A stretch of 64,000 nucleotides of DNA from NCBI GenBank assembly GCA_947305245.1, contig CAMZDG010000003.1:124001-188000 (forward strand), in the 5' to 3' direction. Shown piece after piece: positions 1-64,000 of this stretch (within the stretch, counting starts at the first letter, position 1; each line of letters begins with the position of its first letter). The DNA is from an uncultured Lachnospiraceae bacterium (lineage in GTDB: Bacteria > Bacillota > Clostridia > Lachnospirales > Lachnospiraceae). The notes beneath the pieces are model-generated. The model was not told the origin of the DNA. It ran no database searches and saw only the letters and a program-made list of their open reading frames with translations. The translations under genes were made by a program, and so were the position numbers.

Positions 1-159
1 GGCGCCGCTCCCGTAAAGAGGCAAAAAAGGCCCGTGCATGAAGCCGCGATTCGTCCATTTTCTCGTCTTGAGCGAGACATAGGCCGACTCAAAGCACCAT
101 CCAAAGAAGCAATAAATATAAAAGAAAAACACCCACTGTGTCACGGAATAATGATACAT
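1..159 (-). CDS. Putative ABC-transporter permease CmpB-type membrane protein (partial)
   Basis: This frame is absent from the ORF track because it runs off the window edge. The first 53 residues are readable from an ATG 12 bases after the ylmH stop and give MYHYSVTQWVFFFYIYCFFGW, then a stretch containing WTNRGFMHGPF and LPLYG. A leading membrane segment followed by the FxGW..E and NRGF..GP.LPLYG signature is typical of the PF06541 (CmpB) family of small polytopic membrane proteins. The family's function is poorly known. The close spacing suggests one transcript with ylmH. The ribosome site (GGACGG) is weak. The C-terminal part lies outside the window. Confidence 0.8.
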   Translation of the reverse strand, partial: MYHYSVTQWVFFFYIYCFFGWCFESAYVSLKTRKWTNRGFMHGPFLPLYGSGA

Positions 160-171
160 CGCCGTCCGCGG

Positions 172-942
172 TCATCGATAGACCGCCACCTCCACGTTTC
201 TCTTCCCCTTCCGGGTCTCCCCTTTTTCTCCTAAGAATACAAACTTTCCATAGCCGCGGGCATTCACGGTCTCGCCCTCTTTCAGGGCCCTGGAATTGTT
301 CTCACAGCTTCGACCCGCGATGAATACCTTTCCCGTGCGAAACAGTGACAGGCTCTCCTCCCTCGAAAGATGCCAGACCTTTGCGATCACGGCATCGGCC
401 CTGGGAGAGACCACCTGAAAGGTCTCATGCCTTGGCTCTTCCTGCGTTAGCTCCTGCCATGTTTCAACGATCTCGCATGAGACATTCGTATGTTTTACCT
501 GGCTTAAGTTTCTGATAATAAAATCCGCCATGGACTCCTGACAGAACAAATAGGCCTGCTTTTCCCCGACGATAATGTCCCCGAGCGTTGTCCTCTCGAT
601 CCCAAGATTCATCAGCGCGCCCAGAAAATCCCTGTGGGTCAAGTCATCCGCGAACTTCTGATGGAGCGGGCTTACGTGGATGCAGGCGATGGGAAATGCC
701 TCCTCATATCCAAGCTCCTCCGGTTTTCCAAAGCGTATCATCACGCGATCCGCTCCTTCCCTGCCGCCAAAGATGCGATATCCCGCGGCCCGAAGCTCCG
801 GCTCCTTCTGCCAGAAGACATCCTGCTGCGCCAGCCCCAAAAACTCCGTAAAGGTGAACTGATTCTGACGATAGGATCTGTCCGCCAGGTCCTGAAGTCT
901 TTTTCCAAATTGTTGTAATTCCTTCTCTTGATTCTCAGCCAT
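172..942 (-). CDS. ylmH: YlmH family RNA-binding protein (S4 domain)
   Basis: The 256-residue protein matches the YlmH family in length and architecture. An N-terminal region of about 170 residues contains the family-typical RTTLGDIIVG stretch, and a C-terminal S4 RNA-binding domain carries the LSLFRTGKVFIAGR and NSRALKEGETVNARGYG core (about residues 185-240). YlmH is known in Firmicutes as a ribosome-associated S4 protein linked to rescue of stalled large subunits and is often found in the division gene cluster. Here it sits between a ZIP transporter gene and a CmpB-type gene, so the usual division context is missing. Spacing on both sides is only about 12 bases, suggesting an operon. Confidence 0.9.
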   Translation of the reverse strand: MAENQEKELQQFGKRLQDLADRSYRQNQFTFTEFLGLAQQDVFWQKEPELRAAGYRIFGGREGADRVMIRFGKPEELGYEEAFPIACIHVSPLHQKFADDLTHRDFLGALMNLGIERTTLGDIIVGEKQAYLFCQESMADFIIRNLSQVKHTNVSCEIVETWQELTQEEPRHETFQVVSPRADAVIAKVWHLSREESLSLFRTGKVFIAGRSCENNSRALKEGETVNARGYGKFVFLGEKGETRKGKRNVEVAVYR

Positions 943-954
943 GTGACTCCTTCG

Positions 955-1731
955 TTATCCAAGCATGACGTCCAGCGTCATCATCAGTGCAAATCCCAAA
1001 GCAAACGCAATGGTCCCAAGATTATTTTCCTTTCCCTCATTGGCCTCTGGGATCAGCTCCTCCACCACAACGTAGATCATGGCTCCCGCCGCGAACGCCA
1101 GAAGATAAGGCAAAAGCGGTGTCATCACGCTGGCAAGAAGGATCGTGATCCCCGCGCCGACCGGCTCCACTGCCCCTGAGAGAACGCCCAGCCAAAAGGC
1201 CCTAAGTCTGCTCTTCCCCTCCGCGCGGTACGGCAGGGAGATAATGGCTCCCTCCGGGAAGTTTTGAACGGAGATCCCAACGGCCAGAAGAATGGCAGCC
1301 GCCATGGTCACGCCGCTCTCCGCGCGCAGCGCTCCTGCAAGAATGGCTCCGATGGCCGCGCCCTCCGGGAAATTGTGGATCGTCACCGCCAGCATCAGCA
1401 TGGCGGTCTTCCCGAGTCGGCTCCTTCGCCCCTCCGGCTGCTCCTGCCCCACGTGAAGGTGCGGGATCAGGCAGTCCATCGCCAGAAGGAACGCGATCCC
1501 GCTCCCGAACCCGATCAGGGCCGGCAGGAAGGAAAGCCGCCCCCTGTCCCCTGAAATCTCGATGGCCGGCAAGAGCAGTGACCAGACCGAAGCCGCCGTC
1601 ATCACTCCTGCGGCAGAGCCGATGAAGCATCGCTGCAGCCTTCCTGAAATACTTCGGCGAAGAAAAAAGACGCTGGCCGCGCCAAGACTCGTTCCCAGAA
1701 AGGGCAGACATAATCCAATCCAGACTCCCAT
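955..1731 (-). CDS. ZIP family divalent metal transporter
   Basis: This 258-residue polytopic membrane protein has the two helices that form the ZIP metal-binding centre: HNFPEGAA in TM4 and QNFPEGA in TM5. About eight hydrophobic segments are visible. The length and the variant second motif (Q for H) fit the GufA/ZupT-like bacterial ZIP branch. It would import Zn(II), Fe(II) or Mn(II) across the cytoplasmic membrane. It lies directly downstream of two COG0523 metallochaperone-type genes, but a terminator and its own TATAAT-like -10 separate it from them, so it may be controlled independently. A stretch about 12 bases upstream of the chosen ATG reads AAGGAG. The metal specificity is inference. 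Confidence 0.88.
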   Translation of the reverse strand: MGVWIGLCLPFLGTSLGAASVFFLRRSISGRLQRCFIGSAAGVMTAASVWSLLLPAIEISGDRGRLSFLPALIGFGSGIAFLLAMDCLIPHLHVGQEQPEGRRSRLGKTAMLMLAVTIHNFPEGAAIGAILAGALRAESGVTMAAAILLAVGISVQNFPEGAIISLPYRAEGKSRLRAFWLGVLSGAVEPVGAGITILLASVMTPLLPYLLAFAAGAMIYVVVEELIPEANEGKENNLGTIAFALGFALMMTLDVMLG

Positions 1732-1766
1732 CGTCTTGGATCGCTCCTTGCTGTTTCCTCTCTCCT

Positions 1767-1797
1767 ATTATAGCAAAAAACGCCGCTTCTGTGACAA
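1767..1797 (-). promoter_or_regulatory. Candidate promoter of the ZIP gene, overlapping a terminator
   Basis: On the minus strand a perfect TATAAT (1767-1772) lies just after the T-run of the preceding terminator. The best -35 candidate, TTGTCA, falls in the hairpin loop with a long 19-base spacer. The -10 is convincing and the -35 is weak. Confidence 0.4.
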
Positions 1798-1804
1798 AGC
1801 GGCG
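1775..1804 (-). terminator. Rho-independent terminator after the first COG0523 gene
   Basis: A perfect 8-bp stem (CGCCGCTT/AAGCGGCG) with an 8-base loop is followed on the minus strand by TTTTTTG. It starts five bases after the stop of the 316-codon COG0523 ORF. Confidence 0.85.
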
Positions 1805-1809
1805 CAAAT

Positions 1810-2742
1810 TTAGCTAAAACTAATGATCTCATCCTTCGGAGCCTTGGTCTTCTCCACGCTGACCGCATGCAGAACGGGCCCCTCCCCGTTATAATCCTTC
1901 CAATATTCCTTCGCCACCGTCGCAGTGACCTTGACCCACTCGCGCTCCCTAAGGCTCCCGGCTCCGGGGAACTCACAGACATATCCCAAAAATGCCATGT
2001 CCTCGGCGCAGCAGGTCATTGCCATCCTGCCCGGTACAAAGTAATTCGCCGGGATTCCCTTGGGCTTGGCCACCATGGCAACGAATTCCAGCTTCTTTCC
2101 CACATAGCGCTCCAAATGATCCATCGCATCCAGATAGAAGATGCCGTACCCATGATTGTCTAGCACGATGGGATCGGCACTTAAGTCATATGGCAGATCC
2201 TCTTCAAAGATCTCATCGATCTCACCGTTGGCGTCCTCAAAGATGACGTCCGCGGAAGCATTGACTGCCTTGACGTTGCGCTTATAGCTGTTGAGCTGAT
2301 CCCGCACGGTGTCGCAGCGGTTAAAAATGATCATCTCCGACTTTCGGATCATCTCCGCCACCAAAGACTTCATGTTCGTGTAATACACCGGGAAGGTACT
2401 GCCGTCGATAATGGTGATCTGCTGCTCGATCTTCCAGTGCCACGGCAGCTTCATGTTCTTATAATTCCACATGCCATTGTACTCGATGATGATGCGCTCC
2501 GGCTTATACTTCTTCTCCAGCTCTACAAGCGTGTTGGGATTAAAGTCCTCTTCCTTCTCGATCAGCTCTATCACGGTCTTGCTGCGCCTAAGAAGCGCCG
2601 GATCATATTCCTTCTCCCCCTCCTCGCATAATAGCAGCAGGGTCGTGCCCCGGATCTGAAAATAGGGCTGACTCAACGTGAAGGTGATAAATTCCGTTTT
2701 ACCGCTTTCCAAAAAGCCATTGATGGCATATACGGGCTTCAT
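1810..2742 (-). CDS. COG0523/CobW-like GTP-binding protein (no CxCC motif)
   Basis: About 310 residues with an N-terminal P-loop (INGFLESGKTEFI), a G-domain core and an NRCD motif where NKxD is expected, then a C-terminal domain resembling CobW_C. I see no GCxCC metal-binding motif, unlike its upstream neighbour. The start was moved from the ORF-track ATG to the internal MKPVYAING, because GAGGAG lies just before that codon inside the longer ORF. COG0523 proteins are G3E GTPases that deliver metals to client proteins. The client here is unknown. The gene follows the His/Asp-rich COG0523 gene by 67 bases and ends at a strong terminator, so the two form a likely operon. Confidence 0.8.
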   Translation of the reverse strand: MKPVYAINGFLESGKTEFITFTLSQPYFQIRGTTLLLLCEEGEKEYDPALLRRSKTVIELIEKEEDFNPNTLVELEKKYKPERIIIEYNGMWNYKNMKLPWHWKIEQQITIIDGSTFPVYYTNMKSLVAEMIRKSEMIIFNRCDTVRDQLNSYKRNVKAVNASADVIFEDANGEIDEIFEEDLPYDLSADPIVLDNHGYGIFYLDAMDHLERYVGKKLEFVAMVAKPKGIPANYFVPGRMAMTCCAEDMAFLGYVCEFPGAGSLREREWVKVTATVAKEYWKDYNGEGPVLHAVSVEKTKAPKDEIISFS

Positions 2743-2809
2743 GCTAAACTCCTCTTCCATGGCTGACCTTTTGGGTCAGGTCAATACATTTCTCGTTCAT
2801 TACCAGGAC

Positions 2810-4060
2810 TTACTTCCGAAACAGCTCTGCCAGCTTCTCTTCCTTGAGGTTGGATCCGATGACGCAGATCTTTCCAGTCACCTCGGGCTTGCCAGTCCTT
2901 ACGTCCTGCTCCTCGGGCACGTAATCATAATAAATCCAGGTGCCGTCGCCCGCGGGAACCATGCCCTTTGCGCGAAGGATCACGCCGTACTCTCCGCTGT
3001 CCAAAGCGGACAGAATGGATTCGATCTCACTCTTGGAATACTGATTTGGCGTCTCCATGCCCCAGCTGGTGAACACTTCATCCGCATGGTGATGATGGTG
3101 ATGCTCATGGTCATGATCATGATCGTGACAGCCACAAGTGCAGTCAGGGCCATGCTCATGATGGTGATGATGCTCATGCTCGTCCTCGTCATCATCGTCA
3201 TCATCGTCGTGATGATGGTGGTGATGCTCATGCTCATGCTCATCGTCATCATCGTCGTGATGATGGTGGTGATGCTCATGCTCATGCTCATCGTCGTGAT
3301 GATGGTGGTGATGCTCGTGCTCGTCATCGTCGTCATCGTCGTCGTGATGATGATGGCCGCAGCCACACTCCTCGTCGTCATCGTCGTCATGGTGATGATG
3401 GTGGTGATGCTCGTGCTCCTCGTGCGCCTTCTCAAGCATCTCAGCCAACAGGTCTTCGAGCTTGTCAGCGCCCTCGATGGTATCCAGAACGGCCTTGCCC
3501 TCCAACTGCGCAAGGGGCGTCGTGATGATGGTCGCTTTCGCGTTATGCTCGCGGATCATGGCAACGCACTCTGCGATCTTCTCGGGAGTGGCCTTATCCG
3601 TGCGGCTCAAAATAATAGTGCCCGCATACTCGATCTGATTGATAAAGAACTCGCCAAAGTTCTTGATATACATTTTGCACTTCATGCAGTCCACGACGGC
3701 AACGGCGCTGTTCACCTGCACGTCCATGTCCTTTGCCACGTTCTCCACGGCCTTCAGCACGTCGGACAGCTTGCCGACGCCGGAGGGCTCGATCAGGATG
3801 CGTTCCGGCGCATACGTGGACACGACCTCCTTTAAGGAAGTGCCGAAATCACCTACCAGGGAACAGCAGATGCAACCGGAATTCATCTCCTTGATCTCGA
3901 TGCCGGAATCCTTCAGGAACCCGCCGTCGATGCCGATCTCACCGAACTCATTCTCGATCAGGACGGTCTTCGATCCGTCCAGCGCTTCCGCGAGAAGCTT
4001 CTTGATCAGGGTTGTCTTTCCGGCTCCCAGAAAACCGGATACGACGTCTATCTTTGTCAT
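2810..4060 (-). CDS. COG0523 metallochaperone GTPase with a long His/Asp-rich domain
   Basis: A 416-residue G3E GTPase with P-loop GFLGAGKTTL (residues 9-18), the metal-binding CxCC motif in SGCICCSL (61-68) and SRTD as the base-recognition motif. Residues 213-327 are almost entirely His, Asp and Glu, broken only by two CxC-type motifs (ECGCGH and DCTCGC). This far exceeds the short His stretches usual in the family. A CobW_C domain follows. COG0523 members are metal-transfer GTPases, often induced by zinc limitation, and the acidic/His tail would be expected to bind Zn, Ni or Co. A second COG0523 gene and a ZIP transporter lie downstream, which supports a metal-homeostasis role. Many out-of-frame ORFs here are shadows of the repeat. 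Confidence 0.88.
   Translation of the reverse strand: MTKIDVVSGFLGAGKTTLIKKLLAEALDGSKTVLIENEFGEIGIDGGFLKDSGIEIKEMNSGCICCSLVGDFGTSLKEVVSTYAPERILIEPSGVGKLSDVLKAVENVAKDMDVQVNSAVAVVDCMKCKMYIKNFGEFFINQIEYAGTIILSRTDKATPEKIAECVAMIREHNAKATIITTPLAQLEGKAVLDTIEGADKLEDLLAEMLEKAHEEHEHHHHHHHDDDDDEECGCGHHHHDDDDDDDEHEHHHHHHDDEHEHEHHHHHHDDDDDEHEHEHHHHHHDDDDDDDEDEHEHHHHHEHGPDCTCGCHDHDHDHEHHHHHHADEVFTSWGMETPNQYSKSEIESILSALDSGEYGVILRAKGMVPAGDGTWIYYDYVPEEQDVRTGKPEVTGKICVIGSNLKEEKLAELFRK
3080..3424 (-). repeat. His/Asp codon repeat tract (CAT/CAC/GAT/GAC/GAG)
   Basis: About 345 bases made of runs of His, Asp and Glu codons, read on plus as ATGRTGATG/ATCRTC-like repeats. Imperfect copies of a unit of roughly 50-60 bases (His6-Asp5 plus EHEHE) recur. 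All three frames stay open, producing spurious hydrophobic ORFs on plus. Confidence 0.9.
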
Positions 4061-4110
4061 ATGAATCCATCCTCTCTTTTCTTCAATTGGTCTTTCTTTG
4101 ACTATCCCTT

Positions 4111-4139
4111 ATTTTCTACCAATGAGTTAGGAATGTCAA
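4111..4139 (-). promoter_or_regulatory. Candidate sigma-A promoter of the COG0523 operon
   Basis: TTGACA (4134-4139), 17 bases, then GAAAAT (4111-4116) on the minus strand, about 50 bases before the GTPase start. The -35 is perfect and the -10 is moderate. Confidence 0.55.
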
Positions 4140-4173
4140 CCCCATTCGGGGCCAAAATCGGAAATAAATTCTC

Positions 4174-4191
4174 AAATCATTCTAATCATTT
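4174..4191 (-). promoter_or_regulatory. Fur/Zur-like near-palindrome upstream of the COG0523 operon
   Basis: AAATGATTAGAATGATTT is an 18-bp AT-rich dyad that pairs at seven of nine positions. Size and composition resemble Fur-family operators, and the downstream genes are metal-related. It lies about 35 bases upstream of the proposed -35, further than a simple repressor site, so the assignment is tentative. Confidence 0.3.
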
Positions 4192-4208
4192 TATAAACTG
4201 TGATCGCG

Positions 4209-5117
4209 TCATCTCATGGCGAGAAGCCCGAGAAGCGGCGCCGCCGCAACCTCGCCATCCTCCGATACGCCGCAAAGGATCCCCATCAGATGTCCCTGCG
4301 CGTCAAAGAGCGCGCCGCCGCTCATCCCCGGGGAAACCGTCAGGTCCGCAAGCATGACGTACGACCCAAAATCCTCGGAATATACATAGTCCTTTAGCAG
4401 GGTACCAACGCTCGCATCCTCTCCCACGCCGCTTTTCGATCCCATGGCGATCACGGTATCTCCGGCGGCCAGCCTGTCATACGCCTCCAGGGAAACCAAG
4501 ACCCTGCGATATGCCTGCCCATGATCTTGCAGCGCAGCGCCTTCCGCGGACGCCACTCCATCCTGCGCCTCATCTAGGAGTGCTTCCCTCGGGAGCACAA
4601 GGAGCGCGAGATCCTGTCCTTTCGCGAAGATCTTTTCCGTCGTCACAACCGTAAAACCGTCTTCAAAGGTGACCGACACCTCGTCATTTTCCCCTGTCAC
4701 GTACTCCAGCACGTGAGCGGCCGTGGCGATCCAGACAGTGGATTCATCCGAGTCATAGATCACGCCGCTTCCCATCAGCTTCCCGGCCCTAACCGTCACC
4801 ATGGCGCTTCCGCAGGCCCTTTGCATCGCTCCGGCCCTGTCATCCTCGTCCGCGTTCTCAGGCACCGTTGCCTCCTCCAGCGCGGTAATGCGAAGTGTCT
4901 CTCCGGGATCCGCCGCGTTCTTCTCGTTTTCTGCAGAAGAAGCAATACTCACGTCTGTCTCACCCGCAGACTTCCCGTGTCCCGCATCTCCCCTGCCGTC
5001 ACAGGCGCAAAGAAGCGCCAGACATGACGTAAGACACGCCGCAAGCCCTATTTTGTTCCAGCGATTCCTTTCCCGTTTCAAACGCATTTCCTCTCGTGAA
5101 TTCATCCATTCCCACAT
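4209..5117 (-). CDS. Trypsin-like serine protease lipoprotein
   Basis: The N-terminus has basic residues, a hydrophobic stretch and a lipobox ending LLCAC (Cys39 in the track numbering), so it is probably a membrane-anchored lipoprotein. After an acidic linker comes a chymotrypsin-fold domain with His in ATAAHVLEYV, Asp in GQDLALLVL and Ser in SPGMSGGALFD: the full catalytic triad with the GxSGG nucleophile motif. At about 300 residues it is shorter than HtrA, with no room for a PDZ domain. The start is uncertain: the MWEWM, MNSRE and MRLKR starts are all in frame and none has an ideal ribosome site. It follows the rnpB terminator directly. Substrate unknown; extracytoplasmic proteolysis is inferred. 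Confidence 0.8.
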   Translation of the reverse strand: MWEWMNSREEMRLKRERNRWNKIGLAACLTSCLALLCACDGRGDAGHGKSAGETDVSIASSAENEKNAADPGETLRITALEEATVPENADEDDRAGAMQRACGSAMVTVRAGKLMGSGVIYDSDESTVWIATAAHVLEYVTGENDEVSVTFEDGFTVVTTEKIFAKGQDLALLVLPREALLDEAQDGVASAEGAALQDHGQAYRRVLVSLEAYDRLAAGDTVIAMGSKSGVGEDASVGTLLKDYVYSEDFGSYVMLADLTVSPGMSGGALFDAQGHLMGILCGVSEDGEVAAAPLLGLLAMR

Positions 5118-5120
5118 GAT

Positions 5121-5160
5121 AAAAAAAGCCGTAAATCCCCAGATCCTAAAGATTTACGGC
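5121..5160 (-). terminator. Terminator of rnpB (bidirectional shape)
   Basis: A perfect 10-bp stem (GCCGTAAATC/GATTTACGGC) is followed by TTTTTTTA on the minus strand, 10 bases after the RNase P 3' end. A T-run also follows on plus. Confidence 0.92.
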
Positions 5161-5169
5161 GTTTTTCAA

Positions 5170-5519
5170 GCGTAAGCAGAACGATAAGCCGGGTTATGTC
5201 GTTGAGCGATCATCTATCTAGTACGACTGTTACCAGCCGCATCAAGCGACCCACCTGAGAGCAGGCCGGGCAAGCCTGTTGCTCTCTGCTTGGTCTTGCT
5301 TCGGATGGGGTTTACATGGCTCCGCCTGTTACCAGACGGACGGTAGTCTCTTACACTGCCTTTCCACCCTTACCAACGCCAAAGGCGCCGGCGGTATATC
5401 TCTGTTGCACTGGCCTGGGAGTCACCTCCACCGGACGTTATCCGGCATCCTGCCCTATGAAGCCCGGACTTTCCTCACCCATGCTTTCGCATGGCCGCGA
5501 TCGCCTGTCCTGCTTACGC
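5170..5519 (-). ncRNA. rnpB: RNase P RNA, class A-like
   Basis: The minus strand carries the conserved 5' core GAGGAAAGTCCGGGCT and the conserved 3' segment ending near ACCCGGCTTAT. The termini pair: GCGTAAGCAGgac at the 5' end with gttCTGCTTACGC at the 3' end form P1, which sets the ends at about 5519 and 5170 (350 nt, normal for this RNA). A strong promoter immediately upstream and a strong terminator immediately downstream bound it as an independent gene. It is the catalytic RNA that trims 5' leaders from pre-tRNAs. The plus-strand ORFs here are artefacts. Confidence 0.97.
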
Positions 5520-5527
5520 CAAATGTC

Positions 5528-5556
5528 ATTATACAGAAACGAGACGAAAAAGTCAA
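5528..5556 (-). promoter_or_regulatory. Promoter of rnpB
   Basis: TTGACT (5551-5556), exactly 17 bases, then TATAAT (5528-5533) on the minus strand. This places transcription start about 7 bases after the -10, at the inferred RNA 5' end. Confidence 0.9.
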
Positions 5557-5584
5557 TCTCGGCCCTCTCGTCTCGCATTCCCGC

Positions 5585-7240
5585 TTATACCTTAAAACAG
5601 CTTCCTCCCACGAATTCCCTGCAGATGGAATTGTTCGGGAGACTCTCACCGGTCAGGTTCAAGAAATAATCCAGGAACTTTAGGAGACGCTTCGCCTCAT
5701 AATATTCCGTCGTATCCTTGGGAACCTGGAACAGAAGCGGCTCCGCGTGCTGCTTTAACACGGCCAGTTCATAGATCAGCGCCGAGTTAAAGATGGCGTC
5801 CGCCTCCTCCTGGAAAGGAAAGATGTTCTCCTCTTCTCCCTTCCTTACGTTGCTCCACATCTGGATCGTCCGCTTCGCGTCGGAGCCTCTGGTCTTTGCG
5901 TCACGCACCAGTCTGCGAAGAAGTCTTCCGTCTGTCGTCGCGATCCTGTTATGCGCATCCACGTTCACGGCCGTCAGCGCGCTGACATAAACCTTGTACT
6001 TACTCTCATCAGGAAGCGCATAGCTCATCTTAGGATTCAGGCCGTGAATGCCCTCGATCACCAAAATGTCATCCGCGCCCAGCTGCATGGTATCTCCGTG
6101 ATATTCCCTGCGACCGATCTTAAAGTTGAAGGAAGGCATTTCCACCCTCTCCCCGGAAAGAAGCCGCAGCATGTCATTATTGAACAGCTCCACGTCCATG
6201 GCGCCGAGGCATTCAAAGTCATAATCCCCCTTCTCATCCCGCGGCGTATCCTCGCGGTTTACGAAATAATTGTCCATGGCGATGGGGTGAGGCGTCTTGC
6301 CAAGCGTGCGCAGCTGTATGGACAGTCTGTGGGAAAGACTCGTCTTTCCTGAGGAGGAAGGTCCTGCGATCATGACAAACTTCACGTTCCCCTTCTTTAC
6401 GATGTCCCGCGCGATCTCGGAGATGCGGCGTTCCTGCATGGCCTCCTGGATCAGGATCAATTCATTCATCGTCCCGTCGCAGATGTGCTCATTGAGATCG
6501 CCGACGGTCTCGATGCCAACCTGCCGTCCCCACTCGTCGGACTCGCGAAGCGTATGGAAGAGCTTCTTGCGCTCCGAGAATTCCTCCACGCCGGTCGAAT
6601 GCTTTCTCGTCGGCAAAAGGAGCATAAATCCATCCGCATAATCGATCACGTCAAACCACTTGACATAGGAGGCGTTCGGCATCATGTAGCCATAGAAATA
6701 ATCATAATACCCGTCGCACTCATAGACGTTGACCGAGGAGGTCCGGCGATACCGGAAGAGCTTCACCTTATCGTTCATCTCCTGCTTTTGGAAGATCTCC
6801 ATGGCCTCATCGATCGGATAGGACCGCTTCATGAACGGAACCTTCCTGGCGACAAGCTCCTGCATCCTCTCGCGAATGGCCTTGGCGCTCTGCTCTCCGC
6901 CGGGAAATGCTCCCTCGTGCGAAATGTAGTAACCGTGGCCAATGGCATAACCCAGCCGGCACTGTGCAGCCGCATGGCATCCAAAGAGATCGAACACGGC
7001 CTTCATGAACAGCATGGTCGCCGTCCTGACATAGGTCTTAAACCCGGCATCGTCCTTTAGGGTAAAGCAAGTGATCTCGCAGTCCCTGTTCACACGTTTA
7101 AATAACTCCCGAAGCTTCCCGTCTGCCGCAACCAGCGTGATGAGCTGTCCGTCCTTCCCCTGATAGGGCTCGATCAGCTGCTCAAACGTGGCACGCTCCA
7201 TTACGGGAATCTCGTCCCCATTGATCTTTACCGTAAACAT
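5585..7240 (-). CDS. Nucleoside (uridine-type) kinase with ThrRS-like N-terminal domains
   Basis: The 551-residue protein is composite. The first 60 or so residues look like a TGS domain, about residues 60-250 resemble the threonyl-tRNA synthetase second additional domain (GHGYYISH-type motif), and the C-terminal half is a uridine kinase/phosphoribulokinase-type P-loop kinase with GPSSSGKTSLSHRL and VIEGIHGLNP. This fusion is recurrent in Clostridia and Thermotogae and is annotated as a nucleoside kinase. It would phosphorylate a nucleoside using a nucleotide triphosphate. No tRNA-charging domain is present, so it is not a ThrRS. It starts 21 bases after trmK ends and may share its transcript. 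The natural substrate is not certain. Confidence 0.88.
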   Translation of the reverse strand: MFTVKINGDEIPVMERATFEQLIEPYQGKDGQLITLVAADGKLRELFKRVNRDCEITCFTLKDDAGFKTYVRTATMLFMKAVFDLFGCHAAAQCRLGYAIGHGYYISHEGAFPGGEQSAKAIRERMQELVARKVPFMKRSYPIDEAMEIFQKQEMNDKVKLFRYRRTSSVNVYECDGYYDYFYGYMMPNASYVKWFDVIDYADGFMLLLPTRKHSTGVEEFSERKKLFHTLRESDEWGRQVGIETVGDLNEHICDGTMNELILIQEAMQERRISEIARDIVKKGNVKFVMIAGPSSSGKTSLSHRLSIQLRTLGKTPHPIAMDNYFVNREDTPRDEKGDYDFECLGAMDVELFNNDMLRLLSGERVEMPSFNFKIGRREYHGDTMQLGADDILVIEGIHGLNPKMSYALPDESKYKVYVSALTAVNVDAHNRIATTDGRLLRRLVRDAKTRGSDAKRTIQMWSNVRKGEEENIFPFQEEADAIFNSALIYELAVLKQHAEPLLFQVPKDTTEYYEAKRLLKFLDYFLNLTGESLPNNSICREFVGGSCFKV

Positions 7241-7261
7241 CCTTCCCCGCTTCCCGGAAGA

Positions 7262-8059
7262 TCACTTCATCAGTGACATGGTCCTTTGAAGCATCTCCCA
7301 TTCCATTTCTACTTCCCGAAGTCGCATCCTGCGGTTGGAATCTGCCCCTTCCGAAGCTTTGCCTTCCAGAGCAATTTCTTCCGCTCCTTCCGACGCTTTG
7401 TCTTCTGCCTCCCCTGAGGCGCGAAGCTGCTCCAATATGGTTCCCAGAATGCGTTCCTGCTCTTTTAAGTACTGGAAAAGGATCGGATCCTTTCTCCGGA
7501 TCAGGAGCTCGCCGTATCGGTCATAGAGCTCCCTGCACTCCTCCTCGGCCTCTGACTGGCCTTTCGCAAGCCGTGCCTTCATCGGGAAATAATACTTCCC
7601 GTCCTCGAAAACAATCCGCTCCTCTATTAGTTTATACCCATTCTCTCGCAAAAAGACCCGAAACTCACGAAGTTCTGACTGCGGCTGAAGCAAAAACTCC
7701 TCAAAGCTCTCCGTCTTTTCCGGATACGCCGTCAGGATCCTTTGCATCAGCGGGCCGCCCATGCCTGCGCAGACAAGGCTTTTCGCTTCGCCGGCCGCAA
7801 GCGCTTCCAGTCCGTCCGAAAGACGAGTCTCGATCCGGTCCGAAAGACCTGCCTGCCGCACGTGCTCCGTCGCCGCGGCCAACGGACCCTTTCGCACGTC
7901 CATGGCGATGGCGCCGTCCATCTTTCCCGTCTGCACCAGATAGAGGTCCAGAAAACCGTGGTCACATCCCACGTCGGCGACGATCCCACCCGGAGAAAGC
8001 ATGTCGGCAATGGCCGCAAGTCTCTTCGACAACGAGACGGGCTTCCCTTGCTTAATCAA
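7262..8059 (-). CDS. trmK: tRNA (adenine(22)-N(1))-methyltransferase TrmK
   Basis: A 265-residue class I SAM-dependent methyltransferase. The N-terminal SAM site is clear ([16 protein letters not shown], then [10 protein letters not shown]), with the TrmK-typical CAGMGGPLM loop and [11 protein letters not shown] stretch, and a C-terminal coiled segment. TrmK methylates N1 of A22 in tRNA in Firmicutes. It uses a TTG start that overlaps the end of rpoD by 8 bases, with an AAGGAT ribosome site embedded in the last rpoD codons. The C-terminus carries an extra low-complexity Glu/Ala/Ser segment ([13 protein letters not shown]) not needed for the fold. The rpoD-trmK order is conserved in Firmicutes and supports the call. 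Confidence 0.93.
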
Positions 8060-9164
8060 GATAATCCTTCAGCTTGCGGCTTCTCGAAGGATGCCGAAGC
8101 TTTCTGAGCGCCTTCGCCTCGATCTGACGGATTCTCTCACGCGTTACGTTGAACACGGTACCAACCTCTTCCAGCGTTCTCGCACGGCCGTCGTCCAGGC
8201 CAAATCTAAGACGCAGCACCTTTTGCTCCCTCTCGGTCAGCGTGCCGAGTACCTCCACCAGCTGCTCCTTTAAGAGCGTGAAGGCTGCGGCATCTGCGGG
8301 AACGGGTACGTTGTCGTCCTGAATGAAATCTCCCAAGTGGCTGTCCTCTTCCTCACCGATGGGCGTCTCCAAGGACACGGGCTCCTGGCTGATCTTTAAG
8401 ATCTCACGCACGCGGTCAACGGGCATGCCCATCTCATCGGCGATCTCTTCGGGAGACGGCTCGCGGCCGAGCTCCTGCAGGAGCTGACGGCTCACGCGGA
8501 TCAGCTTATTAATGGTCTCCACCATATGCACGGGGATACGGATCGTTCTCGCCTGATCCGCGATGGCTCTGGTGATGGCCTGACGGATCCACCAGGTTGC
8601 GTAGGTGGAGAACTTATAGCCCTTGCGATAATCGAATTTTTCCACGGCCTTGATCAGACCGAGATTTCCCTCCTGGATCAGATCGAGGAACAACATGCCA
8701 CGTCCAACATAGCGCTTAGCGATGGATACCACCAGACGAAGGTTTGCCTCAGCCAGGCGCTTCTTCGCCTCCTGATCTCCCGTCTCCATATTCTTCGCCA
8801 GCTCGATCTCTTCCTCTGCCGAAAGAAGGGGCACCTTACCGATCTCTTTCAGGTACATGCGCACCGGATCCTCGATGCTGATGCCGTCGGGAATGGAGAT
8901 GTCAAGGTTTTCCACGTCCACGTCCTCGCCGGACAGGATGATCTCTTCCGGATCAATGTCATCCTCCACGTCCGTCATGCGGAGCACGTCCACGTTGTTG
9001 CGCTCGAGCGTGTCAAGCACTCGTTCCATCTGCTCCTCTTCGAGCGTCATGCCGTCAAAGAAATCGCTGACTTCCTGGTATTCCAGAATACTCTTTTTCT
9101 TTTTGGCCATGCTGACCAGCTCTTTGACCTTCTCCTCAAATTTTGCCTGTGTGTTTTCGTCCAT
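8052..9164 (-). CDS. rpoD: RNA polymerase primary sigma factor RpoD/SigA
   Basis: About 370 residues with the complete primary-sigma set: region 1.2 ([10 protein letters not shown]), region 2 with [20 protein letters not shown] and the -10-reading helix [16 protein letters not shown], region 3 (IRIPVHM), and region 4 with the -35-reading helix [20 protein letters not shown]. The compact length without a long non-conserved insert is typical of Firmicutes SigA. The start [11 protein letters not shown] was preferred to the track ATG seven codons upstream because AAGGA lies before it. It directs housekeeping transcription, including the TTGACA/TATAAT promoters called in this window. It sits in the conserved dgt-dnaG-rpoD-trmK order. 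Confidence 0.97.
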
Positions 9165-9234
9165 CTTGTGGTTCCATCCTTCCATACTGTTCTATTTATC
9201 TTTGAATGTTTCTCATACGATACGAGTCTTCCCG

Positions 9235-11010
9235 TCATTCCAAAGAGATATGCAGCTTCTCCAGGGCGAGCAGGGCTTTTTTCCCCTCAAGCACCTTTGT
9301 GATCGCGCTGATATCCCTGTCGGACTGCTTCTGCTTGAAGTGCTCATAGCTATTCTTTTTCACGGCATAGATCACGTCGTGCAGCGCCTGTTCCTTTTCT
9401 TGGATCGTTTCAACTGCCGGGAGCACCTCGTAGAAGATCTCCGCTGCTTCCTTCTGTGTCACTTCATCCTCAAAGGTACTGATGATCTCCGCCGGCTGAA
9501 ATTTTCCTTTTTCGATCGCGGCGAACATCCGCTCCGCCACCTGTGCGCAAAGCTCATCTGTGAAGTCCTCCGCCGTTACGTAGGGCTTGATCTTCGGATA
9601 GATCGTCTCATAATAATCCGCGATCCAAGTGATCAGCAGCTTTTGCGCCCTCGTCGCGCCGTCCTGCCCACTCTTAGACTGCACGCCGCTCTTTGGCTTT
9701 GCGGCAGGCGTGACAAGACCTTTGCCTGCATAATTCACCACGAGCTTTCGCAGATTGTCGACACCGATATAATACTTCTCGGCGATCGCCTGCAGGTAAT
9801 TCTCCCGCTCCACCTCTTCCTCGAAGGTACAGAGCTTCGCGGCGATCTCCCTGTGGAACTTCGTCTTCTCCTCAGGATCCTTTAGATTATAATTGGCTTC
9901 CAGCATGCGGATCTCATAAAAGAAACTGTTCTCCGCCTGATCGATCCGCTCCTGAAAGGCCTCGTGGCCCAGTGCCTTCATGAACTCGTCCGGATCCTTA
10001 TAAGGGCGCATATTGATGACCTTGGCGGTCAAGCCTTCATTTCTCAGGATCCCAATGGCTCTCAGGGCTGCCTTCACGCCCGCGCCGTCGCTGTCATACG
10101 CGAGCAGCACCTGCTCCGCATAGCGGTGGATGAGATGCGCCTGCTCCGGCGTAAACGCCGTACCCAGGGAGGCCACGGCCTGTCCAAAGCCCGCCTGATG
10201 CATCGCGATCACATCCATGTAGCCCTCGCAGAGGATCACGTTCCCCGCCCTCGCGGTTCTCGCATAATTCAGTCCATACAGATTTCTACGTTTGTCAAAA
10301 ATGTCCGTCTCGGGGGAATTCAGATATTTGGGTTCCCCGTCTCCCATCACGCGTCCGCCGAAGCCGATCACGCGGTGATTTACGTCCTGAATGGGAAACA
10401 TGACGCGGTTCCAAAACTGACTGGAAAGCCCGCCGCGCTCCGAAAACGTTGCAACGCCGGCATCCCGGATCTCCTCGTCGCGATAGCCCTTCTGCCGCAG
10501 GTATTGCACGAGCTCGCTCCCGTTCTTCCCGGCATAGCCGAGGCCAAACTTCTTCATGGTCTCTTCCGTGAGCTCTCTCTTTCGAAGATAGGCCAGTCCC
10601 ACTTCCCCGTGAGGGTTCTTGCGAAGCTGATAATAAAAGAACGTGGCGGCGTCCTTATTGACGTCTAAAAGGCGCTGCCTGCGGTTCGCCCGCTGCTTTT
10701 GCTCCTCCGAATACTCGATCTCCGGGAGCTTTACGCCCGCGCGGTCTGCCAATACGCGGATCGCCTCCGGGAAGGAATAATTCTCATACTTCATCAGGAA
10801 GGTAAAGACGCTCCCGCTCTCTCCGCAGCCAAAGCAATGATACATCTGCTTGCTCTCGGAGACGGCGAAGGACGGCGTTTTTTCGTTATGAAAGGGGCAG
10901 CATCCCCAATGGTTACTGCCCTTCTTCTTCAGACTCACGTATCCGGAAATGACGGCCACGATATCACTTTTTGCCCTGATCTCTTCTACAATCTCATCCG
11001 AATAAAACAT
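9235..11010 (-). CDS. dnaG: DNA primase DnaG
   Basis: About 590 residues. The start MFYSDEIVEEI is preceded by AGGGGAG; the track ORF begins 24 codons too early. The CHC2 zinc finger (CCPFHNEKTPSF..., YHCFGCGESG) lies within the first 65 residues, followed by the catalytic core with Toprim motifs (LCEGYMDVIAMHQAG, LAYDSDGAG). The C-terminal third is the variable DnaB-helicase-binding region. It synthesises RNA primers at replication forks. It lies between dgt and rpoD in the classic macromolecular-synthesis order, 10 bases from dgt and about 70 from rpoD. Confidence 0.97.
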   Translation of the reverse strand: MFYSDEIVEEIRAKSDIVAVISGYVSLKKKGSNHWGCCPFHNEKTPSFAVSESKQMYHCFGCGESGSVFTFLMKYENYSFPEAIRVLADRAGVKLPEIEYSEEQKQRANRRQRLLDVNKDAATFFYYQLRKNPHGEVGLAYLRKRELTEETMKKFGLGYAGKNGSELVQYLRQKGYRDEEIRDAGVATFSERGGLSSQFWNRVMFPIQDVNHRVIGFGGRVMGDGEPKYLNSPETDIFDKRRNLYGLNYARTARAGNVILCEGYMDVIAMHQAGFGQAVASLGTAFTPEQAHLIHRYAEQVLLAYDSDGAGVKAALRAIGILRNEGLTAKVINMRPYKDPDEFMKALGHEAFQERIDQAENSFFYEIRMLEANYNLKDPEEKTKFHREIAAKLCTFEEEVERENYLQAIAEKYYIGVDNLRKLVVNYAGKGLVTPAAKPKSGVQSKSGQDGATRAQKLLITWIADYYETIYPKIKPYVTAEDFTDELCAQVAERMFAAIEKGKFQPAEIISTFEDEVTQKEAAEIFYEVLPAVETIQEKEQALHDVIYAVKKNSYEHFKQKQSDRDISAITKVLEGKKALLALEKLHISLE

Positions 11011-11020
11011 GCGACTCCCC

Positions 11021-12025
11021 TTATATCTGCCATGACTTCGGGATAAAAATCGATTCATACAGGGAGATGGCATAGCGATCACTCATGGCACCCACGAAAT
11101 CACACACCACCTGCTCCTTTTGCTCGCCCTCGGAGATGAGCCTTCGAAACTCCTCCGGCAAGTCCTCGAGATTCTTCATGAAATGCGCATACAGCGTCTC
11201 CATCAAGACCTCGGCCTTCTTTTCCTCTGCCTTCGCAAGAGGATTGGTATATACTCGCTCAAACATGAAGGCCCGAAGGTTCTTCATGGCCAGAGCGACT
11301 TCGTCCGACATGACGATGTCATTCACGTCCTTACTGTTGGTCACAATGTCATGAATGAACCGATCCAGACGCTCTCCGGGCGTATTCCCGAGAACGGCCC
11401 GCACCTCGGCCGGCACGTCCATCTCCGTGAGGATCCCAGCCCTGACGGCATCATCCATGTCATGATGGATGTAGGCGATCTTATCGGAGAATCGTACGAC
11501 CTTTCCCTCCAGGGTGTGCGGATTACCGCTGGTCTGGTGGTTTAAGATGCCGTCCCGCACCTCATAGGTCAGGTTCAGGCCCTGCCCATTCTTTTCCAGT
11601 CGGTCCACGGTCCTCACGCTCTGAATGGAATGCTCAAAGCCCAGCGGACAAACCCGGTTGAGCGCACGCTCACCGGCATGCCCAAAGGGCGTATGCCCGA
11701 GATCATGTCCCAGGGCGATGGCTTCCACCAGATCCTCGTTGAGCTTTAAGGCCTTTGCGATGGTCCTGGCGTTCTGTGACACCTCCAGCGTATGGGTCAG
11801 TCTTGTCCGATAATGATCTCCCTCCGGCGTAAGGAACACCTGCGTCTTGTCCTTCAGCCTTCGGAAGGCCTTGCAATGGATGATCCTGTCACGGTCTCTC
11901 TGAAAGACCGGGCGGATGTCACACTGCTCTTCCGGCTTTAGCCGTCCTTTGGAATTCATGCTTAGGGATGCATAGGGGCTTAAATAGTCCTTCTCCCACT
12001 GTTCAAGGTTTTCTCTGATGGTCAT
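11021..12025 (-). CDS. dgt: Deoxyguanosinetriphosphate triphosphohydrolase-like protein
   Basis: An HD-superfamily dNTPase of 334 residues. HCKAFRRLKDKTQV at the N-terminus, RLTHTLEVSQNARTIA and the HD motif in AIALGHDLGHTPFGHAGE give the metal-binding histidines and aspartates. Dgt-like enzymes hydrolyse dGTP, and in many homologues other dNTPs, to deoxynucleoside and triphosphate, helping to balance dNTP pools. The start MTIRENLEQWEKD was chosen because AAGGAAG sits just upstream. It is the first gene of the dgt-dnaG-rpoD-trmK block, matching the Firmicutes arrangement. Confidence 0.94.
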   Translation of the reverse strand: MTIRENLEQWEKDYLSPYASLSMNSKGRLKPEEQCDIRPVFQRDRDRIIHCKAFRRLKDKTQVFLTPEGDHYRTRLTHTLEVSQNARTIAKALKLNEDLVEAIALGHDLGHTPFGHAGERALNRVCPLGFEHSIQSVRTVDRLEKNGQGLNLTYEVRDGILNHQTSGNPHTLEGKVVRFSDKIAYIHHDMDDAVRAGILTEMDVPAEVRAVLGNTPGERLDRFIHDIVTNSKDVNDIVMSDEVALAMKNLRAFMFERVYTNPLAKAEEKKAEVLMETLYAHFMKNLEDLPEEFRRLISEGEQKEQVVCDFVGAMSDRYAISLYESIFIPKSWQI

Positions 12026-12130
12026 GGATCTTCCTTTCTGACGCGTCTCGCGCCACATCCTCTTAAAACCTTTCAAAACTCACCCTAGCTCTAATATTCT
12101 GCATCCCCGACAAAATTCCTTTTTTCGTCA

Positions 12131-12158
12131 GAAAAGCCCCGAAATTCGCCTTCCGGGC
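12131..12158 (-). terminator. Possible terminator after the hydrolase operon
   Basis: GCCCGGAA and TTTCGGGGC form an imperfect GC-rich hairpin followed by CTTTTCTG on the minus strand, just after the alpha/beta hydrolase stop. The stem contains a mismatch. Confidence 0.45.
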
Positions 12159-12164
12159 ACAAGA

Positions 12165-13055
12165 TCAGAAATGCAGTAACTCTTCGATGATAAACGCCAC
12201 GTTGCGATCCATGGCCTCATAAGCCGTCTTAAAGGGCGCCATCTGAAAGACGTGCCACATCCCCTCGAACACGTCCAGCTTTGCCGTCACGCCTGCTGCC
12301 TTCATACGCTCCACAAGGCGCGTGGAATCGCTGAGCAGGATCTCATTTTCTCCCACCTGGACATAAGTTGGCGGAAAGCCCGTAAAATCTCCGAACAGCG
12401 GCGAAACGTAAGGATCCTTGAGACTGGCTCCCTTCGCATAATCATGCAGCATGCTTTTCAGATAAGCCTCCGTGAGAACGGGATCCAAATCCTTTTTCTC
12501 CTGGATGGATTCCCCCGAGGAAGTCAGATCCGTCCAGGGAGACATCAGGACAAGTCCCCTGGGGAGGAACCTCCCTTGTTCTTTTAGCTTTAGTGTCAGG
12601 GCCAGCGCCAGATTCCCGCCGGCCGAATCACCCGTGAGGATCACGTCGCGGGCGCCATAGCCCTTGTGCATCAAATAGTCCCATACCTTCAGGGCGTCTT
12701 CCAGCGCCGCAGGATAGGGATGCTCGGGCGCAAGGCGATAGTCGAAGGAAAGCACCTCCATCGCCGTGCAGGAGGCCAGCTTTGCCGTCAGCGTGCGCGC
12801 ATATAAGCTGCTGCCGGTGGAATATCCGCCGCCATGGCAATGCAGGATGACCTGCTTGCGCACGTGAGCGCGGTTTAAGCTCACCCACTCACAATTCATC
12901 CCCTCCAGATCAAAGTCCTGAAACGTCAGATCCTTTACCCGTCCGATCAATTCACCGATCTGATCCTGAGACTGGCGGTGCTTTTCCAGGTCCGGTCTGT
13001 CCACAATGCCATGCGCCAGCTTGATCAGTCTGAGCAGTCTTTGCTTTGTCTCCAT
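12165..13055 (-). CDS. Alpha/beta hydrolase, HSL-type esterase
   Basis: This 296-residue protein has the hormone-sensitive-lipase family oxyanion motif HGGGYSTG (residues 74-81), the nucleophile elbow GDSAGGN with Ser144, a YRLAPEHPYP stretch and a C-terminal catalytic His in MWHVFQM. There is no signal peptide, so it should be cytoplasmic. Such enzymes cleave short-chain acyl esters. It is the last gene of a tight operon: its ATG overlaps the TGA of the zinc-ribbon membrane protein, which follows an acyltransferase of the alcohol acetyltransferase type. Within that operon it may remove or proof-read the ester the acyltransferase makes, which is an inference. Confidence 0.88.
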   Translation of the reverse strand: METKQRLLRLIKLAHGIVDRPDLEKHRQSQDQIGELIGRVKDLTFQDFDLEGMNCEWVSLNRAHVRKQVILHCHGGGYSTGSSLYARTLTAKLASCTAMEVLSFDYRLAPEHPYPAALEDALKVWDYLMHKGYGARDVILTGDSAGGNLALALTLKLKEQGRFLPRGLVLMSPWTDLTSSGESIQEKKDLDPVLTEAYLKSMLHDYAKGASLKDPYVSPLFGDFTGFPPTYVQVGENEILLSDSTRLVERMKAAGVTAKLDVFEGMWHVFQMAPFKTAYEAMDRNVAFIIEELLHF

Positions 13056-13762
13056 CAGAAATGCAACCTCCTTCTCAGTTCATTTCGAAGTCTCCGCCTC
13101 GAAAGCGTGGTGATGATGCCGATGACCACGATGGTGCACACCGTGAGCACGACGGCAGACCAGCCAAGTCTTACGTGAACCCTGCGGTAAAGATCGATGA
13201 TCACCTCATAGCCCACGCAGAGGATCGCCAGTGCCACAAAGAAATACATTCCCCTGACAAGGATCCCCTTGGGAAACCTTCGGACGGCGAAGGTAAACAA
13301 TTCAAGTACCGCAAAGGTAAACACTACGAGCGGAAGGCCGAGTCTGTTGAACCAATCATATTTCTCCAACATTCTTGCGATCAGGAAAAGATACAGCGTC
13401 ACGGCCGCACCGTCCAAAAGAAGATAGAGATAGACGGACCACTTATGATAGATCACGGCCGGCACCAGCATAACCCAAAGGACCACGCAGGCTCCGATCA
13501 CGGCCAGGGACCAAAGGCTCCCCTGGAAAGCCAGCCAGTTTAGAATCCCACAGGTCACTGCAGTCGCCAGGCACACCATGGAGACCAGCCATCCAAAGTC
13601 AGCCCTCTGGATCTCCTCCACCTGCGCCTTCTCCTTCGGGAATGGCGGGATTGCCGTCTTCTCTTTTTTGATCTCATTTGGATTCAGAACCGGCGTATTG
13701 CACAGCGGGCAATTCTTCGCGGTAGCATCCAGCTCCACGCCACAATTTACGCAATATGACAT
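13055..13762 (-). CDS. Zinc-ribbon polytopic membrane protein (DUF6320-like)
   Basis: The N-terminus is a small zinc ribbon (CVNCGVELDATAKNCPLC), followed by a charged linker and six or seven hydrophobic segments from about residue 50 to 215, ending in a very basic tail (RRRLRNELRRR). I recall DUF6320 as the family for such proteins next to alcohol acetyltransferase genes in Lachnospiraceae, but this is from memory. No enzymatic motif is visible. The gene lies 12 bases after the acyltransferase and overlaps the start of the hydrolase. It might anchor or sense the product of this operon at the membrane. Function unknown. Confidence 0.75.
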   Translation of the reverse strand: MSYCVNCGVELDATAKNCPLCNTPVLNPNEIKKEKTAIPPFPKEKAQVEEIQRADFGWLVSMVCLATAVTCGILNWLAFQGSLWSLAVIGACVVLWVMLVPAVIYHKWSVYLYLLLDGAAVTLYLFLIARMLEKYDWFNRLGLPLVVFTFAVLELFTFAVRRFPKGILVRGMYFFVALAILCVGYEVIIDLYRRVHVRLGWSAVVLTVCTIVVIGIITTLSRRRLRNELRRRLHF

Positions 13763-13774
13763 CCTTCATCCCTC

Positions 13775-15073
13775 CTAAATCATTTCTGGCTCCGGGACTT
13801 CCCGGTTGCTCTCAATCTTTACGTGAATGCCGTCCTTGACCAATTTTCGGAAAAAATACCGTTCCACGTCCGTCTCGACGATGGAGCTTGCGAAATTAAT
13901 GGTCAGCACGTCTCCAAAGCTGATAATGGCACAGTTCGTCCTGGTGGAAAACGGCTGTCCCATGCATATGTCAAACCGTTCAATATAGGGCCGCATGCTT
14001 GGCACGACGTAGAGCGCTCCCATGTTGGTCAGCCCTGCCGAGGAATTGCGATCCTGCACCCTGGCATAAAACTGCTTCACCACGAAGTCCTTTAGATACA
14101 GTGGCACAATGCGGATCAGCGGATGGCTCTGAGTTCTTGCGTTGGTCGTTACGTCCGCCCGGAGGAACTTGTCATTCACATAGTACCGCATATAGTGATG
14201 CACCTGCGTCACGATCTCCTCAAAGGTGTATTCCCCAAGCCTTGGGTCGATCCCCGGATAGATCATGGTGATGAAATTGCGGAGCGTCTTCGAGGGAAAG
14301 AACCTGCGAAGGTTCACCGGCATTGCGATCTTTACCGGGCGCAGCCGAAACCGCTTGTCCTTCTCCTGCTTTTTCTTCAGGGCATAGAGCAGGACCGCGT
14401 TCAGATACTCCGTAATGCTGGCACCGTAACGCTTTGCCGCCGCGGAGACCTCTGCCGTCGACATGATGCCGTCGATGATGTTCAGGGTGTAAAAAGGCTC
14501 TTTCGTTCCACGGATGCGATAGGTCTTCTCTCCCGGTCTCGGCGGACAGATCTTCGAGTTGGCATAGCGCATGTAAGCGTCCTCGAGCTCCTCCGGATCC
14601 GGCTTTGCGTTGACGTCGAGAACAAAGCCTCCGTTTTCGATCTCCACGTGCCCCAAAAGCCTTAGGTACTCCGCCGTCAGCGTCTGCAGGACGCACATGC
14701 CGCCCGTGCCGTCACCGAGGCTGTGATGCGCCTCTAAGGAGATTCTGTTGTGATAATAATAGACTCTGACCAAATAGCGATTGTTGTCCTTGAAGCTCAT
14801 GGGCTGACAGGGATTTTTGACGTCCGGCTGGACGAAGGGCCCCGGTCTGTGGTTGGGCTCTAAGTAACGCCAAAACAGGCCCTTTCGGATCGCCGCCTTA
14901 TAGGTGGGAAATCTGGGGAGCGTGATATCCAGCGCCTGCTGCAAAAGCTCGGGCTGCACCTCCTCCTTTAAGAGGACGGAAAGCCGATAGACGGACGAAA
15001 AGTCCCTTCTTTGCAGCGTCGGATAGACGATCGCCGACAGATCCAGTTTATACCAATCTCGATGCTCTGGCAC
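13775..15073 (-). CDS. Condensation-domain-like acyltransferase (alcohol acetyltransferase family)
   Basis: A 432-residue protein with the BAHD/condensation-type catalytic motif HHSLGDG (His116-His117...Asp121-Gly122) in the context SLEAHHSLGDGTGG, in an architecture of two chloramphenicol-acetyltransferase-like lobes. The family includes alcohol acetyltransferases and polyketide-associated acyltransferases that move an acyl group from CoA to a hydroxyl. The start is a GTG eight bases after GGAGG; an upstream ATG is out of frame. It heads an operon with a zinc-ribbon membrane protein and an HSL-type esterase. The acceptor alcohol is unknown. No carrier-protein or adenylation domain is nearby. 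Confidence 0.8.
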   Translation of the reverse strand: MPEHRDWYKLDLSAIVYPTLQRRDFSSVYRLSVLLKEEVQPELLQQALDITLPRFPTYKAAIRKGLFWRYLEPNHRPGPFVQPDVKNPCQPMSFKDNNRYLVRVYYYHNRISLEAHHSLGDGTGGMCVLQTLTAEYLRLLGHVEIENGGFVLDVNAKPDPEELEDAYMRYANSKICPPRPGEKTYRIRGTKEPFYTLNIIDGIMSTAEVSAAAKRYGASITEYLNAVLLYALKKKQEKDKRFRLRPVKIAMPVNLRRFFPSKTLRNFITMIYPGIDPRLGEYTFEEIVTQVHHYMRYYVNDKFLRADVTTNARTQSHPLIRIVPLYLKDFVVKQFYARVQDRNSSAGLTNMGALYVVPSMRPYIERFDICMGQPFSTRTNCAIISFGDVLTINFASSIVETDVERYFFRKLVKDGIHVKIESNREVPEPEMI

Positions 15074-15098
15074 TTTTCATGCCTCCTTACCATTCATA

Positions 15099-16949
15099 CT
15101 ATCGATACGATTTCATAAGATATTGCAGCTCTTCTTTTCCGTGATAGGAATTGATCCCAAGCTGATAAACCACGTGCATTGCGAAGTCTCCCTCGCCGGA
15201 AAGGAGCGCCTGCGCGCTGCCCTCCCCGTACTTTGCATCCAGGTCCTGCAGGAAAGAATCCATGCTTCCAAAGAAGGTCAGCGAAAACCTTCTTCCGGAA
15301 GGCGCCTCCGCCGTAAACCTGCCATATTTTCCTTCTTTCCCCATGGGACTTCCCTTTCGAAAGATCAGGTTCCTTTGCACGAACAGTGGCCTCGGATTGC
15401 CAACCCCAAAGGGCTCCAATGCCTCCATCTGTCTGGCGAGCTCCATACTGCCATACTCCAGCGGCATCTCCGCGTCTATGTGAAGCGTCGGGACGAAATC
15501 TTCGGCCTCCAGCTTACAATTCTCATTCAGTCTTCTTCGAAACTCTGCAATGTTTTCCTCAGGCAGGGACAGACCAGCCGCCATTTTGTGACCGCCAAAT
15601 TTCGTGAGCAGCTCTCCCACTTCCGTAAGCGCCTCATACATGTGATAGCCTTCCACGGAGCGGCCGGAGCCCTTGACGCCCTCCTCGCCCCTGGTGAGCA
15701 AAATGGCGGGATGTCCATACTGCTCCCGAAGCCTTCCCGCGATGATCCCAGCCAGGCTTTCATGCACCTCCGGAAGGAACACGACAAGCACCTTATCCTC
15801 CGAAAGTCCCTGCTCCTCTATGGTCTTTACGGCAAGCTCAATCCCCTGGAGCGTGAGATTCTTTCTGCTGTCATTCAGTTCCTTCAGGTCCCGTGCAATG
15901 GTCACTGCCTCCACCAGATCCTTGGAGGAAAGGAGCTGAAGCGCGCGCGTTGCCGTATCCAGCCGTCCCGTCGCGTTCAGGCACGGCCCGAGAACGAATC
16001 CCAGATGATAAGCCGACAGCGTCTTTGGATCAATGGAGCAGACCTGCATCAGCGCGCGAAGACCAATATTCCCGGAGCTTCGAAGCCTTCGAAGACCCTC
16101 GCGGACCAGGATCCTGTTTTCATCCTTTAATTCCATAATGTCACAAACCGTGGCAAACGATACAAATTCCAAAAATTCTTCCATGGAATCCCGCAGGGCC
16201 TTCCCAGCCTTCTCGAGATCCAACGATGTTTCACGCAGGGAAGCGGCCTGCTCCAGCGCCTTGCCTGCTCTCGCAGAGGGTTCTTTCGCTCCGCCCAGGC
16301 GCTCTGCCAGCGCCTGTATGACCTTGTATGCGACGGTCGCGCCGCAGATCCCGGAGAAGGGATACGAATCCTCCCTGCGCTTCGGGTCCACCACGGCCAG
16401 CGCCTCCGGCAGCACCTCCCGCTTTTCGTCTCCCACCATCATAAACGGCACTTCATGATGATCCGTTACGATCACCTCCATGCCAAGCTCCTTCGCAAGG
16501 CAGATCTGCTGCGCGGCGGCAATGCCGTTGTCACAGGTGACGATCAGTCCCACGCCGTCTTTCGCTGCCTCCCGGATCAAGTGTTCATTGAGTCCGTACC
16601 CGTCATGGATGCGATGAGGAATGGCCGTGTCAACGCTTGCGCCAAGGCAGGCGATCCCACGGGTCAGAATATAAGAAGCACAGATGCCGTCCACGTCATA
16701 ATCCCCGATCACGCGGATCCTTTTCCCGCTTTGGACAGCCGAAAGGATCCCCTCCGCGGCCTTGTCCATGTCCCGAAGCAGCCACGGGGAATGGCAGTCC
16801 TGTAACGTTCCGTATAAAAAGCGTCTCGCCTCCGCCTCCTCCGTCAGGTCACGGTTTCGAAGAAGCCTTGCGATCAGCGGATCCACGCCGAGGCTCTCCC
16901 CCCAGGCCTTAAAATCTGCTTTTTTAGCGTAGACAAACCATTTCTCCAT
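15099..16949 (-). CDS. recJ: Single-stranded-DNA-specific exonuclease RecJ
   Basis: About 616 residues with DHH-family motifs: GDYDVDGICA, VTDHHEVP (the DHH signature), VDPKR and CGATVAYKV in the N-terminal domain, then the DHHA1 domain with GRLREQYGHPAILL and FGGHKMAAGLS. A C-terminal OB-fold region follows. RecJ degrades single-stranded DNA 5' to 3' in recombination and repair. The start MEKWFVYAK was chosen because GGGGAG precedes it and because the longer ORF would run into the secDF terminator. The protein contains an unremarkable Ala/Glu-rich insert near residues 230-260. Confidence 0.95.
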   Translation of the reverse strand: MEKWFVYAKKADFKAWGESLGVDPLIARLLRNRDLTEEAEARRFLYGTLQDCHSPWLLRDMDKAAEGILSAVQSGKRIRVIGDYDVDGICASYILTRGIACLGASVDTAIPHRIHDGYGLNEHLIREAAKDGVGLIVTCDNGIAAAQQICLAKELGMEVIVTDHHEVPFMMVGDEKREVLPEALAVVDPKRREDSYPFSGICGATVAYKVIQALAERLGGAKEPSARAGKALEQAASLRETSLDLEKAGKALRDSMEEFLEFVSFATVCDIMELKDENRILVREGLRRLRSSGNIGLRALMQVCSIDPKTLSAYHLGFVLGPCLNATGRLDTATRALQLLSSKDLVEAVTIARDLKELNDSRKNLTLQGIELAVKTIEEQGLSEDKVLVVFLPEVHESLAGIIAGRLREQYGHPAILLTRGEEGVKGSGRSVEGYHMYEALTEVGELLTKFGGHKMAAGLSLPEENIAEFRRRLNENCKLEAEDFVPTLHIDAEMPLEYGSMELARQMEALEPFGVGNPRPLFVQRNLIFRKGSPMGKEGKYGRFTAEAPSGRRFSLTFFGSMDSFLQDLDAKYGEGSAQALLSGEGDFAMHVVYQLGINSYHGKEELQYLMKSYR

Positions 16950-16959
16950 GCGCCATTCT

Positions 16960-16999
16960 CCCCAAAAGAATAAGAGGCTGCCCATGACAAGGCAGCCTC
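16960..16999 (-). terminator. Terminator of secDF
   Basis: A perfect 9-bp stem (GAGGCTGCC/GGCAGCCTC) with an 8-base loop, then TTATTCTTTT on the minus strand, 15 bases after the secDF stop. Confidence 0.88.
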
Positions 17000-17013
17000 A
17001 AAGATACGCTGTT

Positions 17014-19272
17014 TTATTTTGCCTTGCCAGGGAATTTCTGACGAAGCACAAACCATAATCCGCCAACGATACATACGGAAGAATAAGCGCCGCAAATGAT
17101 ACCTACCATCAGGGGCAGTGCGAAATCCCGGATGCTGGTCACGCCGAGCACGTACAGGCACGCCACCATGACAAATGTCGTCAGGGAGGTAAAGATGCTT
17201 CTGCTCAGGGTCTGAGTGATACTCTTGTTCACCACGTCCTCCACGGTCTCCTGTCTGCTCTTCTCCGCCATGTTCTCACGCACGCGGTCAAAGATCACGA
17301 TGGAGGCGTTGATGGAATAACCCACGATGGTCAACATACATGCGATAAAGGTATTGCCCACGGAGACTCTCGCCGCCGCATAGAAGGCAAGCACTACCAG
17401 CACGTCGTGCATCAGGGCCACGATGCTGCTGACACCGAAACGAATGTCGCTGAAACGGATCCTGATGTAGATCAGCATGCAGACGATGGCAACCACCACT
17501 GCGATGATGGTGTCGCGCTTCATCTCACTACTGATGGTAGAGCTGATGGTCTCGGTGGCGATCTGATCGCGGTTCACGCCGAACTCGCTCACCAGTCTGT
17601 CTTCCAGAGCCATTCTCTGATCAATGCTAAGGGTATTGGTCTTAAAGATGATCTCGTTGGAATCCTGCACGGTCTGTACCTGTACGGCACTGCCGGTCAC
17701 CTCGAAGATCACGGGAGAAACCTTTGCGTCAGCTTCCTTCAGGTCCATCTTCTCATTAAAGGTTACCGTGGTAGCGGTACCGCCCTTGAACTCCAGGCTG
17801 TAATTCAGGGCATCATTACCCTTGTATGCATTCACTCCCATCACGACGAAGCCTGCCAGGATCACTGCAACGGAAGCGCCAAAGAAAATTCTTCTCTTTC
17901 CGAGGAAGTTAATGCTCTTTCTCTCCTTGCCGATGCCATACCACTTAGCATCCTTAAAGCCGATCGTATACAGCGCGTTCATCAGAAGTCTGGTGATCAC
18001 GAGCGCCGTAAACATGGAGATCACGATACCAAGCGCCAGCGTCTGTGCAAAGCCCTGAATGGAACCAGGTGCCAGGAACATCAGCACTGCTGCCGCGATC
18101 AGGGTGGTTACGTTACCGTCAACGATGGCGGACAACGCTTTGTCGAAACCAATCTTAATGGAGCTCTGGGTGGTCTTTCCCGTTGCCAGCTCCTCACGGA
18201 TGCGGGCAAAGATAATTACGTTCGCGTCCACGGCCATACCAATGGAAAGGATGATGCCGGCCACGCCAGACAAAGTCAACGTCATGTCAAATCCGCGGAT
18301 GAGAAGCACCACGAGGGCTACGTAGATGCAAAGCGCAAGGGCGGATGCAAAACCGGAAACAAAATATACTGCGATCATGAACACTGCCACGATGACCAGA
18401 CCGATCGCGCCGGCCTTCAGGCTCGTCTCGATCGCCTCGGTACCGAGCTGTGCGCCAACGACCTTGGAATGGATCTCCTCGAGCTCGAGCTTCAGTCCGC
18501 CGATTCGGATGGTGGAAGCCAGCTGCTCCGCCTCTTCATAGCTGTCCTGATCGGTGATCACGGCATGTCCGTCAGAGATCACTGCCTGTACGTTGGGCGC
18601 GCTGATGATCTTTCCGTCATAATAGATCGCGATGGATGCATTGTTATTGTTGTAAGCCTCTCTGGTCAGATCGGCGAATTTCTGCGTTCCTTCTGCGGTC
18701 ATGGCAAGGGATACGACGATCTGATTGTTCTTCATGTCATCCTGCTGCGTAGCCGCCTGGGCACTTTCCACGTCCGTACCGGACAGGGTGATGGAACCAT
18801 CCGTCAGCAGTACGTCAATGTCCTTATCCAGTTCATATACGGGCTTCCCGTTGGAGTCATATCCGGAAAGATGATAGTTCTGATTTCCGTCATCATCCTT
18901 CTCACGAATGAAGTACAGGGATCCGGGACGACCAAGCTCCTGCAGGATCTTGTTGGCATCCTGTACGCCGGGGATCTCAATGCTGATGCGGTTCGCACCC
19001 TCTTGATATACGATCGCTTCCGTGCTGTACCCTTCCACGCGCTGCTGCAGCTTGTAGATGGTGTCCTTCATGTCCGTAGTGCTGGGAGCCTCCTCGCCCA
19101 CCACCTGATAGGTGATGCTGACGCCGCCCGCCAGATCCAAGCCAAGCTTGATGTCTGCCGCGCTTCCTTTACCAGAGGCATCCACGCCCAGCAGGTCAAT
19201 GTAAGTAATGCCCGCCAAAAGAAGCACCAGACAGAGTAAAATGATCCATGCCTTACCCTTGCTCATTTTCAT
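17014..19272 (-). CDS. secDF: Protein translocase subunit SecDF (fusion)
   Basis: A 752-residue fusion of SecD and SecF. The N-terminal SecD half has a first membrane span, the LGLDLAGG signature, a large extracytoplasmic domain (about residues 45-265) and five further spans with VAGIILSIGMAVDANVIIFARIREE. The SecF half restarts at about residue 455 with its own span, LEFKGGTA, a smaller outside domain and the NASIVIFDRVRE motif. It uses the ion gradient to help pull secreted proteins through SecYEG. Fused SecDF is common in Firmicutes. It lies downstream of scfA-scfB, an order I recall as widespread in Clostridia. Confidence 0.96.
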   Translation of the reverse strand: MKMSKGKAWIILLCLVLLLAGITYIDLLGVDASGKGSAADIKLGLDLAGGVSITYQVVGEEAPSTTDMKDTIYKLQQRVEGYSTEAIVYQEGANRISIEIPGVQDANKILQELGRPGSLYFIREKDDDGNQNYHLSGYDSNGKPVYELDKDIDVLLTDGSITLSGTDVESAQAATQQDDMKNNQIVVSLAMTAEGTQKFADLTREAYNNNNASIAIYYDGKIISAPNVQAVISDGHAVITDQDSYEEAEQLASTIRIGGLKLELEEIHSKVVGAQLGTEAIETSLKAGAIGLVIVAVFMIAVYFVSGFASALALCIYVALVVLLIRGFDMTLTLSGVAGIILSIGMAVDANVIIFARIREELATGKTTQSSIKIGFDKALSAIVDGNVTTLIAAAVLMFLAPGSIQGFAQTLALGIVISMFTALVITRLLMNALYTIGFKDAKWYGIGKERKSINFLGKRRIFFGASVAVILAGFVVMGVNAYKGNDALNYSLEFKGGTATTVTFNEKMDLKEADAKVSPVIFEVTGSAVQVQTVQDSNEIIFKTNTLSIDQRMALEDRLVSEFGVNRDQIATETISSTISSEMKRDTIIAVVVAIVCMLIYIRIRFSDIRFGVSSIVALMHDVLVVLAFYAAARVSVGNTFIACMLTIVGYSINASIVIFDRVRENMAEKSRQETVEDVVNKSITQTLSRSIFTSLTTFVMVACLYVLGVTSIRDFALPLMVGIICGAYSSVCIVGGLWFVLRQKFPGKAK

Positions 19273-19345
19273 TGTTTTCTTCTCCGTTCTATCAAGACTT
19301 TCTGTATATTTCGTCTGCTTTTTCTAAATCTTTACCGTTTGAAGC

Positions 19346-20752
19346 TTATTCCTGCGCGCCGTCGTCTTCCTCCATCATCGCCATCGCCTTTAACATGATG
19401 GCACATTCCACGCGCTTTCTCTCCAGTTCACATCCCACGTCATACGCGTCATTGATGTTCCCGTGGAAATTATAGGAATTCGCCGCACAGCCGCCGCTGC
19501 AATAAAACTTTGCGAAGCATTTCTTACACTTGTCCTTCGCGTATACGTTACAGCACTTGAACTGATCGCGAATGTCCTCCCGGACAATGCCCTCGTCCAC
19601 GTTGCCCATCAGGAACTCCTCGTTCCCGACGAACTGATGACAGGGATAGAGATCACCCCAGGGCGTCACCGCCAGGTACTCCGTTCCGGAGCCGCATCCC
19701 GACAGCCTCTTTGCCACGCAGGGGCCGCCTTCCAGATCGATCATAAAGTGGAAGAAATTGAAAGGTCTGCCTTCCCTTCTTCGCTTGATCATCTCCGCGG
19801 CAAGCTTATCATATTCTTCCCGAAGCTTGGGAAGATCCTCCTCACGGATGGCGTAATCATCCGTGGGCTGCGCCACGACGGGCTCCACGGAGATCTGCTG
19901 AAATCCAAGGTCGGCCAGATGTAGCACGTCCTCGGAAAAATCCAGGTTGTAACGGGTAAACGTGCCACGCACGTAATAATTCGTCTGATTCCGGCTCTCC
20001 GCCACCTTCTGAAACTTCGGTACGATCAGGTCGTAGCTGCCTTGTCCGCCGCGGAAGGGACGCATCTTGTCATGGATCTCCTTCCTTCCGTCGATGCTCA
20101 GCACCACGTTGCCCATCTCCTGGTTGGCGAATTCCAACACCTCGTCATTTAGAAGCACGCCGTTGGTCGTCAGGGTAAAGCGAAATTTCTTATTGTTTGC
20201 CGTCTCAATGCTGCGCCCGTACTTCACAAGGTCCTTGACCACCTGCCAGTTCATCAGGGGTTCGCCGCCGAAGAAATCCACCTCGAGATTCACGCGGTTT
20301 CCGGAATTGGCCACCAGGAAATCCAGTGCCTTCTTTCCGACCTCGAAACTCATGAGCGCCCGTCGCCCGTGGTATTCGCCCTCTTCCGCGAAGCAATACT
20401 TGCAGGCGAGGTTGCAGTCATGGGCGATGTGCAGGCAAAGTGCCTTGACCACGGTAGGCCTTTTCTTAAAATCGAAAACATAATTCTCGTAAATGTCCTT
20501 TGCGAACAGCTGTCCGCTCTTTTCCAGCTCCAGGACTTCGTCCACGGCCTCCACGATCTCCTCTTCCGGATAGGGGATGCCTGCCAGATGGACCACGGCC
20601 GCCTTGACGAGATCCGGATCCTTGATCCCTTCATTCACCAAGGGCTCCACCAGCGGGATCATGTCATACACGATGTCATCCACCACGTGAACGGAACCGC
20701 TGTTTACGTCCATTACGATATTCAGTCCATTACTTTTATATTGGTGTATCAC
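19346..20752 (-). CDS. scfB: SCIFF radical SAM maturase (SPASM protein)
   Basis: A 468-residue radical SAM enzyme. Residues 1-100 form a RiPP-recognition-like domain, the SAM-cluster motif is CNLACKYC (Cys113, Cys117, Cys120), and the C-terminal SPASM region has many cysteines (GGPCVAKRLSGCGSG, YPCHQF, CCNVYAKDKCKKCFAKFYCSGGCAANS) for auxiliary [4Fe-4S] clusters. The family installs a thioether crosslink in the SCIFF precursor, whose gene lies just upstream here. This pairing is near-universal in Clostridia and makes the call very safe. A hairpin between the two genes may lower expression of the enzyme relative to the peptide. The mature product's role is still unsettled. Confidence 0.96.
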   Translation of the reverse strand: MIHQYKSNGLNIVMDVNSGSVHVVDDIVYDMIPLVEPLVNEGIKDPDLVKAAVVHLAGIPYPEEEIVEAVDEVLELEKSGQLFAKDIYENYVFDFKKRPTVVKALCLHIAHDCNLACKYCFAEEGEYHGRRALMSFEVGKKALDFLVANSGNRVNLEVDFFGGEPLMNWQVVKDLVKYGRSIETANNKKFRFTLTTNGVLLNDEVLEFANQEMGNVVLSIDGRKEIHDKMRPFRGGQGSYDLIVPKFQKVAESRNQTNYYVRGTFTRYNLDFSEDVLHLADLGFQQISVEPVVAQPTDDYAIREEDLPKLREEYDKLAAEMIKRRREGRPFNFFHFMIDLEGGPCVAKRLSGCGSGTEYLAVTPWGDLYPCHQFVGNEEFLMGNVDEGIVREDIRDQFKCCNVYAKDKCKKCFAKFYCSGGCAANSYNFHGNINDAYDVGCELERKRVECAIMLKAMAMMEEDDGAQE

Positions 20753-20786
20753 AAAAAAATCCTCTCAAAATCGCAAAACTCAAAAG

Positions 20787-20815
20787 ATAAGCAGCGACCT
20801 GGGATCGCTGCTTAT
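20787..20815 (-). terminator. Attenuator-like hairpin between scfA and scfB
   Basis: A perfect 11-bp stem (ATAAGCAGCGA/TCGCTGCTTAT) with a 7-base loop is followed on the minus strand by CTTTTGAGTTTTG. The T-run is interrupted, which suggests partial termination between precursor and maturase genes. Confidence 0.75.
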
Positions 20816-20851
20816 GAATGGTTTTTTCAGTTCGAATAAATTCGTATCCGC

Positions 20852-21007
20852 TTACTTCAACTGCTCGCAGCTCTGATTTCCTACGGTACAGGAAGTCTTG
20901 CATGCAGACTGGCAGGAAGTCTGGCACTCGCCGCATCCGCCCTTCTTCATGGACTCCTTCAGATCTCTGGTAGTTAAAGTCTTTACGTGCTTCATCTCGC
21001 GCTTCAT
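20852..21007 (-). CDS. scfA: Six-cysteine SCIFF peptide precursor
   Basis: This 51-residue gene is too short for the ORF track. Translation gives MKREMKHVKTLTTRDLKES, then a Cys-rich part with GGCGECQTSCQSACKTSC and VGNQSCEQLK. Six cysteines (25, 28, 32, 36, 40, 47 in this numbering) in the last half define the six-Cys-in-forty-five family. AAGGAGG lies 11 bases before the first ATG. An internal ATG four codons later matches the length of most homologues but is far from that site. The peptide is a ribosomally made, thioether-modified product found across Clostridia. It has its own strong promoter. Confidence 0.97.
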   Translation of the reverse strand: MKREMKHVKTLTTRDLKESMKKGGCGECQTSCQSACKTSCTVGNQSCEQLK

Positions 21008-21068
21008 ATTCAAAGAAACCTCCTTGCGAAAAATCCGTTTATGCTTACTTTTCTAGTAAATCTAAGCT

Positions 21069-21097
21069 ATTTTAGCATAACTTTCCCTTTCTGTCAA
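21069..21097 (-). promoter_or_regulatory. Promoter of scfA
   Basis: Perfect TTGACA (21092-21097), 17 bases, TAAAAT (21069-21074) on the minus strand, about 60 bases before the scfA ATG. One of the strongest promoter matches in the window. Confidence 0.88.
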
Positions 21098-21145
21098 CTC
21101 ACAGAAAAAGAACCTTTTTCATAGATTTGCGGGGCAAGACCCTTT

Positions 21146-22339
21146 TTAGATCATGATCTCAAAGCTTTGACCGACCAGTACAAGGTAAGCCACGCCGCAG
21201 GCCACCTGATAGATAAAGACGGCAAGCGCCAGCGTCCTCCTCCAGAGGGGCAGACGATGCTTTTGCGAAAGCGCAAGCGCGATCACCGTTGAAAACTGCA
21301 CCGCGAGATCATAGCCCCAGCTAAAATCTCCGGAGGAACCATTGCTTAAGAAAAACATCTGCAGCCATCCGATCGCCAGCGCATAATAGGCCAGGCGATA
21401 GGTCCGCTCCTTGCCAAAGATCTTCGGAGAAAAAAGGAGCAGGGGCACGGGAAAGGTTGCAAGCGACACGCAGAGCACCTCCAGGGGCGTAAACTCCGCA
21501 AAGGAGCCAAAGCGTACCACAACTTCCATCGCTGCCGTCTCATCCTTTACGACAACGATCTGCCACAGCATGAGCGCGGCGGAAGGCAGTGCAGCCGCCA
21601 ATGCAGCGAAACCGATCTTTAAGGATCTGCTTCGGATCATCTGCTCTAAAACGATCACGGCCATCGCAAGCAGAAATACAAGCGCAAAGCTCGGCTTGGC
21701 GAGCACGGACAAAAAGCTTGCGACCCCAAAGAGCACGAGCTCCCTCCAGTAACTCTCCTTCTTCTCAAAACGCTCCAAAAACAGGAGAAACGCAAGGATC
21801 GTAAGGATCCCGATGGGTCTGACAAAAATAATCGTCGGATTGTGCACGGGATTCGCCGCGCACTGTCTCGCATAGTAGCGCCATTCGGTCAGCGGTCCCC
21901 TCGCCGTCACGAACACAACGGAGCAAAGGCTGATCAGATCCAGAAAAATCTTCTCTTTCTCATTCGCGGGCGACGCGACACGCAGTAAAAATACCCGAAG
22001 CAATGCCACGGCCGCTGCGATCGATGCGCCAAGCAGACAGTACGACGCCGCATAATAGCGATTTCCCATGAGAAATGCCAGGAGCTTCAGGCTTAAATGA
22101 TACAGGGGATAGGTCACGGCATGGATCGGTATGTTCGGATCCTCCGCCGCCATGCTTTCAAGGCTTTGATGGAACAGCTTTTCCGCGAACAGCGTGTGAT
22201 AGCCGCAGTCCCAACTGAAGGGGACGTAATGCCGATAGAACAGCGCATACGCAATGCCGATCAAAGCTGTCAAAGCGATAAAGCAGACCGGTTCCGCATT
22301 ACGGTTCCATGTCTTCTTCCGGTCGTTTTCAGGTTTCAT
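21146..22339 (-). CDS. Polytopic membrane protein, GT-C glycosyltransferase-like
   Basis: About 397 residues with some ten hydrophobic segments. After the first span comes a loop with FSWDCGYHTLFAEKLF, placing an acidic residue where GT-C glycosyltransferases carry their catalytic Asp/Glu. I do not recognise a named family. The start MKPENDRKK was chosen because GGGAGAAG precedes it; the gene then overlaps the end of gtrA by 11 bases. It is the last gene of an operon with a GtrB/ArnC-like glycosyltransferase and GtrA, so it fits the role of the third component of a GtrABC-type system, moving a sugar from undecaprenyl phosphate to a surface acceptor. That role is inferred. Confidence 0.65.
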   Translation of the reverse strand: MKPENDRKKTWNRNAEPVCFIALTALIGIAYALFYRHYVPFSWDCGYHTLFAEKLFHQSLESMAAEDPNIPIHAVTYPLYHLSLKLLAFLMGNRYYAASYCLLGASIAAAVALLRVFLLRVASPANEKEKIFLDLISLCSVVFVTARGPLTEWRYYARQCAANPVHNPTIIFVRPIGILTILAFLLFLERFEKKESYWRELVLFGVASFLSVLAKPSFALVFLLAMAVIVLEQMIRSRSLKIGFAALAAALPSAALMLWQIVVVKDETAAMEVVVRFGSFAEFTPLEVLCVSLATFPVPLLLFSPKIFGKERTYRLAYYALAIGWLQMFFLSNGSSGDFSWGYDLAVQFSTVIALALSQKHRLPLWRRTLALAVFIYQVACGVAYLVLVGQSFEIMI

Positions 22340-22838
22340 CTTCTTCTCCCTTGCCTTCATTACTGGGGCGGAATGCCCAGAACTTGTTGATGACGAAATT
22401 GATGGGCACGCTAATGACCAGATTCAACATGGGCGCGAGCATCTTTGAGATCCCCAGCTTGTCGATCCAAACGTAGGACAACGCGTTACAGATAAAGATA
22501 CCGGACACGGAATAGGCCAGATAGGTTTTCAACAGGGCCTTCCCAAGATGGCGTTTCTGCCCCTTTTCCAGCGTGAACACCAGCCGATTGTTCCAGTAAA
22601 AGGACCAAAGCACGCTCAGCATGAACGCGACGAAATTACCCACGTAATAATCCCAGGACAGCTCATAGGGTGCCAGGATCTTTAAGGTCAAAATATTTAA
22701 TACATAACTGACGATCGTATTGCTGACGCCGATCACGCAGAACTTTACGAACTGCACGAAGGAATCCACGGCTTTTTCAGACAGCCGGATCGGCAGGATC
22801 GCAAGCGCCCATCTCGTTAGTTTTTCAATGATCTTCAT
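22329..22838 (-). CDS. GtrA family membrane protein
   Basis: A 169-residue protein with four membrane spans. The first contains VKFCVIGVSNTIVSYVLN and a later stretch reads LSVLWSFYWNNRLVF, both diagnostic of GtrA/GtcA proteins. These are thought to flip undecaprenyl-phosphate-linked monosaccharides across the cytoplasmic membrane. The gene lies between the aminotransferase and the GT-C-like protein and overlaps the latter, so coupled translation is likely. A second GtrA occurs at 34.6 kb without glycosyltransferase neighbours. Confidence 0.9.
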   Translation of the reverse strand: MKIIEKLTRWALAILPIRLSEKAVDSFVQFVKFCVIGVSNTIVSYVLNILTLKILAPYELSWDYYVGNFVAFMLSVLWSFYWNNRLVFTLEKGQKRHLGKALLKTYLAYSVSGIFICNALSYVWIDKLGISKMLAPMLNLVISVPINFVINKFWAFRPSNEGKGEEDET

Positions 22839-22870
22839 GATGATAAGTCGCCTTCGGGCGATCCTTTCCG

Positions 22871-23968
22871 TTACTTAAATGCATTGATCGTCTCGATCAC
22901 GTGGTCCTGCTCTTCCTTTGTCATCCCGTTATACAGCGGAATGGAAAGAACCGTCTTCGCATACTCTTCCGTGATGGGCAGAGCTCCCTCTTTCATCCCT
23001 AAGTATCGATATGCCTCGGACAGATGCGGCGGGATCGGATAATGAATGATCGTACCAATGCCATTTTCATCTAAATATCGCAGCAATTCATCCCTTTGCG
23101 CGGAGCGGATCACGAACTGATGCCAGATGTGCGTTGCTCCTTCGCGGATCTTGGGAAGCGCTATCTCCTCATGCTTCAATTCCCGCAAATATCGTTCACA
23201 GATCCGGCGCTTCTCCTCGGCCAGCTCCCCTAAGTGCGCAAGCCTTACACGAAGCAGACCAGCCTGCAGCTCGTCCAGGCGGGAGTTCGTTCCGACCACC
23301 TTGTTATAATAACGCTTTTCCGAGCCGTAGTTACGAAACACGCGAAAATCCTCGGCAATCTGATCATCATTCGTCACGATCGCACCGGCGTCGCCAAAGG
23401 CGCCAAGATTCTTCGAGGGATAAAAGGAAAAGCATCCCACGTCGCCAAAGGTTCCGATCTGCTTCCCCTGAAAAGTGGCTCCATGCGCCTGCGCACAGTC
23501 CTCCACAAGCCTTAAATGATATTTCTTACAAAGCGCCGTAATGGGAGCCATGTTGGAAGCCTGTCCATAAAGATGCACCACCAGGATCGCCTTTGTTCTC
23601 TCAGTGATCTTTTCCTCAATCTTGGATGCATCCAAGTTAAAGTATTCATCAGGCTCCACGAACACCGGCGTTGCGCCATTGATCGTGATCCCCATCACGC
23701 TCGCGATATAGGTGTTGCCCTGAACGATCACCTCGTCGCCCGCGCCGATCCCAAGGACCCGAAATGCGATCCAAAGAGCATCTAAACCGCTCGCCAGGCC
23801 AACGCAGTGCTTCGCGCCAACGTAAGCTGCAAACTCCTCCTCGAAGGACTTCACTTCCTTCCCCAGCACGTACCAGCCGGACCGAAGCACCTCGAGCGCC
23901 TTTGCCTCAAATTCTTCCTGATATTGAAAAAAGCCCCGATCGAGGCGATTGGGCGAAATCCTCTCCAT
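22871..23968 (-). CDS. Sugar-nucleotide aminotransferase, FdtB-like (DegT/DnrJ/EryC1)
   Basis: A 365-residue PLP enzyme of the DegT/DnrJ/EryC1/StrS family. The Schiff-base lysine is Lys186 in CFSFYPSKNLGAFGDAG; VEDCAQAHGA provides the PLP-binding Asp, and GSEKRYYNKVVGTNSRLDELQA is the substrate-loop signature. Together with the FdtA-like ketoisomerase in the same operon it most likely aminates C3 of dTDP-3-keto-6-deoxyhexose to give dTDP-Fuc3N or dTDP-Qui3N. Which epimer is made depends on the ketoisomerase and cannot be read here. It is followed by gtrA and preceded by 5 bases by the hexapeptide acyltransferase. Confidence 0.88.
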   Translation of the reverse strand: MERISPNRLDRGFFQYQEEFEAKALEVLRSGWYVLGKEVKSFEEEFAAYVGAKHCVGLASGLDALWIAFRVLGIGAGDEVIVQGNTYIASVMGITINGATPVFVEPDEYFNLDASKIEEKITERTKAILVVHLYGQASNMAPITALCKKYHLRLVEDCAQAHGATFQGKQIGTFGDVGCFSFYPSKNLGAFGDAGAIVTNDDQIAEDFRVFRNYGSEKRYYNKVVGTNSRLDELQAGLLRVRLAHLGELAEEKRRICERYLRELKHEEIALPKIREGATHIWHQFVIRSAQRDELLRYLDENGIGTIIHYPIPPHLSEAYRYLGMKEGALPITEEYAKTVLSIPLYNGMTKEEQDHVIETINAFK

Positions 23969-23973
23969 CTTCC

Positions 23974-24672
23974 TTACCTCACGTCCCTGACTACTTTGGC
24001 CGGGATCCCCATGACCACCTTATTTTCCGGCACGTCCTTTGTCACCACGGCGCCCGCCCCTACGATCGCGTTCCGCCCAATGACAACGTGCGGTAAAATA
24101 TTGGCAGCGGCACCGATCGTAACATAATCCTCAATCTTTGCGCCATATACGTGATCAGGATCATACTCCTCACGCCCCATGGTGTTGTCATTCGTCGTAG
24201 CCACAAGCACACTGATAAAAACATGATCCCCAATGATCATGTTTCCCGTAATGTGCGAATTGTCCATGATTTTCGTGTCATTTCCAATTTTCGTGTTGTA
24301 GTTCACGGAAACATTTCTGCTCAGGATGCAGCGGTCACCGATCACGCATTCCTCCCTGACGGAGCAATGATCCCCAAAAAGATTCCGATCGCCGATCGTT
24401 GTGCCTGCATATAGGATCACGCCCGGCGACAAAACACAGTGCTCGCCGACGACAAGCGGAGCATAGTTATCTTTCAGCACCCTGGAAGTGATCCCGGGAG
24501 AAACCGGAGGCTTTCCCAACACACAATGATCAAAGATTTCCGTCCCTTTTTTTACGACAGTACCCGGATAGATCACGACATAATCATGGATCACGACATC
24601 TTCTTCTATCCGTACTCCATCATGAATGATCGCCGTCGATGCGACGTGGGCATTTTGACTGATCTGATTCAT
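23974..24672 (-). CDS. Left-handed beta-helix acyltransferase, FdtC-like
   Basis: About 232 residues dominated by hexapeptide repeats ([LIV]Gxxxx) forming a left-handed beta helix, e.g. [20 protein letters not shown] and [16 protein letters not shown]. The length exceeds a short FdtC and includes an N-terminal repeat block. The start [10 protein letters not shown] was taken because GAGGAG lies before it; the track start is an upstream TTG. Next to FdtA- and FdtB-like genes it should N-acylate the 3-amino sugar nucleotide using an acyl-CoA. It begins one base from the end of the MaoC-type hydratase gene, so the acyl donor may not be acetyl-CoA. This is inference. Confidence 0.82.
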
Positions 24673-24673
24673 T

Positions 24674-25084
24674 TTATTTCTCCTCAACCGGAACTTTTAC
24701 GATCGCATATCCGTCAACCACCATTTCCTCCCGTTGGTTATACACGATCGTAGACAATTCCAAAATTCCTTTTTCCTCGTTTCGAATACTCTTGATCTGG
24801 GCAACAATCCTGATCTCGTCACCCAGATAAACAGGCTTTATAAACTTCATGTCCTGTTCCAGATAGATGGTTCCCTCCCCCGGAAATCTCATTCCGATAT
24901 GAGCTGAGATCAAGCTGCCGACAAGCATCCCGTGTGCGATCCGTTTTCCAAACTGGCTTGCCCTGGCCGCCGTCTCATCCACGTGAATTGGATTAAAGTC
25001 ACCGGACAGCTCTGCAAACGCCTTTACGATATCCTCAGTGATCGTACTCTTTATTTCTTCTGACATTCCTACGGTATACTTCAC
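24674..25084 (-). CDS. MaoC-like (R)-specific enoyl-CoA hydratase
   Basis: A 136-residue hot-dog protein with the hydratase-2 signature: [18 protein letters not shown] with Asp29, Asn31 and His34, then [16 protein letters not shown]. This matches PhaJ-type (R)-hydratases, which add water to trans-2-enoyl-CoA to form (R)-3-hydroxyacyl-CoA. The start is a GTG five bases after GGAGGAG. Its position is unusual: it sits inside an amino-sugar biosynthesis operon, directly before the acyltransferase and after the glycosyltransferase. It could supply a 3-hydroxyacyl-CoA such as 3-hydroxybutyryl-CoA for N-acylation of the sugar. An unrelated metabolic role cannot be excluded. Confidence 0.87.
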
Positions 25085-25117
25085 TTAAGCTCCTCCGAAT
25101 GCATTTGTCACGCGTTA

Positions 25118-26053
25118 TTATTTTCTCTCATCCGCATCCTGGCCATCCTCAACAATATATGGCGGCCTTTTCCTGGAAGCGTCAAAGGTTCTCCACAGAT
25201 ACTCACCCAAAATACCCATGGAAAGCATGAGCACGCCGAAGCTGAGCAGCTGGAAAATGAACAATGTCGTAAAACCGTCAGCGGAGATGTTCCCGCCAAG
25301 CTTTGCAATGAGAACGACGATCGCCCAGATGATCCCGGCCACGAAGGTGATAAATCCCACGATCTCCAGCAGTCTGATCGGCAACGTGGAAAAACTAAAC
25401 AGCGTGTCGGAGACAAGGCGGATCTTCTTTTTCAACGTCCACTTGCTTGTCCCGATCTCCCTTGCCTTCCTGACGTAATACACGATCCCGGTCCGGAAAC
25501 CGCTCCAAAGGATCTGCCCGGTAATGGCGCTGTTCTTTTCATCCAGGCTGTCGATCACGTTGATCACCTTGCGGTCCAAAAGATAAACGTCAAAGCCATT
25601 CTTCGGCATCTGCGGCAGCGCCGCCTTGCGCACCATCCAATAATACAGGTTGGCGAATCCCTTCTGACTCTTGCTCTCCTCCCTGTCCTTGCGGCAGGCG
25701 AGCACCACGTTGTTCCCGGCCTTCCAGCTGTCCACCATCTCCAGGATCAGTTCCGTCGGCTCCTGCAGGTCTGCCGCCTTGATCACGGCGCAGTCCCCCG
25801 TGGAGTTTGCAAGACCGCAAAGGCATGCGGCATGAGACCCGAAATTTCTCGCCAGGGAGAAAATCTTCAGGTTGGGATCCTCGGCCGCCAGGGCCTGCAT
25901 GACCTCATAGCTCTTATCCTTAGAACCGTCATTGACCATGACGATCTCATATTCATAATCGATCTTAGAAATAAATTTCTCTTTTAGGTCCGCATATAAG
26001 GGTCGCAGGTTCTCCTCGTTATAATAGACCGGAATAATAATGGAAACCTTCAT
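25118..26053 (-). CDS. GT2 glycosyltransferase, GtrB/ArnC/DPM1-like
   Basis: A 311-residue family 2 glycosyltransferase. The N-terminus MKVSIIIPVYYNEENL and VNDGSKDKS form the nucleotide-binding part, AADLQEPTE is the metal-binding region, and two membrane spans follow after residue 230 (LLEIVGFITFVAGIIWAIVV, then a second). This is the layout of enzymes that load a sugar onto polyprenyl phosphate. The first Asp of the usual DADLQ is Ala; ArnC-type enzymes also deviate here (GADLQ), so this need not mean inactivity. It starts right after the FdtA-like gene with touching stop and start codons. It is inferred to transfer the amino sugar to undecaprenyl phosphate. Confidence 0.88.
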   Translation of the reverse strand: MKVSIIIPVYYNEENLRPLYADLKEKFISKIDYEYEIVMVNDGSKDKSYEVMQALAAEDPNLKIFSLARNFGSHAACLCGLANSTGDCAVIKAADLQEPTELILEMVDSWKAGNNVVLACRKDREESKSQKGFANLYYWMVRKAALPQMPKNGFDVYLLDRKVINVIDSLDEKNSAITGQILWSGFRTGIVYYVRKAREIGTSKWTLKKKIRLVSDTLFSFSTLPIRLLEIVGFITFVAGIIWAIVVLIAKLGGNISADGFTTLFIFQLLSFGVLMLSMGILGEYLWRTFDASRKRPPYIVEDGQDADERK

Positions 26054-26476
26054 CTACTTGGCATCTCCGTTGATTATCTTGATGAAATCCTCATAGTTGC
26101 GAATGTACTCTTTGCCGTCATAATGCGTGCTTGCGAGGCAAAGAAGCACGGAATCCGGACTGAAGTCATACATCTCCTTCCAGACCATCTTCGGAAGGTA
26201 GATCCCGGTATGAGGACGATTGAGCGAATAGATCGCCTCGTTGCCCTTTCCATCCTTCACCTTGATCTTACTGGTGCCTGCCACGTTGATCAGCACGAAT
26301 TCACTCTCCTGATTGGCATGCTGCCCTCTGACCACGTCCTTGTCGGAACCGTAAATATAAAAAATCCTCTTGATCTCAAAGGGAACGTCTTCCATGCCCT
26401 CCACGATGACAAGATGTCCTCTTTCGTCTCCTTTTTGAGAGAATTCAAGCATCTGCACGGAATTCATCACATTCAT
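26054..26476 (-). CDS. FdtA/QdtA-like dTDP-4-dehydro-6-deoxyglucose ketoisomerase
   Basis: A 140-residue single-domain cupin of the sugar 3,4-ketoisomerase family. DERGHLVIVEG, FEIKRIFYIYGSDKDVVRGQHAN with the conserved Arg50 and His53, and a PHTGIYLPKMVWKEM stretch fit FdtA/QdtA. It moves the keto group from C4 to C3 of dTDP-4-keto-6-deoxyglucose, the step before C3 amination by the FdtB-like enzyme in this operon. FdtA and QdtA differ in C4 stereochemistry, and the motif alone does not decide which applies. It is the first gene after a good promoter. The rml genes that make its substrate are not in the window. Confidence 0.9.
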   Translation of the reverse strand: MNVMNSVQMLEFSQKGDERGHLVIVEGMEDVPFEIKRIFYIYGSDKDVVRGQHANQESEFVLINVAGTSKIKVKDGKGNEAIYSLNRPHTGIYLPKMVWKEMYDFSPDSVLLCLASTHYDGKEYIRNYEDFIKIINGDAK

Positions 26477-26524
26477 TTCGCAGCCACTCCATTCCTTGAA
26501 CTATTGTCCTAATACGCCATTGAA

Positions 26525-26553
26525 ATAGTACCATAGAATGGCAGGTACGTCAA
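26525..26553 (-). promoter_or_regulatory. Promoter of the amino-sugar operon
   Basis: TTGACG (26548-26553), 17 bases, TACTAT (26525-26530) on the minus strand, about 50 bases upstream of the FdtA-like gene. No terminator-like hairpin is evident from here to the end of the seven-gene operon. Confidence 0.75.
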
Positions 26554-26554
26554 A

Positions 26555-26950
26555 TTATTTCCCCGTCAGTCCGGCCACGGCTCCGCCAATGCTTCCCCCT
26601 GCCGCGCAAAGGAAAAATGGCAGGAAAAAGCCCATGTTTCCGTTCCCCAGACGCGTCAAAACGGAAAGCACTGCAAGGATCAGAAAATACCCCACTCCCA
26701 TGGCCGTCCCGACGAGGAGCTTTTTCCCTTTCGCTTTCCTTCCCCCAAGGAAACCCGAAAACGCCGCTGAGGCCAGATAGATGAGCGCGATCATGGTGGT
26801 GACTGCCCCGTCGCTCATCCCAAAGCGCCACAGCGCGAATGCAAGGAGGAGAAGCATCGCCCCCGTCGCCAGATATGCCAACATGAGAAAGAGCAAATAT
26901 GTCATGAGCGGGACCTTGTTTTGATTTTCCTTCGTCTTAGCCTGTTCCAT
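26555..26950 (-). CDS. TIGR04086 family membrane protein (DUF3792-like)
   Basis: About 131 residues with four hydrophobic segments and the glycine-rich FSGFLGGRKAKGKKLLVG loop between the second and third, characteristic of the small TIGR04086/DUF3792 proteins of Firmicutes. The start MEQAKTKENQNK is preceded by GAGGAGG; the track ORF begins too early. Function is unknown. In other Clostridia I recall such genes near secDF or yajC, but here it lies between the amino-sugar operon and the divergent CNNM gene. Confidence 0.75.
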   Translation of the reverse strand: MEQAKTKENQNKVPLMTYLLFLMLAYLATGAMLLLLAFALWRFGMSDGAVTTMIALIYLASAAFSGFLGGRKAKGKKLLVGTAMGVGYFLILAVLSVLTRLGNGNMGFFLPFFLCAAGGSIGGAVAGLTGK

Positions 26951-27032
26951 CTTCCATTCCTCCTCTAAACGGCACGGGCGTTTTGGAAACGCCCTCCCCT
27001 TATCACACATTCTATGCGCCGACACGGAAAAC

Positions 27033-27062
27033 TTGACAACAAGGCCTAATTTATTGTAAGAT
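27033..27062 (+). promoter_or_regulatory. Promoter of the CNNM/CorC-like gene
   Basis: Perfect TTGACA (27033-27038), 18 bases, TAAGAT (27057-27062), about 20 bases before the ribosome site AAAGGAG. Confidence 0.75.
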
Positions 27063-27098
27063 ACATTCTAATATTATTACAAAGGAGTGTGGTTTTAC

Positions 27099-28415
27099 TT
27101 GGTTCCCCCAGATGACATACAGCTATTTGTCATTGAAATGATCATTCTGTTTTTATTGGTTGTTCTCTCCGGTTTCTTCTCCTCGGCGGAGACGGCGCTC
27201 ACCACGGCAAACAAGGTGAAGCTCCGGTCCTTGGAGGAAGAAGGAAATAAGCGGGCTGCGCTCGTGAACAAGATCCTGGATCATAATAGCAAGATGCTCA
27301 GCGCGATCCTGATCGGAAACAACGCGGTCAACCTCTCTGCCTCCGCACTGGCGGCGACCCTGGCCATGCGCGTGAACCTGGCAGTCGGCATCGCGACCGG
27401 AGTATTGACTTTTCTGGTACTTCTCTTTGGTGAAGTGATCCCCAAGACCTGGGCGATGCACTATGCGGATAAGCTGGCCCTTGCCTACAGCGGCGTGATC
27501 TATGCTTTGATGCAGGTCCTGACTCCGGTGATCTTCTTAGTGGACAAGATCGCATGGCTGATCCTCTTTTTACTCCACGTGGATCCCAATGAAAAGACCA
27601 GTACCATGACGGAAAACGAATTAAAGACCTACGTGGACGTAAGCCATGAGGACGGCGTCATCGAATCCGAGGAGCGCGAGATCATCTACAACGTGTTTGA
27701 ATTCTCCGACGCATTGGCCAAGGACATCATGATCCCGAGAGTCAACATGGTCACGGTCAACGTGAACGATGATTATCACGAAGTGCTCTCCGTCTTTCGA
27801 AAGCATATGTACACTCGTCTTCCCGTGTATGAGGAAGACAAGGATAACATCATTGGTCTGATCAATATCAAAGACTTTATCCTGACCGACGATCCTGAGC
27901 ATTTCCAGATCAGGAACATCCTTCGGGAAGCTCATTTTACTTACGAGTATAAAAAGATCTCCGACCTGCTCTATGAGATCCGCGAAAAGACGACCAGCGT
28001 GACCTTCGTCGTGAACGAATATGGCGTGACCGTCGGCATGATCACCCTGGAAGACCTTCTGGAGGAGATCGTCGGAGAGATCCGCGACGAATATGACGCG
28101 GACGAGATGGAAAAGATCAAAAAGCTCGACGACAGAAATTACCTCATCGAAGGCAGCATGAACCTGGACGACGTGAATGATGCCCTTGAGATCCACTTAG
28201 AGAGTGAGGAATATGACTCTCTCGGCGGCATCCTGATCGAGCATCTTGACCACCTTCCTGAGGACGGCGAGTCCGTTACCTTAGAAGACGGCACCACCCT
28301 GAAAGTGCAGGGCGTGGATCAAAACCGCATTGTAAAAGTACTCCTCACCTTGCCGGAGCCCAAGGCGGCAGAAGCTTCCGCGGAGTCGGATTCCAAGGAG
28401 GATGCGGAAAACTGA
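27099..28415 (+). CDS. CNNM/CorC (hemolysin C-type) membrane protein
   Basis: An N-terminal DUF21/CNNM membrane domain of about 180 residues (GFFSSAETALTTANK, LIGNNAVNLSASALAATLAM) is followed by two CBS domains (DIMIPRVNMVTV..., VVNEYGVTVGMITLEDLLEEIVGEI) and a CorC_HlyC transporter-associated domain. This architecture is found in bacterial Mg2+ efflux proteins; the old 'hemolysin' name is historical. The track start is a GTG overlapping the AAAGGAG site, so I prefer the in-frame TTG twelve bases later. It is the only plus-strand gene in the first 57 kb. It is monocistronic, with its own promoter and terminator. Confidence 0.9.
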   Translation: MVPPDDIQLFVIEMIILFLLVVLSGFFSSAETALTTANKVKLRSLEEEGNKRAALVNKILDHNSKMLSAILIGNNAVNLSASALAATLAMRVNLAVGIATGVLTFLVLLFGEVIPKTWAMHYADKLALAYSGVIYALMQVLTPVIFLVDKIAWLILFLLHVDPNEKTSTMTENELKTYVDVSHEDGVIESEEREIIYNVFEFSDALAKDIMIPRVNMVTVNVNDDYHEVLSVFRKHMYTRLPVYEEDKDNIIGLINIKDFILTDDPEHFQIRNILREAHFTYEYKKISDLLYEIREKTTSVTFVVNEYGVTVGMITLEDLLEEIVGEIRDEYDADEMEKIKKLDDRNYLIEGSMNLDDVNDALEIHLESEEYDSLGGILIEHLDHLPEDGESVTLEDGTTLKVQGVDQNRIVKVLLTLPEPKAAEASAESDSKEDAEN

Positions 28416-28440
28416 TGCATTAAAACATGACAAAGCAAAA

Positions 28441-28479
28441 AGACCGAAGCGGCCATCGCCTCTTCGGTCTTTCTTATTT
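28441..28479 (+). terminator. Bidirectional terminator between the CNNM gene and GH115
   Basis: A perfect 9-bp stem (AGACCGAAG/CTTCGGTCT) is followed by TTCTTATTT on plus. The A-rich 5' side gives TTTTTGCTTT on minus, so it can also end the convergent GH115 operon. Confidence 0.9.
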
Positions 28480-28524
28480 CATTCTGATTCCTTCTGGTTT
28501 ATTCCAGGGAATAGCCCTCATATC

Positions 28525-31473
28525 TTATTCCTTGAAAAAGCTTTCCTTCGGTCCCAGGTAAGACGGCTTTAGCTTCTTTCCGGCGGGATAGATCAGGATC
28601 CTCTCGAGGACGACACCCGCCTCCAGCGCGCCGATGCTCAGGAACTGAGGTCCCTCCTCAAAGTTCATCTCCGAGCCAACCACGTGGATCTGATTCATCA
28701 CGGCCGCCGACCACTTGGGATCGTTATAATCACCGCCCCGATATCCGGGATTCAAGACGTTCAGGTTCTTCGACTGCGTTCCATTCTCCAGGTGCACGCG
28801 CAGCGCGCGGTTATTCACAACGGAGTTCACGGGAGACGTCCAAAGCTCCACGCGATACTTTCCGGCCTCCGGGATCACAAATTTATAAATCAGCTCAGGC
28901 TTTTCTCCCTTCGGCGTGAACTCTGCCGTGGAGGGAAGCACCTTCATACCGTTGCCGCTCCTTCCGTGGCCCTCCAGGAGAACGAATCCAACGCCATTTA
29001 CATCCTTCTTCTCCGCGTAATGATTTGCCTCCATGACGATCACTTCCTCCTCAGGAGAAGGAAGGAAGGTCATTGCTTCGAGGTCATCCAGCTTAGAGTT
29101 CGTCGCCTTCACCTCTACGGCCACGACCGTGTCACCGTCACTGATCAGAAGGTTTGCCGTCTGCTCGTCTCCTTCCTTTCCGGCGCTCCGTCCCTCAGAA
29201 ATGGCCTTCGCCAGTTCCTTTCGGTCACAGGTCAAAACCAGCTGTGTCAAGGCTTCCGTCTTCCCTTCCGTCTGAGAGAGCTTCAGCCAGGAAGGAATGC
29301 TTCCTTCCTTCGCGGTCACCCGATATTGCAGGCTGTCGACGCCGTCATTACTGATCTCGATCGTCACCTCATCCTTGCTCTGATCCAGGAAGTCATGTAC
29401 GCGAATGCACTGTGGCGCCCCGTAATTCTTCGTTGCCAGCCAAGGGTCATCCGCCCTCGAAACGCTCATTCTCGGCGCGTCCACGGGCTCCACAAAGCTC
29501 CTGACCGGATATTTCCAGCCGTCATCATTCCACTTGGTAAAGCCGATGTGCTTCTCCAGCTCCATGCCGGCCCATTTTCCGTTGCGGAATTCCTTAAACT
29601 CATTGCAGAGGCGCTTATCCTCGTCGATGCATTGCTTCATCAGATCTCCGTAGACGTTGGCAACCGTTCTGCCCTGCTGCGCATAGAACTGATTCTTTCC
29701 GGCATATAACTGCATCTTGATCAGGTTCATGCTGATCTTTGCAGGATAATAGATCATGCTGTAGGCGGGAAGCTTTGAAATCCGATCCAGCGACTCAAAG
29801 GTGCGCTCGTTGAGCGCCTCCAGCTTCTTGATGATCTCCAAAATGCGTGCCGTCTCATTGTAATTGCAGGGATGATACAGACCTGCGTATAATGCCTCGG
29901 GTCTCCTCATGAAATTCAGCTGAACGAATCCTTCATAGATGTCGGCGAGCGCCTGCTGCTGCGCCTTCGACACGCCCGTAAACACCTTTGCGGCCCATTT
30001 AGTCAGATACTTTCTCCAGCTGTTTACGGCGCTGGTCCCCCAGGTGTCAAAGTCATACGCCAGATCCAGGAAATAATTCAGCGCCACTTCATTTCCTTTG
30101 ATGTCGCCCACGTTCACGATCCAGACGTCCTTCACGCCATAATCATAGGCTTCCGTCATCTGCTCCCAGATCAGGGACAGCGGCGTGGAAGGCATCCACT
30201 CATAAGACACGGGGCCGCCGTGATAATCCAGGTGATAATACATGCCAAAGCCGCCCTTGTGATCGCGGATGTCGGCCGTAGGAAGCGTTCTCACGTGGCC
30301 ATAATTATCCTCACAGAGCATGAAGATCACGTTCTCCAGCTCCTCCCAGTCCTTGAGGCCTTCCGTCTCATCATCTCCGTAGAAGTATGCTTCCACCTCT
30401 TTATACAGGGCAAGAAGCTGAGGCACCTTGTCGAGGTCAAAGTTCACGTAATGCATGATCAGGCCGCGCTGCGCCTTGATGATGCTCCGAAGCAGGTCAA
30501 TGTTTTCCTTCATGGTGGCATTCGGGCCAAGCATGGAGCTGTCCCTCTCGCCGCGCATGCCGATGGTGATCAGATGCTGATACTTGCCGCTTCTTTTCAG
30601 GGAATCCATCCAATAATTCAAAAGGCCTCCCTGATTGGTATGAAAATTCCACTCATTTCCGTACCGGGAATCGGGACCCTTCACCTTGTCCCACTCCTCG
30701 CTGGCGCGAAGGCAGGGCTCATGATGGGAATACCCGATGGTGATGCCGTAGGAATCCGCAAGCTCCTCGTTCAGACTGCCCGGTCCGTCCAGAGGAAAGC
30801 TGGACGCCCACATGGCAGGCCACAGATAATTTCCCTTCATGCGGAGCAGAAACTCGAATACCTGATCATACAGCTTCGCGTTGACGCCGCCGAAATGACT
30901 CATGGCCCAATTGCCAAAGCAGGGCCACTCGTCATTGATAAAGAAGCCGCGGTACTTTACGCTCGGCTCCTTGGACACCGTCTCGATGTCGGGTCCCGCG
31001 ATCAGCTCCTTGCGGGGCTGCGGAACGGCGTCGCCAAACTTCACCATGGCAGATACGCCAATATACTCTGAAACGGCAAACAGGCCATAAATGGTCCCGA
31101 GCTTGTCGCTTCCCGCGATCACAAGGGAATTGCCAATGATCGAAATGCTGTAGACTTCTCTCTTCCCGCGGATCCGGGTGAGATCCAGAACGCCGAATTC
31201 TCCCAGACAGTCCAGGGCTTCACTGTTTCCAAGCGTGCCGACAAAGATCACGCCCTTGTCAAAGAAATCCCCGAGCGCCTTCATGCCGCCTTCAAAGGAA
31301 TTCTCTTCCATGGACATCACGTCCTGCACCACGATCTGAGGGAGTGACCCGCATACGGCCTTCACGTCCTTTGCCACCTTCTCGGCGATCTTATGAACGC
31401 CCTGAAATGCAGTACTCTCCAGCACAATACTAGTTACCTGATTCTCTTTCGCTATGATACACTCGCGTCTCAT
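28525..31473 (-). CDS. GH115 family alpha-glucuronidase-like enzyme
   Basis: About 982 residues, the usual length of GH115 xylan alpha-(4-O-methyl)-glucuronidases. Recognisable blocks are YRGFFINDEWPCFGNWA, GVNAKLYDQVFEFLLRMKGNYLWPAMW, GITIGYSHHEP, ITIGMRGERDSSM and the C-terminal beta-sandwich region. No signal peptide is seen, so it should act in the cytoplasm on imported glucuronoxylo-oligosaccharides. The ATG three codons into the track ORF was preferred to the track TTG. It lies 34 bases after the SGNH esterase gene and ends at a terminator. It is the last gene of a GH8-SGNH-GH115 operon. Confidence 0.93.
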   Translation of the reverse strand: MRRECIIAKENQVTSIVLESTAFQGVHKIAEKVAKDVKAVCGSLPQIVVQDVMSMEENSFEGGMKALGDFFDKGVIFVGTLGNSEALDCLGEFGVLDLTRIRGKREVYSISIIGNSLVIAGSDKLGTIYGLFAVSEYIGVSAMVKFGDAVPQPRKELIAGPDIETVSKEPSVKYRGFFINDEWPCFGNWAMSHFGGVNAKLYDQVFEFLLRMKGNYLWPAMWASSFPLDGPGSLNEELADSYGITIGYSHHEPCLRASEEWDKVKGPDSRYGNEWNFHTNQGGLLNYWMDSLKRSGKYQHLITIGMRGERDSSMLGPNATMKENIDLLRSIIKAQRGLIMHYVNFDLDKVPQLLALYKEVEAYFYGDDETEGLKDWEELENVIFMLCEDNYGHVRTLPTADIRDHKGGFGMYYHLDYHGGPVSYEWMPSTPLSLIWEQMTEAYDYGVKDVWIVNVGDIKGNEVALNYFLDLAYDFDTWGTSAVNSWRKYLTKWAAKVFTGVSKAQQQALADIYEGFVQLNFMRRPEALYAGLYHPCNYNETARILEIIKKLEALNERTFESLDRISKLPAYSMIYYPAKISMNLIKMQLYAGKNQFYAQQGRTVANVYGDLMKQCIDEDKRLCNEFKEFRNGKWAGMELEKHIGFTKWNDDGWKYPVRSFVEPVDAPRMSVSRADDPWLATKNYGAPQCIRVHDFLDQSKDEVTIEISNDGVDSLQYRVTAKEGSIPSWLKLSQTEGKTEALTQLVLTCDRKELAKAISEGRSAGKEGDEQTANLLISDGDTVVAVEVKATNSKLDDLEAMTFLPSPEEEVIVMEANHYAEKKDVNGVGFVLLEGHGRSGNGMKVLPSTAEFTPKGEKPELIYKFVIPEAGKYRVELWTSPVNSVVNNRALRVHLENGTQSKNLNVLNPGYRGGDYNDPKWSAAVMNQIHVVGSEMNFEEGPQFLSIGALEAGVVLERILIYPAGKKLKPSYLGPKESFFKE

Positions 31474-31515
31474 ACCGCTCAAACCTTTCTTGTCTCCGTC
31501 AATGTCAAATCTGTA

Positions 31516-33204
31516 TTATCGAACTACGCCGAATCCAAGGATCGTCAGCTTCTTTTCCTCGTCTCCGGGAATCATGCGAACCTCAACCAAATGATCTTTT
31601 GTCTCCTCGCCGCGATGAAGGATCAGCGGCGTGCAATGCGTCCAGCCCACGGCCCTCGGATCGAGTGTCAGGACCTCCTCGCCATCAACCTTCACCGTCG
31701 CCTTGCCTCCGTCTGCGGATCCCGTATCCTTGCAAATGATCAGGAGCGACTTACAGCGGATGCGAACCGTGAAGGGCTCAGATCCGCTTACGTGCTGCCA
31801 GTTGTTCGGGAGCTCCGGAACGGGTGCGAGCACGTCGTCCATCTCCACTCTCTGCAGGTCCTGATCCGTCTCGCAAAAGCTTCCGGGCTCAAGGTCCATC
31901 AGGAGCTCCGACTTCCATGCCTTATCTGCCAGCTCCACCTTCTCAAAGGTCGTTCCAAAGACAGGCTCCTTGCTTCTCCAGTCATTTGGCTCCATGGCAG
32001 GTGCCTTGTCGATCTGCTGCATGAGATAGATCAGACAATCCGCCATAATGGTGTGTCCCATGTTGGTGGGATGATATACGTCATAGAAGAACTGACTCTT
32101 CGTCAGCACTCTTCCCGTGTCAGGCTTTAAGTAGAACTGGGGTACCACGCCCTGACGAACGCTGACCATGGGGATCTCATACCGCTCTCCCACGGGTCCG
32201 AGGCGCTCCTCCAGATTCCAGTCATCCGCGAACACCGCGTGGATCAGGATGACTGCCGTGTCCTCCGAAAGCGCAAGGCACTTGCGCACCAGACTTTCAT
32301 AGCAAAGGCCCTTGGTCTCGTCGCCCTCGTCATTCACGGAGAACTCGATCACCACAAGATCCGGAGATACCTTCCCCTCCCGGAGCACGTCTCTCTCGAA
32401 ACGGATCATGCCAAACTCTGAGGGCGTTCCGCCCACGCCAGCCTTGATCAGCTTCACGTTCTCCCCAAAGCTTGCACGAAAACGCTCCCAGGTCTGATAG
32501 GCATAGGCCTTCAGGTGAATGGGAGTAGCCCCCGCGCCCTGCGTGATGGATCCGCCGATGAAGGCGATGGTCACTTCCTCGCCGCGCTTCGCGCGGTCCA
32601 GCACCTTTTTCACCCTTGCGTAATTACCCATGTTCATGAGCGAGCGCTTCAGGATTGCCTGATATGCCTCCCCGTTTACGTCGATCGCCGTGCGCTCCTC
32701 CTGCTCCGGTGCCGTGAAGCCTTCCCGCAGATACAGCTTTACGTCCACCGTGGCGATCCTCTCCGGTCTGTCAAACTCAAAGCGCATCTGACCGACCACG
32801 GCATTCTCGTCACACCACTGATAATCATCCAGCCAGATGATCTTCTCCATGCCGTCCGGCTTGCAGGAAACCCTGATGACGTCGCCAGAGCCGTAGGTGT
32901 CCTTCTTGCCATACATCTGGAACACGTAGTCTACCGTCTGCGCCTGATCCTCTGCCTCCACCGTGACGCCGATGCCGGCTACCATGCCAAGAAATCCTTC
33001 CGCCGTCTGGAGATTCTTTATCATGGTCTCATCCGTAATGTTGCCGACCATTCTGGCAAAGGTAGTCAGTCTGCTTCCGTCCAGATAAATGAACTGTACG
33101 CCTCTGCCGTCCGGCGTGGGATTTCCTGCCACCTCCTTCTGTCTGCAGATATAAAAGCTGCTCCCCTTCGCAGTGGGGTCCTTTGGTGCTTTTGGTCCAG
33201 CCAT
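31516..33204 (-). CDS. SGNH/GDSL hydrolase, probable carbohydrate acetyl esterase
   Basis: About 562 residues. An N-terminal beta-rich region (to about residue 190) precedes an SGNH hydrolase domain with the Ser block AFIGGSITQGAG, a Gly in KAGVGGTPS, the Asn block VIEFSVND and the Asp-His block DVYHPTNMGH. The remainder is another beta-rich region. Such GGSIT-type enzymes include acetyl esterases acting on plant polysaccharides. The start MAGPKAPKD follows GGAGG. No signal peptide. Lying between GH8 and GH115, it most likely removes acetyl groups from imported xylo-oligosaccharides. The exact esterase family is not assigned. Confidence 0.85.
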   Translation of the reverse strand: MAGPKAPKDPTAKGSSFYICRQKEVAGNPTPDGRGVQFIYLDGSRLTTFARMVGNITDETMIKNLQTAEGFLGMVAGIGVTVEAEDQAQTVDYVFQMYGKKDTYGSGDVIRVSCKPDGMEKIIWLDDYQWCDENAVVGQMRFEFDRPERIATVDVKLYLREGFTAPEQEERTAIDVNGEAYQAILKRSLMNMGNYARVKKVLDRAKRGEEVTIAFIGGSITQGAGATPIHLKAYAYQTWERFRASFGENVKLIKAGVGGTPSEFGMIRFERDVLREGKVSPDLVVIEFSVNDEGDETKGLCYESLVRKCLALSEDTAVILIHAVFADDWNLEERLGPVGERYEIPMVSVRQGVVPQFYLKPDTGRVLTKSQFFYDVYHPTNMGHTIMADCLIYLMQQIDKAPAMEPNDWRSKEPVFGTTFEKVELADKAWKSELLMDLEPGSFCETDQDLQRVEMDDVLAPVPELPNNWQHVSGSEPFTVRIRCKSLLIICKDTGSADGGKATVKVDGEEVLTLDPRAVGWTHCTPLILHRGEETKDHLVEVRMIPGDEEKKLTILGFGVVR

Positions 33205-33227
33205 TTTCTCATCCTCCAGGTTACAAT

Positions 33228-34388
33228 TTAATAAATTCGATAGTTTCCGCTCAGTGCAAGAAACGCGAACAAATAAAGACAATTGTCATAATATCTTCTG
33301 TCACCGGTGCGAAGCGGCTCCTTCCAGAAGCGCGACACCCACTGCGCCGCAAGAGCCTTCGTCTGGTCCGGACTCGTCAGGGAAATGGGACCCTCCACCG
33401 CCAGCGCGCCCTGCGCCGTCGTCACGAGAATTCCCACGGGGTGCAAAGCCTTCCGATCGATCGGTGTCCCGTCCACCTCATAGATGCGGTACGGATTCTC
33501 CCGATTGATCACTCCCAGCGTATACTGAAGACGTTCCGCGGCAACCCGCTGTCCCACGTCGATTCCGTTCCACTCATAATCCAGCCCAATGTTCGCCACG
33601 GTCCGATACGCGTCGCTGTAGAACCAGTCATGACGGTCCTTCGACCAGCGAAGCGGTCTCGACATCGGACTTCCGTCGAACTCCGCGTACTCCGCATTCA
33701 TGCCGGACACGGGATGGCAGGCCTTCGCAAGATACGCGCGGCTCGCCTTCTCGGCCTCCTTCCAGAAAGGTCTGTCCTCCTCATACGCCCACTCGCCAAA
33801 GAGCTCATAAAAATGCGGCAGGTGATAGGAAGGATCCGTATAGTCAACTCCGGGCACGAACAGGATCTGATGATTCTCACGGTTCCACATCGGGAAGCCC
33901 TCCCGGCCGTTTTCACCCTTGTGGAGCGCCGCCCGAAGGATCTCCTTCGCCTCATGAGAATAATTGAAGATCCCCTCGCCGTCCCCCCATCTGTGAGAGG
34001 CAAAGAAAAGAGCCATGGCAAAGAACTCCTCGCCGTCCGGCGCTGGCCCATAGGCATTCTTCTTTCCGTCCACGGCGCAGGACCACGCGAAATACCCCTC
34101 GTTAAAGCCCTCGCTCATGTACATGTTGGTCTTGGCCCACTTCCAGATGCGGTCAAATTCCTCCTTCATGTCCATCTGCACGCAGAACATCATACCATAG
34201 GACATGCCCTCCGTGCGGGCGTCATGGTTTCCGGTATCCTCGAGATACCCCATGTCCTCTCCCGTCGTAAAATATACCCTGTCGGGTCCGTAAAAGAACT
34301 CCTGAACGATCTGTCCAAGGCGTTCCTGAATCTCCTTATCCGTCTTACCGATCTCTGCAAACACGTTGCGATAGGTCTGTTTCTTCAC
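33228..34388 (-). CDS. GH8 reducing-end xylose-releasing exo-oligoxylanase
   Basis: The sequence closely recalls Bacillus halodurans Rex: TYRNVFAEIGKTDKEIQERL, GNHDARTEGMSYGMMFCVQMD with the catalytic acid Glu, GYFAWSCAVDGKKNAYGPAPDGEEFF and FFASHRWGDGEGIFNYS. Rex enzymes trim xylose from the reducing end of xylo-oligosaccharides. No signal peptide. Three starts are possible: a track TTG, an ATG six codons later and a GTG eleven codons later. I chose the GTG because GGAGG sits eight bases before it; the ATG is the main alternative. It is the first gene of the xylo-oligosaccharide operon. Confidence 0.9.
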   Translation of the reverse strand: MKKQTYRNVFAEIGKTDKEIQERLGQIVQEFFYGPDRVYFTTGEDMGYLEDTGNHDARTEGMSYGMMFCVQMDMKEEFDRIWKWAKTNMYMSEGFNEGYFAWSCAVDGKKNAYGPAPDGEEFFAMALFFASHRWGDGEGIFNYSHEAKEILRAALHKGENGREGFPMWNRENHQILFVPGVDYTDPSYHLPHFYELFGEWAYEEDRPFWKEAEKASRAYLAKACHPVSGMNAEYAEFDGSPMSRPLRWSKDRHDWFYSDAYRTVANIGLDYEWNGIDVGQRVAAERLQYTLGVINRENPYRIYEVDGTPIDRKALHPVGILVTTAQGALAVEGPISLTSPDQTKALAAQWVSRFWKEPLRTGDRRYYDNCLYLFAFLALSGNYRIY

Positions 34389-34430
34389 CAGCGTTTCCTC
34401 CATAACTAGCCAATTGCGCAATCCCTCTCA

Positions 34431-34447
34431 CATATTATCATAATATG
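34431..34447. promoter_or_regulatory. Perfect 17-bp palindrome over the GH8 promoter -10
   Basis: CATATTAT-C-ATAATATG is a perfect inverted repeat with 8-bp arms that contains the -10 of the xylan operon. A repressor bound there would block transcription. The regulator is unknown. Confidence 0.55.
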
Positions 34448-34465
34448 CCTAGGCGAAAAGGTCAA
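34437..34465 (-). promoter_or_regulatory. Promoter of the xylo-oligosaccharide operon
   Basis: TTGACC (34460-34465), 17 bases, TATGAT (34437-34442) on the minus strand, upstream of GH8. Confidence 0.75.
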
Positions 34466-34510
34466 TGGCATAACTCCCTAAAACATGCCAAAATATTTTC
34501 AGTAATTGCC

Positions 34511-34569
34511 AAAAAAAAGGCTTTTGCCAAGCCGCCGGAACGCTTTCCGGTTCTTGCAAAAGCCTTTTT
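34511..34569 (-). terminator. Terminator of the lone gtrA gene
   Basis: A GGCTTTTGC/GCAAAAGCC outer stem encloses a second pairing (CCGGAA/TTCCGG), followed by TTTTTTTT on the minus strand, a few bases after the gtrA stop. A shorter T-run also follows on plus. Confidence 0.88.
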
Positions 34570-34574
34570 GCAAA

Positions 34575-34997
34575 CTACTTTGATTTTTTTGCAATATCGT
34601 TGGTATCGATCGTTTTTCCGAAGACGAAGAACCGATCATAGATATATTCCGTCACGAGATTGAGCGCCATGTTCAGAATAGTCACCAGCACGTCATTCCA
34701 CCCCAGGTTCTCCGCCAGGTAATTCCCTCCGATGGTTGTCACGGGAGTGAACACTGCATAGAAGCACGCGACCTTTATCATGGCGACCGGCACGTTGTTT
34801 GCCGACTGGAAGGTGAACCGCCGATTCAGGGTGAAATTCCAAAGCACGGACAGCACCAGCGCGATCAGGTATTTGGGCCAGTATTGCCAGGTCGTGAACA
34901 AGTCCAGCAAGGTGAATGACCCGAGCTCTATGATGCCCGCCGAGGCGGAAAACAGTGCAAACTTTATGGTTCTGATCAGTTCCTTACGACGTTCCAT
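34575..34997 (-). CDS. GtrA family membrane protein (second copy)
   Basis: A 140-residue protein with four membrane spans and the GtrA-typical SVLWNFTLNRRFTF after the second span. It probably translocates a polyprenyl-phosphate sugar. It differs clearly from the GtrA at 22.3 kb and has no glycosyltransferase gene beside it: the neighbours are the Bce-type permease upstream and the xylan operon downstream. It starts 40 bases after the permease stop and may be read from the same transcript, ending at a strong terminator. Confidence 0.85.
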   Translation of the reverse strand: MERRKELIRTIKFALFSASAGIIELGSFTLLDLFTTWQYWPKYLIALVLSVLWNFTLNRRFTFQSANNVPVAMIKVACFYAVFTPVTTIGGNYLAENLGWNDVLVTILNMALNLVTEYIYDRFFVFGKTIDTNDIAKKSK

Positions 34998-35036
34998 TTC
35001 CCTCTCCTTCGAAGACGACGTTTCCCGCGGAGGAAA

Positions 35037-37097
35037 CTACTTCCCTCCGCTGACGATCTTATAATATACCTTTGCCGTCAACATGTAAAGGGTCGCGTAA
35101 AAAACGCCAAAGCAAAGGAATGCACCGATGGTGATCATGATGAGCAAAGAGAGGTTGGTTACGTAAATGATCTTCAGGATCCTCCAGATCATCGGGAAGG
35201 CAAAGGCCGTATGGATCCCCGCGAGCACCAGGGGCGCGAAGAATACCGTGAGAACCTGCGAGCGGATGCTCTGCTTGATGTCCTTTTTCGTCATTCCGAC
35301 CTTCTGCATGATCTCAAAACGCTTTTGATCCTCAAAGCCCTCGGAAATCTGCTTGTAATATATGATGAGCGTCATTGCGGAGATGAACAGGATGCTCAGG
35401 ACAATGCCGATAAAGAACACGCCTCCGTATAATCCGATCATGTCATCGATCTCCATCGCCTTACAGGTGGGATAGTAAAACGTCCTCTCGTCCTCTTTCC
35501 AGAAGAAGGAAAGCTCTTCCCTGTCATACAAGCCTCTGCGAAAACCTTTTTCATAAACGTCAAGGATCCGCGTCTTGCTCTCATTTAAGTTAAATCCAAA
35601 GTTCCATTCAAGCCTCATGCGGCTCCAGCCGTCCTCTCCCGGCTCTAGGCACGGGTTGAAAACATGAAGGTCAGGCACGATCAGCAAGATTACTGGGAGC
35701 GGGGATGACTGTATTTCTTCAAAGGGGAATATCTTCCCAAGCTTTTCCTTGATCTTCCATTCATTCCCATAAAAGGAGAGCACCGATCCCTCGTACTTTA
35801 CGCCGCTCGTATAAAGGAATGCTTCTCCCTCGCCCAGCTTAAGATCAGTTCCCATGTTGCGATTATAATCCTCGAGCGACATGATCATGAAATACCTCAG
35901 CTTATTGATCTGAGAAACATTCTGGATGCTCGAGAATGAATCCTCAACGTCGCTTCCGTCCGAAACGTTAGTGCCGTCAACAATAACCACCATCTCAAGA
36001 TATGCGTAATGAATGACTTCCTCGGGAGTCACGCCCTCTCTCTGAGCGATCTTGATCAATTCCTCGGCAAGCTTCTCAGCGCGTCCGTTATCCAAAGTGG
36101 AAAGCCTGGCCGGGACCACTGTGATCTCTATGTCATGGCAGAAGCGCTGGTTGACCGTATCCTGCAGGCCAAAATACATACAGCAGGAGGAGGACAGCAT
36201 CACAAGCACCATGGTGCAAAGGATGCAGATGCTTGCCAGCCCGGCACCGTTTCTTCTCATACGAAAGATCATGGAGGAAACGGAAATGAAATGGTCCTTT
36301 TGATAATAATATTTCTTGCTGCCCTTCAGAATCCTGCAGATTGCAACGGAGCCTGCGATAAAGAGGAAATAGGTCGCCACGATGACCATGATCACTGCAA
36401 CCGTGAACGAAAGCAGCGCTGCCAGCGGCGCCATGATGGAGCATGCGATCACGTAGGCGGCCACGAGAATTGCCAGTCCAAGGATCGCGAGCAACCAGTT
36501 CGTCTTCGGCGGTTTCTCTCCGAGCTTCTCACTATGGAAGAGCTCTAAGGATTTCGTCAGCTGCACGGTGATCAGGGACTTGACCATGAGGAGCAGGAAA
36601 ATGCATCCAAACATTCCTGCGGTAGAAACCACTGCCATCTCATCCACGCGGAAAGAAAAGTCTGCTTCACACTTGATAATGTTGGCAAGGAGGAGCTCCG
36701 CAAGCTTCGAAAAAAGGATGCCGCAAAGAAGTCCGCCGCCAAGGCCCGCGATCGCGGAGAACAAGGTCTCCCAAAATACGATCCTGCGAAGGCCCCTCTT
36801 TCCCATGCCGAGCACGTGATACAGGCCAAATTCCTTATATCTTCTGCGGTTTAGGAACGAGTTCGTATAGAGCAAAAATAGCAGGGCAAACACTGCAATG
36901 ACGAACTGCGCAAGTCCCAGGCAGGTGGAAACATTTCCGCCTCCCTTAAAGTCATTCAACAGGGGGCTTTCGCCGAGACTGTGCATAATATAAAACATCA
37001 TGACCATAACGATGCAGGTCAAAAGATAAGGGAAATAGACCTGTCCGTTCTTTTTGATCCCGCTCAGCGCGAGCTTTGGGAAGAAAGGTCCTCTCAT
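35037..37097 (-). CDS. BceB-type ABC transporter permease
   Basis: A 686-residue FtsX-superfamily permease. Ten spans are suggested: one near the N-terminus (YFPYLLTCIVMVMMFYIMH), a group of three around residues 60-180, further ones around 200-310, and three at the C-terminus. A soluble extracytoplasmic domain of about 200 residues (roughly 320-540) lies between spans 7 and 8. This is the hallmark of BceB-type permeases, whose large domain senses antimicrobial peptides bound to lipid II-cycle intermediates. Its ATG overlaps the stop of the ATPase gene. It would work with that ATPase and signal to the intramembrane kinase upstream. Confidence 0.9.
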   Translation of the reverse strand: MRGPFFPKLALSGIKKNGQVYFPYLLTCIVMVMMFYIMHSLGESPLLNDFKGGGNVSTCLGLAQFVIAVFALLFLLYTNSFLNRRRYKEFGLYHVLGMGKRGLRRIVFWETLFSAIAGLGGGLLCGILFSKLAELLLANIIKCEADFSFRVDEMAVVSTAGMFGCIFLLLMVKSLITVQLTKSLELFHSEKLGEKPPKTNWLLAILGLAILVAAYVIACSIMAPLAALLSFTVAVIMVIVATYFLFIAGSVAICRILKGSKKYYYQKDHFISVSSMIFRMRRNGAGLASICILCTMVLVMLSSSCCMYFGLQDTVNQRFCHDIEITVVPARLSTLDNGRAEKLAEELIKIAQREGVTPEEVIHYAYLEMVVIVDGTNVSDGSDVEDSFSSIQNVSQINKLRYFMIMSLEDYNRNMGTDLKLGEGEAFLYTSGVKYEGSVLSFYGNEWKIKEKLGKIFPFEEIQSSPLPVILLIVPDLHVFNPCLEPGEDGWSRMRLEWNFGFNLNESKTRILDVYEKGFRRGLYDREELSFFWKEDERTFYYPTCKAMEIDDMIGLYGGVFFIGIVLSILFISAMTLIIYYKQISEGFEDQKRFEIMQKVGMTKKDIKQSIRSQVLTVFFAPLVLAGIHTAFAFPMIWRILKIIYVTNLSLLIMITIGAFLCFGVFYATLYMLTAKVYYKIVSGGK

Positions 37098-37858
37098 TAC
37101 CTCTCACCTCCCGCCTGTAGTAAGGTCAGGGTGTCTGAGATCTTTTGATAGAACTGCTCTCTCGTGCTCTCACCGCGGTAGAGCTGGTGGAACACCTCGC
37201 CGTCCTTGATGAATAAGACTCTGCCGGCATGGCTTGCCGCCTTCACGGAATGCGTCACCATGAGAATGGTCTGGCCGTCCTTATTGATGTCGGAGAATAG
37301 ACTTAAGAGTTCATCCGTGGACTTGGAATCCAGCGCGCCCGTCGGCTCATCTGCGAGCAGGATCTGCGGATGGTTCATCAGCGCCCTCGCCACGGCCACG
37401 CGCTGCTTCTGACCTCCGGAAATCTCGTAGGGATACTTCTTTAAGAGCTCAGCGATGCCAAGCTTTTTCGCAAGGGGCTCTAAGCGTTCCTTCATCTCCT
37501 GATGGTTCTTTCTCGCAAGCACCATGGGAAGGAAAATATTATCTTCCACGGAAAAAGTGTCGAGCAGGTTAAACTCCTGAAACACAAAGCCCAAATGATC
37601 TCTTCGATACTCTGCGAGATCATTTTCCTTGATCTTCGAGGTCTCCGTGCCATTGAGAATGACCTTGCCCTCCGTAGGCTTATCCAGGGATGCCAAGATG
37701 TTTAACAGCGTCGTCTTTCCGGAACCGGACTCACCCATGATTGCCACGTACTCGCCCTGTTCCACGTTGAAATTGACGTCCTTCAGCGCTTCCACCTTAT
37801 TGCCGCCAAACCTTGTCACATATACCTTTTTTAAGTGTTCTACCGTAAGTAAACTCAT
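37097..37858 (-). CDS. BceA-type ABC transporter ATP-binding protein
   Basis: About 253 residues with Walker A GESGSGKTT, signature ISGGQKQRVAVARAL, Walker B LLADEPTGALD and the switch His in MVTHS. The LolD/BceA-type subgroup is indicated by FVFQEFNLLDTFSVEDNI. The start MSLLTVEHLK is preceded by AGGAGG; the track ORF extends 15 codons into the leader. It is the ATPase of the peptide-resistance transporter. It lies 234 bases downstream of the kinase, with an operator-like element in the gap, so it is probably transcribed from its own inducible promoter. Confidence 0.92.
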   Translation of the reverse strand: MSLLTVEHLKKVYVTRFGGNKVEALKDVNFNVEQGEYVAIMGESGSGKTTLLNILASLDKPTEGKVILNGTETSKIKENDLAEYRRDHLGFVFQEFNLLDTFSVEDNIFLPMVLARKNHQEMKERLEPLAKKLGIAELLKKYPYEISGGQKQRVAVARALMNHPQILLADEPTGALDSKSTDELLSLFSDINKDGQTILMVTHSVKAASHAGRVLFIKDGEVFHQLYRGESTREQFYQKISDTLTLLQAGGER

Positions 37859-37889
37859 TTTTCTGCCTCCTTGCCTTGCATTCACGCCT

Positions 37890-37925
37890 AATGCTTCTTG
37901 CATTACGTTACGAAATGCTTCTTGC
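37890..37925 (-). repeat. 12-bp direct repeat in the bceAB-like leader
   Basis: GCAAGAAGCATT occurs twice (37890-37901 and 37914-37925), 24 bases apart, in the untranslated leader upstream of the ATPase gene. Its role is unknown. Confidence 0.5.
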
Positions 37926-38010
37926 TTTTCGTTTTTACCTTACGACGAAAGCTTATCATGAAGCGGCGCCTGATCTCCATCGCATTCTCTTACAAAGCAA
38001 GTTCCAATTC

Positions 38011-38024
38011 TAACAGTTTTGTCA
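38011..38024 (-). promoter_or_regulatory. BceR-type operator upstream of the ABC genes
   Basis: On the minus strand TGACA-AAAC-TGTTA matches the two-half-site layout I recall for BceR-like regulators (TNACA-N4-TGTAA). It lies in the kinase-to-ATPase gap, about 150 bases before the ATPase start. The -10 downstream is not clear. Confidence 0.6.
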
Positions 38025-38092
38025 CGTTTGATTTCTTAAGAATCATTCGCCCCAGCGTTGCCGCCTTATTCAGGCTCTGCCCTTGGGTGTTC

Positions 38093-39073
38093 TTATTCAA
38101 GCTCTGTCTTTTGCTGGCTTAGGTCAAGGAAAAGCGTTGTCCCCTCTCCAGGCGCAGACTCCGCCCAGATCTTCACTCCCAGGTTGTCACAGATCTTCTT
38201 ACAAAGGAACAGCCCAATGCCGCTGGCATGCTTGTCCTCCCTGCCGCGGTACCCCGTATACCCCTTCTCAAAGATCCTCGGGAGGTCTTCCGGCGTAATG
38301 CCAAAGCCCGTATCCCGGATGGATAAGATCTGACCCTCAGAAACCTCTATCGTGATCCCGCCCTGATCGGTATACTTCAGCGCATTGGAAAGAATCTGCT
38401 CGATCACAAAGGAAAGCCACTTTTCATCCGTGACAATCTTTTCCTCCGTCCCCTCAAACTTTAGGCTCAGGGACTTGCCGATGAACTGACTTGCAAATTT
38501 CCTAAGACAGCCCTTGATCACGCCATCCAATTCACATTCCCTGAACAGATAATCCGTGGTCTCACTGCCAAGCCGCTGATAAGTCAGCACCATCTCCACG
38601 TACTGCTCGATGCGAAACAAATCCTCAGAGAGTGCCCTCGCCGTCTGACTGTCCTCGGCCTGAAGACGCAGCCGCATGGCCGCAATGGGCGTCTTGATCT
38701 GATGCACCCAGGTCGTGTAATAATCAATGGAATCCGCCATCTTCGTCTGATACTTAAGCTTCTCATCGCTGGCGCGCTCCATGACAAGCCTTACGATCTC
38801 TGCGTAGTCCTGATCCTCCTGCCTGTCATATTTTCCAAGACTCTCCTCCAGATCATCCGGAAGCTGTTGCAACCTCATCAGCTCCGCATGCTTCTTCCTA
38901 CGCTTCTGATATTTATACAAGAACGTTCCCGTTAGAAACAGTACACAAAAAACCGTTGGATATAGAACTGCCTCCAACGGAAAGTGATATAACGCAAAGG
39001 TCACAAAATAAAATCCGGCACATACAAAAAATGCCACTGCAATGGCCCGTTTTTCCTTCAAATACTGCCACAC
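38093..39073 (-). CDS. BceS-type intramembrane-sensing histidine kinase
   Basis: About 326 residues. Two closely spaced spans near the N-terminus (AIAVAFFVCAGFYFVTF and AVLYPTVFCVLFLTGTF) leave almost no outside loop, the mark of intramembrane-sensing kinases. The phosphoacceptor is in TTWVHQIKTPIAAM; N-box VIEQILSNALKYT, G1 IRDTGFGI and G2 ASGIGLFLCKKI follow. The start is a GTG with GGAGG eight bases upstream; the track ATG is 17 codons further out. Such kinases take their signal from the partner ABC permease, which is encoded just downstream. The cognate regulator gene lies 100 bases upstream. Confidence 0.9.
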   Translation of the reverse strand: MWQYLKEKRAIAVAFFVCAGFYFVTFALYHFPLEAVLYPTVFCVLFLTGTFLYKYQKRRKKHAELMRLQQLPDDLEESLGKYDRQEDQDYAEIVRLVMERASDEKLKYQTKMADSIDYYTTWVHQIKTPIAAMRLRLQAEDSQTARALSEDLFRIEQYVEMVLTYQRLGSETTDYLFRECELDGVIKGCLRKFASQFIGKSLSLKFEGTEEKIVTDEKWLSFVIEQILSNALKYTDQGGITIEVSEGQILSIRDTGFGITPEDLPRIFEKGYTGYRGREDKHASGIGLFLCKKICDNLGVKIWAESAPGEGTTLFLDLSQQKTELE

Positions 39074-39173
39074 GCTTCCCACCTCCTCACCTTCCACACA
39101 TTCCGCAGGCGAAATTCTTTCCATACCTCGAGGGGAGGGGCATATGCCCCAATCCCCGAGACTTTATACAAAC

Positions 39174-39851
39174 TTACGCCTGCGGAATAATATACCCCTG
39201 TCCAAACTTGGTCTCGATGAATCCGTCAAGTCCGGCGGTCTCCAGCTTCTTGCGCAGGCGTCCCACGTTCACCGTGAGCGCGTTCTCGTCCACGAAAGCG
39301 TCCGTCTGCCAAAGGGCCTCCATCAGTTTTTCACGACTGACAATCTTCCCCTTATTCTTCATAAGCACCAGCAGGATGCGGAACTCATTTTTTGAAAGCG
39401 GGATCTTTTCCCCGTTATAGGATAAGCTCCCGTCCTCTGTGTTGAGCAAGGCGCCGCGATGCTCGAGCACGGGCACGCTGTCACCGAAATCATAGGTCCT
39501 GCGAAGAAGCGCCTGCACCTTTGCAACGAGAACACTCCCGTCGAAGGGCTTCGCGATAAAGTCATCCGCGCCCATGGTCATGGCCATGACAATATTCATG
39601 TTGTCCGCCGCGGAGGACACGAAAATGATGGGCACCTTCGAGGTCGCGCGGATCTCCTTACACCAATGGTATCCATTCATGAACGGCAGGGAAATGTCCA
39701 GGAGTACGAGATGCGGATCATACTCCGCGAACTCCGCCGTCACCTTCCGAAAATCCGTGACGATCCGCACGTCCATGTCCCAGCTTCTCAGCTGCTCCGC
39801 AACTGCCTCACGGATCCCCGGCTCATCTTCCACGATCAAGATCTTATACAT
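39174..39851 (-). CDS. BceR-type OmpR-family response regulator
   Basis: A 225-residue regulator with a receiver domain (VEDEPGIRE acidic pair, phospho-acceptor Asp52 in LVLLDISLPFMNG, Lys in FIAKPFD) and a C-terminal winged-helix DNA-binding domain (LSKNEFRILLVLMKNKGKIVSREKLMEALW). It pairs with the intramembrane kinase that follows and should activate the downstream ABC genes through the TGACA-N4-TGTTA site. Its own start lies 20 bases after the stop of the DltD-like gene, so it may be partly read through from that operon. Confidence 0.92.
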   Translation of the reverse strand: MYKILIVEDEPGIREAVAEQLRSWDMDVRIVTDFRKVTAEFAEYDPHLVLLDISLPFMNGYHWCKEIRATSKVPIIFVSSAADNMNIVMAMTMGADDFIAKPFDGSVLVAKVQALLRRTYDFGDSVPVLEHRGALLNTEDGSLSYNGEKIPLSKNEFRILLVLMKNKGKIVSREKLMEALWQTDAFVDENALTVNVGRLRKKLETAGLDGFIETKFGQGYIIPQA

Positions 39852-39871
39852 GTTCCCATCCCCCTGCGCTT

Positions 39872-40810
39872 TTATCTGACATATCCCATCTCTGCCATAT
39901 ATCTGGTAAACTTCGCCTGTCCTTTACAATTCAAGTGCTGTCTATCCATCCAATCCTCCTCGCCGTCCAGATCGAGCGCCCCCAATTCATAAAACAGATT
40001 GTGAAACTCAATGCCTTTCTCCTCACAGTATTCTCCGACATAATTGAAGATCCGCTCCCTGTTTAGCAAATCCTCCAGAATATACCCCTCGCCCCAATAC
40101 TGCGTATTAAAAGGCGCGACATAGACGATCAGCTCCACGTGATTCAACTCGCACGCCCTGATCAGCAGATCAAAATACTTCTCCATCTCCTCCGGCATGG
40201 GCGTGGTTTCATATTCCTTCACCAGCGGGATTGCATCATTTCTGGTGATCTTCTCGAAATGCATGCCGCCCCTGTCGGAAACCGTGTCGTTCTCAAAGTC
40301 CGTCTTCGTAAGCTCCTTCCACCTGCCGTGATAGGTTCCAAGCGGAAGCAGGAAATTGATCGCATCCTCACCGACAAGATCCTTTAGGGCCAAGCCCCGC
40401 GCCTTACAATATGGCATTTTGTCAAAGAAATAATGCGACATTTCCGGAGAGATCGTCCTGAAATCATTGGCGCAATAGCTTGCCTCAAAAATGATGCGCT
40501 CCGGATGCTGTAGCTCGATCGCTTCCAACACCGCATAATAGGACATGGGAATGGTCTGTCCCGAGGTCGCGAGCATAAAGGTCTCAAGTCCATATTCTTC
40601 ATATAACAGATCCGGATCAATGCTACAGAACTGATGACTATTTCCGATAAAAACCGTTTTCACGCTGTTTCGCTTGTATTTTGCAAACTTCTCCTGCACG
40701 CTCGAGGTCTCTTTTCGGATCAGCACGTTATTAAGAAGCAGCAATTCCGCAGTCAAAACAGCAGCAAAAAGAACGAATAAAACGACTGCCTTAATGATCT
40801 TTTTCACCAT
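39872..40810 (-). CDS. DltD/AlgJ-like SGNH protein, partner of an MBOAT acyltransferase
   Basis: A 312-residue protein with an N-terminal membrane anchor (VVLFVLFAAVLTAELLLL) and an extracytoplasmic SGNH-like domain: VFIGNSHQFCSID supplies the Ser and Asp-x-x-His appears as MDRQHLN near the end. This resembles the DltD/AlgJ-type partner proteins that accept an acyl group from an MBOAT and pass it to a cell-surface polymer. It lies 14 bases after the MBOAT gene. The acceptor, which could be an exopolysaccharide, teichoic acid or peptidoglycan, is not readable from the sequence. Confidence 0.82.
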   Translation of the reverse strand: MVKKIIKAVVLFVLFAAVLTAELLLLNNVLIRKETSSVQEKFAKYKRNSVKTVFIGNSHQFCSIDPDLLYEEYGLETFMLATSGQTIPMSYYAVLEAIELQHPERIIFEASYCANDFRTISPEMSHYFFDKMPYCKARGLALKDLVGEDAINFLLPLGTYHGRWKELTKTDFENDTVSDRGGMHFEKITRNDAIPLVKEYETTPMPEEMEKYFDLLIRACELNHVELIVYVAPFNTQYWGEGYILEDLLNRERIFNYVGEYCEEKGIEFHNLFYELGALDLDGEEDWMDRQHLNCKGQAKFTRYMAEMGYVR

Positions 40811-40824
40811 GTCTTACTCCATCA

Positions 40825-42315
40825 TCAGAATTGGAAATAGATAAACGCGGAGGAATCATAATTCTCTCCATAGATGCCAAACAATATGAGCACGCCGAAC
40901 CAGATCCAAAGCGCGATCCATCGAAACCAAATCGGCTGTCTGACAAACGCATCCACCAGATTCTTCTTGCAATAAGTAAACAAGTCGACCACGATCAGTA
41001 CCGCAATGGAAAGAAGAAGCACTCGAAACTCTTTCTCGTCCAGTCCCAATTGATAGATGGATCCGTCAAAGAGCACCCAAGGATCATACTTTGTGAACAT
41101 CCCCTTTAGATAAGAGAACGCCTGTCCAATGGAAGCTGCGCGGAAGGTCACCCACGCGATCGTGACCAGCAGGAAGGTAAGGCCCGTCTGGAAGAACTTG
41201 TAGGAAAATGAGGGTTCCTCCTCTCCCACGGCTTTCCTGAACGCGGCGCGCGGCTTTTCCGTAAGCTCCTCCAAAATCCTCAAGATGCCGTGGATCCCGC
41301 CCCAAAGCACGAAATGCCATGCGGCGCCGTGCCAAAGGCCGCTCACCAAAAAGACAATGGCAATGTTCACATATTTTCGCAGGGTTCCTTTCCTGCTGCC
41401 GCCCAGCGGGATATACAGATAATCGCGGAACCATCCCGTCAGCGAAATATGCCATCTCGCCCAGAAATCCTTGATGGACCTGGCCAGATAGGGCGTATGG
41501 AAATTGTCCATCAATTCAAACCCCATCGCCCTTGCACAGCCGATGGCGATATAGGTATACCCTGCGAAATCGCAGTAAATCTGAACGGAGAACAGGATGG
41601 CTGCCACCCAGGCGATCCCGCCCTGATACTCCGAATACTTCATGGGATCAAATACCGCGTCCACAAAAATCGCCGCCCTGTCCGCGATGACCATCTTCAT
41701 AAAGTAGCCATAGAGCATCAGCGTCGTTCCGCGATGGATCCGATTTAGGTCAAAGGCGCGAATGCCCTCAATGTTTCGGATCTGCGGAAGGAATTCATCC
41801 GCCCGTTCAATGGGGCCTGCGACAAGCTGCGGGAAAAATGAGATAAACAAGGCGTATTTCAAGAAATTCCTCTCTGCCGTGACCTTTCCCCGCCAGACAT
41901 CGATCAGATAGCCCATGGCCTGAAAAACAAAGAATGAGATTCCCATGGGAAGCAACACGTCCAGCGCCGAAAAGCCACATTCTCCTCCCAGTTTGGTGAT
42001 CACCTTGCGGACGGACTCCAACAGGAAATTAAAATATTTGAAATACCCGAGCATCGCCAGATTCAGCCCAAGCGATACGGCAAGAATGAGATTTTTCCTC
42101 TTCCGCTTCTCTCCTGCCGCCTGGAGCAGGAGTCCGCCGCCGAAACTACTTATGATCGAAAAAAGCAATAGCGCAGTATATTCCACGTTCCAGCAGGCAT
42201 AAAAATAGATGCTGGCCGCAAGGAGCCAGAGCGTGCGCAGCTTCTTTGGGAGGATCAAAAACAGGATCATGACGATCGGGAAAAATATGAGAAATTGTAA
42301 GGAATTAAATAACAT
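40825..42315 (-). CDS. MBOAT family O-acyltransferase (AlgI/DltB-like)
   Basis: A 496-residue polytopic protein with the MBOAT core: WARWHISLTGWFRDYLYIPLGGS and the catalytic His in VSGLWHGAAWHFVLWGG. Around eleven hydrophobic segments are visible. Family members move acyl groups, usually acetyl, across or at the membrane to surface glycans. It has its own promoter and is followed by the SGNH partner gene, giving a two-component O-acylation unit. No D-Ala ligase (DltA) or carrier (DltC) gene is near, so O-acetylation is more likely than D-alanylation. Confidence 0.93.
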   Translation of the reverse strand: MLFNSLQFLIFFPIVMILFLILPKKLRTLWLLAASIYFYACWNVEYTALLLFSIISSFGGGLLLQAAGEKRKRKNLILAVSLGLNLAMLGYFKYFNFLLESVRKVITKLGGECGFSALDVLLPMGISFFVFQAMGYLIDVWRGKVTAERNFLKYALFISFFPQLVAGPIERADEFLPQIRNIEGIRAFDLNRIHRGTTLMLYGYFMKMVIADRAAIFVDAVFDPMKYSEYQGGIAWVAAILFSVQIYCDFAGYTYIAIGCARAMGFELMDNFHTPYLARSIKDFWARWHISLTGWFRDYLYIPLGGSRKGTLRKYVNIAIVFLVSGLWHGAAWHFVLWGGIHGILRILEELTEKPRAAFRKAVGEEEPSFSYKFFQTGLTFLLVTIAWVTFRAASIGQAFSYLKGMFTKYDPWVLFDGSIYQLGLDEKEFRVLLLSIAVLIVVDLFTYCKKNLVDAFVRQPIWFRWIALWIWFGVLILFGIYGENYDSSAFIYFQF

Positions 42316-42355
42316 AAGCCCGCATCCTTTACGTGAGTTGGTCTGTCCTCATTCA

Positions 42356-42384
42356 AGTATAACGCAAAACATCCCACCTCACAA
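42356..42384 (-). promoter_or_regulatory. Promoter of the MBOAT operon
   Basis: TTGTGA (42379-42384), 17 bases, TATACT (42356-42361) on the minus strand, about 40 bases before the MBOAT start. Confidence 0.7.
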
Positions 42385-42477
42385 GACATATTCGCAGTTT
42401 TTCCCGCAAGGCGCGCCCTCGAAATCCTCATCATCCGACGCTCTCCAAAATACCTGTACTGATCTCGCTTTCCCTCA

Positions 42478-43005
42478 TCACCCAATGCTCTCCAGGATCC
42501 CCGTCGCGATGGCGTTCGCCACCTCATCAAAGCGGCTGTCCAGGAGCGCATTGTCTGCGTCATTGTTGATGAATCCAACCTCCACGAGTACGGCAGGCAT
42601 CCTCGTTCTTCGAAGCACTGCAAGGTTTGGGCGCTCCGTGATCCCCTGATTGGCAAAGCCCACCTTCTCGAGCTGCGAATTAATGTTCCTGGCCATCCTG
42701 GCCGCGGTTCCATACTGATTATACACAAGACTCTCCACGCCGGTATATTGATTGGGATAGGGGCTGGAATTCCTGTGGATGGAGATGAAATAATCCGCCC
42801 CCGCCTGATTCCCCTCTGCGGCCTTCTGCGCCGGCGACTCATAGACGTCCGTCGTCCTCGTATAATAGACTCTCTGCCCGCGCGCCTCCAGGATGGAACC
42901 GACGGCCAGGGCAAGCCTTAAGGTGTCATCCTTCTCCCGTCTCCCCTGATAGGTCGCGCCGGGATTCTCCCCGCCGTGCCCCGCATCCAATACGATCAGT
43001 GCCAT
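42478..43005 (-). CDS. N-acetylmuramoyl-L-alanine amidase (Amidase_3)
   Basis: A 175-residue catalytic domain alone: LDAGHGGENPGA gives the first zinc His, the zinc-binding Glu follows in REKDDTLRLA, SIHRNSS gives the second His, and VLVEVGFINND carries the catalytic Glu. It cleaves the amide bond between muramic acid and the peptide stem. No signal peptide or wall-binding domain is present, so export by a usual route is unclear; spore-forming Firmicutes carry similar stand-alone forms. The start MALIVLDAGHGG follows GGAGG, and that GGAGG is buried in a hairpin. Confidence 0.9.
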   Translation of the reverse strand: MALIVLDAGHGGENPGATYQGRREKDDTLRLALAVGSILEARGQRVYYTRTTDVYESPAQKAAEGNQAGADYFISIHRNSSPYPNQYTGVESLVYNQYGTAARMARNINSQLEKVGFANQGITERPNLAVLRRTRMPAVLVEVGFINNDADNALLDSRFDEVANAIATGILESIG

Positions 43006-43010
43006 AAAAA

Positions 43011-43055
43011 ACCTCCGCATATGCTACGATCTCTACCGTTAACATATGCGGAGGT
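43011..43055 (-). terminator. Terminator-like hairpin that includes the amidase ribosome site
   Basis: A perfect 13-bp stem (ACCTCCGCATATG/CATATGCGGAGGT) with a 19-base loop is followed by TTTTT and the amidase ATG. The GGAGG used for amidase translation is the 3' arm. It can stop transcripts from the upstream ABC operon and can mask the ribosome site. Confidence 0.85.
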
Positions 43056-43115
43056 ATCTCATTTAGCTACAGTGCAGGCCCTGCCGGAATGACCCTACAA
43101 CCCCGTCCCCCCGGC

Positions 43116-44873
43116 TCACCCGGCGAACTGACTGTTGTATAGGTTGGTGTAGAAGCCATTCTTCGCGAGCAAGCTCTCGTGATTGCCCTGCTCGATAATG
43201 TTTCCGTCCCTCATCACAAGGATCACGTCCGCCTCTCGAATGGTGGAAAGCCTGTGTGCCACGATAAAGCTCGTGCGCCCCTCCATCATCTTCGCGAAAG
43301 CATTCTGGATTTTCAGCTCCGTTCTGGTATCAATGGAGCTGGTCGCCTCATCGAGGATCAGCATGGGCGGCAGACAAAGCATTACGCGGGCAATGCAAAG
43401 AAGCTGCTTTTGCCCCTGCGACAGGCTTCCGCCATCCTCCGTGATCACGGTGTGATACCCCTTGGGAAGACGCTTGATAAAACCATGTGCGTGCGCCGCC
43501 TTGGCCGCCGCCTTGACCTCTTCCTCCGTGGCATCAGGCCTTCCCATGCGTATGTTATCGAGGATCGTTCCCGCGCGAAGCCAGGTCTCCTGAAGTACCA
43601 TGCCATAATTCGTCCTAAGACTTCCGCGCGTCAAATGCCTAATATCATTTCCATCCACGCGGATCGTTCCGGAATTCACGTCATAAAAGCGCATGAGCAG
43701 GTTGATCACGGTGGTCTTGCCGCAGCCCGTCGGGCCTACGATCGCTACCCTCTGCCCGGGTTTTACGGACAGATTGAAATTCTCAATGAGCTTCTGCTCA
43801 GGCACATAGGAAAAGAACACGTCGGAAAGCTCCACGTTCCCGCTCGCCTCTCCCAGCGTCACGGCGTCCTCATCCTCGGGAACCTGCGGCTCCTGATCGA
43901 TCAGTGCAAAGACTCTGGAGGCGCAGACAAAGGCATTCTGCAGCTCCGTCACAACGCCGGAGATTTCATTAAAGGGCTTCGTATACTGATTCGCATAGCG
44001 CAAAAAGCAGCTCAGTCTTCCGACGGAGATGCCCCCGCGGATCGCGAGAAACGCGCCAAAAATGCCAACGCCCGCATAGACGAGGCTGTTCACGAAACGC
44101 GTGCAGGGATTCACCAGCGAGGAATAAAAGATCGCCTTTAAGGAGCACTTTTGCAGTCTGCCGTTGATCTCGCCAAACCTCGTCTTGACGGCCTCCTCCT
44201 GCGAGAAGGTTCTCACGACCTTCTGGTTCTCGACCATCTCCTGGATCAGCGCCGTCTGTTCACCTCTGGTCTTACTCTGCTCCTGGAACATATCATGCGT
44301 GTGCGTTGCGATAAAGCGCGCCACAAGGAAGGAAAGCGGCGTCAGGCATACGACCACGAGCGCGATCGGAATGTTGTATATCATCATGAAGACCAGCGTT
44401 CCGCCGATGGTGAGTATCCCTGTGAAAAACTGCGTAAAGCCCATGAGAAGGCCGTCCGCGAAGGTATCCACGTCAGCGATCACGCGGCTTACGATATCGC
44501 CCGCCGCATGGCCGTCCAAGTACCCCAGCGGCAAGATCTCAATCTTCTCGAAGGCATCTTTTCGGATGTCCCGAACGACGTGAAAACAAACATAGTTATT
44601 GCACGTGTTCATGATCCACTGTGCGACCACAGTGATCAGCATGGCAATCCCGATCTTTTTCACGATCATAAGAACGGCGGAAACGTCAACCGCCCCTGGC
44701 CCGAGCATCTCATCCACGGCGTCACCCGTAAGGATCGGAATGTAAAGAGACAGCGCCACGGTCACGGCCGCGAGGATAAAGGAAGCCGCAATCGCAAACC
44801 AATACTTTTTGACATAGCCGAAGACGCGCTTCCAGGTCGTCTTCTTGTCAAGCGTCAGCTTTTCCTTAGCCAT
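43116..44873 (-). CDS. ABC exporter half-transporter (second subunit)
   Basis: About 585 residues: a six-span exporter membrane domain (to about residue 320) fused to an ATPase with Walker A GPTGCGKTT, signature SLSQGQKQLLCIAR (a variant LSQGQ instead of LSGGQ), Walker B MLILDEATSSID and switch His in IVAHRLS. The start MAKEKLTLDKK is preceded by GGAGG; the gene overlaps its upstream partner by 8 bases. With that partner it should form a heterodimeric multidrug- or peptide-type exporter. Substrate unknown. Confidence 0.92.
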   Translation of the reverse strand: MAKEKLTLDKKTTWKRVFGYVKKYWFAIAASFILAAVTVALSLYIPILTGDAVDEMLGPGAVDVSAVLMIVKKIGIAMLITVVAQWIMNTCNNYVCFHVVRDIRKDAFEKIEILPLGYLDGHAAGDIVSRVIADVDTFADGLLMGFTQFFTGILTIGGTLVFMMIYNIPIALVVVCLTPLSFLVARFIATHTHDMFQEQSKTRGEQTALIQEMVENQKVVRTFSQEEAVKTRFGEINGRLQKCSLKAIFYSSLVNPCTRFVNSLVYAGVGIFGAFLAIRGGISVGRLSCFLRYANQYTKPFNEISGVVTELQNAFVCASRVFALIDQEPQVPEDEDAVTLGEASGNVELSDVFFSYVPEQKLIENFNLSVKPGQRVAIVGPTGCGKTTVINLLMRFYDVNSGTIRVDGNDIRHLTRGSLRTNYGMVLQETWLRAGTILDNIRMGRPDATEEEVKAAAKAAHAHGFIKRLPKGYHTVITEDGGSLSQGQKQLLCIARVMLCLPPMLILDEATSSIDTRTELKIQNAFAKMMEGRTSFIVAHRLSTIREADVILVMRDGNIIEQGNHESLLAKNGFYTNLYNSQFAG

Positions 44874-46659
44874 TTGCCACCGCCTCCTTTCTCTCCTCAG
44901 GATACTGGGAATAATAGATTTCCTGGTATACCTCACAGTTTGTAAGGAGCTCTTCATGCGTTCCAAGGCCTGCCACGTGACCATCGTCCAAAACGATGAT
45001 CAAGTCTGCATGCCGGATACTGGAGGCTCTTTGCGAAACGATAAATGTCGTCGTCTGGTCCTTGATGCTCCGCACGGAAGCGCGAAGCTTTGCATCGGTA
45101 GCATAATCGAGCGCTGACGCACTGTCATCAAGGATCAGGATCTCAGGCTTACGCACCAAGGCTCTTGCGATAGTCAGGCGCTGACGCTGACCGCCCGAGA
45201 AATTACGCCCGTTTTGCGCCACCTCGGCATCGAGTCTTCCATCCTTTCCTTCCACGATCTCCTTCGCCTGTGCAAGCTCAAGGGCTTTCCACATCTCCTC
45301 TTCCGTCGCGTCAGGCTTTCCCCAAAGCAGGTTCGAGCGGATCGTGCCCTGGAACAGCACCGCCTTCTGTGGAACCACGCCCATGCGATTTCGAAGCTCC
45401 GCCTCGTCGAAGGAAGAAAGCTCCTTCCCCTCAAGCAAAATGCGACCCTGCGTCGCAGAATAAAACCCGGGGATCAGGTTCACCAAAGTAGATTTGCCGG
45501 ACCCCGTGCCGCCGATGACGCCGACGGTGTCGCCCTTTCTTACGGCAAAATTTACGTCCTCCAGAGTCTCTTCACCTGCGCCGCGATATTTCATCGCCAC
45601 ATGATCAAATACCAGATAATCCGCGTCTTCTCTCCCCGCTACGGAAGCGCCCACAAAGGTCTCAATGGGCTGCGCATCGTCATGAGGGGTAGAAACATTA
45701 TCTTTCGAGCTCTCGTCCGTTCCGATCTCCAGCACGGAGGCCACGCGGTCTGCGCAGGCCATGGCCTTTGTCATCAAAATGATCAGGTTTGCAAGCTTTA
45801 CAAGCTCAACCAGGATCATAGACATATAATCCAGAATTGCGATGACCTGACCCTGCGAAAGGTCACCAATCTGCACCTTCAAAGCACCCTTGTAGATCAG
45901 GATCATGATCGCGAGATTCACGACCACGTAGGTCACTGGATTCATGCAGGCACTGATCCTGCCCACGAACTTTTGCATGGCCGTGAGCGCCTGATTGCTC
46001 TCCTCAAACCTTGTCTTTTCGGTCTCCTCCTGATGAAAGGCGCGGATCACGCGAACGCCCGTCAGGTTCTCCCTTGTGATGCCAAGCACCTTATCAAGAC
46101 CGCTTTGCACCTTCTTATACAGGGGCATGGTCAAAAGCATAATGCCAAAGACGATGATCGCAAGGATCGGGATCGCGATCACAAAGATCCATGCCATAGA
46201 TGCGTCCACCGTAAACGCCATGATCATGGCGCCAAACACGATGATCGGAGAACGCAGGAACAGACGCAGCGTCATATTCACGCCGGACTGAACCTGGTTG
46301 ACGTCACTGGTCATACGCGTGATCAGAGTCGACGTACCCGCCTGGTCAATGTCCGTAAAGCTTAAGTCTTCCACGTGTCCAAAGAGCACCTCGCGAAGCT
46401 TTGTCGAAAAGCCGACTGCCGCCTTCGCCGCAAAGAACTGTGCCGTGACGGCGCAGCTAAGCCCAATGACCGCAAGCGCCACGAGCACAAGACCCATCTT
46501 GAGCACGTAAGGCCCGTCCTGGTTTTTGATGCCGACGTCGATAATGCTCGCCATAACCTTCGGAACGAACAGCTCAAAGGCTGCCTCAAGCAGCTTGAAG
46601 AGCGGCGCGATCACGCATTCCTTCCGATAGCTTTTCAAGAATTTTAGCAAACGCTTCAT
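44866..46659 (-). CDS. ABC exporter half-transporter (first subunit)
   Basis: A 597-residue exporter subunit with six membrane spans in the first 300 residues and an ATPase with Walker A GGTGSGKST, signature NFSGGQRQRLTIAR and Walker B ILILDDSASALD. The residue after the Walker B Asp is Asp, not the catalytic Glu, and the switch position reads IVSQRAS rather than AHR, so this subunit carries a degenerate ATPase site. That is typical of asymmetric heterodimers such as BmrC/BmrD or TM287/288. Its ATG overlaps the stop of the phosphopantetheinyl transferase gene. Confidence 0.92.
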   Translation of the reverse strand: MKRLLKFLKSYRKECVIAPLFKLLEAAFELFVPKVMASIIDVGIKNQDGPYVLKMGLVLVALAVIGLSCAVTAQFFAAKAAVGFSTKLREVLFGHVEDLSFTDIDQAGTSTLITRMTSDVNQVQSGVNMTLRLFLRSPIIVFGAMIMAFTVDASMAWIFVIAIPILAIIVFGIMLLTMPLYKKVQSGLDKVLGITRENLTGVRVIRAFHQEETEKTRFEESNQALTAMQKFVGRISACMNPVTYVVVNLAIMILIYKGALKVQIGDLSQGQVIAILDYMSMILVELVKLANLIILMTKAMACADRVASVLEIGTDESSKDNVSTPHDDAQPIETFVGASVAGREDADYLVFDHVAMKYRGAGEETLEDVNFAVRKGDTVGVIGGTGSGKSTLVNLIPGFYSATQGRILLEGKELSSFDEAELRNRMGVVPQKAVLFQGTIRSNLLWGKPDATEEEMWKALELAQAKEIVEGKDGRLDAEVAQNGRNFSGGQRQRLTIARALVRKPEILILDDSASALDYATDAKLRASVRSIKDQTTTFIVSQRASSIRHADLIIVLDDGHVAGLGTHEELLTNCEVYQEIYYSQYPEERKEAVANG

Positions 46660-47429
46660 TTCTGCTCCTTTGATTGCTGCGCCGCTTCAGATTGATAGAC
46701 GGCGTAGCGATATGATTTCTCACCCCAGGAAAGTCTCCCCTCCCTGAGATTGTTTTTTTCGCTTTTAAGATCTTGCAAAAGCGGCACTGCAAGATACGGC
46801 GTAACGCCCTCTCCGCTCCACTTTCCATACGCTTCCTTCAGGCACCAAAGGCGAATAAATTCCTCCCTTGCCCTTTCAGGATCCTTTTCGAGAAGCCTGT
46901 GCAGCCGCTCCTTTTCCTCCTCGGCATAAAACCGCTCGGACAGCTTTTCCCAATTGGTCTTTTTTATCTCCTGCAGGTCCGCGCCGATCTCTCTTTCAGA
47001 AATCGCAAGCATCACCGCGCTCCCCGAATGCGAAAGGCTAAAGAAAAGCGGGATGTCAGCGAAATAAGGCTTTCCCTGTTCGCCGTAGCGATAACGGATC
47101 GGTTCCGCTTTGCCCTTTGGAAGCTTTTCCGTCAGGGAAAGCAAGGTCTTCGGCGTGAGCCTTCGCGCCTTCTTGCACTCGCCGCCCGACAAAAACTCCA
47201 TAACGGCAAGGCGAAGTAACGCCCCTGCGCCAAGACTTAGAAGCCTCCCCTGCGCCGCCTGCACGCGCTGATATTTAAGAAGGCGCTCCTGATCCAGAAG
47301 CGCCTCCAATTCCTGCAAGGTCGCTTGCTTTGACGTCCCACGTTCCTCCGTATGTTTCCCGCCGTCAGATCCATCCCGAGGCGAAAAATCCAGATCTTTT
47401 ACGTCCAGAAAATAGCAAGCTTCCCACAT
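46656..47429 (-). CDS. 4'-phosphopantetheinyl transferase superfamily protein
   Basis: A 257-residue protein of Sfp-like size. FSLSHSG followed by IGADLQEI gives the first metal site (the usual GVD is GAD here), and FIRLWCLKEAYGKWSGEG matches the WxxKEA motif. These enzymes attach the phosphopantetheine arm of CoA to carrier domains. It sits between aspS and a heterodimeric ABC exporter, overlapping the first exporter gene by 4 bases. No polyketide or nonribosomal peptide gene is in the window; its carrier substrate must be encoded elsewhere, or it may serve the fatty-acid carrier. Confidence 0.85.
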   Translation of the reverse strand: MWEACYFLDVKDLDFSPRDGSDGGKHTEERGTSKQATLQELEALLDQERLLKYQRVQAAQGRLLSLGAGALLRLAVMEFLSGGECKKARRLTPKTLLSLTEKLPKGKAEPIRYRYGEQGKPYFADIPLFFSLSHSGSAVMLAISEREIGADLQEIKKTNWEKLSERFYAEEEKERLHRLLEKDPERAREEFIRLWCLKEAYGKWSGEGVTPYLAVPLLQDLKSEKNNLREGRLSWGEKSYRYAVYQSEAAQQSKEQK

Positions 47430-47435
47430 ATGCTT

Positions 47436-49229
47436 TTATGACTCCTTCTCTGAAACAACCTCCAGGCAAAGCTCCCGAAGCTGCGCGGGATCCACGACGT
47501 TCGGGCAATCGCTCATGAGGCAGGACGCATCCTTCACCTTCGGGAACGCGATCACCTCGCGGATGCTCTCTGCCTTGACCAGCAGCATCACAAAGCGGTC
47601 CAGACCGATGGCCAGTCCCGCATGAGGCGGAACGCCATACTTGAACGCATCCAGAAGGAACCCAAACTGCTCATGCGCCTTCTCGTTCGTAAAGCCAAGC
47701 GCCCTGAACATCCTCTCCTGCACGTCATCCTGGAAAATACGAACGCTGCCGCCGCCGAGCTCCACGCCGTTCAGCACGATGTCATACGCCTTCGCGCGCA
47801 CCGCGCCGGGGTTGCTCTCCAGCATCGGCAGATCCTCCTCCATGGGCATGGTGAAGGGATGATGCATCGCAACGAACCTCTCCTCCTCATCGCTCCACTC
47901 GAACTGAGGGAACTCCGTCACCCAAAGGAAATTAAACTTGTTCTCATCGATCAGGCCCAGCTGCTTTGCCAGCTCGCAGCGCAGCGCGCCGAGCACGTTC
48001 CATACGATCTTCAGGCGGTCTGCCGCGAACAGGAGCAGGTCTCCCGCCTCTCCTTCCATGGCCTCCACCAGCGCCTTCAGCTCCTCCTCGCTCATAAACT
48101 TAGCGAAAGAAGACTTATAGGTTCCATCCGGCAATACTGCAAGATAAGCCAGTCCCTTCACGCCATATCCCTTCGCGAACTCCACCAGGGCGTCGATCTT
48201 CTTCCTTGGCATTTCCGCCTGCCCCTTGACGTTGATGCCGCGAACGCTTCCGCCGCCTGCCACTGCGCCCGAGAATACGCCAAAGCCGCAGTTCTTTACG
48301 ACTTCGGAGACATCCTTCAGCTCCAGGCCAAAGCGCGTATCCGGCTTGTCCGAACCGAAGCGGTTCATCGCCTCATCCCAGGTCATGCGCTTCAGGGGAA
48401 GCTGCACCTCGAGACCAATGGCCTCCTTGCAGACCTTCGCCACCATGCGCTCCGTCGCATCCATCACGTCCTCTTCCGTCACGAAGCTCATCTCCAGGTC
48501 CACCTGCGTGAACTCCGGCTGACGATCCGCGCGAAGATCCTCATCGCGGAAACACTTCGCGATCTGGAAATAACGATCATATCCCGAGCACATCAGAAGC
48601 TGCTTGAAGATCTGCGGCGACTGCGGCAATGCATAAAAGGTTCCGGGATGCACGCGGCTCGGCACCAGATAGTCTCTCGCGCCTTCCGGCGTGGACTTAT
48701 TCAGGATCGGCGTCTCGATCTCCAGGAAGCCCTCGCTCGCAAGAAATGCGCGGATCGTCGTCGCGATCTTGCTTCGAAGGATCAGATTCTTTTGAATGTC
48801 GGGCCTTCTAAGGTCCAAATAACGATACTTTAATCTCAGTTCTTCCTTGGTCTTGGAATCGGCCTCAATGGGGAAGGGAGGTGTCTGCGCCTCAGACAAA
48901 ATACGCACTTCCTTTGCGCGCACCTCGATGGCACCCGTCGCCATCTTCTCGTTGACGTCACTGTTTCTGTGAACCACTTCACCTACCACGGCGATCACGA
49001 ACTCACTGCGGAGCTTCGCCGCCTTCTCAAAGGCCTCGCTCCCGCAAATCTCCTCCTCAAACAGCACCTGCAGAATGCCGGAACGGTCCCGCAGATCCAC
49101 AAAGATCAGTCCGCCCTTGTTCCTCTGCTTTTGCACCCATCCCATCACCGTGACGGTCTCTCCCACGTTCGCTACCGAGAGCTCCGCACACCTGCAAGTC
49201 CTCTTCAAACCCTTCATCGACTCAGCCAT
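47436..49229 (-). CDS. aspS: Aspartyl-tRNA synthetase
   Basis: A 597-residue bacterial-type AspRS. The N-terminal OB domain ([26 protein letters not shown]) is followed by the class II core with motif 1 region [25 protein letters not shown], motif 2 [18 protein letters not shown], the bacterial GAD insertion (residues about 290-410) and motif 3 [13 protein letters not shown]. It charges tRNA-Asp, or also tRNA-Asn if an amidotransferase is present. Its leader contains a 176-bp inverted repeat rather than a recognisable T-box. The phosphopantetheinyl transferase gene follows by 6 bases. Confidence 0.97.
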
Positions 49230-49253
49230 TTTAAATTCCTCTTCCTAATATTT

Positions 49254-49429
49254 CCTCGGGGTTAGGTTTGGCAGTCTTCTCAGGCACGCTCGCGCTATGA
49301 GTCCAGCGTAACGGTACTAAGTTGCCGCTGGATGAATCCATAAAACATTGGATTCATCCGCATACGTCAACTAAGTACCGACGCTTGGGACACATGCCTG
49401 AGTAAGACTGCCAAACCTCCCCCTCGAGG
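49254..49429. repeat. Long imperfect inverted repeat between hisS and aspS
   Basis: The outer arms CCTCGGGG.../...CCCTCGAGG lead into GGTTTGGCAGTCTT-CTCAGGCA and its complement, then ACGGTACT-AAGTTG with one mismatch, and finally a perfect GGATGAATCC/GGATTCATCC around a 10-base loop. The whole 176 bases can fold into one long hairpin, in the 5' leader of aspS on the minus strand. No T-box consensus is present. It is either a leader RNA element or a mobile-repeat-like hairpin. Confidence 0.85.
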
Positions 49430-49453
49430 TAGCAAATACTTTAATTGTATAAC

Positions 49454-50719
49454 TTAGTATTTTAATTCTTCTCTGTAGAATTCTTCAAACTCGTTATATC
49501 CTTCGGCTTGAAGTTGTTCTTTCTGGAATTTCTTGTTCTTATTCATGCGGGCAACGAGCACCTGCTTTCCGTCCGCACGGGCAGCCTGCGCCTTGGCGAT
49601 GACCTCACAGAGCCTCTCTCCTGCAACGCCCTTCTCGACAAGATATGCCACCTTTGCGGGCGCGGTCGGCACCTTGAAGCCACTCTCCGTAAGGAGCAGC
49701 ACAATGCGCTCAAATCCAATGGAGAAGCCGCACGCGGGGACGTCTTGTCCGGTGAACTTTCCGACCATCTTATCATATCTTCCGCCGCCGCCACAGCTTC
49801 CGCCGAACTCCGGCATCGCGATCTCGAAAATGGTACCGGTATAATAACTCATGCCGCGCACCAGCGTGGGATCAAAGACCAGCTCAAAGGTGTCCGCCTG
49901 CGTCGCCTTCACGCTGTCCACGATCTCGCGGAAGGACTTCATCACCTCGCCGTCCAGGAAATCACCCAGCGTATCGATCAGGCAGGAAATCCCGTCCTCG
50001 GCGCCCTGGATCTTCGTAAAGAGCTCCAGATACTTCTTGCACTGCTCCTCATCGCCGTAGCCCTTCTCCAAAAGCTCCGCCATCACGCCGTCCGTCCCGA
50101 TCTTGTCCATCTTATCCAACGTGATAAACACGCCGTCATAATCTTCCTCACGAAAGCCCGCATACTTCGCCATCGCCTTCAGGATCCGACGGTCATTGAT
50201 GCGGATCTGGAAATTACGAAAGCCCAGCTTGCTGATGGTGGTCGTGGTCGCAAGGATCAGCTCGATCTCCGCGAGATTCGAAGGCTCCCCGAGAATGTCA
50301 ATGTCGCACTGCATAAACTGGCGATAACGGCCCCTTTGCGGCCTGTCTGCACGCCAAACGTTCCCCATCTGCAGCGCCTTAAACGGCGACGGCAGGTTCG
50401 CGGAATTATTGGAATAATAGCGCACCAGCGGCACGGTCAGGTCATATCGTAAGCCCCCGTCCACCACTTCCTCCTCCGTGGTCGCCTCCGCCACATTCAG
50501 CTTCTCGCCGCGCTTTAATATCTTAAAGATCAGCTTTTCATTATCGCCGCCCTGCTTATTCGTCAGATTGGCAATGTTTTCGACGCAGGGCGTCTCAATG
50601 GAGGTAAACCCAAACTTTCCATAGGTCTCCTTGATCACGCCGATCACGTAATCCCGGATCTGCATCTCCTCCGGGAGAATGTCCTTCATGCCCGTCACGG
50701 GCTTCTTGCTTAATGCCAT
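49454..50719 (-). CDS. hisS: Histidyl-tRNA synthetase
   Basis: A 421-residue class II synthetase. Motif 1 region GFTSIETPCVE, motif 2 VWRADRPQRGRYRQFMQCDID, the histidine-binding block LVRGMSYYTGTIFEI and motif 3 ACGFSIGFERI are all visible, with the anticodon-binding domain at the C-terminus. The QRGRYRQF variant belongs to the bacterial HisRS type. It starts 35 bases after the zinc-ribbon gene, suggesting a common transcript, and precedes aspS, a frequent hisS-aspS order. Separated from aspS by the long inverted repeat. Confidence 0.96.
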   Translation of the reverse strand: MALSKKPVTGMKDILPEEMQIRDYVIGVIKETYGKFGFTSIETPCVENIANLTNKQGGDNEKLIFKILKRGEKLNVAEATTEEEVVDGGLRYDLTVPLVRYYSNNSANLPSPFKALQMGNVWRADRPQRGRYRQFMQCDIDILGEPSNLAEIELILATTTTISKLGFRNFQIRINDRRILKAMAKYAGFREEDYDGVFITLDKMDKIGTDGVMAELLEKGYGDEEQCKKYLELFTKIQGAEDGISCLIDTLGDFLDGEVMKSFREIVDSVKATQADTFELVFDPTLVRGMSYYTGTIFEIAMPEFGGSCGGGGRYDKMVGKFTGQDVPACGFSIGFERIVLLLTESGFKVPTAPAKVAYLVEKGVAGERLCEVIAKAQAARADGKQVLVARMNKNKKFQKEQLQAEGYNEFEEFYREELKY

Positions 50720-50753
50720 GTTTCTTCTCTCTTCTTTCCGTCAATGAAATTCT

Positions 50754-51215
50754 TTACTCAACCTTCTCCATCGGAACCTTCTTCCAGCCCCGCTCTTTCT
50801 TCAGCTTCTTGATGTCTTCCTTGGTGACTTCGCTGGCAATACAGATATCCTCTCCCGTGGTCAGGTCCTTCATCCATACTTCATAACTGTTGTCCGCCTT
50901 CATGATTCCCTTCGGCTTATTCGCCATGATATGCTTTGCATGCACTTCCAGGGAAGTCACGGTGCCGTCTCCGGCAGCCTGCATCTCCGCCTTCGCATCC
51001 GCCTTCTTCAGCTCAAAGCCAACGCCGCAGATCGGACAGGACTTAAAATACGTGGTCTTCGTCGGAACCAGCGGAATAAAATCAATGTGAAACCAAGACT
51101 TAAACCTCACGATCGCCTTCTGATAGGTATGATGGCAATTCTGACACTCCTGCTTCGGTCCAAAATACCCCATGTGCTTTGAAAAAGTTCTAGTACCGTA
51201 ATAAATAGCTCCCAT
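50754..51215 (-). CDS. Zinc-ribbon protein of unknown function
   Basis: A 153-residue protein with two CxxC knuckles (CQNCHHTY and CPICGVGF, about 35 residues apart) separated by an aromatic-rich stretch (FKSWFHIDFIPLVPTKTTYFKSC). This matches the small zinc-ribbon proteins with a FIPLxPxxxxYxxxCPxCG core widespread in Firmicutes. The C-terminal half is charged and helical (EDIKKLKKERGWKK). No membrane span or enzyme motif is seen. Directly upstream of hisS, but a functional link to tRNA charging is not implied. Confidence 0.75.
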   Translation of the reverse strand: MGAIYYGTRTFSKHMGYFGPKQECQNCHHTYQKAIVRFKSWFHIDFIPLVPTKTTYFKSCPICGVGFELKKADAKAEMQAAGDGTVTSLEVHAKHIMANKPKGIMKADNSYEVWMKDLTTGEDICIASEVTKEDIKKLKKERGWKKVPMEKVE

Positions 51216-51278
51216 GTTCCTTTCCTCCCTCTCTTTTGCATTTTTTGCAGAGTTTTTATGGTTATAAAGACCTATATA

Positions 51279-51306
51279 TTTTACCCCATTCAGCTAAAAA
51301 AAGCAA
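51279..51306 (-). promoter_or_regulatory. Candidate promoter of the zinc-ribbon/hisS unit
   Basis: TTGCTT, 16 bases, TAAAAT on the minus strand, about 65 bases before the zinc-ribbon ATG. The -10 is good and the -35 is moderate. Confidence 0.5.
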
Positions 51307-51310
51307 TATA

Positions 51311-51775
51311 TCATAAAATTCCTTTTTGCTCCAAATATTTTCTAAGGACCGGCCGGATCGGCGGCGAGATCATGTCCAGCGAGATCTCCTCCGGCCGAAA
51401 GAACCGCAGCTCCGCGATCTCTTCCTCCTGCCTGCGGATCGTCCCGTGATACTTCCTGCTCAGGTAGATGATCTCCACGTTATAAACTTCGTCCCCGTTC
51501 GGATAAACATAATGTGCTTCCGGGCCGGAATTCACCATGAAAAACTCCATTTCATCCGCGATCAGCCCCGTCTCCTCAAAGAGCTCGCGCTTCGCGCAAT
51601 CCTCCATGGACTCCGCCAGTTCGATCGAGCCGCCCGCGTAGCCCCAAAGATGATTATCCGTCCTCTTCCCCAGGAGCAGCTCGCCCTTTTCATTCTCGAT
51701 CATAATGCTGCCCGCGCACTGCAGCAACGGCCGATGCCCCACAAACTGCCTTAAATCCATAATATAACTACTCAA
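51311..51775 (-). CDS. Nudix hydrolase
   Basis: A 154-residue Nudix-fold protein with the full Nudix box: GGSIELAESMEDCAKRELFEETGLI (Gx5Ex7REUxEExGU, allowing for conservative changes). Such enzymes hydrolyse nucleoside diphosphates linked to another group. The start is a TTG with GGGGAG seven bases upstream; an ATG five codons later has no ribosome site nearby. The substrate cannot be assigned. It marks the left border of the more AT-rich accessory stretch. Confidence 0.85.
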   Translation of the reverse strand: MSSYIMDLRQFVGHRPLLQCAGSIMIENEKGELLLGKRTDNHLWGYAGGSIELAESMEDCAKRELFEETGLIADEMEFFMVNSGPEAHYVYPNGDEVYNVEIIYLSRKYHGTIRRQEEEIAELRFFRPEEISLDMISPPIRPVLRKYLEQKGIL

Positions 51776-51805
51776 TCCGCATCTCCCCTTTGCATGCCAT
51801 AATAA

Positions 51806-52468
51806 TTACCAAGAAAGCCGAATAATAACAGAAAAGAAAGTTTTGCCCGTAAATTCTGGTTCACTCACTTTTCTCCTATAGATTGGGTCATGCGTAATCA
51901 GTTCCCGCCGTGCCTTCACTTGCACCTTTATTTGAAAATCCGGCACTTCGATTGCCGCAACACTATTTCGATCAAATCCAAGTTTTTCCATCTCATCACG
52001 CAGTTGATCACGAAGTTCCACGGCTGTTTCTTTACACTGATAAAAAATGGGTCCACTTCCACTATTACTGCATGCACTATTCTCTCTATTCATTCTGTAA
52101 ACAGCATCCATGGCGGTAATTACACCTTCTCTTTTATATGGGTAATAATTCGCGAAACCCCTATATTCATTTGCAATAGCATTCGCATATTCCAAAAGTT
52201 TTTGTTTTCCTACAATGGTTGGCAAAAAATCATACCCATCCCCATGCGCATTAAAATATCCGCCATCATTATCGGATTCTTGCACCCATAAGCTAAAAAG
52301 CATACCCTGATACTGATGAATACCTTGCCTTTGCATACTAGAGCACCGAATTTTGATGCGATCCACCAATTGTTTTATGTCAGGCCACTTCTCAAGGTCC
52401 ATCTCCCGAGGAGATTTCGTCGGTTGCACATCTCGCGGTGCATTCCTCAGCTCATCTGCAAAACTCAT
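51806..52468 (-). CDS. Hypothetical protein
   Basis: A 220-residue protein I do not recognise. It has a Pro/charged N-terminus (NAPRDVQPTKSPREMD), a central Gly/Asn/Tyr-rich segment (NDGGYFNAHGDGYDF, ANEYRGFANYYPYK), one short SGSGP motif and a beta-rich C-terminus. No membrane span, signal peptide or catalytic signature is visible. AAGGAG sits 7 bases before the ATG and a strong TTGCAC-17-TATAAT promoter lies about 40 bases upstream, so it is a real expressed gene. Base composition is AT-rich compared with the synthetase genes beside it, suggesting acquisition. Function unknown. Confidence 0.7.
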   Translation of the reverse strand: MSFADELRNAPRDVQPTKSPREMDLEKWPDIKQLVDRIKIRCSSMQRQGIHQYQGMLFSLWVQESDNDGGYFNAHGDGYDFLPTIVGKQKLLEYANAIANEYRGFANYYPYKREGVITAMDAVYRMNRENSACSNSGSGPIFYQCKETAVELRDQLRDEMEKLGFDRNSVAAIEVPDFQIKVQVKARRELITHDPIYRRKVSEPEFTGKTFFSVIIRLSW

Positions 52469-52501
52469 GACATGACTCCTTTCTGTTACATTGTTATGCT
52501 T

Positions 52502-52530
52502 ATTATAAAGAATATTGTATGACAGTGCAA
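52502..52530 (-). promoter_or_regulatory. Promoter of the hypothetical gene at 51.8 kb
   Basis: TTGCAC (52525-52530), 17 bases, TATAAT (52502-52507) on the minus strand, just downstream of the Hsp20 terminator. Confidence 0.7.
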
Positions 52531-52540
52531 TGCTTTTAAC

Positions 52541-52579
52541 GCAAAAGCCCCTCTGACATAATACATGTCAGAGGGGCTT
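52541..52579 (-). terminator. Terminator of hsp20
   Basis: A perfect 15-bp stem (AAGCCCCTCTGACAT/ATGTCAGAGGGGCTT) with a short loop, then TTTGCGTT on the minus strand. Very stable stem, short T-run. Confidence 0.82.
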
Positions 52580-52619
52580 GGATTACTTACTTGTCATGAT
52601 CTGGCAACTCGCAAAGGAA

Positions 52620-53075
52620 TCATCCCTCGATCAGGATGGTCTTCTTTTCGGGCATCTTAGGTGCTTCCTTCTTAGGAATGTTAAGCTTCAGAACGCCGTC
52701 CTCGAATTTCGCCTTCACGTCCTCCTCGGTTACGTTCTCGCCAACGAAGAAGCTTCTCTGCATGGCGCCTGCGTAACGCTCCTGGCGGATCAGTTTGCCC
52801 TTCTTGTCCTTCTCATCCTTGTCCAGACCCTTCGCAGCGCTCACGGTCAGATAACCCTTCTCCAGGCTCAGGGTGATCTCATCCTTCTTGAATCCAGGCA
52901 GATCAATGTCAACCTCATATCCATTCTCCTGCTCGTGCACGTCGGTCTTCATCATCTGTCCTGCATGCTTGCCATACAGTTTCTTGTCAACATCGCCGAA
53001 GCCTCTGAATACAGGGAAATCAAAGTCCATCAGGTCATCAAATAAGTTTTCATTAAAAATACTCGGGTACAACAT
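52620..53075 (-). CDS. Hsp20/alpha-crystallin small heat-shock protein
   Basis: A 151-residue small heat-shock protein. The alpha-crystallin domain runs from about residue 40 (KTDVHEQENGYEVDIDLPGFKKDEITLSLEKGYLTVSA) to 135 (FEDGVLKLNIPKKE), followed by the C-terminal tail with TILIEG. Such proteins form oligomers and hold unfolding proteins during stress. AAGGAGG precedes the ATG. It is preceded by a CIRCE operator and a matching promoter, so it is expected to be controlled by HrcA. Confidence 0.95.
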   Translation of the reverse strand: MLYPSIFNENLFDDLMDFDFPVFRGFGDVDKKLYGKHAGQMMKTDVHEQENGYEVDIDLPGFKKDEITLSLEKGYLTVSAAKGLDKDEKDKKGKLIRQERYAGAMQRSFFVGENVTEEDVKAKFEDGVLKLNIPKKEAPKMPEKKTILIEG

Positions 53076-53195
53076 AGGTCATTCCTCCTTTTTTAATACT
53101 TTGTCCTTTATTGTTTCCGAGCATCGGAAGAGTTATGCAATCCTCGGTTCCTCTCGGCCGCCTCAAATTTCTCTCCCTTCCTTTGTTCTACTTGT

Positions 53196-53224
53196 GTTAT
53201 AACACATATTATTAGCACTGTCAA
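53196..53224 (-). promoter_or_regulatory. Promoter of hsp20
   Basis: TTGACA (53219-53224), 17 bases, TATAAC (53196-53201) on the minus strand. The -35 lies inside the CIRCE element, so HrcA binding would block RNA polymerase. Confidence 0.88.
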
Positions 53225-53238
53225 GAGGTGAGTGCTAA
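53212..53238. promoter_or_regulatory. CIRCE (HrcA) operator
   Basis: TTAGCACTG-N9-GAGTGCTAA matches the CIRCE consensus TTAGCACTC-N9-GAGTGCTAA except for one base in the left arm, with exactly nine bases between arms. Confidence 0.93.
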
Positions 53239-53313
53239 AATAATTGTTATGATTTTATAAAAACCTTATAAACTAAGGCTTTTCACACTTATGTTTCCTT
53301 AATGTGATTTGCA

Positions 53314-53334
53314 TTTTGCACCACTTTTGCACCA
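53314..53334 (+). repeat. Tandem 11-bp direct repeat TTTTGCACCA
   Basis: Two exact copies of TTTTGCACCA (53314-53323 and 53325-53334). A related pair (CTGTACCTTTTT, CTGCACCTTTTG) occurs at 55881-55904, so similar sequences border the CHAP-Fic-GAD segment. Confidence 0.55.
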
Positions 53335-53381
53335 TTTTACAAAAAAACCTGCTTTGGGCCGATCATGTATTCCAAAATTTA

Positions 53382-53909
53382 TCACTCTATTTTGTATTGA
53401 AATCCATCCGGGATTCGGATATATCCGCGGATGTGTCGGTCTATGAGGCGCTCAATCATTCCCGATTTGTTGTCAATATTTCCTTCTGCAGCAAGGATTG
53501 AGTTCTCATGTTTTTCAATGACTATTCCGATATGATCATGTTCCCTGTTTTCAAACACCCTGTCATAGAGAACAATGTCTCCTTCTTCCGGCACAAAGTC
53601 TTCCCCGGCTCTATGATACCCGATCCGCGGATCACCTACCGCAAATTCCTCCCACGCAATACAGCCCGCCAGATGACATGATCTGCATCCTTTAGGACGG
53701 ATTGGAATCTCAAAACCCGCTTCTATACAGCAATAGTACACGAATGCCGCACACCACAGTTTATCAGCTTCCTTCAGAGTCCAACCAGGAAACAGCCGGA
53801 CAATCGGTTCCAGATTGGACTCCTCTCCTTCTCCAAATCCGTGGAACGGAATCTTCGCTTTGTTCTTTGCAATCTCTGCCAATTGTTTTCTTGTTGCCCG
53901 TTTCATCAA
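53382..53909 (-). CDS. CHAP-domain cysteine hydrolase/amidase
   Basis: A 175-residue protein with a CHAP-like papain fold: catalytic Cys in LWCAAFVYYCC, His in HDHIGIVIE, and an acidic/Asn residue in LAAEGNIDNKSGM. CHAP enzymes cleave peptidoglycan cross-bridges or amide bonds. It lacks a signal peptide and any wall-binding domain and carries an unusual CRSCHLAGC cluster. Cytoplasmic CHAP proteins of this short kind occur in Firmicutes with unknown targets. It stands alone between two tracts of AT-rich non-coding DNA in the accessory stretch. Confidence 0.82.
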   Translation of the reverse strand: MMKRATRKQLAEIAKNKAKIPFHGFGEGEESNLEPIVRLFPGWTLKEADKLWCAAFVYYCCIEAGFEIPIRPKGCRSCHLAGCIAWEEFAVGDPRIGYHRAGEDFVPEEGDIVLYDRVFENREHDHIGIVIEKHENSILAAEGNIDNKSGMIERLIDRHIRGYIRIPDGFQYKIE

Positions 53910-54031
53910 TCTCTCTTCTTATTTATTTTTATTATTTTCGTTTTCATATGCAACACCCTTTCACAGCTAAACTTCGATTTGTCATCGTAAAAAAATTAAA
54001 AGTTATAGTGCTATGCCTTATCCGACAAATT

Positions 54032-55024
54032 CTACAATTTAACATATCTTTGATTTCTGCTATTAGGTTTATCCGGTATCGTCATGCGTATCAGTCCCAA
54101 TTCAATCGCAGGATTAATATAGTTCTTTCTAAGTGTTTCCTTAGATTTCAAACCAAGTCCAGCCATAATATCGTTTGATGTATACGGAACATCGTACTCC
54201 ATAAGATCAAGCATCTTTTTCACATATTCACTAGTCTCAGCATTCGCTTTATTAACCTGTAATATGACATCATCTAAAACCTGATCAATCAAATCAAGCA
54301 TAAATTCAATAAAGATGTCGGAATTACCTGATTTATTACACTTGGCAATTGCATCATAGTATTGCTCCTGAAATCGCTCTATCTGGCTTTCTAATGGAAT
54401 ATATTCAAATACACTCCTCCAACGATATAACAAAACAGTATGCCAGAGTCTTGCCATACGCCCGTTTCCATCAGCAAAAGGGTGTATAAACACAAACTCA
54501 TAATGAAATACCGCCGCCATTATAAGAGGGTGAACTTTCCCTTCGTATTTTTTTACCCATGAAAGCAAATCCTTCATAAGTTCAGGCACCATATTGGGCG
54601 GGGGAGCAACAAATATGCACTTATTTCCGGAGAATACTCCCTCATCGCCTTTTCGAAAAACACCTGATTCCGGGGCAGTCAGATGCGTCATTATTCCATG
54701 AATCTCTTTCAGTTGTTTTGCACTCGAAGGATCAATCTCGGATATTTTTTCGTAAGCTGCATAAGCATTCTTTACCTCCTGAATTTCCTTCTGATCCCCT
54801 ATAACTAAATGACCGTTTACGACATCCCTAACCTCGTTCAAAGAAAGAGAATTTGCTTCTATCTTTAGTGATGAGTGAATAGAACGGATACGGTTATTTC
54901 TACGAAGATGTGGTTTGGATTCCAACTCTCTGTGACTGGTGATCTTTCCAACTTTCTCAGATATAGAAGATACCTGCTCCAGCATTTTTTCTGAAATTGT
55001 ATAAGGTGGAATATAGTTCCCCAT
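54032..55024 (-). CDS. Fic family protein
   Basis: A 330-residue protein. An N-terminal Fic_N-type region contains SSLKIEANSLSLNEV (residues 51-65), which corresponds to the built-in inhibitory helix (S/T)xxxE. The Fic core has HPFADGNGRMAR (from His181), a perfect match to HPFxxGNGRxxR, and a C-terminal winged-helix-like segment follows. Fic enzymes transfer AMP or another nucleotide moiety to target proteins; class II members like this one are self-inhibited. The gene is very AT-rich relative to the window, which points to horizontal transfer. Target unknown. Confidence 0.92.
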   Translation of the reverse strand: MGNYIPPYTISEKMLEQVSSISEKVGKITSHRELESKPHLRRNNRIRSIHSSLKIEANSLSLNEVRDVVNGHLVIGDQKEIQEVKNAYAAYEKISEIDPSSAKQLKEIHGIMTHLTAPESGVFRKGDEGVFSGNKCIFVAPPPNMVPELMKDLLSWVKKYEGKVHPLIMAAVFHYEFVFIHPFADGNGRMARLWHTVLLYRWRSVFEYIPLESQIERFQEQYYDAIAKCNKSGNSDIFIEFMLDLIDQVLDDVILQVNKANAETSEYVKKMLDLMEYDVPYTSNDIMAGLGLKSKETLRKNYINPAIELGLIRMTIPDKPNSRNQRYVKL

Positions 55025-55199
55025 ATGCTTGATTGCTCCATTTCATCTTGCTTATTATCTTGCTTATTATCTTACATATTTCTATCCTTAATGTCAATTA
55101 ACAATTTGGACATAAGAGCCCATGTCACTATACTGTGGAAAATTACTTGCCAAGCAAATCATTCACTTAAGATATCTTTATCATTCCAACCGAACTGCA

Positions 55200-55793
55200 C
55201 TACTGTCCCAATTGGAAAAGCACCTGGTGGTGAACCTTCGCATTCCCCTTGCTAATGTATTCCACATCTTCCGCGCCGCCGATAACAAGCGCCGGAGCAA
55301 AAAAGAAAATGTCATCCGCTCCAAGAGAACCACATTTTGAGACTGCCTTCTCAAACAGTTCCTTCCGAAGAACTGACTCCTGCACCGAAGGATCGACCAG
55401 GTACTGTACAAACTCACTGACCGTCCATGCCGGAACGTCAATCCTGCGGTAGTGGATATTCAAAAGCGAAATATCATATTCTCCGTCCCCCAGGATACGA
55501 TAGTAAAACAAATCACCGAAAGCCGTCATCATGAAGGGGATTTTTGTGTAGTCTTCCTTGCCAAGCCAGGTAAAAAGACTTTGGAAATAGTCCTCCGGAT
55601 CGATCAGCTTGAGAATACCGCTCCCGTAATTACCGAACCCGAATTTCTCCATAAAATCGACAATCTCATCCGTCACTCCAACATGTCTGCATACGGCGAC
55701 AACGTGCTCTGAAGGCTTCACTAAATCCTCCGAAGGCTTATATTGCTCCAGAAATCTTTCCCAAACCGTACAATTACTTCCAGTCGTTTCCAT
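55200..55793 (-). CDS. GAD-like/DUF1851 protein (immunity-protein-like)
   Basis: A 197-residue protein that looks like a GAD-like domain (MEKFGFGNYGSGILKLIDPEDYFQSLFTWLG) followed by a DUF1851/Tdi1-type C-terminal region (MTAFGDLFYYRILGDGEYDISLLNIHYRR, then DDIFFFAPALVIGGAED). Such proteins are immunity proteins for contact-dependent or type VI/VII toxins, and Gram-positive bacteria keep orphan copies. GAGGAGG precedes the ATG. No toxin gene lies beside it, so it is either an orphan immunity gene or a relic. I assign the family from memory of the motif, so confidence is moderate. Confidence 0.75.
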   Translation of the reverse strand: METTGSNCTVWERFLEQYKPSEDLVKPSEHVVAVCRHVGVTDEIVDFMEKFGFGNYGSGILKLIDPEDYFQSLFTWLGKEDYTKIPFMMTAFGDLFYYRILGDGEYDISLLNIHYRRIDVPAWTVSEFVQYLVDPSVQESVLRKELFEKAVSKCGSLGADDIFFFAPALVIGGAEDVEYISKGNAKVHHQVLFQLGQ

Positions 55794-56078
55794 CGCGTAT
55801 TCCTCCTCACGTAAAATCTTTCAATACCATCATAATTCCCTTACCGCAGTTTGACAAGTTTTATGTTATCTAACCAAATTCTGTACCTTTTTCTGCACCT
55901 TTTGGAAAGATAAAGATGAAAAAACACAAAAGACTTTTCAATCAACAAATGGCTTACAGCCCCTATTCTACAAGCTTTTTCGCACTTGATGGCACATGAT
56001 AAAAACAACCATCTTTTGACAATAGTCGAGTGCTAAACATTCTGTTATATAATTCTTAAATCAAAATAAACTCTTATG
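55794..56078. other. AT-rich intergenic stretch with a heat-shock promoter remnant
   Basis: No coding frame is supported here. It holds the related GCACC pair (55881-55904) and, on plus, a TTGACA (56016-56021), a half-CIRCE GAGTGCTAA (56028-56036) and a TATAAT (56048-56053) whose spacing from the TTGACA is too long for a normal promoter. No plus-strand gene follows. Confidence 0.5.
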
Positions 56079-57164
56079 CTAGCGAATGGACTGATCGTAA
56101 AAGCTTACAAACCCTGCGAACAGCTCTTCATCCAATCTGCCGCTCCATCTTTTACGGTCAAGCTTTTCCCCTAGCCAGTTCGCCTTGTCCTCTGCAAATC
56201 TGGCTTTGTTATCCTCTGCGTTGTAATCATAATCCAGCGTTTCAAGCCACTTGGCAAACTCATCATTAATCTCGTCTAAGTATGTATTGGTCGGATCATT
56301 GAATATCCCATTATGTCCCCTGTCCTCAAATCGCAGGAAGGTAAAACGGGAATCGTCCTTATATTTTTTATAATACTTGTCGTACCCGTATTCGATCCCG
56401 ATCACGTCGTCATCCGCGCTGTGTACGATCATCACGGACGCATCTGTGGCATCGAAACCATCCATTGCCGTATTTACCGAATAGCGGCCAAATTTGATCC
56501 ATTCATGGATTCTGATGAAGGGCGTCATGGCGTAGATCACGCCGCCGGCCTGCGATTTTCCTCCGGATTCAAACATGTCCGAAGACCTGTTAAAGCCACA
56601 GCACTCAATCACTGCCTTCACCTCTGGATGATACGTGAGCACGGCGCTTACGCAGAATGCCCCCCAGCTATGTCCGAAAAGCGCGATCGGAAGATCAGGG
56701 ATGTCATCATTTGATTCCACGAAGGATATGGCATGATCCAGATCGATCACGCCCTGCGGAACACCGCCCAGGCTCTCTCCTTCACTCTTGTCCATCGCCG
56801 TGGCGTCATAGGCAAAAACATAATATCCCTTCTGTGCAAAGTAATTTGCGCAATCCATGTAGGAATTATGCCCACCGTCGCCAAATCCATGCGCCATGAC
56901 GATGATCGCGCGTTGATCCTCACCAGCGCTGTACAGATAACCCGCAAGCTTCTGCCCCTTGTCGGACGGGAAGGAATACTCTGCGCATCTTAGACCGTCA
57001 AAATCCTCCACGCGCAGCATGAGCGGCTTATAACTGTCCCCGCTTACATTCATATTCTCATTATACATCACCACACAAAATGCCCACCATCCGACGATCA
57101 TCAAAATGACGATACTAAAAAGCACAATGAGAACGATTTTCTTTTTGGATTTCCCCTTTTTCAT
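56079..57164 (-). CDS. Membrane-anchored alpha/beta hydrolase
   Basis: About 361 residues: a basic N-terminus and one membrane span (IVLIVLFSIVILMIVGWWAFCVV), then an outside alpha/beta hydrolase domain. The oxyanion His-Gly is in VMAHGFGDGGHN, the nucleophile in LFGHSWGAFC, the Asp in VHSADDDVIG and the catalytic His in EDRGHNGIFND. This matches the serine-hydrolase family with a GxSxG elbow acting on lipids or esters. The start MKKGKSKKK was taken because AGGGAG precedes it; the long track ORF would extend the protein by 37 residues without a ribosome site. A hairpin-terminated leader lies upstream. Confidence 0.87.
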   Translation of the reverse strand: MKKGKSKKKIVLIVLFSIVILMIVGWWAFCVVMYNENMNVSGDSYKPLMLRVEDFDGLRCAEYSFPSDKGQKLAGYLYSAGEDQRAIIVMAHGFGDGGHNSYMDCANYFAQKGYYVFAYDATAMDKSEGESLGGVPQGVIDLDHAISFVESNDDIPDLPIALFGHSWGAFCVSAVLTYHPEVKAVIECCGFNRSSDMFESGGKSQAGGVIYAMTPFIRIHEWIKFGRYSVNTAMDGFDATDASVMIVHSADDDVIGIEYGYDKYYKKYKDDSRFTFLRFEDRGHNGIFNDPTNTYLDEINDEFAKWLETLDYDYNAEDNKARFAEDKANWLGEKLDRKRWSGRLDEELFAGFVSFYDQSIR

Positions 57165-57306
57165 GGCCATTCTCCCTTCATTAAGAAGCTGGTCTTTTTC
57201 CATCGCAACCTGAGTATATTCTATTGCAATCTCGGTGACATTACAAGTCTTGCGAAAGAGAATTCTGTATAGCATACGATTGACTCTTTGGAACCCAACT
57301 AATTTA

Positions 57307-57390
57307 AAGAAAGAAAAGCAGGTAACCTTCCGATCACCTGCTTCACTGTCATTGATAGGCCTTCATGAAATCCTATCAATCATGCATGAC
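57307..57390 (-). ncRNA. Candidate small RNA or attenuated leader
   Basis: After a good minus-strand promoter come two hairpins: ATTGATAGG/CCTATCAAT (57351-57380) and AAGCAGGT/ACCTGCTT (57316-57343), the latter followed by TTCTTTCTTT. This defines a transcript of about 80 bases. It lies about 140 bases upstream of the membrane hydrolase, so it is either a free small RNA or a leader whose second hairpin attenuates the gene. No known riboswitch class is recognised. Confidence 0.5.
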
Positions 57391-57396
57391 TTCTAT

Positions 57397-57425
57397 ATTA
57401 TAAGCCCTTATGCTCTTTTACGCAA
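57397..57425 (-). promoter_or_regulatory. Promoter of the candidate small RNA/leader
   Basis: TTGCGT (57420-57425), 17 bases, TATAAT (57397-57402) on the minus strand. The -10 is perfect. Confidence 0.65.
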
Positions 57426-57430
57426 GTCCC

Positions 57431-57453
57431 AAAAAAGCAGGCGATCTGGCCTG
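57431..57453 (-). terminator. Terminator-like hairpin upstream of the small RNA promoter
   Basis: CAGGC/GCCTG with a 6-base loop is followed by CTTTTTT on the minus strand. It would insulate the small RNA/hydrolase unit from upstream antisense transcription. Confidence 0.5.
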
Positions 57454-57499
57454 TCAACATGATCAGTTCGCTCAAAATAGATCCATTCAGCCTTCCCCC

Positions 57500-57527
57500 T
57501 TGAGAATTCTCCGAAACGTGTTACAAT
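57500..57527 (+). promoter_or_regulatory. Promoter of the GH114-like lipoprotein
   Basis: TTGAGA (57500-57505), 16 bases, TACAAT (57522-57527) on plus, about 40 bases before the ATG. Confidence 0.65.
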
Positions 57528-57570
57528 AGTTAGGATCTCTTTTACTATTCATTCAGTGGAGGCTTCCTTC

Positions 57571-59226
57571 ATGAAACATAAAGCACTTTTGTCTTCTGCC
57601 TTGCTGCTGCTGTGCAGCATGGCGCTGCTCTCCTGCGGCAAGGACCGGTCGTACGAGTCCAGCTATCCCGATTATGGGGAGGCGTACATGGGCTTCGACC
57701 TGAACACGCCGGAGCCGAATAAATACCCCTACGAGAAAAAGTCTTCCTACATGGTCTACTACGGGATGCTCAATGCCGACATCATCGAGGAGGCCAAGCA
57801 ATACGAGGTCTTCATCCTGCATCCCCGAATGGGCGACGTGACAAAGCATCAGGTCCAGGAGATCCAACGCAGCGGGACCATTGTCCTTGGTTATATTTCC
57901 ATCGGCGAGGATCTGCGCACGGCGAATCTGACGCCTGAAGAGATGCTGCAAGATCAAAGGTTCACCGGCGACGGCACGGGGCCGAAGGTGGATCCGAGAA
58001 CAGGCGGCGAGACATCGCTTGACGGCGTGGATCCGCAAGGTATCTCCTCCTCGGGCGGCACCGGATATGCTTCTTATTATCTCGATGACAATGATCACGA
58101 CGGAAAGCCGGACTTCAATCCGAACTTCAACTGTGCCTATACGAACATCGGCGATCCAGCATGGTTCGAGGTGCTCGATCAGATGACCATTGACGGCACG
58201 GACGGCATCCCGGGCATCCGGGAGATCCTGTCGAATGATTACGGACGCGCTCTTGGCTGTGACGGGCTGTTTCTCGATACGGTCGACACCTGCGCGCCCA
58301 ATACCTATACTCCCGATGATGCATATAATAAAACGCGCTTCGAGTGGACGGCCACTGGCGTTTCGGACTTTATGGCAAGGGTGAAGGAGGCCTATCCGGA
58401 CAAGCTCCTTTTGCAAAACCGCGGCATCTTCTTTTATAACCCGAAGCTCCCCCATTATAAGTATAATCCCCGCATCTACGTGGATTATGTCATGTTCGAG
58501 AGCTATCATCTGGATTCCAATGATTTCGCGCTTTACCAGGAAGGCTATTCCAAGGATAACCGTTATAATTACGCGCCGAGGCTGGTTGCGGAGGCCGGGC
58601 GTCCGGACGGTTTTCAGGTCCTCTCCCTCGGGTATGCGGAGGGTCCGGCGCAGTACCACCTAAAGGAAACGTTGTTTGATGATTCCGCGGGAGGCCTTGA
58701 CATTCTGATGGAGGACATTGCCCACGCTGAGGAAGTCGGCTTCATGCATTACATCACCGACGGCTATGTGACGCTGACGAATGACTTTGTGATCCATCAT
58801 GAGACGAAGGATGACGTCACGGCCCCCATCTGGAGCAGCACTTACAATTCTTCCGTCGCATGGCCGCCGGAGGCGCCCTCGCCCCGAGTCGGGCTTCAGG
58901 AGGTGCAGGCCGTAAAGGGCGGCGTGACGGTCCGCTGGGACGTTGCGCTGGACCAGCATAAAGTCACCTATGTCCTCTATTATCAGACGAAGCCCTTCGA
59001 CCTGAAAAAGGATCCCGAGCTGTCGAACGCAACGAGCCTCGAGCTCACGCCCGAAGTCGGGGACGGTTATGAAAATGGCGTTGGCCCGAAGGTTTACCCC
59101 TATCAGGCCACGGTGACTGGCCTGGAGTCCGGAAAGACCTATTATTTCCTGCTCCGCGCCCGCGACTCCTCCGAGCATCAAAACGAAGAAAAGAACACTG
59201 TCGTAAAGACCTGCGTACCAAAGTAA
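57571..59226 (+). CDS. GH114-like TIM-barrel lipoprotein with a fibronectin-type III domain
   Basis: About 551 residues. A lipoprotein signal ends in LLSC. The central domain matches the GH114/TM1410-type putative glycoside hydrolases: YGMLNADIIEEAKQYEVFILHPRM, VLGYISIGEDLRT, DGLFLDTVDT and YVDYVMFESYHLDS. An insert with LDDNDHDGKPDFNPNFN resembles a Ca-binding loop. The C-terminal 100 residues look like an Fn3 domain (VRWDVALDQHKVTYVLYYQ...YYFLLRARDSSE). GH114 enzymes act on galactosaminogalactan-type polymers. The start ATG has GGAGG eight bases upstream. A surface polysaccharide hydrolase, substrate uncertain; plus-strand and monocistronic. Confidence 0.85.
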   Translation: MKHKALLSSALLLLCSMALLSCGKDRSYESSYPDYGEAYMGFDLNTPEPNKYPYEKKSSYMVYYGMLNADIIEEAKQYEVFILHPRMGDVTKHQVQEIQRSGTIVLGYISIGEDLRTANLTPEEMLQDQRFTGDGTGPKVDPRTGGETSLDGVDPQGISSSGGTGYASYYLDDNDHDGKPDFNPNFNCAYTNIGDPAWFEVLDQMTIDGTDGIPGIREILSNDYGRALGCDGLFLDTVDTCAPNTYTPDDAYNKTRFEWTATGVSDFMARVKEAYPDKLLLQNRGIFFYNPKLPHYKYNPRIYVDYVMFESYHLDSNDFALYQEGYSKDNRYNYAPRLVAEAGRPDGFQVLSLGYAEGPAQYHLKETLFDDSAGGLDILMEDIAHAEEVGFMHYITDGYVTLTNDFVIHHETKDDVTAPIWSSTYNSSVAWPPEAPSPRVGLQEVQAVKGGVTVRWDVALDQHKVTYVLYYQTKPFDLKKDPELSNATSLELTPEVGDGYENGVGPKVYPYQATVTGLESGKTYYFLLRARDSSEHQNEEKNTVVKTCVPK

Positions 59227-59276
59227 AACAAAGAAAAAGCATAACCAAAAAACACCAAGTACTAAAGCAATAAAAG

Positions 59277-59319
59277 AGCGCCGACGCCTCGTAATTAAAC
59301 GAAGCAACGGCGCTTTTTT
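59277..59319 (+). terminator. Terminator of the GH114-like gene
   Basis: AGCGCCG/CGGCGCT stem with a small inner pairing (CGT...ACG), followed by TTTTT on plus. Confidence 0.85.
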
Positions 59320-59372
59320 CATGCTTATGTTTCTTATTTTTTCGATCTTATCATTTCCGTCTTTAACATGTC

Positions 59373-60482
59373 TTAGGAAAGCTTCAAGTCTCCGTCCTTC
59401 ACCCAGCCGAGCTTCTTGACGCCGGCGTGAATGATCAGGGAGAAGACGGCGGGAAGTACGAAGGAGATCATCACAAGTCCCACCCAGTCGAATGCGGTGA
59501 TGGGAGCTTTCGCTACTGCCCCCTTCTCCACGGCGCTTGCCACGGGGGAAACCCAACCGGTATAGACACCGATCTGTCCCACCAGTCCGCAGGTTCCCAT
59601 GCCGGAGGAAACAGGCGCTCCATTCATCTCCAGCTTAAAGAGACAGGTCGCGATCGGTCCGGTGATGGCGGAAGCCAAGGTCGGTGCGATCCAGATCTTG
59701 GGGTTCTTTACGATGTTGCCCATCTGCAGCATGGAGGTTCCGATTCCCTGAGATACAAGGCCGCCCCATTTATTCTCCTTGAAGGAGATCACTGCGAAGC
59801 CGACCATCTGTGCACAGCATCCCGCAACGGCTGCGCCGCCGGCGAGTCCGGTCAGTGCCAATGCCGCGCAGATTGCAGCGGAGGAGATCGGAAGCGTCAG
59901 TGCCATGCCGACCATGACGGATACGAGGATGCCCATCAGGAAGGGCTGCAGATCCGTCGCGCGCATGATCAGGTCTCCGACCCACATGGCCGCCTTGCCA
60001 AGGGCAGGTGCGATCAGCCAGGAGAAGAAGATTCCGACGCCGATGGTGACAAGGGGCGTCACAAGGATGTCCACCTTTGTCTCCTTGGAGATGGCCTTAC
60101 CGAATTCAGCGGCGATGATGGCCACAAAGAGAACTGCCAGAGGGCCGCCTGCTCCGCCGAGTGCGTTGGAGGCAAAGCCGACCGTGATCATGGAGAACAG
60201 TACCAGCGGCGGGCACTTCAGCGCATAGCCGATGGCAACCGCCATGGCGGGACCGCTCATAGCGGAGGCAAGTCCGCCCACCGTATACTCAATGCCGGAC
60301 ACCGTCGCAACGGGCGTGGTCAGGAACGGGATCTTCAGCTGCGTGCCGATGGTATTGATGATCGTACCGATCAGCAGGGAGCAGAACAAACCCTGTGCCA
60401 TGGCTCCCAATGCGTCAATTCCGTAACGCTTCAGGGAAATTTCGATGTCCTTACGCTTCAAAAATGCTTTCAATTTGTTCAT
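59373..60482 (-). CDS. PTS IIC-like membrane transporter (PTS_EIIC_2 family)
   Basis: A 369-residue protein with about ten hydrophobic segments rich in Gly and Ala, matching the stand-alone PTS_EIIC_2 (PF13303) family: DALGAMAQGLFCSLLIGTIINTIG near the N-terminus, PISSAAICAALALTGLAGGAAVAGCCAQMVGFA in the middle and VSSGMGTCGLVGQIGVY late. No EIIA or EIIB domain is fused and none is encoded nearby, so phosphorylation-coupled transport is unproven. GGGGAGAGGAG precedes the ATG. Upstream lie a three-copy 20-bp tandem repeat and a perfect TTGATAA dyad, suggesting dedicated control. Confidence 0.88.
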   Translation of the reverse strand: MNKLKAFLKRKDIEISLKRYGIDALGAMAQGLFCSLLIGTIINTIGTQLKIPFLTTPVATVSGIEYTVGGLASAMSGPAMAVAIGYALKCPPLVLFSMITVGFASNALGGAGGPLAVLFVAIIAAEFGKAISKETKVDILVTPLVTIGVGIFFSWLIAPALGKAAMWVGDLIMRATDLQPFLMGILVSVMVGMALTLPISSAAICAALALTGLAGGAAVAGCCAQMVGFAVISFKENKWGGLVSQGIGTSMLQMGNIVKNPKIWIAPTLASAITGPIATCLFKLEMNGAPVSSGMGTCGLVGQIGVYTGWVSPVASAVEKGAVAKAPITAFDWVGLVMISFVLPAVFSLIIHAGVKKLGWVKDGDLKLS

Positions 60483-60510
60483 GTGACTCCTCTCCCCGCG
60501 TATATGGGCC

Positions 60511-60570
60511 GGCGCATCCGCCTTTCTAGCATTGCATCTGCCATTCTAATGGCGCATCCGCCTTTCTCAC
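60511..60570 (-). repeat. Three tandem copies of a 20-bp repeat upstream of the PTS IIC gene
   Basis: GGCGCATCCGCCTTTCTAGC, ATTGCATCTGCCATTCTAAT and GGCGCATCCGCCTTTCTCAC lie head to tail. The first and third copies agree at 17 consecutive bases and the middle one is diverged. The array is in the 5' leader of the PTS gene. Confidence 0.85.
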
Positions 60571-60579
60571 GTCGCAGGA

Positions 60580-60597
60580 TTGATAATATTTTATCAA
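60580..60597. promoter_or_regulatory. Perfect dyad TTGATAA-N4-TTATCAA upstream of the PTS IIC gene
   Basis: An 18-bp perfect inverted repeat, with a TAAAAT -10 candidate on minus inside it. It looks like a regulator binding site next to the tandem repeats; the -35 is not clear. Confidence 0.55.
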
Positions 60598-60650
60598 AAT
60601 GTATTGTGCATATCATAATACCATTTGGGATAAAACACAAGACTTTTTTA

Positions 60651-60684
60651 TAAAAAAACAGCCCTCTTTTTCAAAAAGGCTGTT
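60651..60684 (-). terminator. Terminator after the ABC exporter at 60.7 kb
   Basis: AACAGCC/GGCTGTT stem containing a further CTTTTT/AAAAAG pairing, followed by TTTTTTTA on the minus strand. Confidence 0.85.
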
Positions 60685-60693
60685 TTTCTGCGT

Positions 60694-62532
60694 CTAAGCT
60701 TCATTTTGCGCATCCAGCGCCCGTCTAAACTGCGTCTCATACAGCTCGGTATAGGTGCCGCCGGCCTTGACCAGCTCGGAGTGCACGCCCCGCTCCACGA
60801 TCTCGCCGTCCTTCACCACAAGGATCTCGTCCGCCGCAAGTATGGTGGAGAGTCTGTGCGCGATCAGGATGCTGGTGCGAGATTCAATGATCGGGTCAAT
60901 GGCCTCCTGGATCTTACTCTCGGAGATGGAATCCAGGGAGGAGGTCGCCTCGTCAAAGATCAGCAGCGCCGGATCCTTGAGTAGCACTCTCGCGATGGAG
61001 ATCCTCTGCTTCTCACCGCCGGAGAGCTTTAATCCGCGGTTGCCGACCACGGACTCGAAGCCGAGCTCCTGCTTCTCGATAAAGTCGTAGATGTTCGCCT
61101 TCTTGCAGGCCTCGATCAGCTCCTCTTCCGTCGCATCCGGCTTCGCGTAAAGCAGATTCTCGCGGATGGTCCCGTTGAAGAGATAGGTCTCCTGGCTCAC
61201 GATGCCGATGTTCTCTCTCAGGAATCCGAGATCGAGCTTTCTTACGTCCGTCCCGTCGAACAGCACCTCACCGGAGCTCACGTCATACAGTCTCGGGATC
61301 AGGTTGATAATGGTGCTCTTTCCCGATCCGGACGGTCCTACGATGGCAATGCTGTGTCCGCTCTCGAGCTTAAAGTTCACCTTCTTTAAGATCTGTCTGT
61401 CCTCATTGTAGGAGAAATCCACGTTGCAAAATTCCACGTTGCCGTCCGCATGGTCCGGGCAGATCGCGTCCGGTGCATTCTGGATCTCCACGGGCATGTC
61501 AAAGTACTCGAAGATACGCGTGAACAGCGCCATGGAACGGATCCACTCCACCTGAATGTTCAGGAGCATGTTCACGGGGCCGTACATTCTTCCGAGCAGG
61601 GCCACGAGAACGGTCACGTCGCCGACGGTCAGCGACGAATCATACTGGATCATCAGGATGCCGCCCACCAAATATAGCAGCATCGGGCCAACGCTCGAGA
61701 ACGTGGAAATGACCACCCAGAACCACCGCCCCGCCATACTCTCGCGAATATTCAGGCGGATCATCTTGTGGTTGACGTCCTTATATTTGTTATATTCATG
61801 CTCCTCCTTGCAAAAGAGCTTGACAAGGAGCTGTCCGGACACGGAAAGCGTCTCGTTTAAGATGCCATTGATCTGGTCATTGCATTCCTGGGATTCCTTC
61901 GTGAGTTCCCACCGTTTCTTGCCCGCGAGCCTTGTCGGAATGACAAAGAGCGGCACCACGGCAGCGCCCACGAGGGCCAGGATCCAGTTCTGCCGGAACA
62001 TAATGACGATGGCCGCCACCAGCGTGATGCTGTTGGAAAGAATGGAGGTGAAGGTGCTGGTAATGACCCGCTCCACGCCGCCGATGTCACTGGTCATACG
62101 GGTGATCACGTCTCCCTGGTTGCTGGAGGTGAAAAACCGTTGACTCATCTTCTGCAAATGACGGTACATCTGATTCCGCATGTCAAAGGTGATGTGCTGC
62201 GCGATCCAGTTGTTCAGGTAATTCTCGCCCACGCCGATCAGATTCGAGCCCAGCGTCACGGCAAGGCTGAGTAAGATCAACTTGATCAGCATGCTTAGGT
62301 TTCGTCCGATCAGGCCTTCATCAATGATCCGGCCGGTCAGAACGGACGGTAACAGTCCAAGCACGGAAGAAAGCGAGATCGCGCAAAGCACCAGGAACAT
62401 CTGCTTCCAATAAGGGAGCAGGTAGCTGAATACGCGCTTTAATAACGGCCAGGTGACCTTCGGTCGATTGGCCTTCTCCTCTTCCGTCAGAAATCCGCCC
62501 CGCATGGGGCCTCCGGGTCCTCTAGGTGGCAT
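60694..62532 (-). CDS. ABC exporter (MsbA/LmrA-like homodimeric type)
   Basis: A 612-residue fused exporter subunit. A basic, Gly/Pro-rich N-terminus (MPPRGPGGPMRGG) precedes six membrane spans (to about residue 340) and an ATPase with Walker A GPSGSGKST, signature KLSGGEKQRISIAR, Walker B LLIFDEATSSLD (catalytic Glu present) and switch His in IAHRLS. The intact ATPase site fits a homodimer, unlike the asymmetric pair at 43-46 kb. AGGAGAAG precedes the ATG. It begins 12 bases after paaK, so both may be co-transcribed. Substrate unknown. Confidence 0.92.
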   Translation of the reverse strand: MPPRGPGGPMRGGFLTEEEKANRPKVTWPLLKRVFSYLLPYWKQMFLVLCAISLSSVLGLLPSVLTGRIIDEGLIGRNLSMLIKLILLSLAVTLGSNLIGVGENYLNNWIAQHITFDMRNQMYRHLQKMSQRFFTSSNQGDVITRMTSDIGGVERVITSTFTSILSNSITLVAAIVIMFRQNWILALVGAAVVPLFVIPTRLAGKKRWELTKESQECNDQINGILNETLSVSGQLLVKLFCKEEHEYNKYKDVNHKMIRLNIRESMAGRWFWVVISTFSSVGPMLLYLVGGILMIQYDSSLTVGDVTVLVALLGRMYGPVNMLLNIQVEWIRSMALFTRIFEYFDMPVEIQNAPDAICPDHADGNVEFCNVDFSYNEDRQILKKVNFKLESGHSIAIVGPSGSGKSTIINLIPRLYDVSSGEVLFDGTDVRKLDLGFLRENIGIVSQETYLFNGTIRENLLYAKPDATEEELIEACKKANIYDFIEKQELGFESVVGNRGLKLSGGEKQRISIARVLLKDPALLIFDEATSSLDSISESKIQEAIDPIIESRTSILIAHRLSTILAADEILVVKDGEIVERGVHSELVKAGGTYTELYETQFRRALDAQNEA

Positions 62533-62543
62533 ATGCTTCTCCT

Positions 62544-63779
62544 TTATTCATATCTCTCATCGATCACGCGCTTAGATTTCTTCTCGCTTCTCGGAAGGAA
62601 GCCAAGCTCTACCACGTAAACGATCGGCGTGAATCCAATCTTGCTCTTTACGGCGTCTGCGATCTTCTTTTGCAGCTCCTTGAAGTCATTGCTTCCGCTC
62701 GCCTCCACATAGATACGCATGCTGTCCTTGCCGTCCAGATGAGAGATGCGGATCTGATATTCGCTGGAGAGTTCAGGGAACAGCGCGAGCACTTCCTCGA
62801 TCTGCTTCGGGAATACATTCACGCCCTTGATCTTCATCATGTCGTCGCTTCTTCCGGAGATCACATCCAGTCTGGGATGCTTGCTTCCGCAAGGGCACTC
62901 GCCAGGAATGATCCTCGAGAGGTCATGCGTGCGGAAACGGATCAGCGGCGCGCCTTCCTTTACCAGCGTCGTGATCACGATCTCGCCCCACTCGCCGTCC
63001 GGCACGTTCTCACCGGTCTTCGGATCAATGATCTCAAGGTAAATATAATCATCCCAATAGTGCATGCCCGTGTCATATTTACAGTTAATGCCGATGCCAG
63101 GGCCATAGATCTCGGTCAATCCGTAAATGTCATACAGCTCGATTCCAAGCTCATCATGAATTCTCTGACGCATCTTGTCGCTCCAGCGCTCGGATCCGAA
63201 GATGCCCTTCTTTAAGCAGATCTGATCCTTGAGGCCCTGCTTCTCCATCTCTTCAGCGAGGAGCAGTGCATAGGATGAGGTAGCGCAGAGAACCGTACTC
63301 TTCATGTCGATCATCATCTGCAACTGCTTCGGCGTGTTGCCGGGTCCCATGGGAATCGCCATGGCACCAAGCTTTTCACAGCCGTTCTGGAAGCCGATGC
63401 CTGCCGTCCAAAGTCCATAACCGGGCGTGATCTGGATGCGGTCTTTATTCGTGATCCCCGCATATTCATAACAGCGCTTGAACATCTCTCCCCAGTCATC
63501 CACGTCCTTTGCGGTATAAGGGATGATGACAGGCTTGCCCGTGGTTCCGGAAGACGAATGGATTCTCACGACCTCTTCTTCCTTACAGGTCATCAATCCC
63601 AGGGGATATGCCTCTCTCAAATCTTCCTTCTCCGAGAAGGGAAGCTTTAAGAAGTCCTCGACGGTCTCCACCTTTTCCACGCCTGCTGCCTTCAGCCGCT
63701 TTCCGTAGAAATTGTCTGCGGCGATCAGCCTGCCGATCTGCGTGTTTACTTGCTTCAATTGTGTTTCATTAATCTGCAT
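62544..63779 (-). CDS. paaK: Phenylacetate-CoA ligase family protein
   Basis: About 411 residues, the normal PaaK length. The ATP-binding motif is VRIHSSSGTTGKPVII, the adenylate-binding motif is YDIYGLTEIYGPGI and a later core motif is RTHDLSRI. It activates aryl acids, typically phenylacetate, as CoA thioesters. The start MQINETQLKQ follows AAAGGAG. It lies next to the indolepyruvate oxidoreductase beta gene, and this pair is common in anaerobes that ferment aromatic amino acids through aryl-acyl-CoA with ATP recovery. Direction of the reaction in vivo is inferred. Confidence 0.92.
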   Translation of the reverse strand: MQINETQLKQVNTQIGRLIAADNFYGKRLKAAGVEKVETVEDFLKLPFSEKEDLREAYPLGLMTCKEEEVVRIHSSSGTTGKPVIIPYTAKDVDDWGEMFKRCYEYAGITNKDRIQITPGYGLWTAGIGFQNGCEKLGAMAIPMGPGNTPKQLQMMIDMKSTVLCATSSYALLLAEEMEKQGLKDQICLKKGIFGSERWSDKMRQRIHDELGIELYDIYGLTEIYGPGIGINCKYDTGMHYWDDYIYLEIIDPKTGENVPDGEWGEIVITTLVKEGAPLIRFRTHDLSRIIPGECPCGSKHPRLDVISGRSDDMMKIKGVNVFPKQIEEVLALFPELSSEYQIRISHLDGKDSMRIYVEASGSNDFKELQKKIADAVKSKIGFTPIVYVVELGFLPRSEKKSKRVIDERYE

Positions 63780-63851
63780 GACATTTTCTCCTTTATCATC
63801 TGGCGCCTCCACCGCGCCTAAAATACGTAAATTACCACTGGCTTATGTTTC

Positions 63852-64000
63852 TTACTTGCTCCAGGCGAGAGAGCGCAGATTTAGGTCCCAGAACTTCTCG
63901 GGGACGCGCTCCTTCATGGCTTCTTCGATCTCAGATGCATCCAGGCCAAGCTCTCCGCTTCGGATGGCGGCGCCGAGAAGGACAACATTCAAAGTTTTAG
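63852..64000 (-). CDS. iorB: Indolepyruvate oxidoreductase subunit beta (partial)
   Basis: Only the C-terminal 48 codons lie in the window. The readable part, NVVLLGAAIRSGELGLDASE followed by IEEAMKERVPEKFWDLN, is the C-terminus of the gamma/beta-type 2-oxoacid:ferredoxin oxidoreductase family, matching IorB. The full enzyme (IorAB) converts aryl-pyruvates from aromatic amino acids to aryl-acyl-CoA and reduces ferredoxin. The neighbouring paaK supports the assignment. The gene continues past the window end; the start and the IorA subunit are not seen. Confidence 0.85.
   Translation of the reverse strand, partial: KTLNVVLLGAAIRSGELGLDASEIEEAMKERVPEKFWDLNLRSLAWSK

Follow-up and report, generated by a model that had tools for sequence, protein, structure and literature searches.

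A MaoC-type hydratase gene paired with a sugar N-acyltransferase gene in a Lachnospiraceae glycan operon: a probable supply of (R)-3-hydroxyacyl-CoA for one surface sugar

The 3-hydroxybutyryl group is among the most abundant fatty-acid substituents on the amino sugars of bacterial glycans (PMC10609480). The source of a single-enantiomer 3-hydroxybutyryl donor is rarely known. In the anthrose operon antABCD of Bacillus anthracis/cereus, a hydratase gene accompanies the gene of a sugar N-acyltransferase whose donor is a 3-hydroxyacyl-CoA, and this hydratase, AntA, is presumably a crotonase-type protein. FdhC of Acinetobacter nosocomialis reportedly N-acylates dTDP-3-amino-3,6-dideoxyhexose with 3-hydroxybutyryl, and we know of no MaoC paired with it. 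FdhC is named as a sugar N-acyltransferase in a title cited in PMC12273574, and AntD with its acyl-CoA, 3-hydroxy-3-methylbutyryl-CoA, is cited in PMC8141488. In the O-antigen locus of Flavobacterium psychrophilum, the R-group genes wfpC-G comprise acyl-donor genes in the style of fatty-acid synthesis (ACP, ketosynthases, ketoreductase) beside a PglD-type sugar N-acyltransferase (PMC6519341). The placing of acyl-donor genes beside a sugar acyltransferase is already known from F. psychrophilum and from the anthrose operon.

Among solved structures, QdtB and QdtC of Thermoanaerobacterium thermosaccharolyticum come closest to the aminotransferase and acyltransferase described here; in that organism, the QdtA/QdtB/QdtC system serves dTDP-Qui3NAc. 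The window (the whole stretch of DNA that was analysed, 64,000 nucleotides) has a seven-gene operon with the same ketoisomerase, aminotransferase and beta-helix N-acyltransferase families, but it differs from the Qdt system in carrying a MaoC gene. The features of the operon, in the direction of transcription, are as follows:

26525..26553, minus strand: promoter-like site, TTGACG-17-TACTAT with TG (consensus match only)
26054..26476, minus strand: FdtA/QdtA-type dTDP-sugar 3,4-ketoisomerase, 140 aa (PF05523 E 2.7e-43; solved relatives 7n67, QdtA 4zu7/4o9e)
25118..26053, minus strand: GT2 glycosyltransferase, PgfS/ArnC type (PF00535; NCBIfam PgfS E 9e-63 and ArnC E 1e-48, both under the curated cut-offs)
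24674..25084, minus strand: MaoC / hydratase-2, predicted (R)-specific enoyl-CoA hydratase, 136 aa (PF01575; 5cpg/1iq6)
23974..24672, minus strand: left-handed beta-helix nucleotide-sugar N-acyltransferase (AT), 232 aa (PF00132; QdtC 3fs8)
22871..23968, minus strand: DegT/QdtB-type PLP 3-aminotransferase, 365 aa (PF01041 E 2.5e-116; QdtB 3frk E 4e-119)
22329..22838, minus strand: GtrA-family membrane protein, candidate flippase for a lipid-linked sugar (PF04138 E 1.6e-20)
21146..22360, minus strand: polytopic membrane protein, 404 aa, candidate extracytoplasmic sugar transferase (by position only)
20787..20815, minus strand: terminator-like hairpin of 13 pairs, 3' of the last operon gene (consensus match only)

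From first to last, the genes are separated by 0, 33, 1, 5, 32 and −32 bases. The original prediction had a hydratase and an acyltransferase gene lying one base apart inside a sugar operon. We found both genes in place on the minus strand, as the third and fourth of the run, with a single base between the maoC stop and the AT ATG, and with ketoisomerase, aminotransferase and GT2 genes adjoining them. The ribosome site of the AT, GAGGAG, sits within the last codons of maoC, and, given the one-base gap, translation of the two genes would therefore likely be coupled. The maoC frame starts with GTG at 25084, just downstream of GGAGGAG, in a position that fits the N-termini of its relatives; an internal ATG lies at 25066. 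The promoter-like site, 48 bases 5' of the FdtA gene, and the hairpin could be the boundaries of the operon. For the 404-aa membrane protein, a search for a family match found none, and a single-sequence structure model (pLDDT 44) was too poor to use.

Two other parts of the window were noted. A radical SAM protein with a CxxxCxxC motif and a Cys-rich C-terminus is encoded on the same strand just 3' of the operon (19346-20752); it looks like the kind that matures ribosomal peptides, and looks separate from the operon. At 2810-4060, a CobW/G3E-type GTPase carries an extremely His/Asp/Glu-rich metal-binding stretch; after it come another CobW-like gene and one for a ZIP-type transporter.

The ketoisomerase and 3-aminotransferase accompany the AT as expected for a QdtC-type context. 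The best solved relatives of the ketoisomerase are 7n67, an FdtA-domain protein, and QdtA 4zu7/4o9e (E 8e-34 to 5e-32). In the window genome, we observed RmlB (dTDP-glucose 4,6-dehydratase) at 492 bits against a cut-off of 365, and a search of the same genome for CDP-glucose 4,6-dehydratase gave none over the cut-off; a dTDP-3-amino-3,6-dideoxyhexose is therefore favoured. Together with the QdtB and QdtC relationships, this agrees with the dTDP-3-amino sugar proposed at the outset. At two positions that we take to decide between FdtA and QdtA (Fuc3N or Qui3N product), the ketoisomerase has Arg and Lys, a clear match to neither, and the sugar may be of the gluco or the galacto form.

A CDP-linked sugar had been raised as a candidate by RfbG genes near the cassette in three related loci (L019, L020 and L100), and was rejected for the window genome on the two dehydratase results. 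In these relatives, CDP-glucose 4,6-dehydratase lies in the locus itself (L019:149-6184, L020:2897-3997, L100:14875-19901), so a CDP-linked sugar is possible there. Two more genes of the L019 and L100 loci, for an RfbH-like dehydratase and for a ThDP enzyme resembling acetolactate synthase, recall CDP-yersiniose pathways.

The MaoC protein matched PF01575 with E 1.6e-24 and 86.3 bits, over the cut-off of 27, and its nearest solved structures are the (R)-specific enoyl-CoA hydratases 5cpg and 1iq6/PhaJ. In PhaJ, a C4-C6 enzyme, Asp31 and His36 form the catalytic dyad, and Leu65 and Val130 set the chain length (PMC4823750). When MaoC residues are counted from the internal ATG and not from the GTG start, Asp23/His28 align to this dyad, and Ser54/Ile57/Val123 of the pocket align to PhaJ Ser62/Leu65/Val130. 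The dyad was present in 9/9 glycan-linked copies aligned, and the glycan-linked copies have PhaJ-like Ser, Ile or Leu, and Val at the pocket positions. The fold family, the dyad and the chain-limiting residues are thus shared with PhaJ, which bears out the hydratase-2 assignment made at first sight. MaoC probably hydrates crotonyl-CoA to (R)-3-hydroxybutyryl-CoA, the direction being an assumption since the hydratase-2 reaction is reversible (PMC4823750). The two enzymes differ in that PhaJ supplies a PHA synthase: in the window genome (assembly 94.6% complete), no PF07167 match was found, and a PHA monomer-supply role (PhaJ-PhaC) for MaoC was rejected on this ground.

We observed in the window genome a single operon, thl-crt-hbd-bcd (thiolase, crotonase, 3-hydroxybutyryl-CoA dehydrogenase, acyl-CoA dehydrogenase), forming the butyrate core. 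Crotonyl-CoA and (S)-3-hydroxybutyryl-CoA are therefore expected, in line with the crotonyl-CoA supply that the original prediction had assumed. The 3-hydroxybutyryl-CoA of crotonase and 3-hydroxybutyryl-CoA dehydrogenase is the (S) form; only for the (R) form would the cell need a hydratase-2. Apart from the window maoC, the assembly (94.6% complete) has no PF01575 gene, and the only PF00378 (crotonase) gene of the genome is that of the butyrate operon. The operon pairs a hydratase with a sugar N-acyltransferase as the anthrose system does, but its hydratase is a MaoC/hydratase-2 and not a crotonase-type protein like AntA, and its AT is a beta-helix protein; the acyl group of the anthrose system is 3-hydroxy-3-methylbutyryl. 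An anthrose-type (AntA/AntD) assignment was dropped, as the operon hydratase belongs to PF01575 and the sole PF00378 gene lies elsewhere.

Descriptions of the (R)-3-hydroxybutyryl group exist for the GlcNAc3NA of P. shigelloides O51 (PMC3210612, PMC10609480) and for the pseudaminate of S. boydii 7 (PMC3628348), and a 1995 reference in PMC3628348 names D-3-hydroxybutyryl on Fuc3N in its title. These are the sugar types of three of the MaoC locus types reported here. The (S)-3-hydroxybutyryl group is likewise common in glycans, and the (R) stereochemistry here is therefore a prediction. The same gene pair could also serve another (R)-3-hydroxyacyl-CoA, with the AT transferring 3-hydroxyhexanoyl, 2-methyl-3-hydroxybutyryl or 3-hydroxy-3-methylbutyryl. 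This we consider unlikely: PhaJ-type enzymes do range from C4 to C6, glycans bearing 3-hydroxy-3-methylbutyryl exist and its CoA ester is used in anthrose biosynthesis (PMC8141488), but crotonyl-CoA is the enoyl-CoA for which the genome is clearly equipped, and the pocket residues of MaoC are as bulky as those of PhaJ.

The AT belongs to the hexapeptide proteins (PF00132, E 8.5e-32) and has a conserved TND motif; its nearest solved relative is QdtC (3fs8), E 8.7e-25 across residues 2-231. In the family tree, QdtC itself groups with L093-L095, whereas the branches nearest to the window AT are L018-L020 and L100, followed by L101-L104. Because QdtC falls elsewhere, the AT is QdtC-like in context and not an orthologue. 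A fold search with a structure model of the AT (4-row alignment, pLDDT 69) gave no significant match. FdhC is proposed to share the acyl group and the sugar type with the window AT, but FdhC has the GNAT fold and the AT is a beta-helix protein. That QdtC is an acetyltransferase speaks against an (R)-3-hydroxybutyryl donor.

We compared 63 AT homologues, with neighbourhoods taken from order, family and phylum samples. The cassette FdtA-GT2-MaoC-AT-DegT is common to L018 (Butyrivibrio sp. M55), L019 (an Acetatifactor MAG) and L020 (Pseudobutyrivibrio; maoC at 7568-7999), where the AT is 77-80% and MaoC 52-60% identical to the window proteins. In L100, whose AT is 58% identical, the order is FdtA-AT-MaoC, so that the pair is inverted, and no DegT gene lies alongside; MaoC and AT are still adjacent. 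MaoC adjoins 5/5 ATs of one clade (the closest five, including that of the window; SH-aLRT 97) and 0/58 of the other homologues; these five ATs are related to each other, and the sample includes short contigs and several MAGs. On the AT tree, the linkage needs one change, and 0/500 shuffles were as low. Thus, MaoC presence does track a distinct AT clade, as had been put forward for testing in silico, and the pairing is confirmed not to be a matter of chance. The nearest sister ATs, L102-L104 (about 46% identical), occur with FdtA and DegT and without MaoC, and RmlA/RmlB-like genes are also found in the L102 and L104 loci. Given these sisters and the single change, MaoC was gained or lost together with the divergence of the AT. 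Some positions are kept in the MaoC-linked ATs and differ in the other ATs.

The clade-specific linkage argues for an AT donor other than acetyl-CoA. If the AT were a plain QdtC-like acetyltransferase, the MaoC product would go into some other acylation of this glycan or into another process. The naming of QdtC as an N-acetyltransferase and the sister ATs that lack MaoC in similar operons are in keeping with such a scheme, but among the operon products no further acyltransferase family was recognised (the 404-aa protein having no family match), and no PHA synthase match in the genome offers MaoC another outlet. As MaoC also directly adjoins acyltransferases of four families, we regard this scheme as quite improbable.

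These further pairings came from glycan-locus MaoCs gathered by a profile search with five operon MaoCs and from loci of a prior search; a query of the window type may have passed over other glycan MaoCs. L196 has an LpxD-like AT and MaoC in the company of WecB, a Gfo/Idh oxidoreductase (a UDP-GlcNAc 3-dehydrogenase relative) and a UDP-sugar dehydrogenase, the gene content of a diamino-uronate pathway. L015 has a similar gene set, including an LpxD-like AT, with a different MaoC. In L197, the MaoC gene overlaps that of a PglD-like AT, and in L214 it follows the gene of a WecD-related GNAT, to which TDP-fucosamine acetyltransferase comes closest among solved structures. L008 has a pseudaminate operon in which PseI and PseG flank a hexapeptide AT and a MaoC. 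Such independent pairings with unrelated acyltransferases lend the original idea added support.

On a tree of 74 MaoCs, the window type together with L196, L197 and L214/L003 formed a group of 8 rows set apart from the MaoCs of acyl-CoA metabolism, with bootstrap 93 and SH-aLRT 74, a moderate support obtained from a short protein (133 alignment columns). The long-branched L008 and L015 fall outside this group, which takes the number of recruitments on the drawn tree to three; no well-supported branch stands against a single origin, which may also hold. The glycan-locus labels needed 3 changes on this tree, compared with 9.6 in shuffles, and 0/500 shuffles were as low. This clustering bears on a further alternative, in which MaoC acts as a dehydratase, or in fermentation or fatty-acid metabolism, and sits in the operon by chance or hitch-hiking. 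The reversibility of the reaction (PMC4823750) and the many MaoCs of the phylum that adjoin acyl-CoA genes fit that alternative, but the linkage is clade-specific and persists despite gene shuffling and partner swapping, and we hold this alternative to be very unlikely.

Compared with the donor-gene and acyltransferase neighbourhoods already known, what is added here is a MaoC hydratase in this role and the combination of one MaoC group with four acyltransferase families. A broader reading is that a mobile, glycan-dedicated MaoC group of Lachnospiraceae acts as an interchangeable supply of (R)-3-hydroxybutyryl-CoA, paired with at least four unrelated sugar ATs (QdtC-like, LpxD-like, PglD-like, GNAT), and diverts butyrate-fermentation carbon into glycan acylation; we give it equal weight for and against. 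A description of MaoC in glycan loci was not found in the open-access literature.

Some other MaoC loci were observed alongside these. In L214:3420-5000, a PIG-L deacetylase and a formyltransferase-like gene come after the GNAT-MaoC pair, which points to a glycan locus with several N-acyl variants. In L215:2143-7980 (also L010, L011 and L016), a MaoC of a distant class is preceded by an MBOAT acyltransferase plus an SGNH/DltD-like protein and followed by an SDR reductase. An FkbH-like gene is close by, and the set could be a module that supplies donors for the O-acylation of exported glycans. The same distant class occurs in L012, L013 and L014, from the genus of the window, beside transketolase subunits, with an MBOAT-like membrane protein in 2/3. 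In L017:1459-2631, a divergent MaoC has Asn instead of Asp in the dyad; a NeuD/PglD-like acyltransferase flanks it on one side and a CitE/HpcH-type lyase on the other, and a malyl- or citramalyl-type acyl donor is possible.

On our best reading, maoC and the AT form a donor module dedicated to (R)-3-hydroxyacyl-CoA, whose acyl chain is probably C4. We consider it likely, with good though incomplete confidence, that the two genes are a supply and transfer pair for one surface sugar, bringing (R)-3-hydroxybutyryl from crotonyl-CoA onto dTDP-3-amino-3,6-dideoxyhexose. RmlA/B, the FdtA-type ketoisomerase and the QdtB-type aminotransferase would make the sugar. MaoC would hydrate crotonyl-CoA of the butyrate pathway to (R)-3-hydroxybutyryl-CoA; the main pathway, with its S-type crotonase and 3-hydroxybutyryl-CoA dehydrogenase, would not yield this enantiomer. 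The AT would use this C4 (R)-3-hydroxyacyl-CoA as donor instead of acetyl-CoA, and probably attaches the MaoC product to the 3-amino group of the sugar. Donor genes would then adjoin the sugar acyltransferase as in F. psychrophilum wfpC-G, but with enoyl-CoA hydration in place of a fatty-acid-synthesis-style donor.

In three-component glycosylation systems, a sugar is loaded onto undecaprenyl phosphate, flipped and transferred outside. By analogy, the PgfS/ArnC-like GT2, GtrA and the polytopic membrane protein suggest such a route, which we infer from gene content: the GT2 probably loads the finished, acylated sugar onto undecaprenyl phosphate, GtrA would flip the lipid-linked sugar, and the 404-aa membrane protein would then add it to a surface polymer. 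The pairing of maoC and AT would tie surface antigen chemistry to butyrate fermentation, and maoC beside a sugar acyltransferase would be a genetic marker predicting (R)-form glycans in gut Lachnospiraceae.
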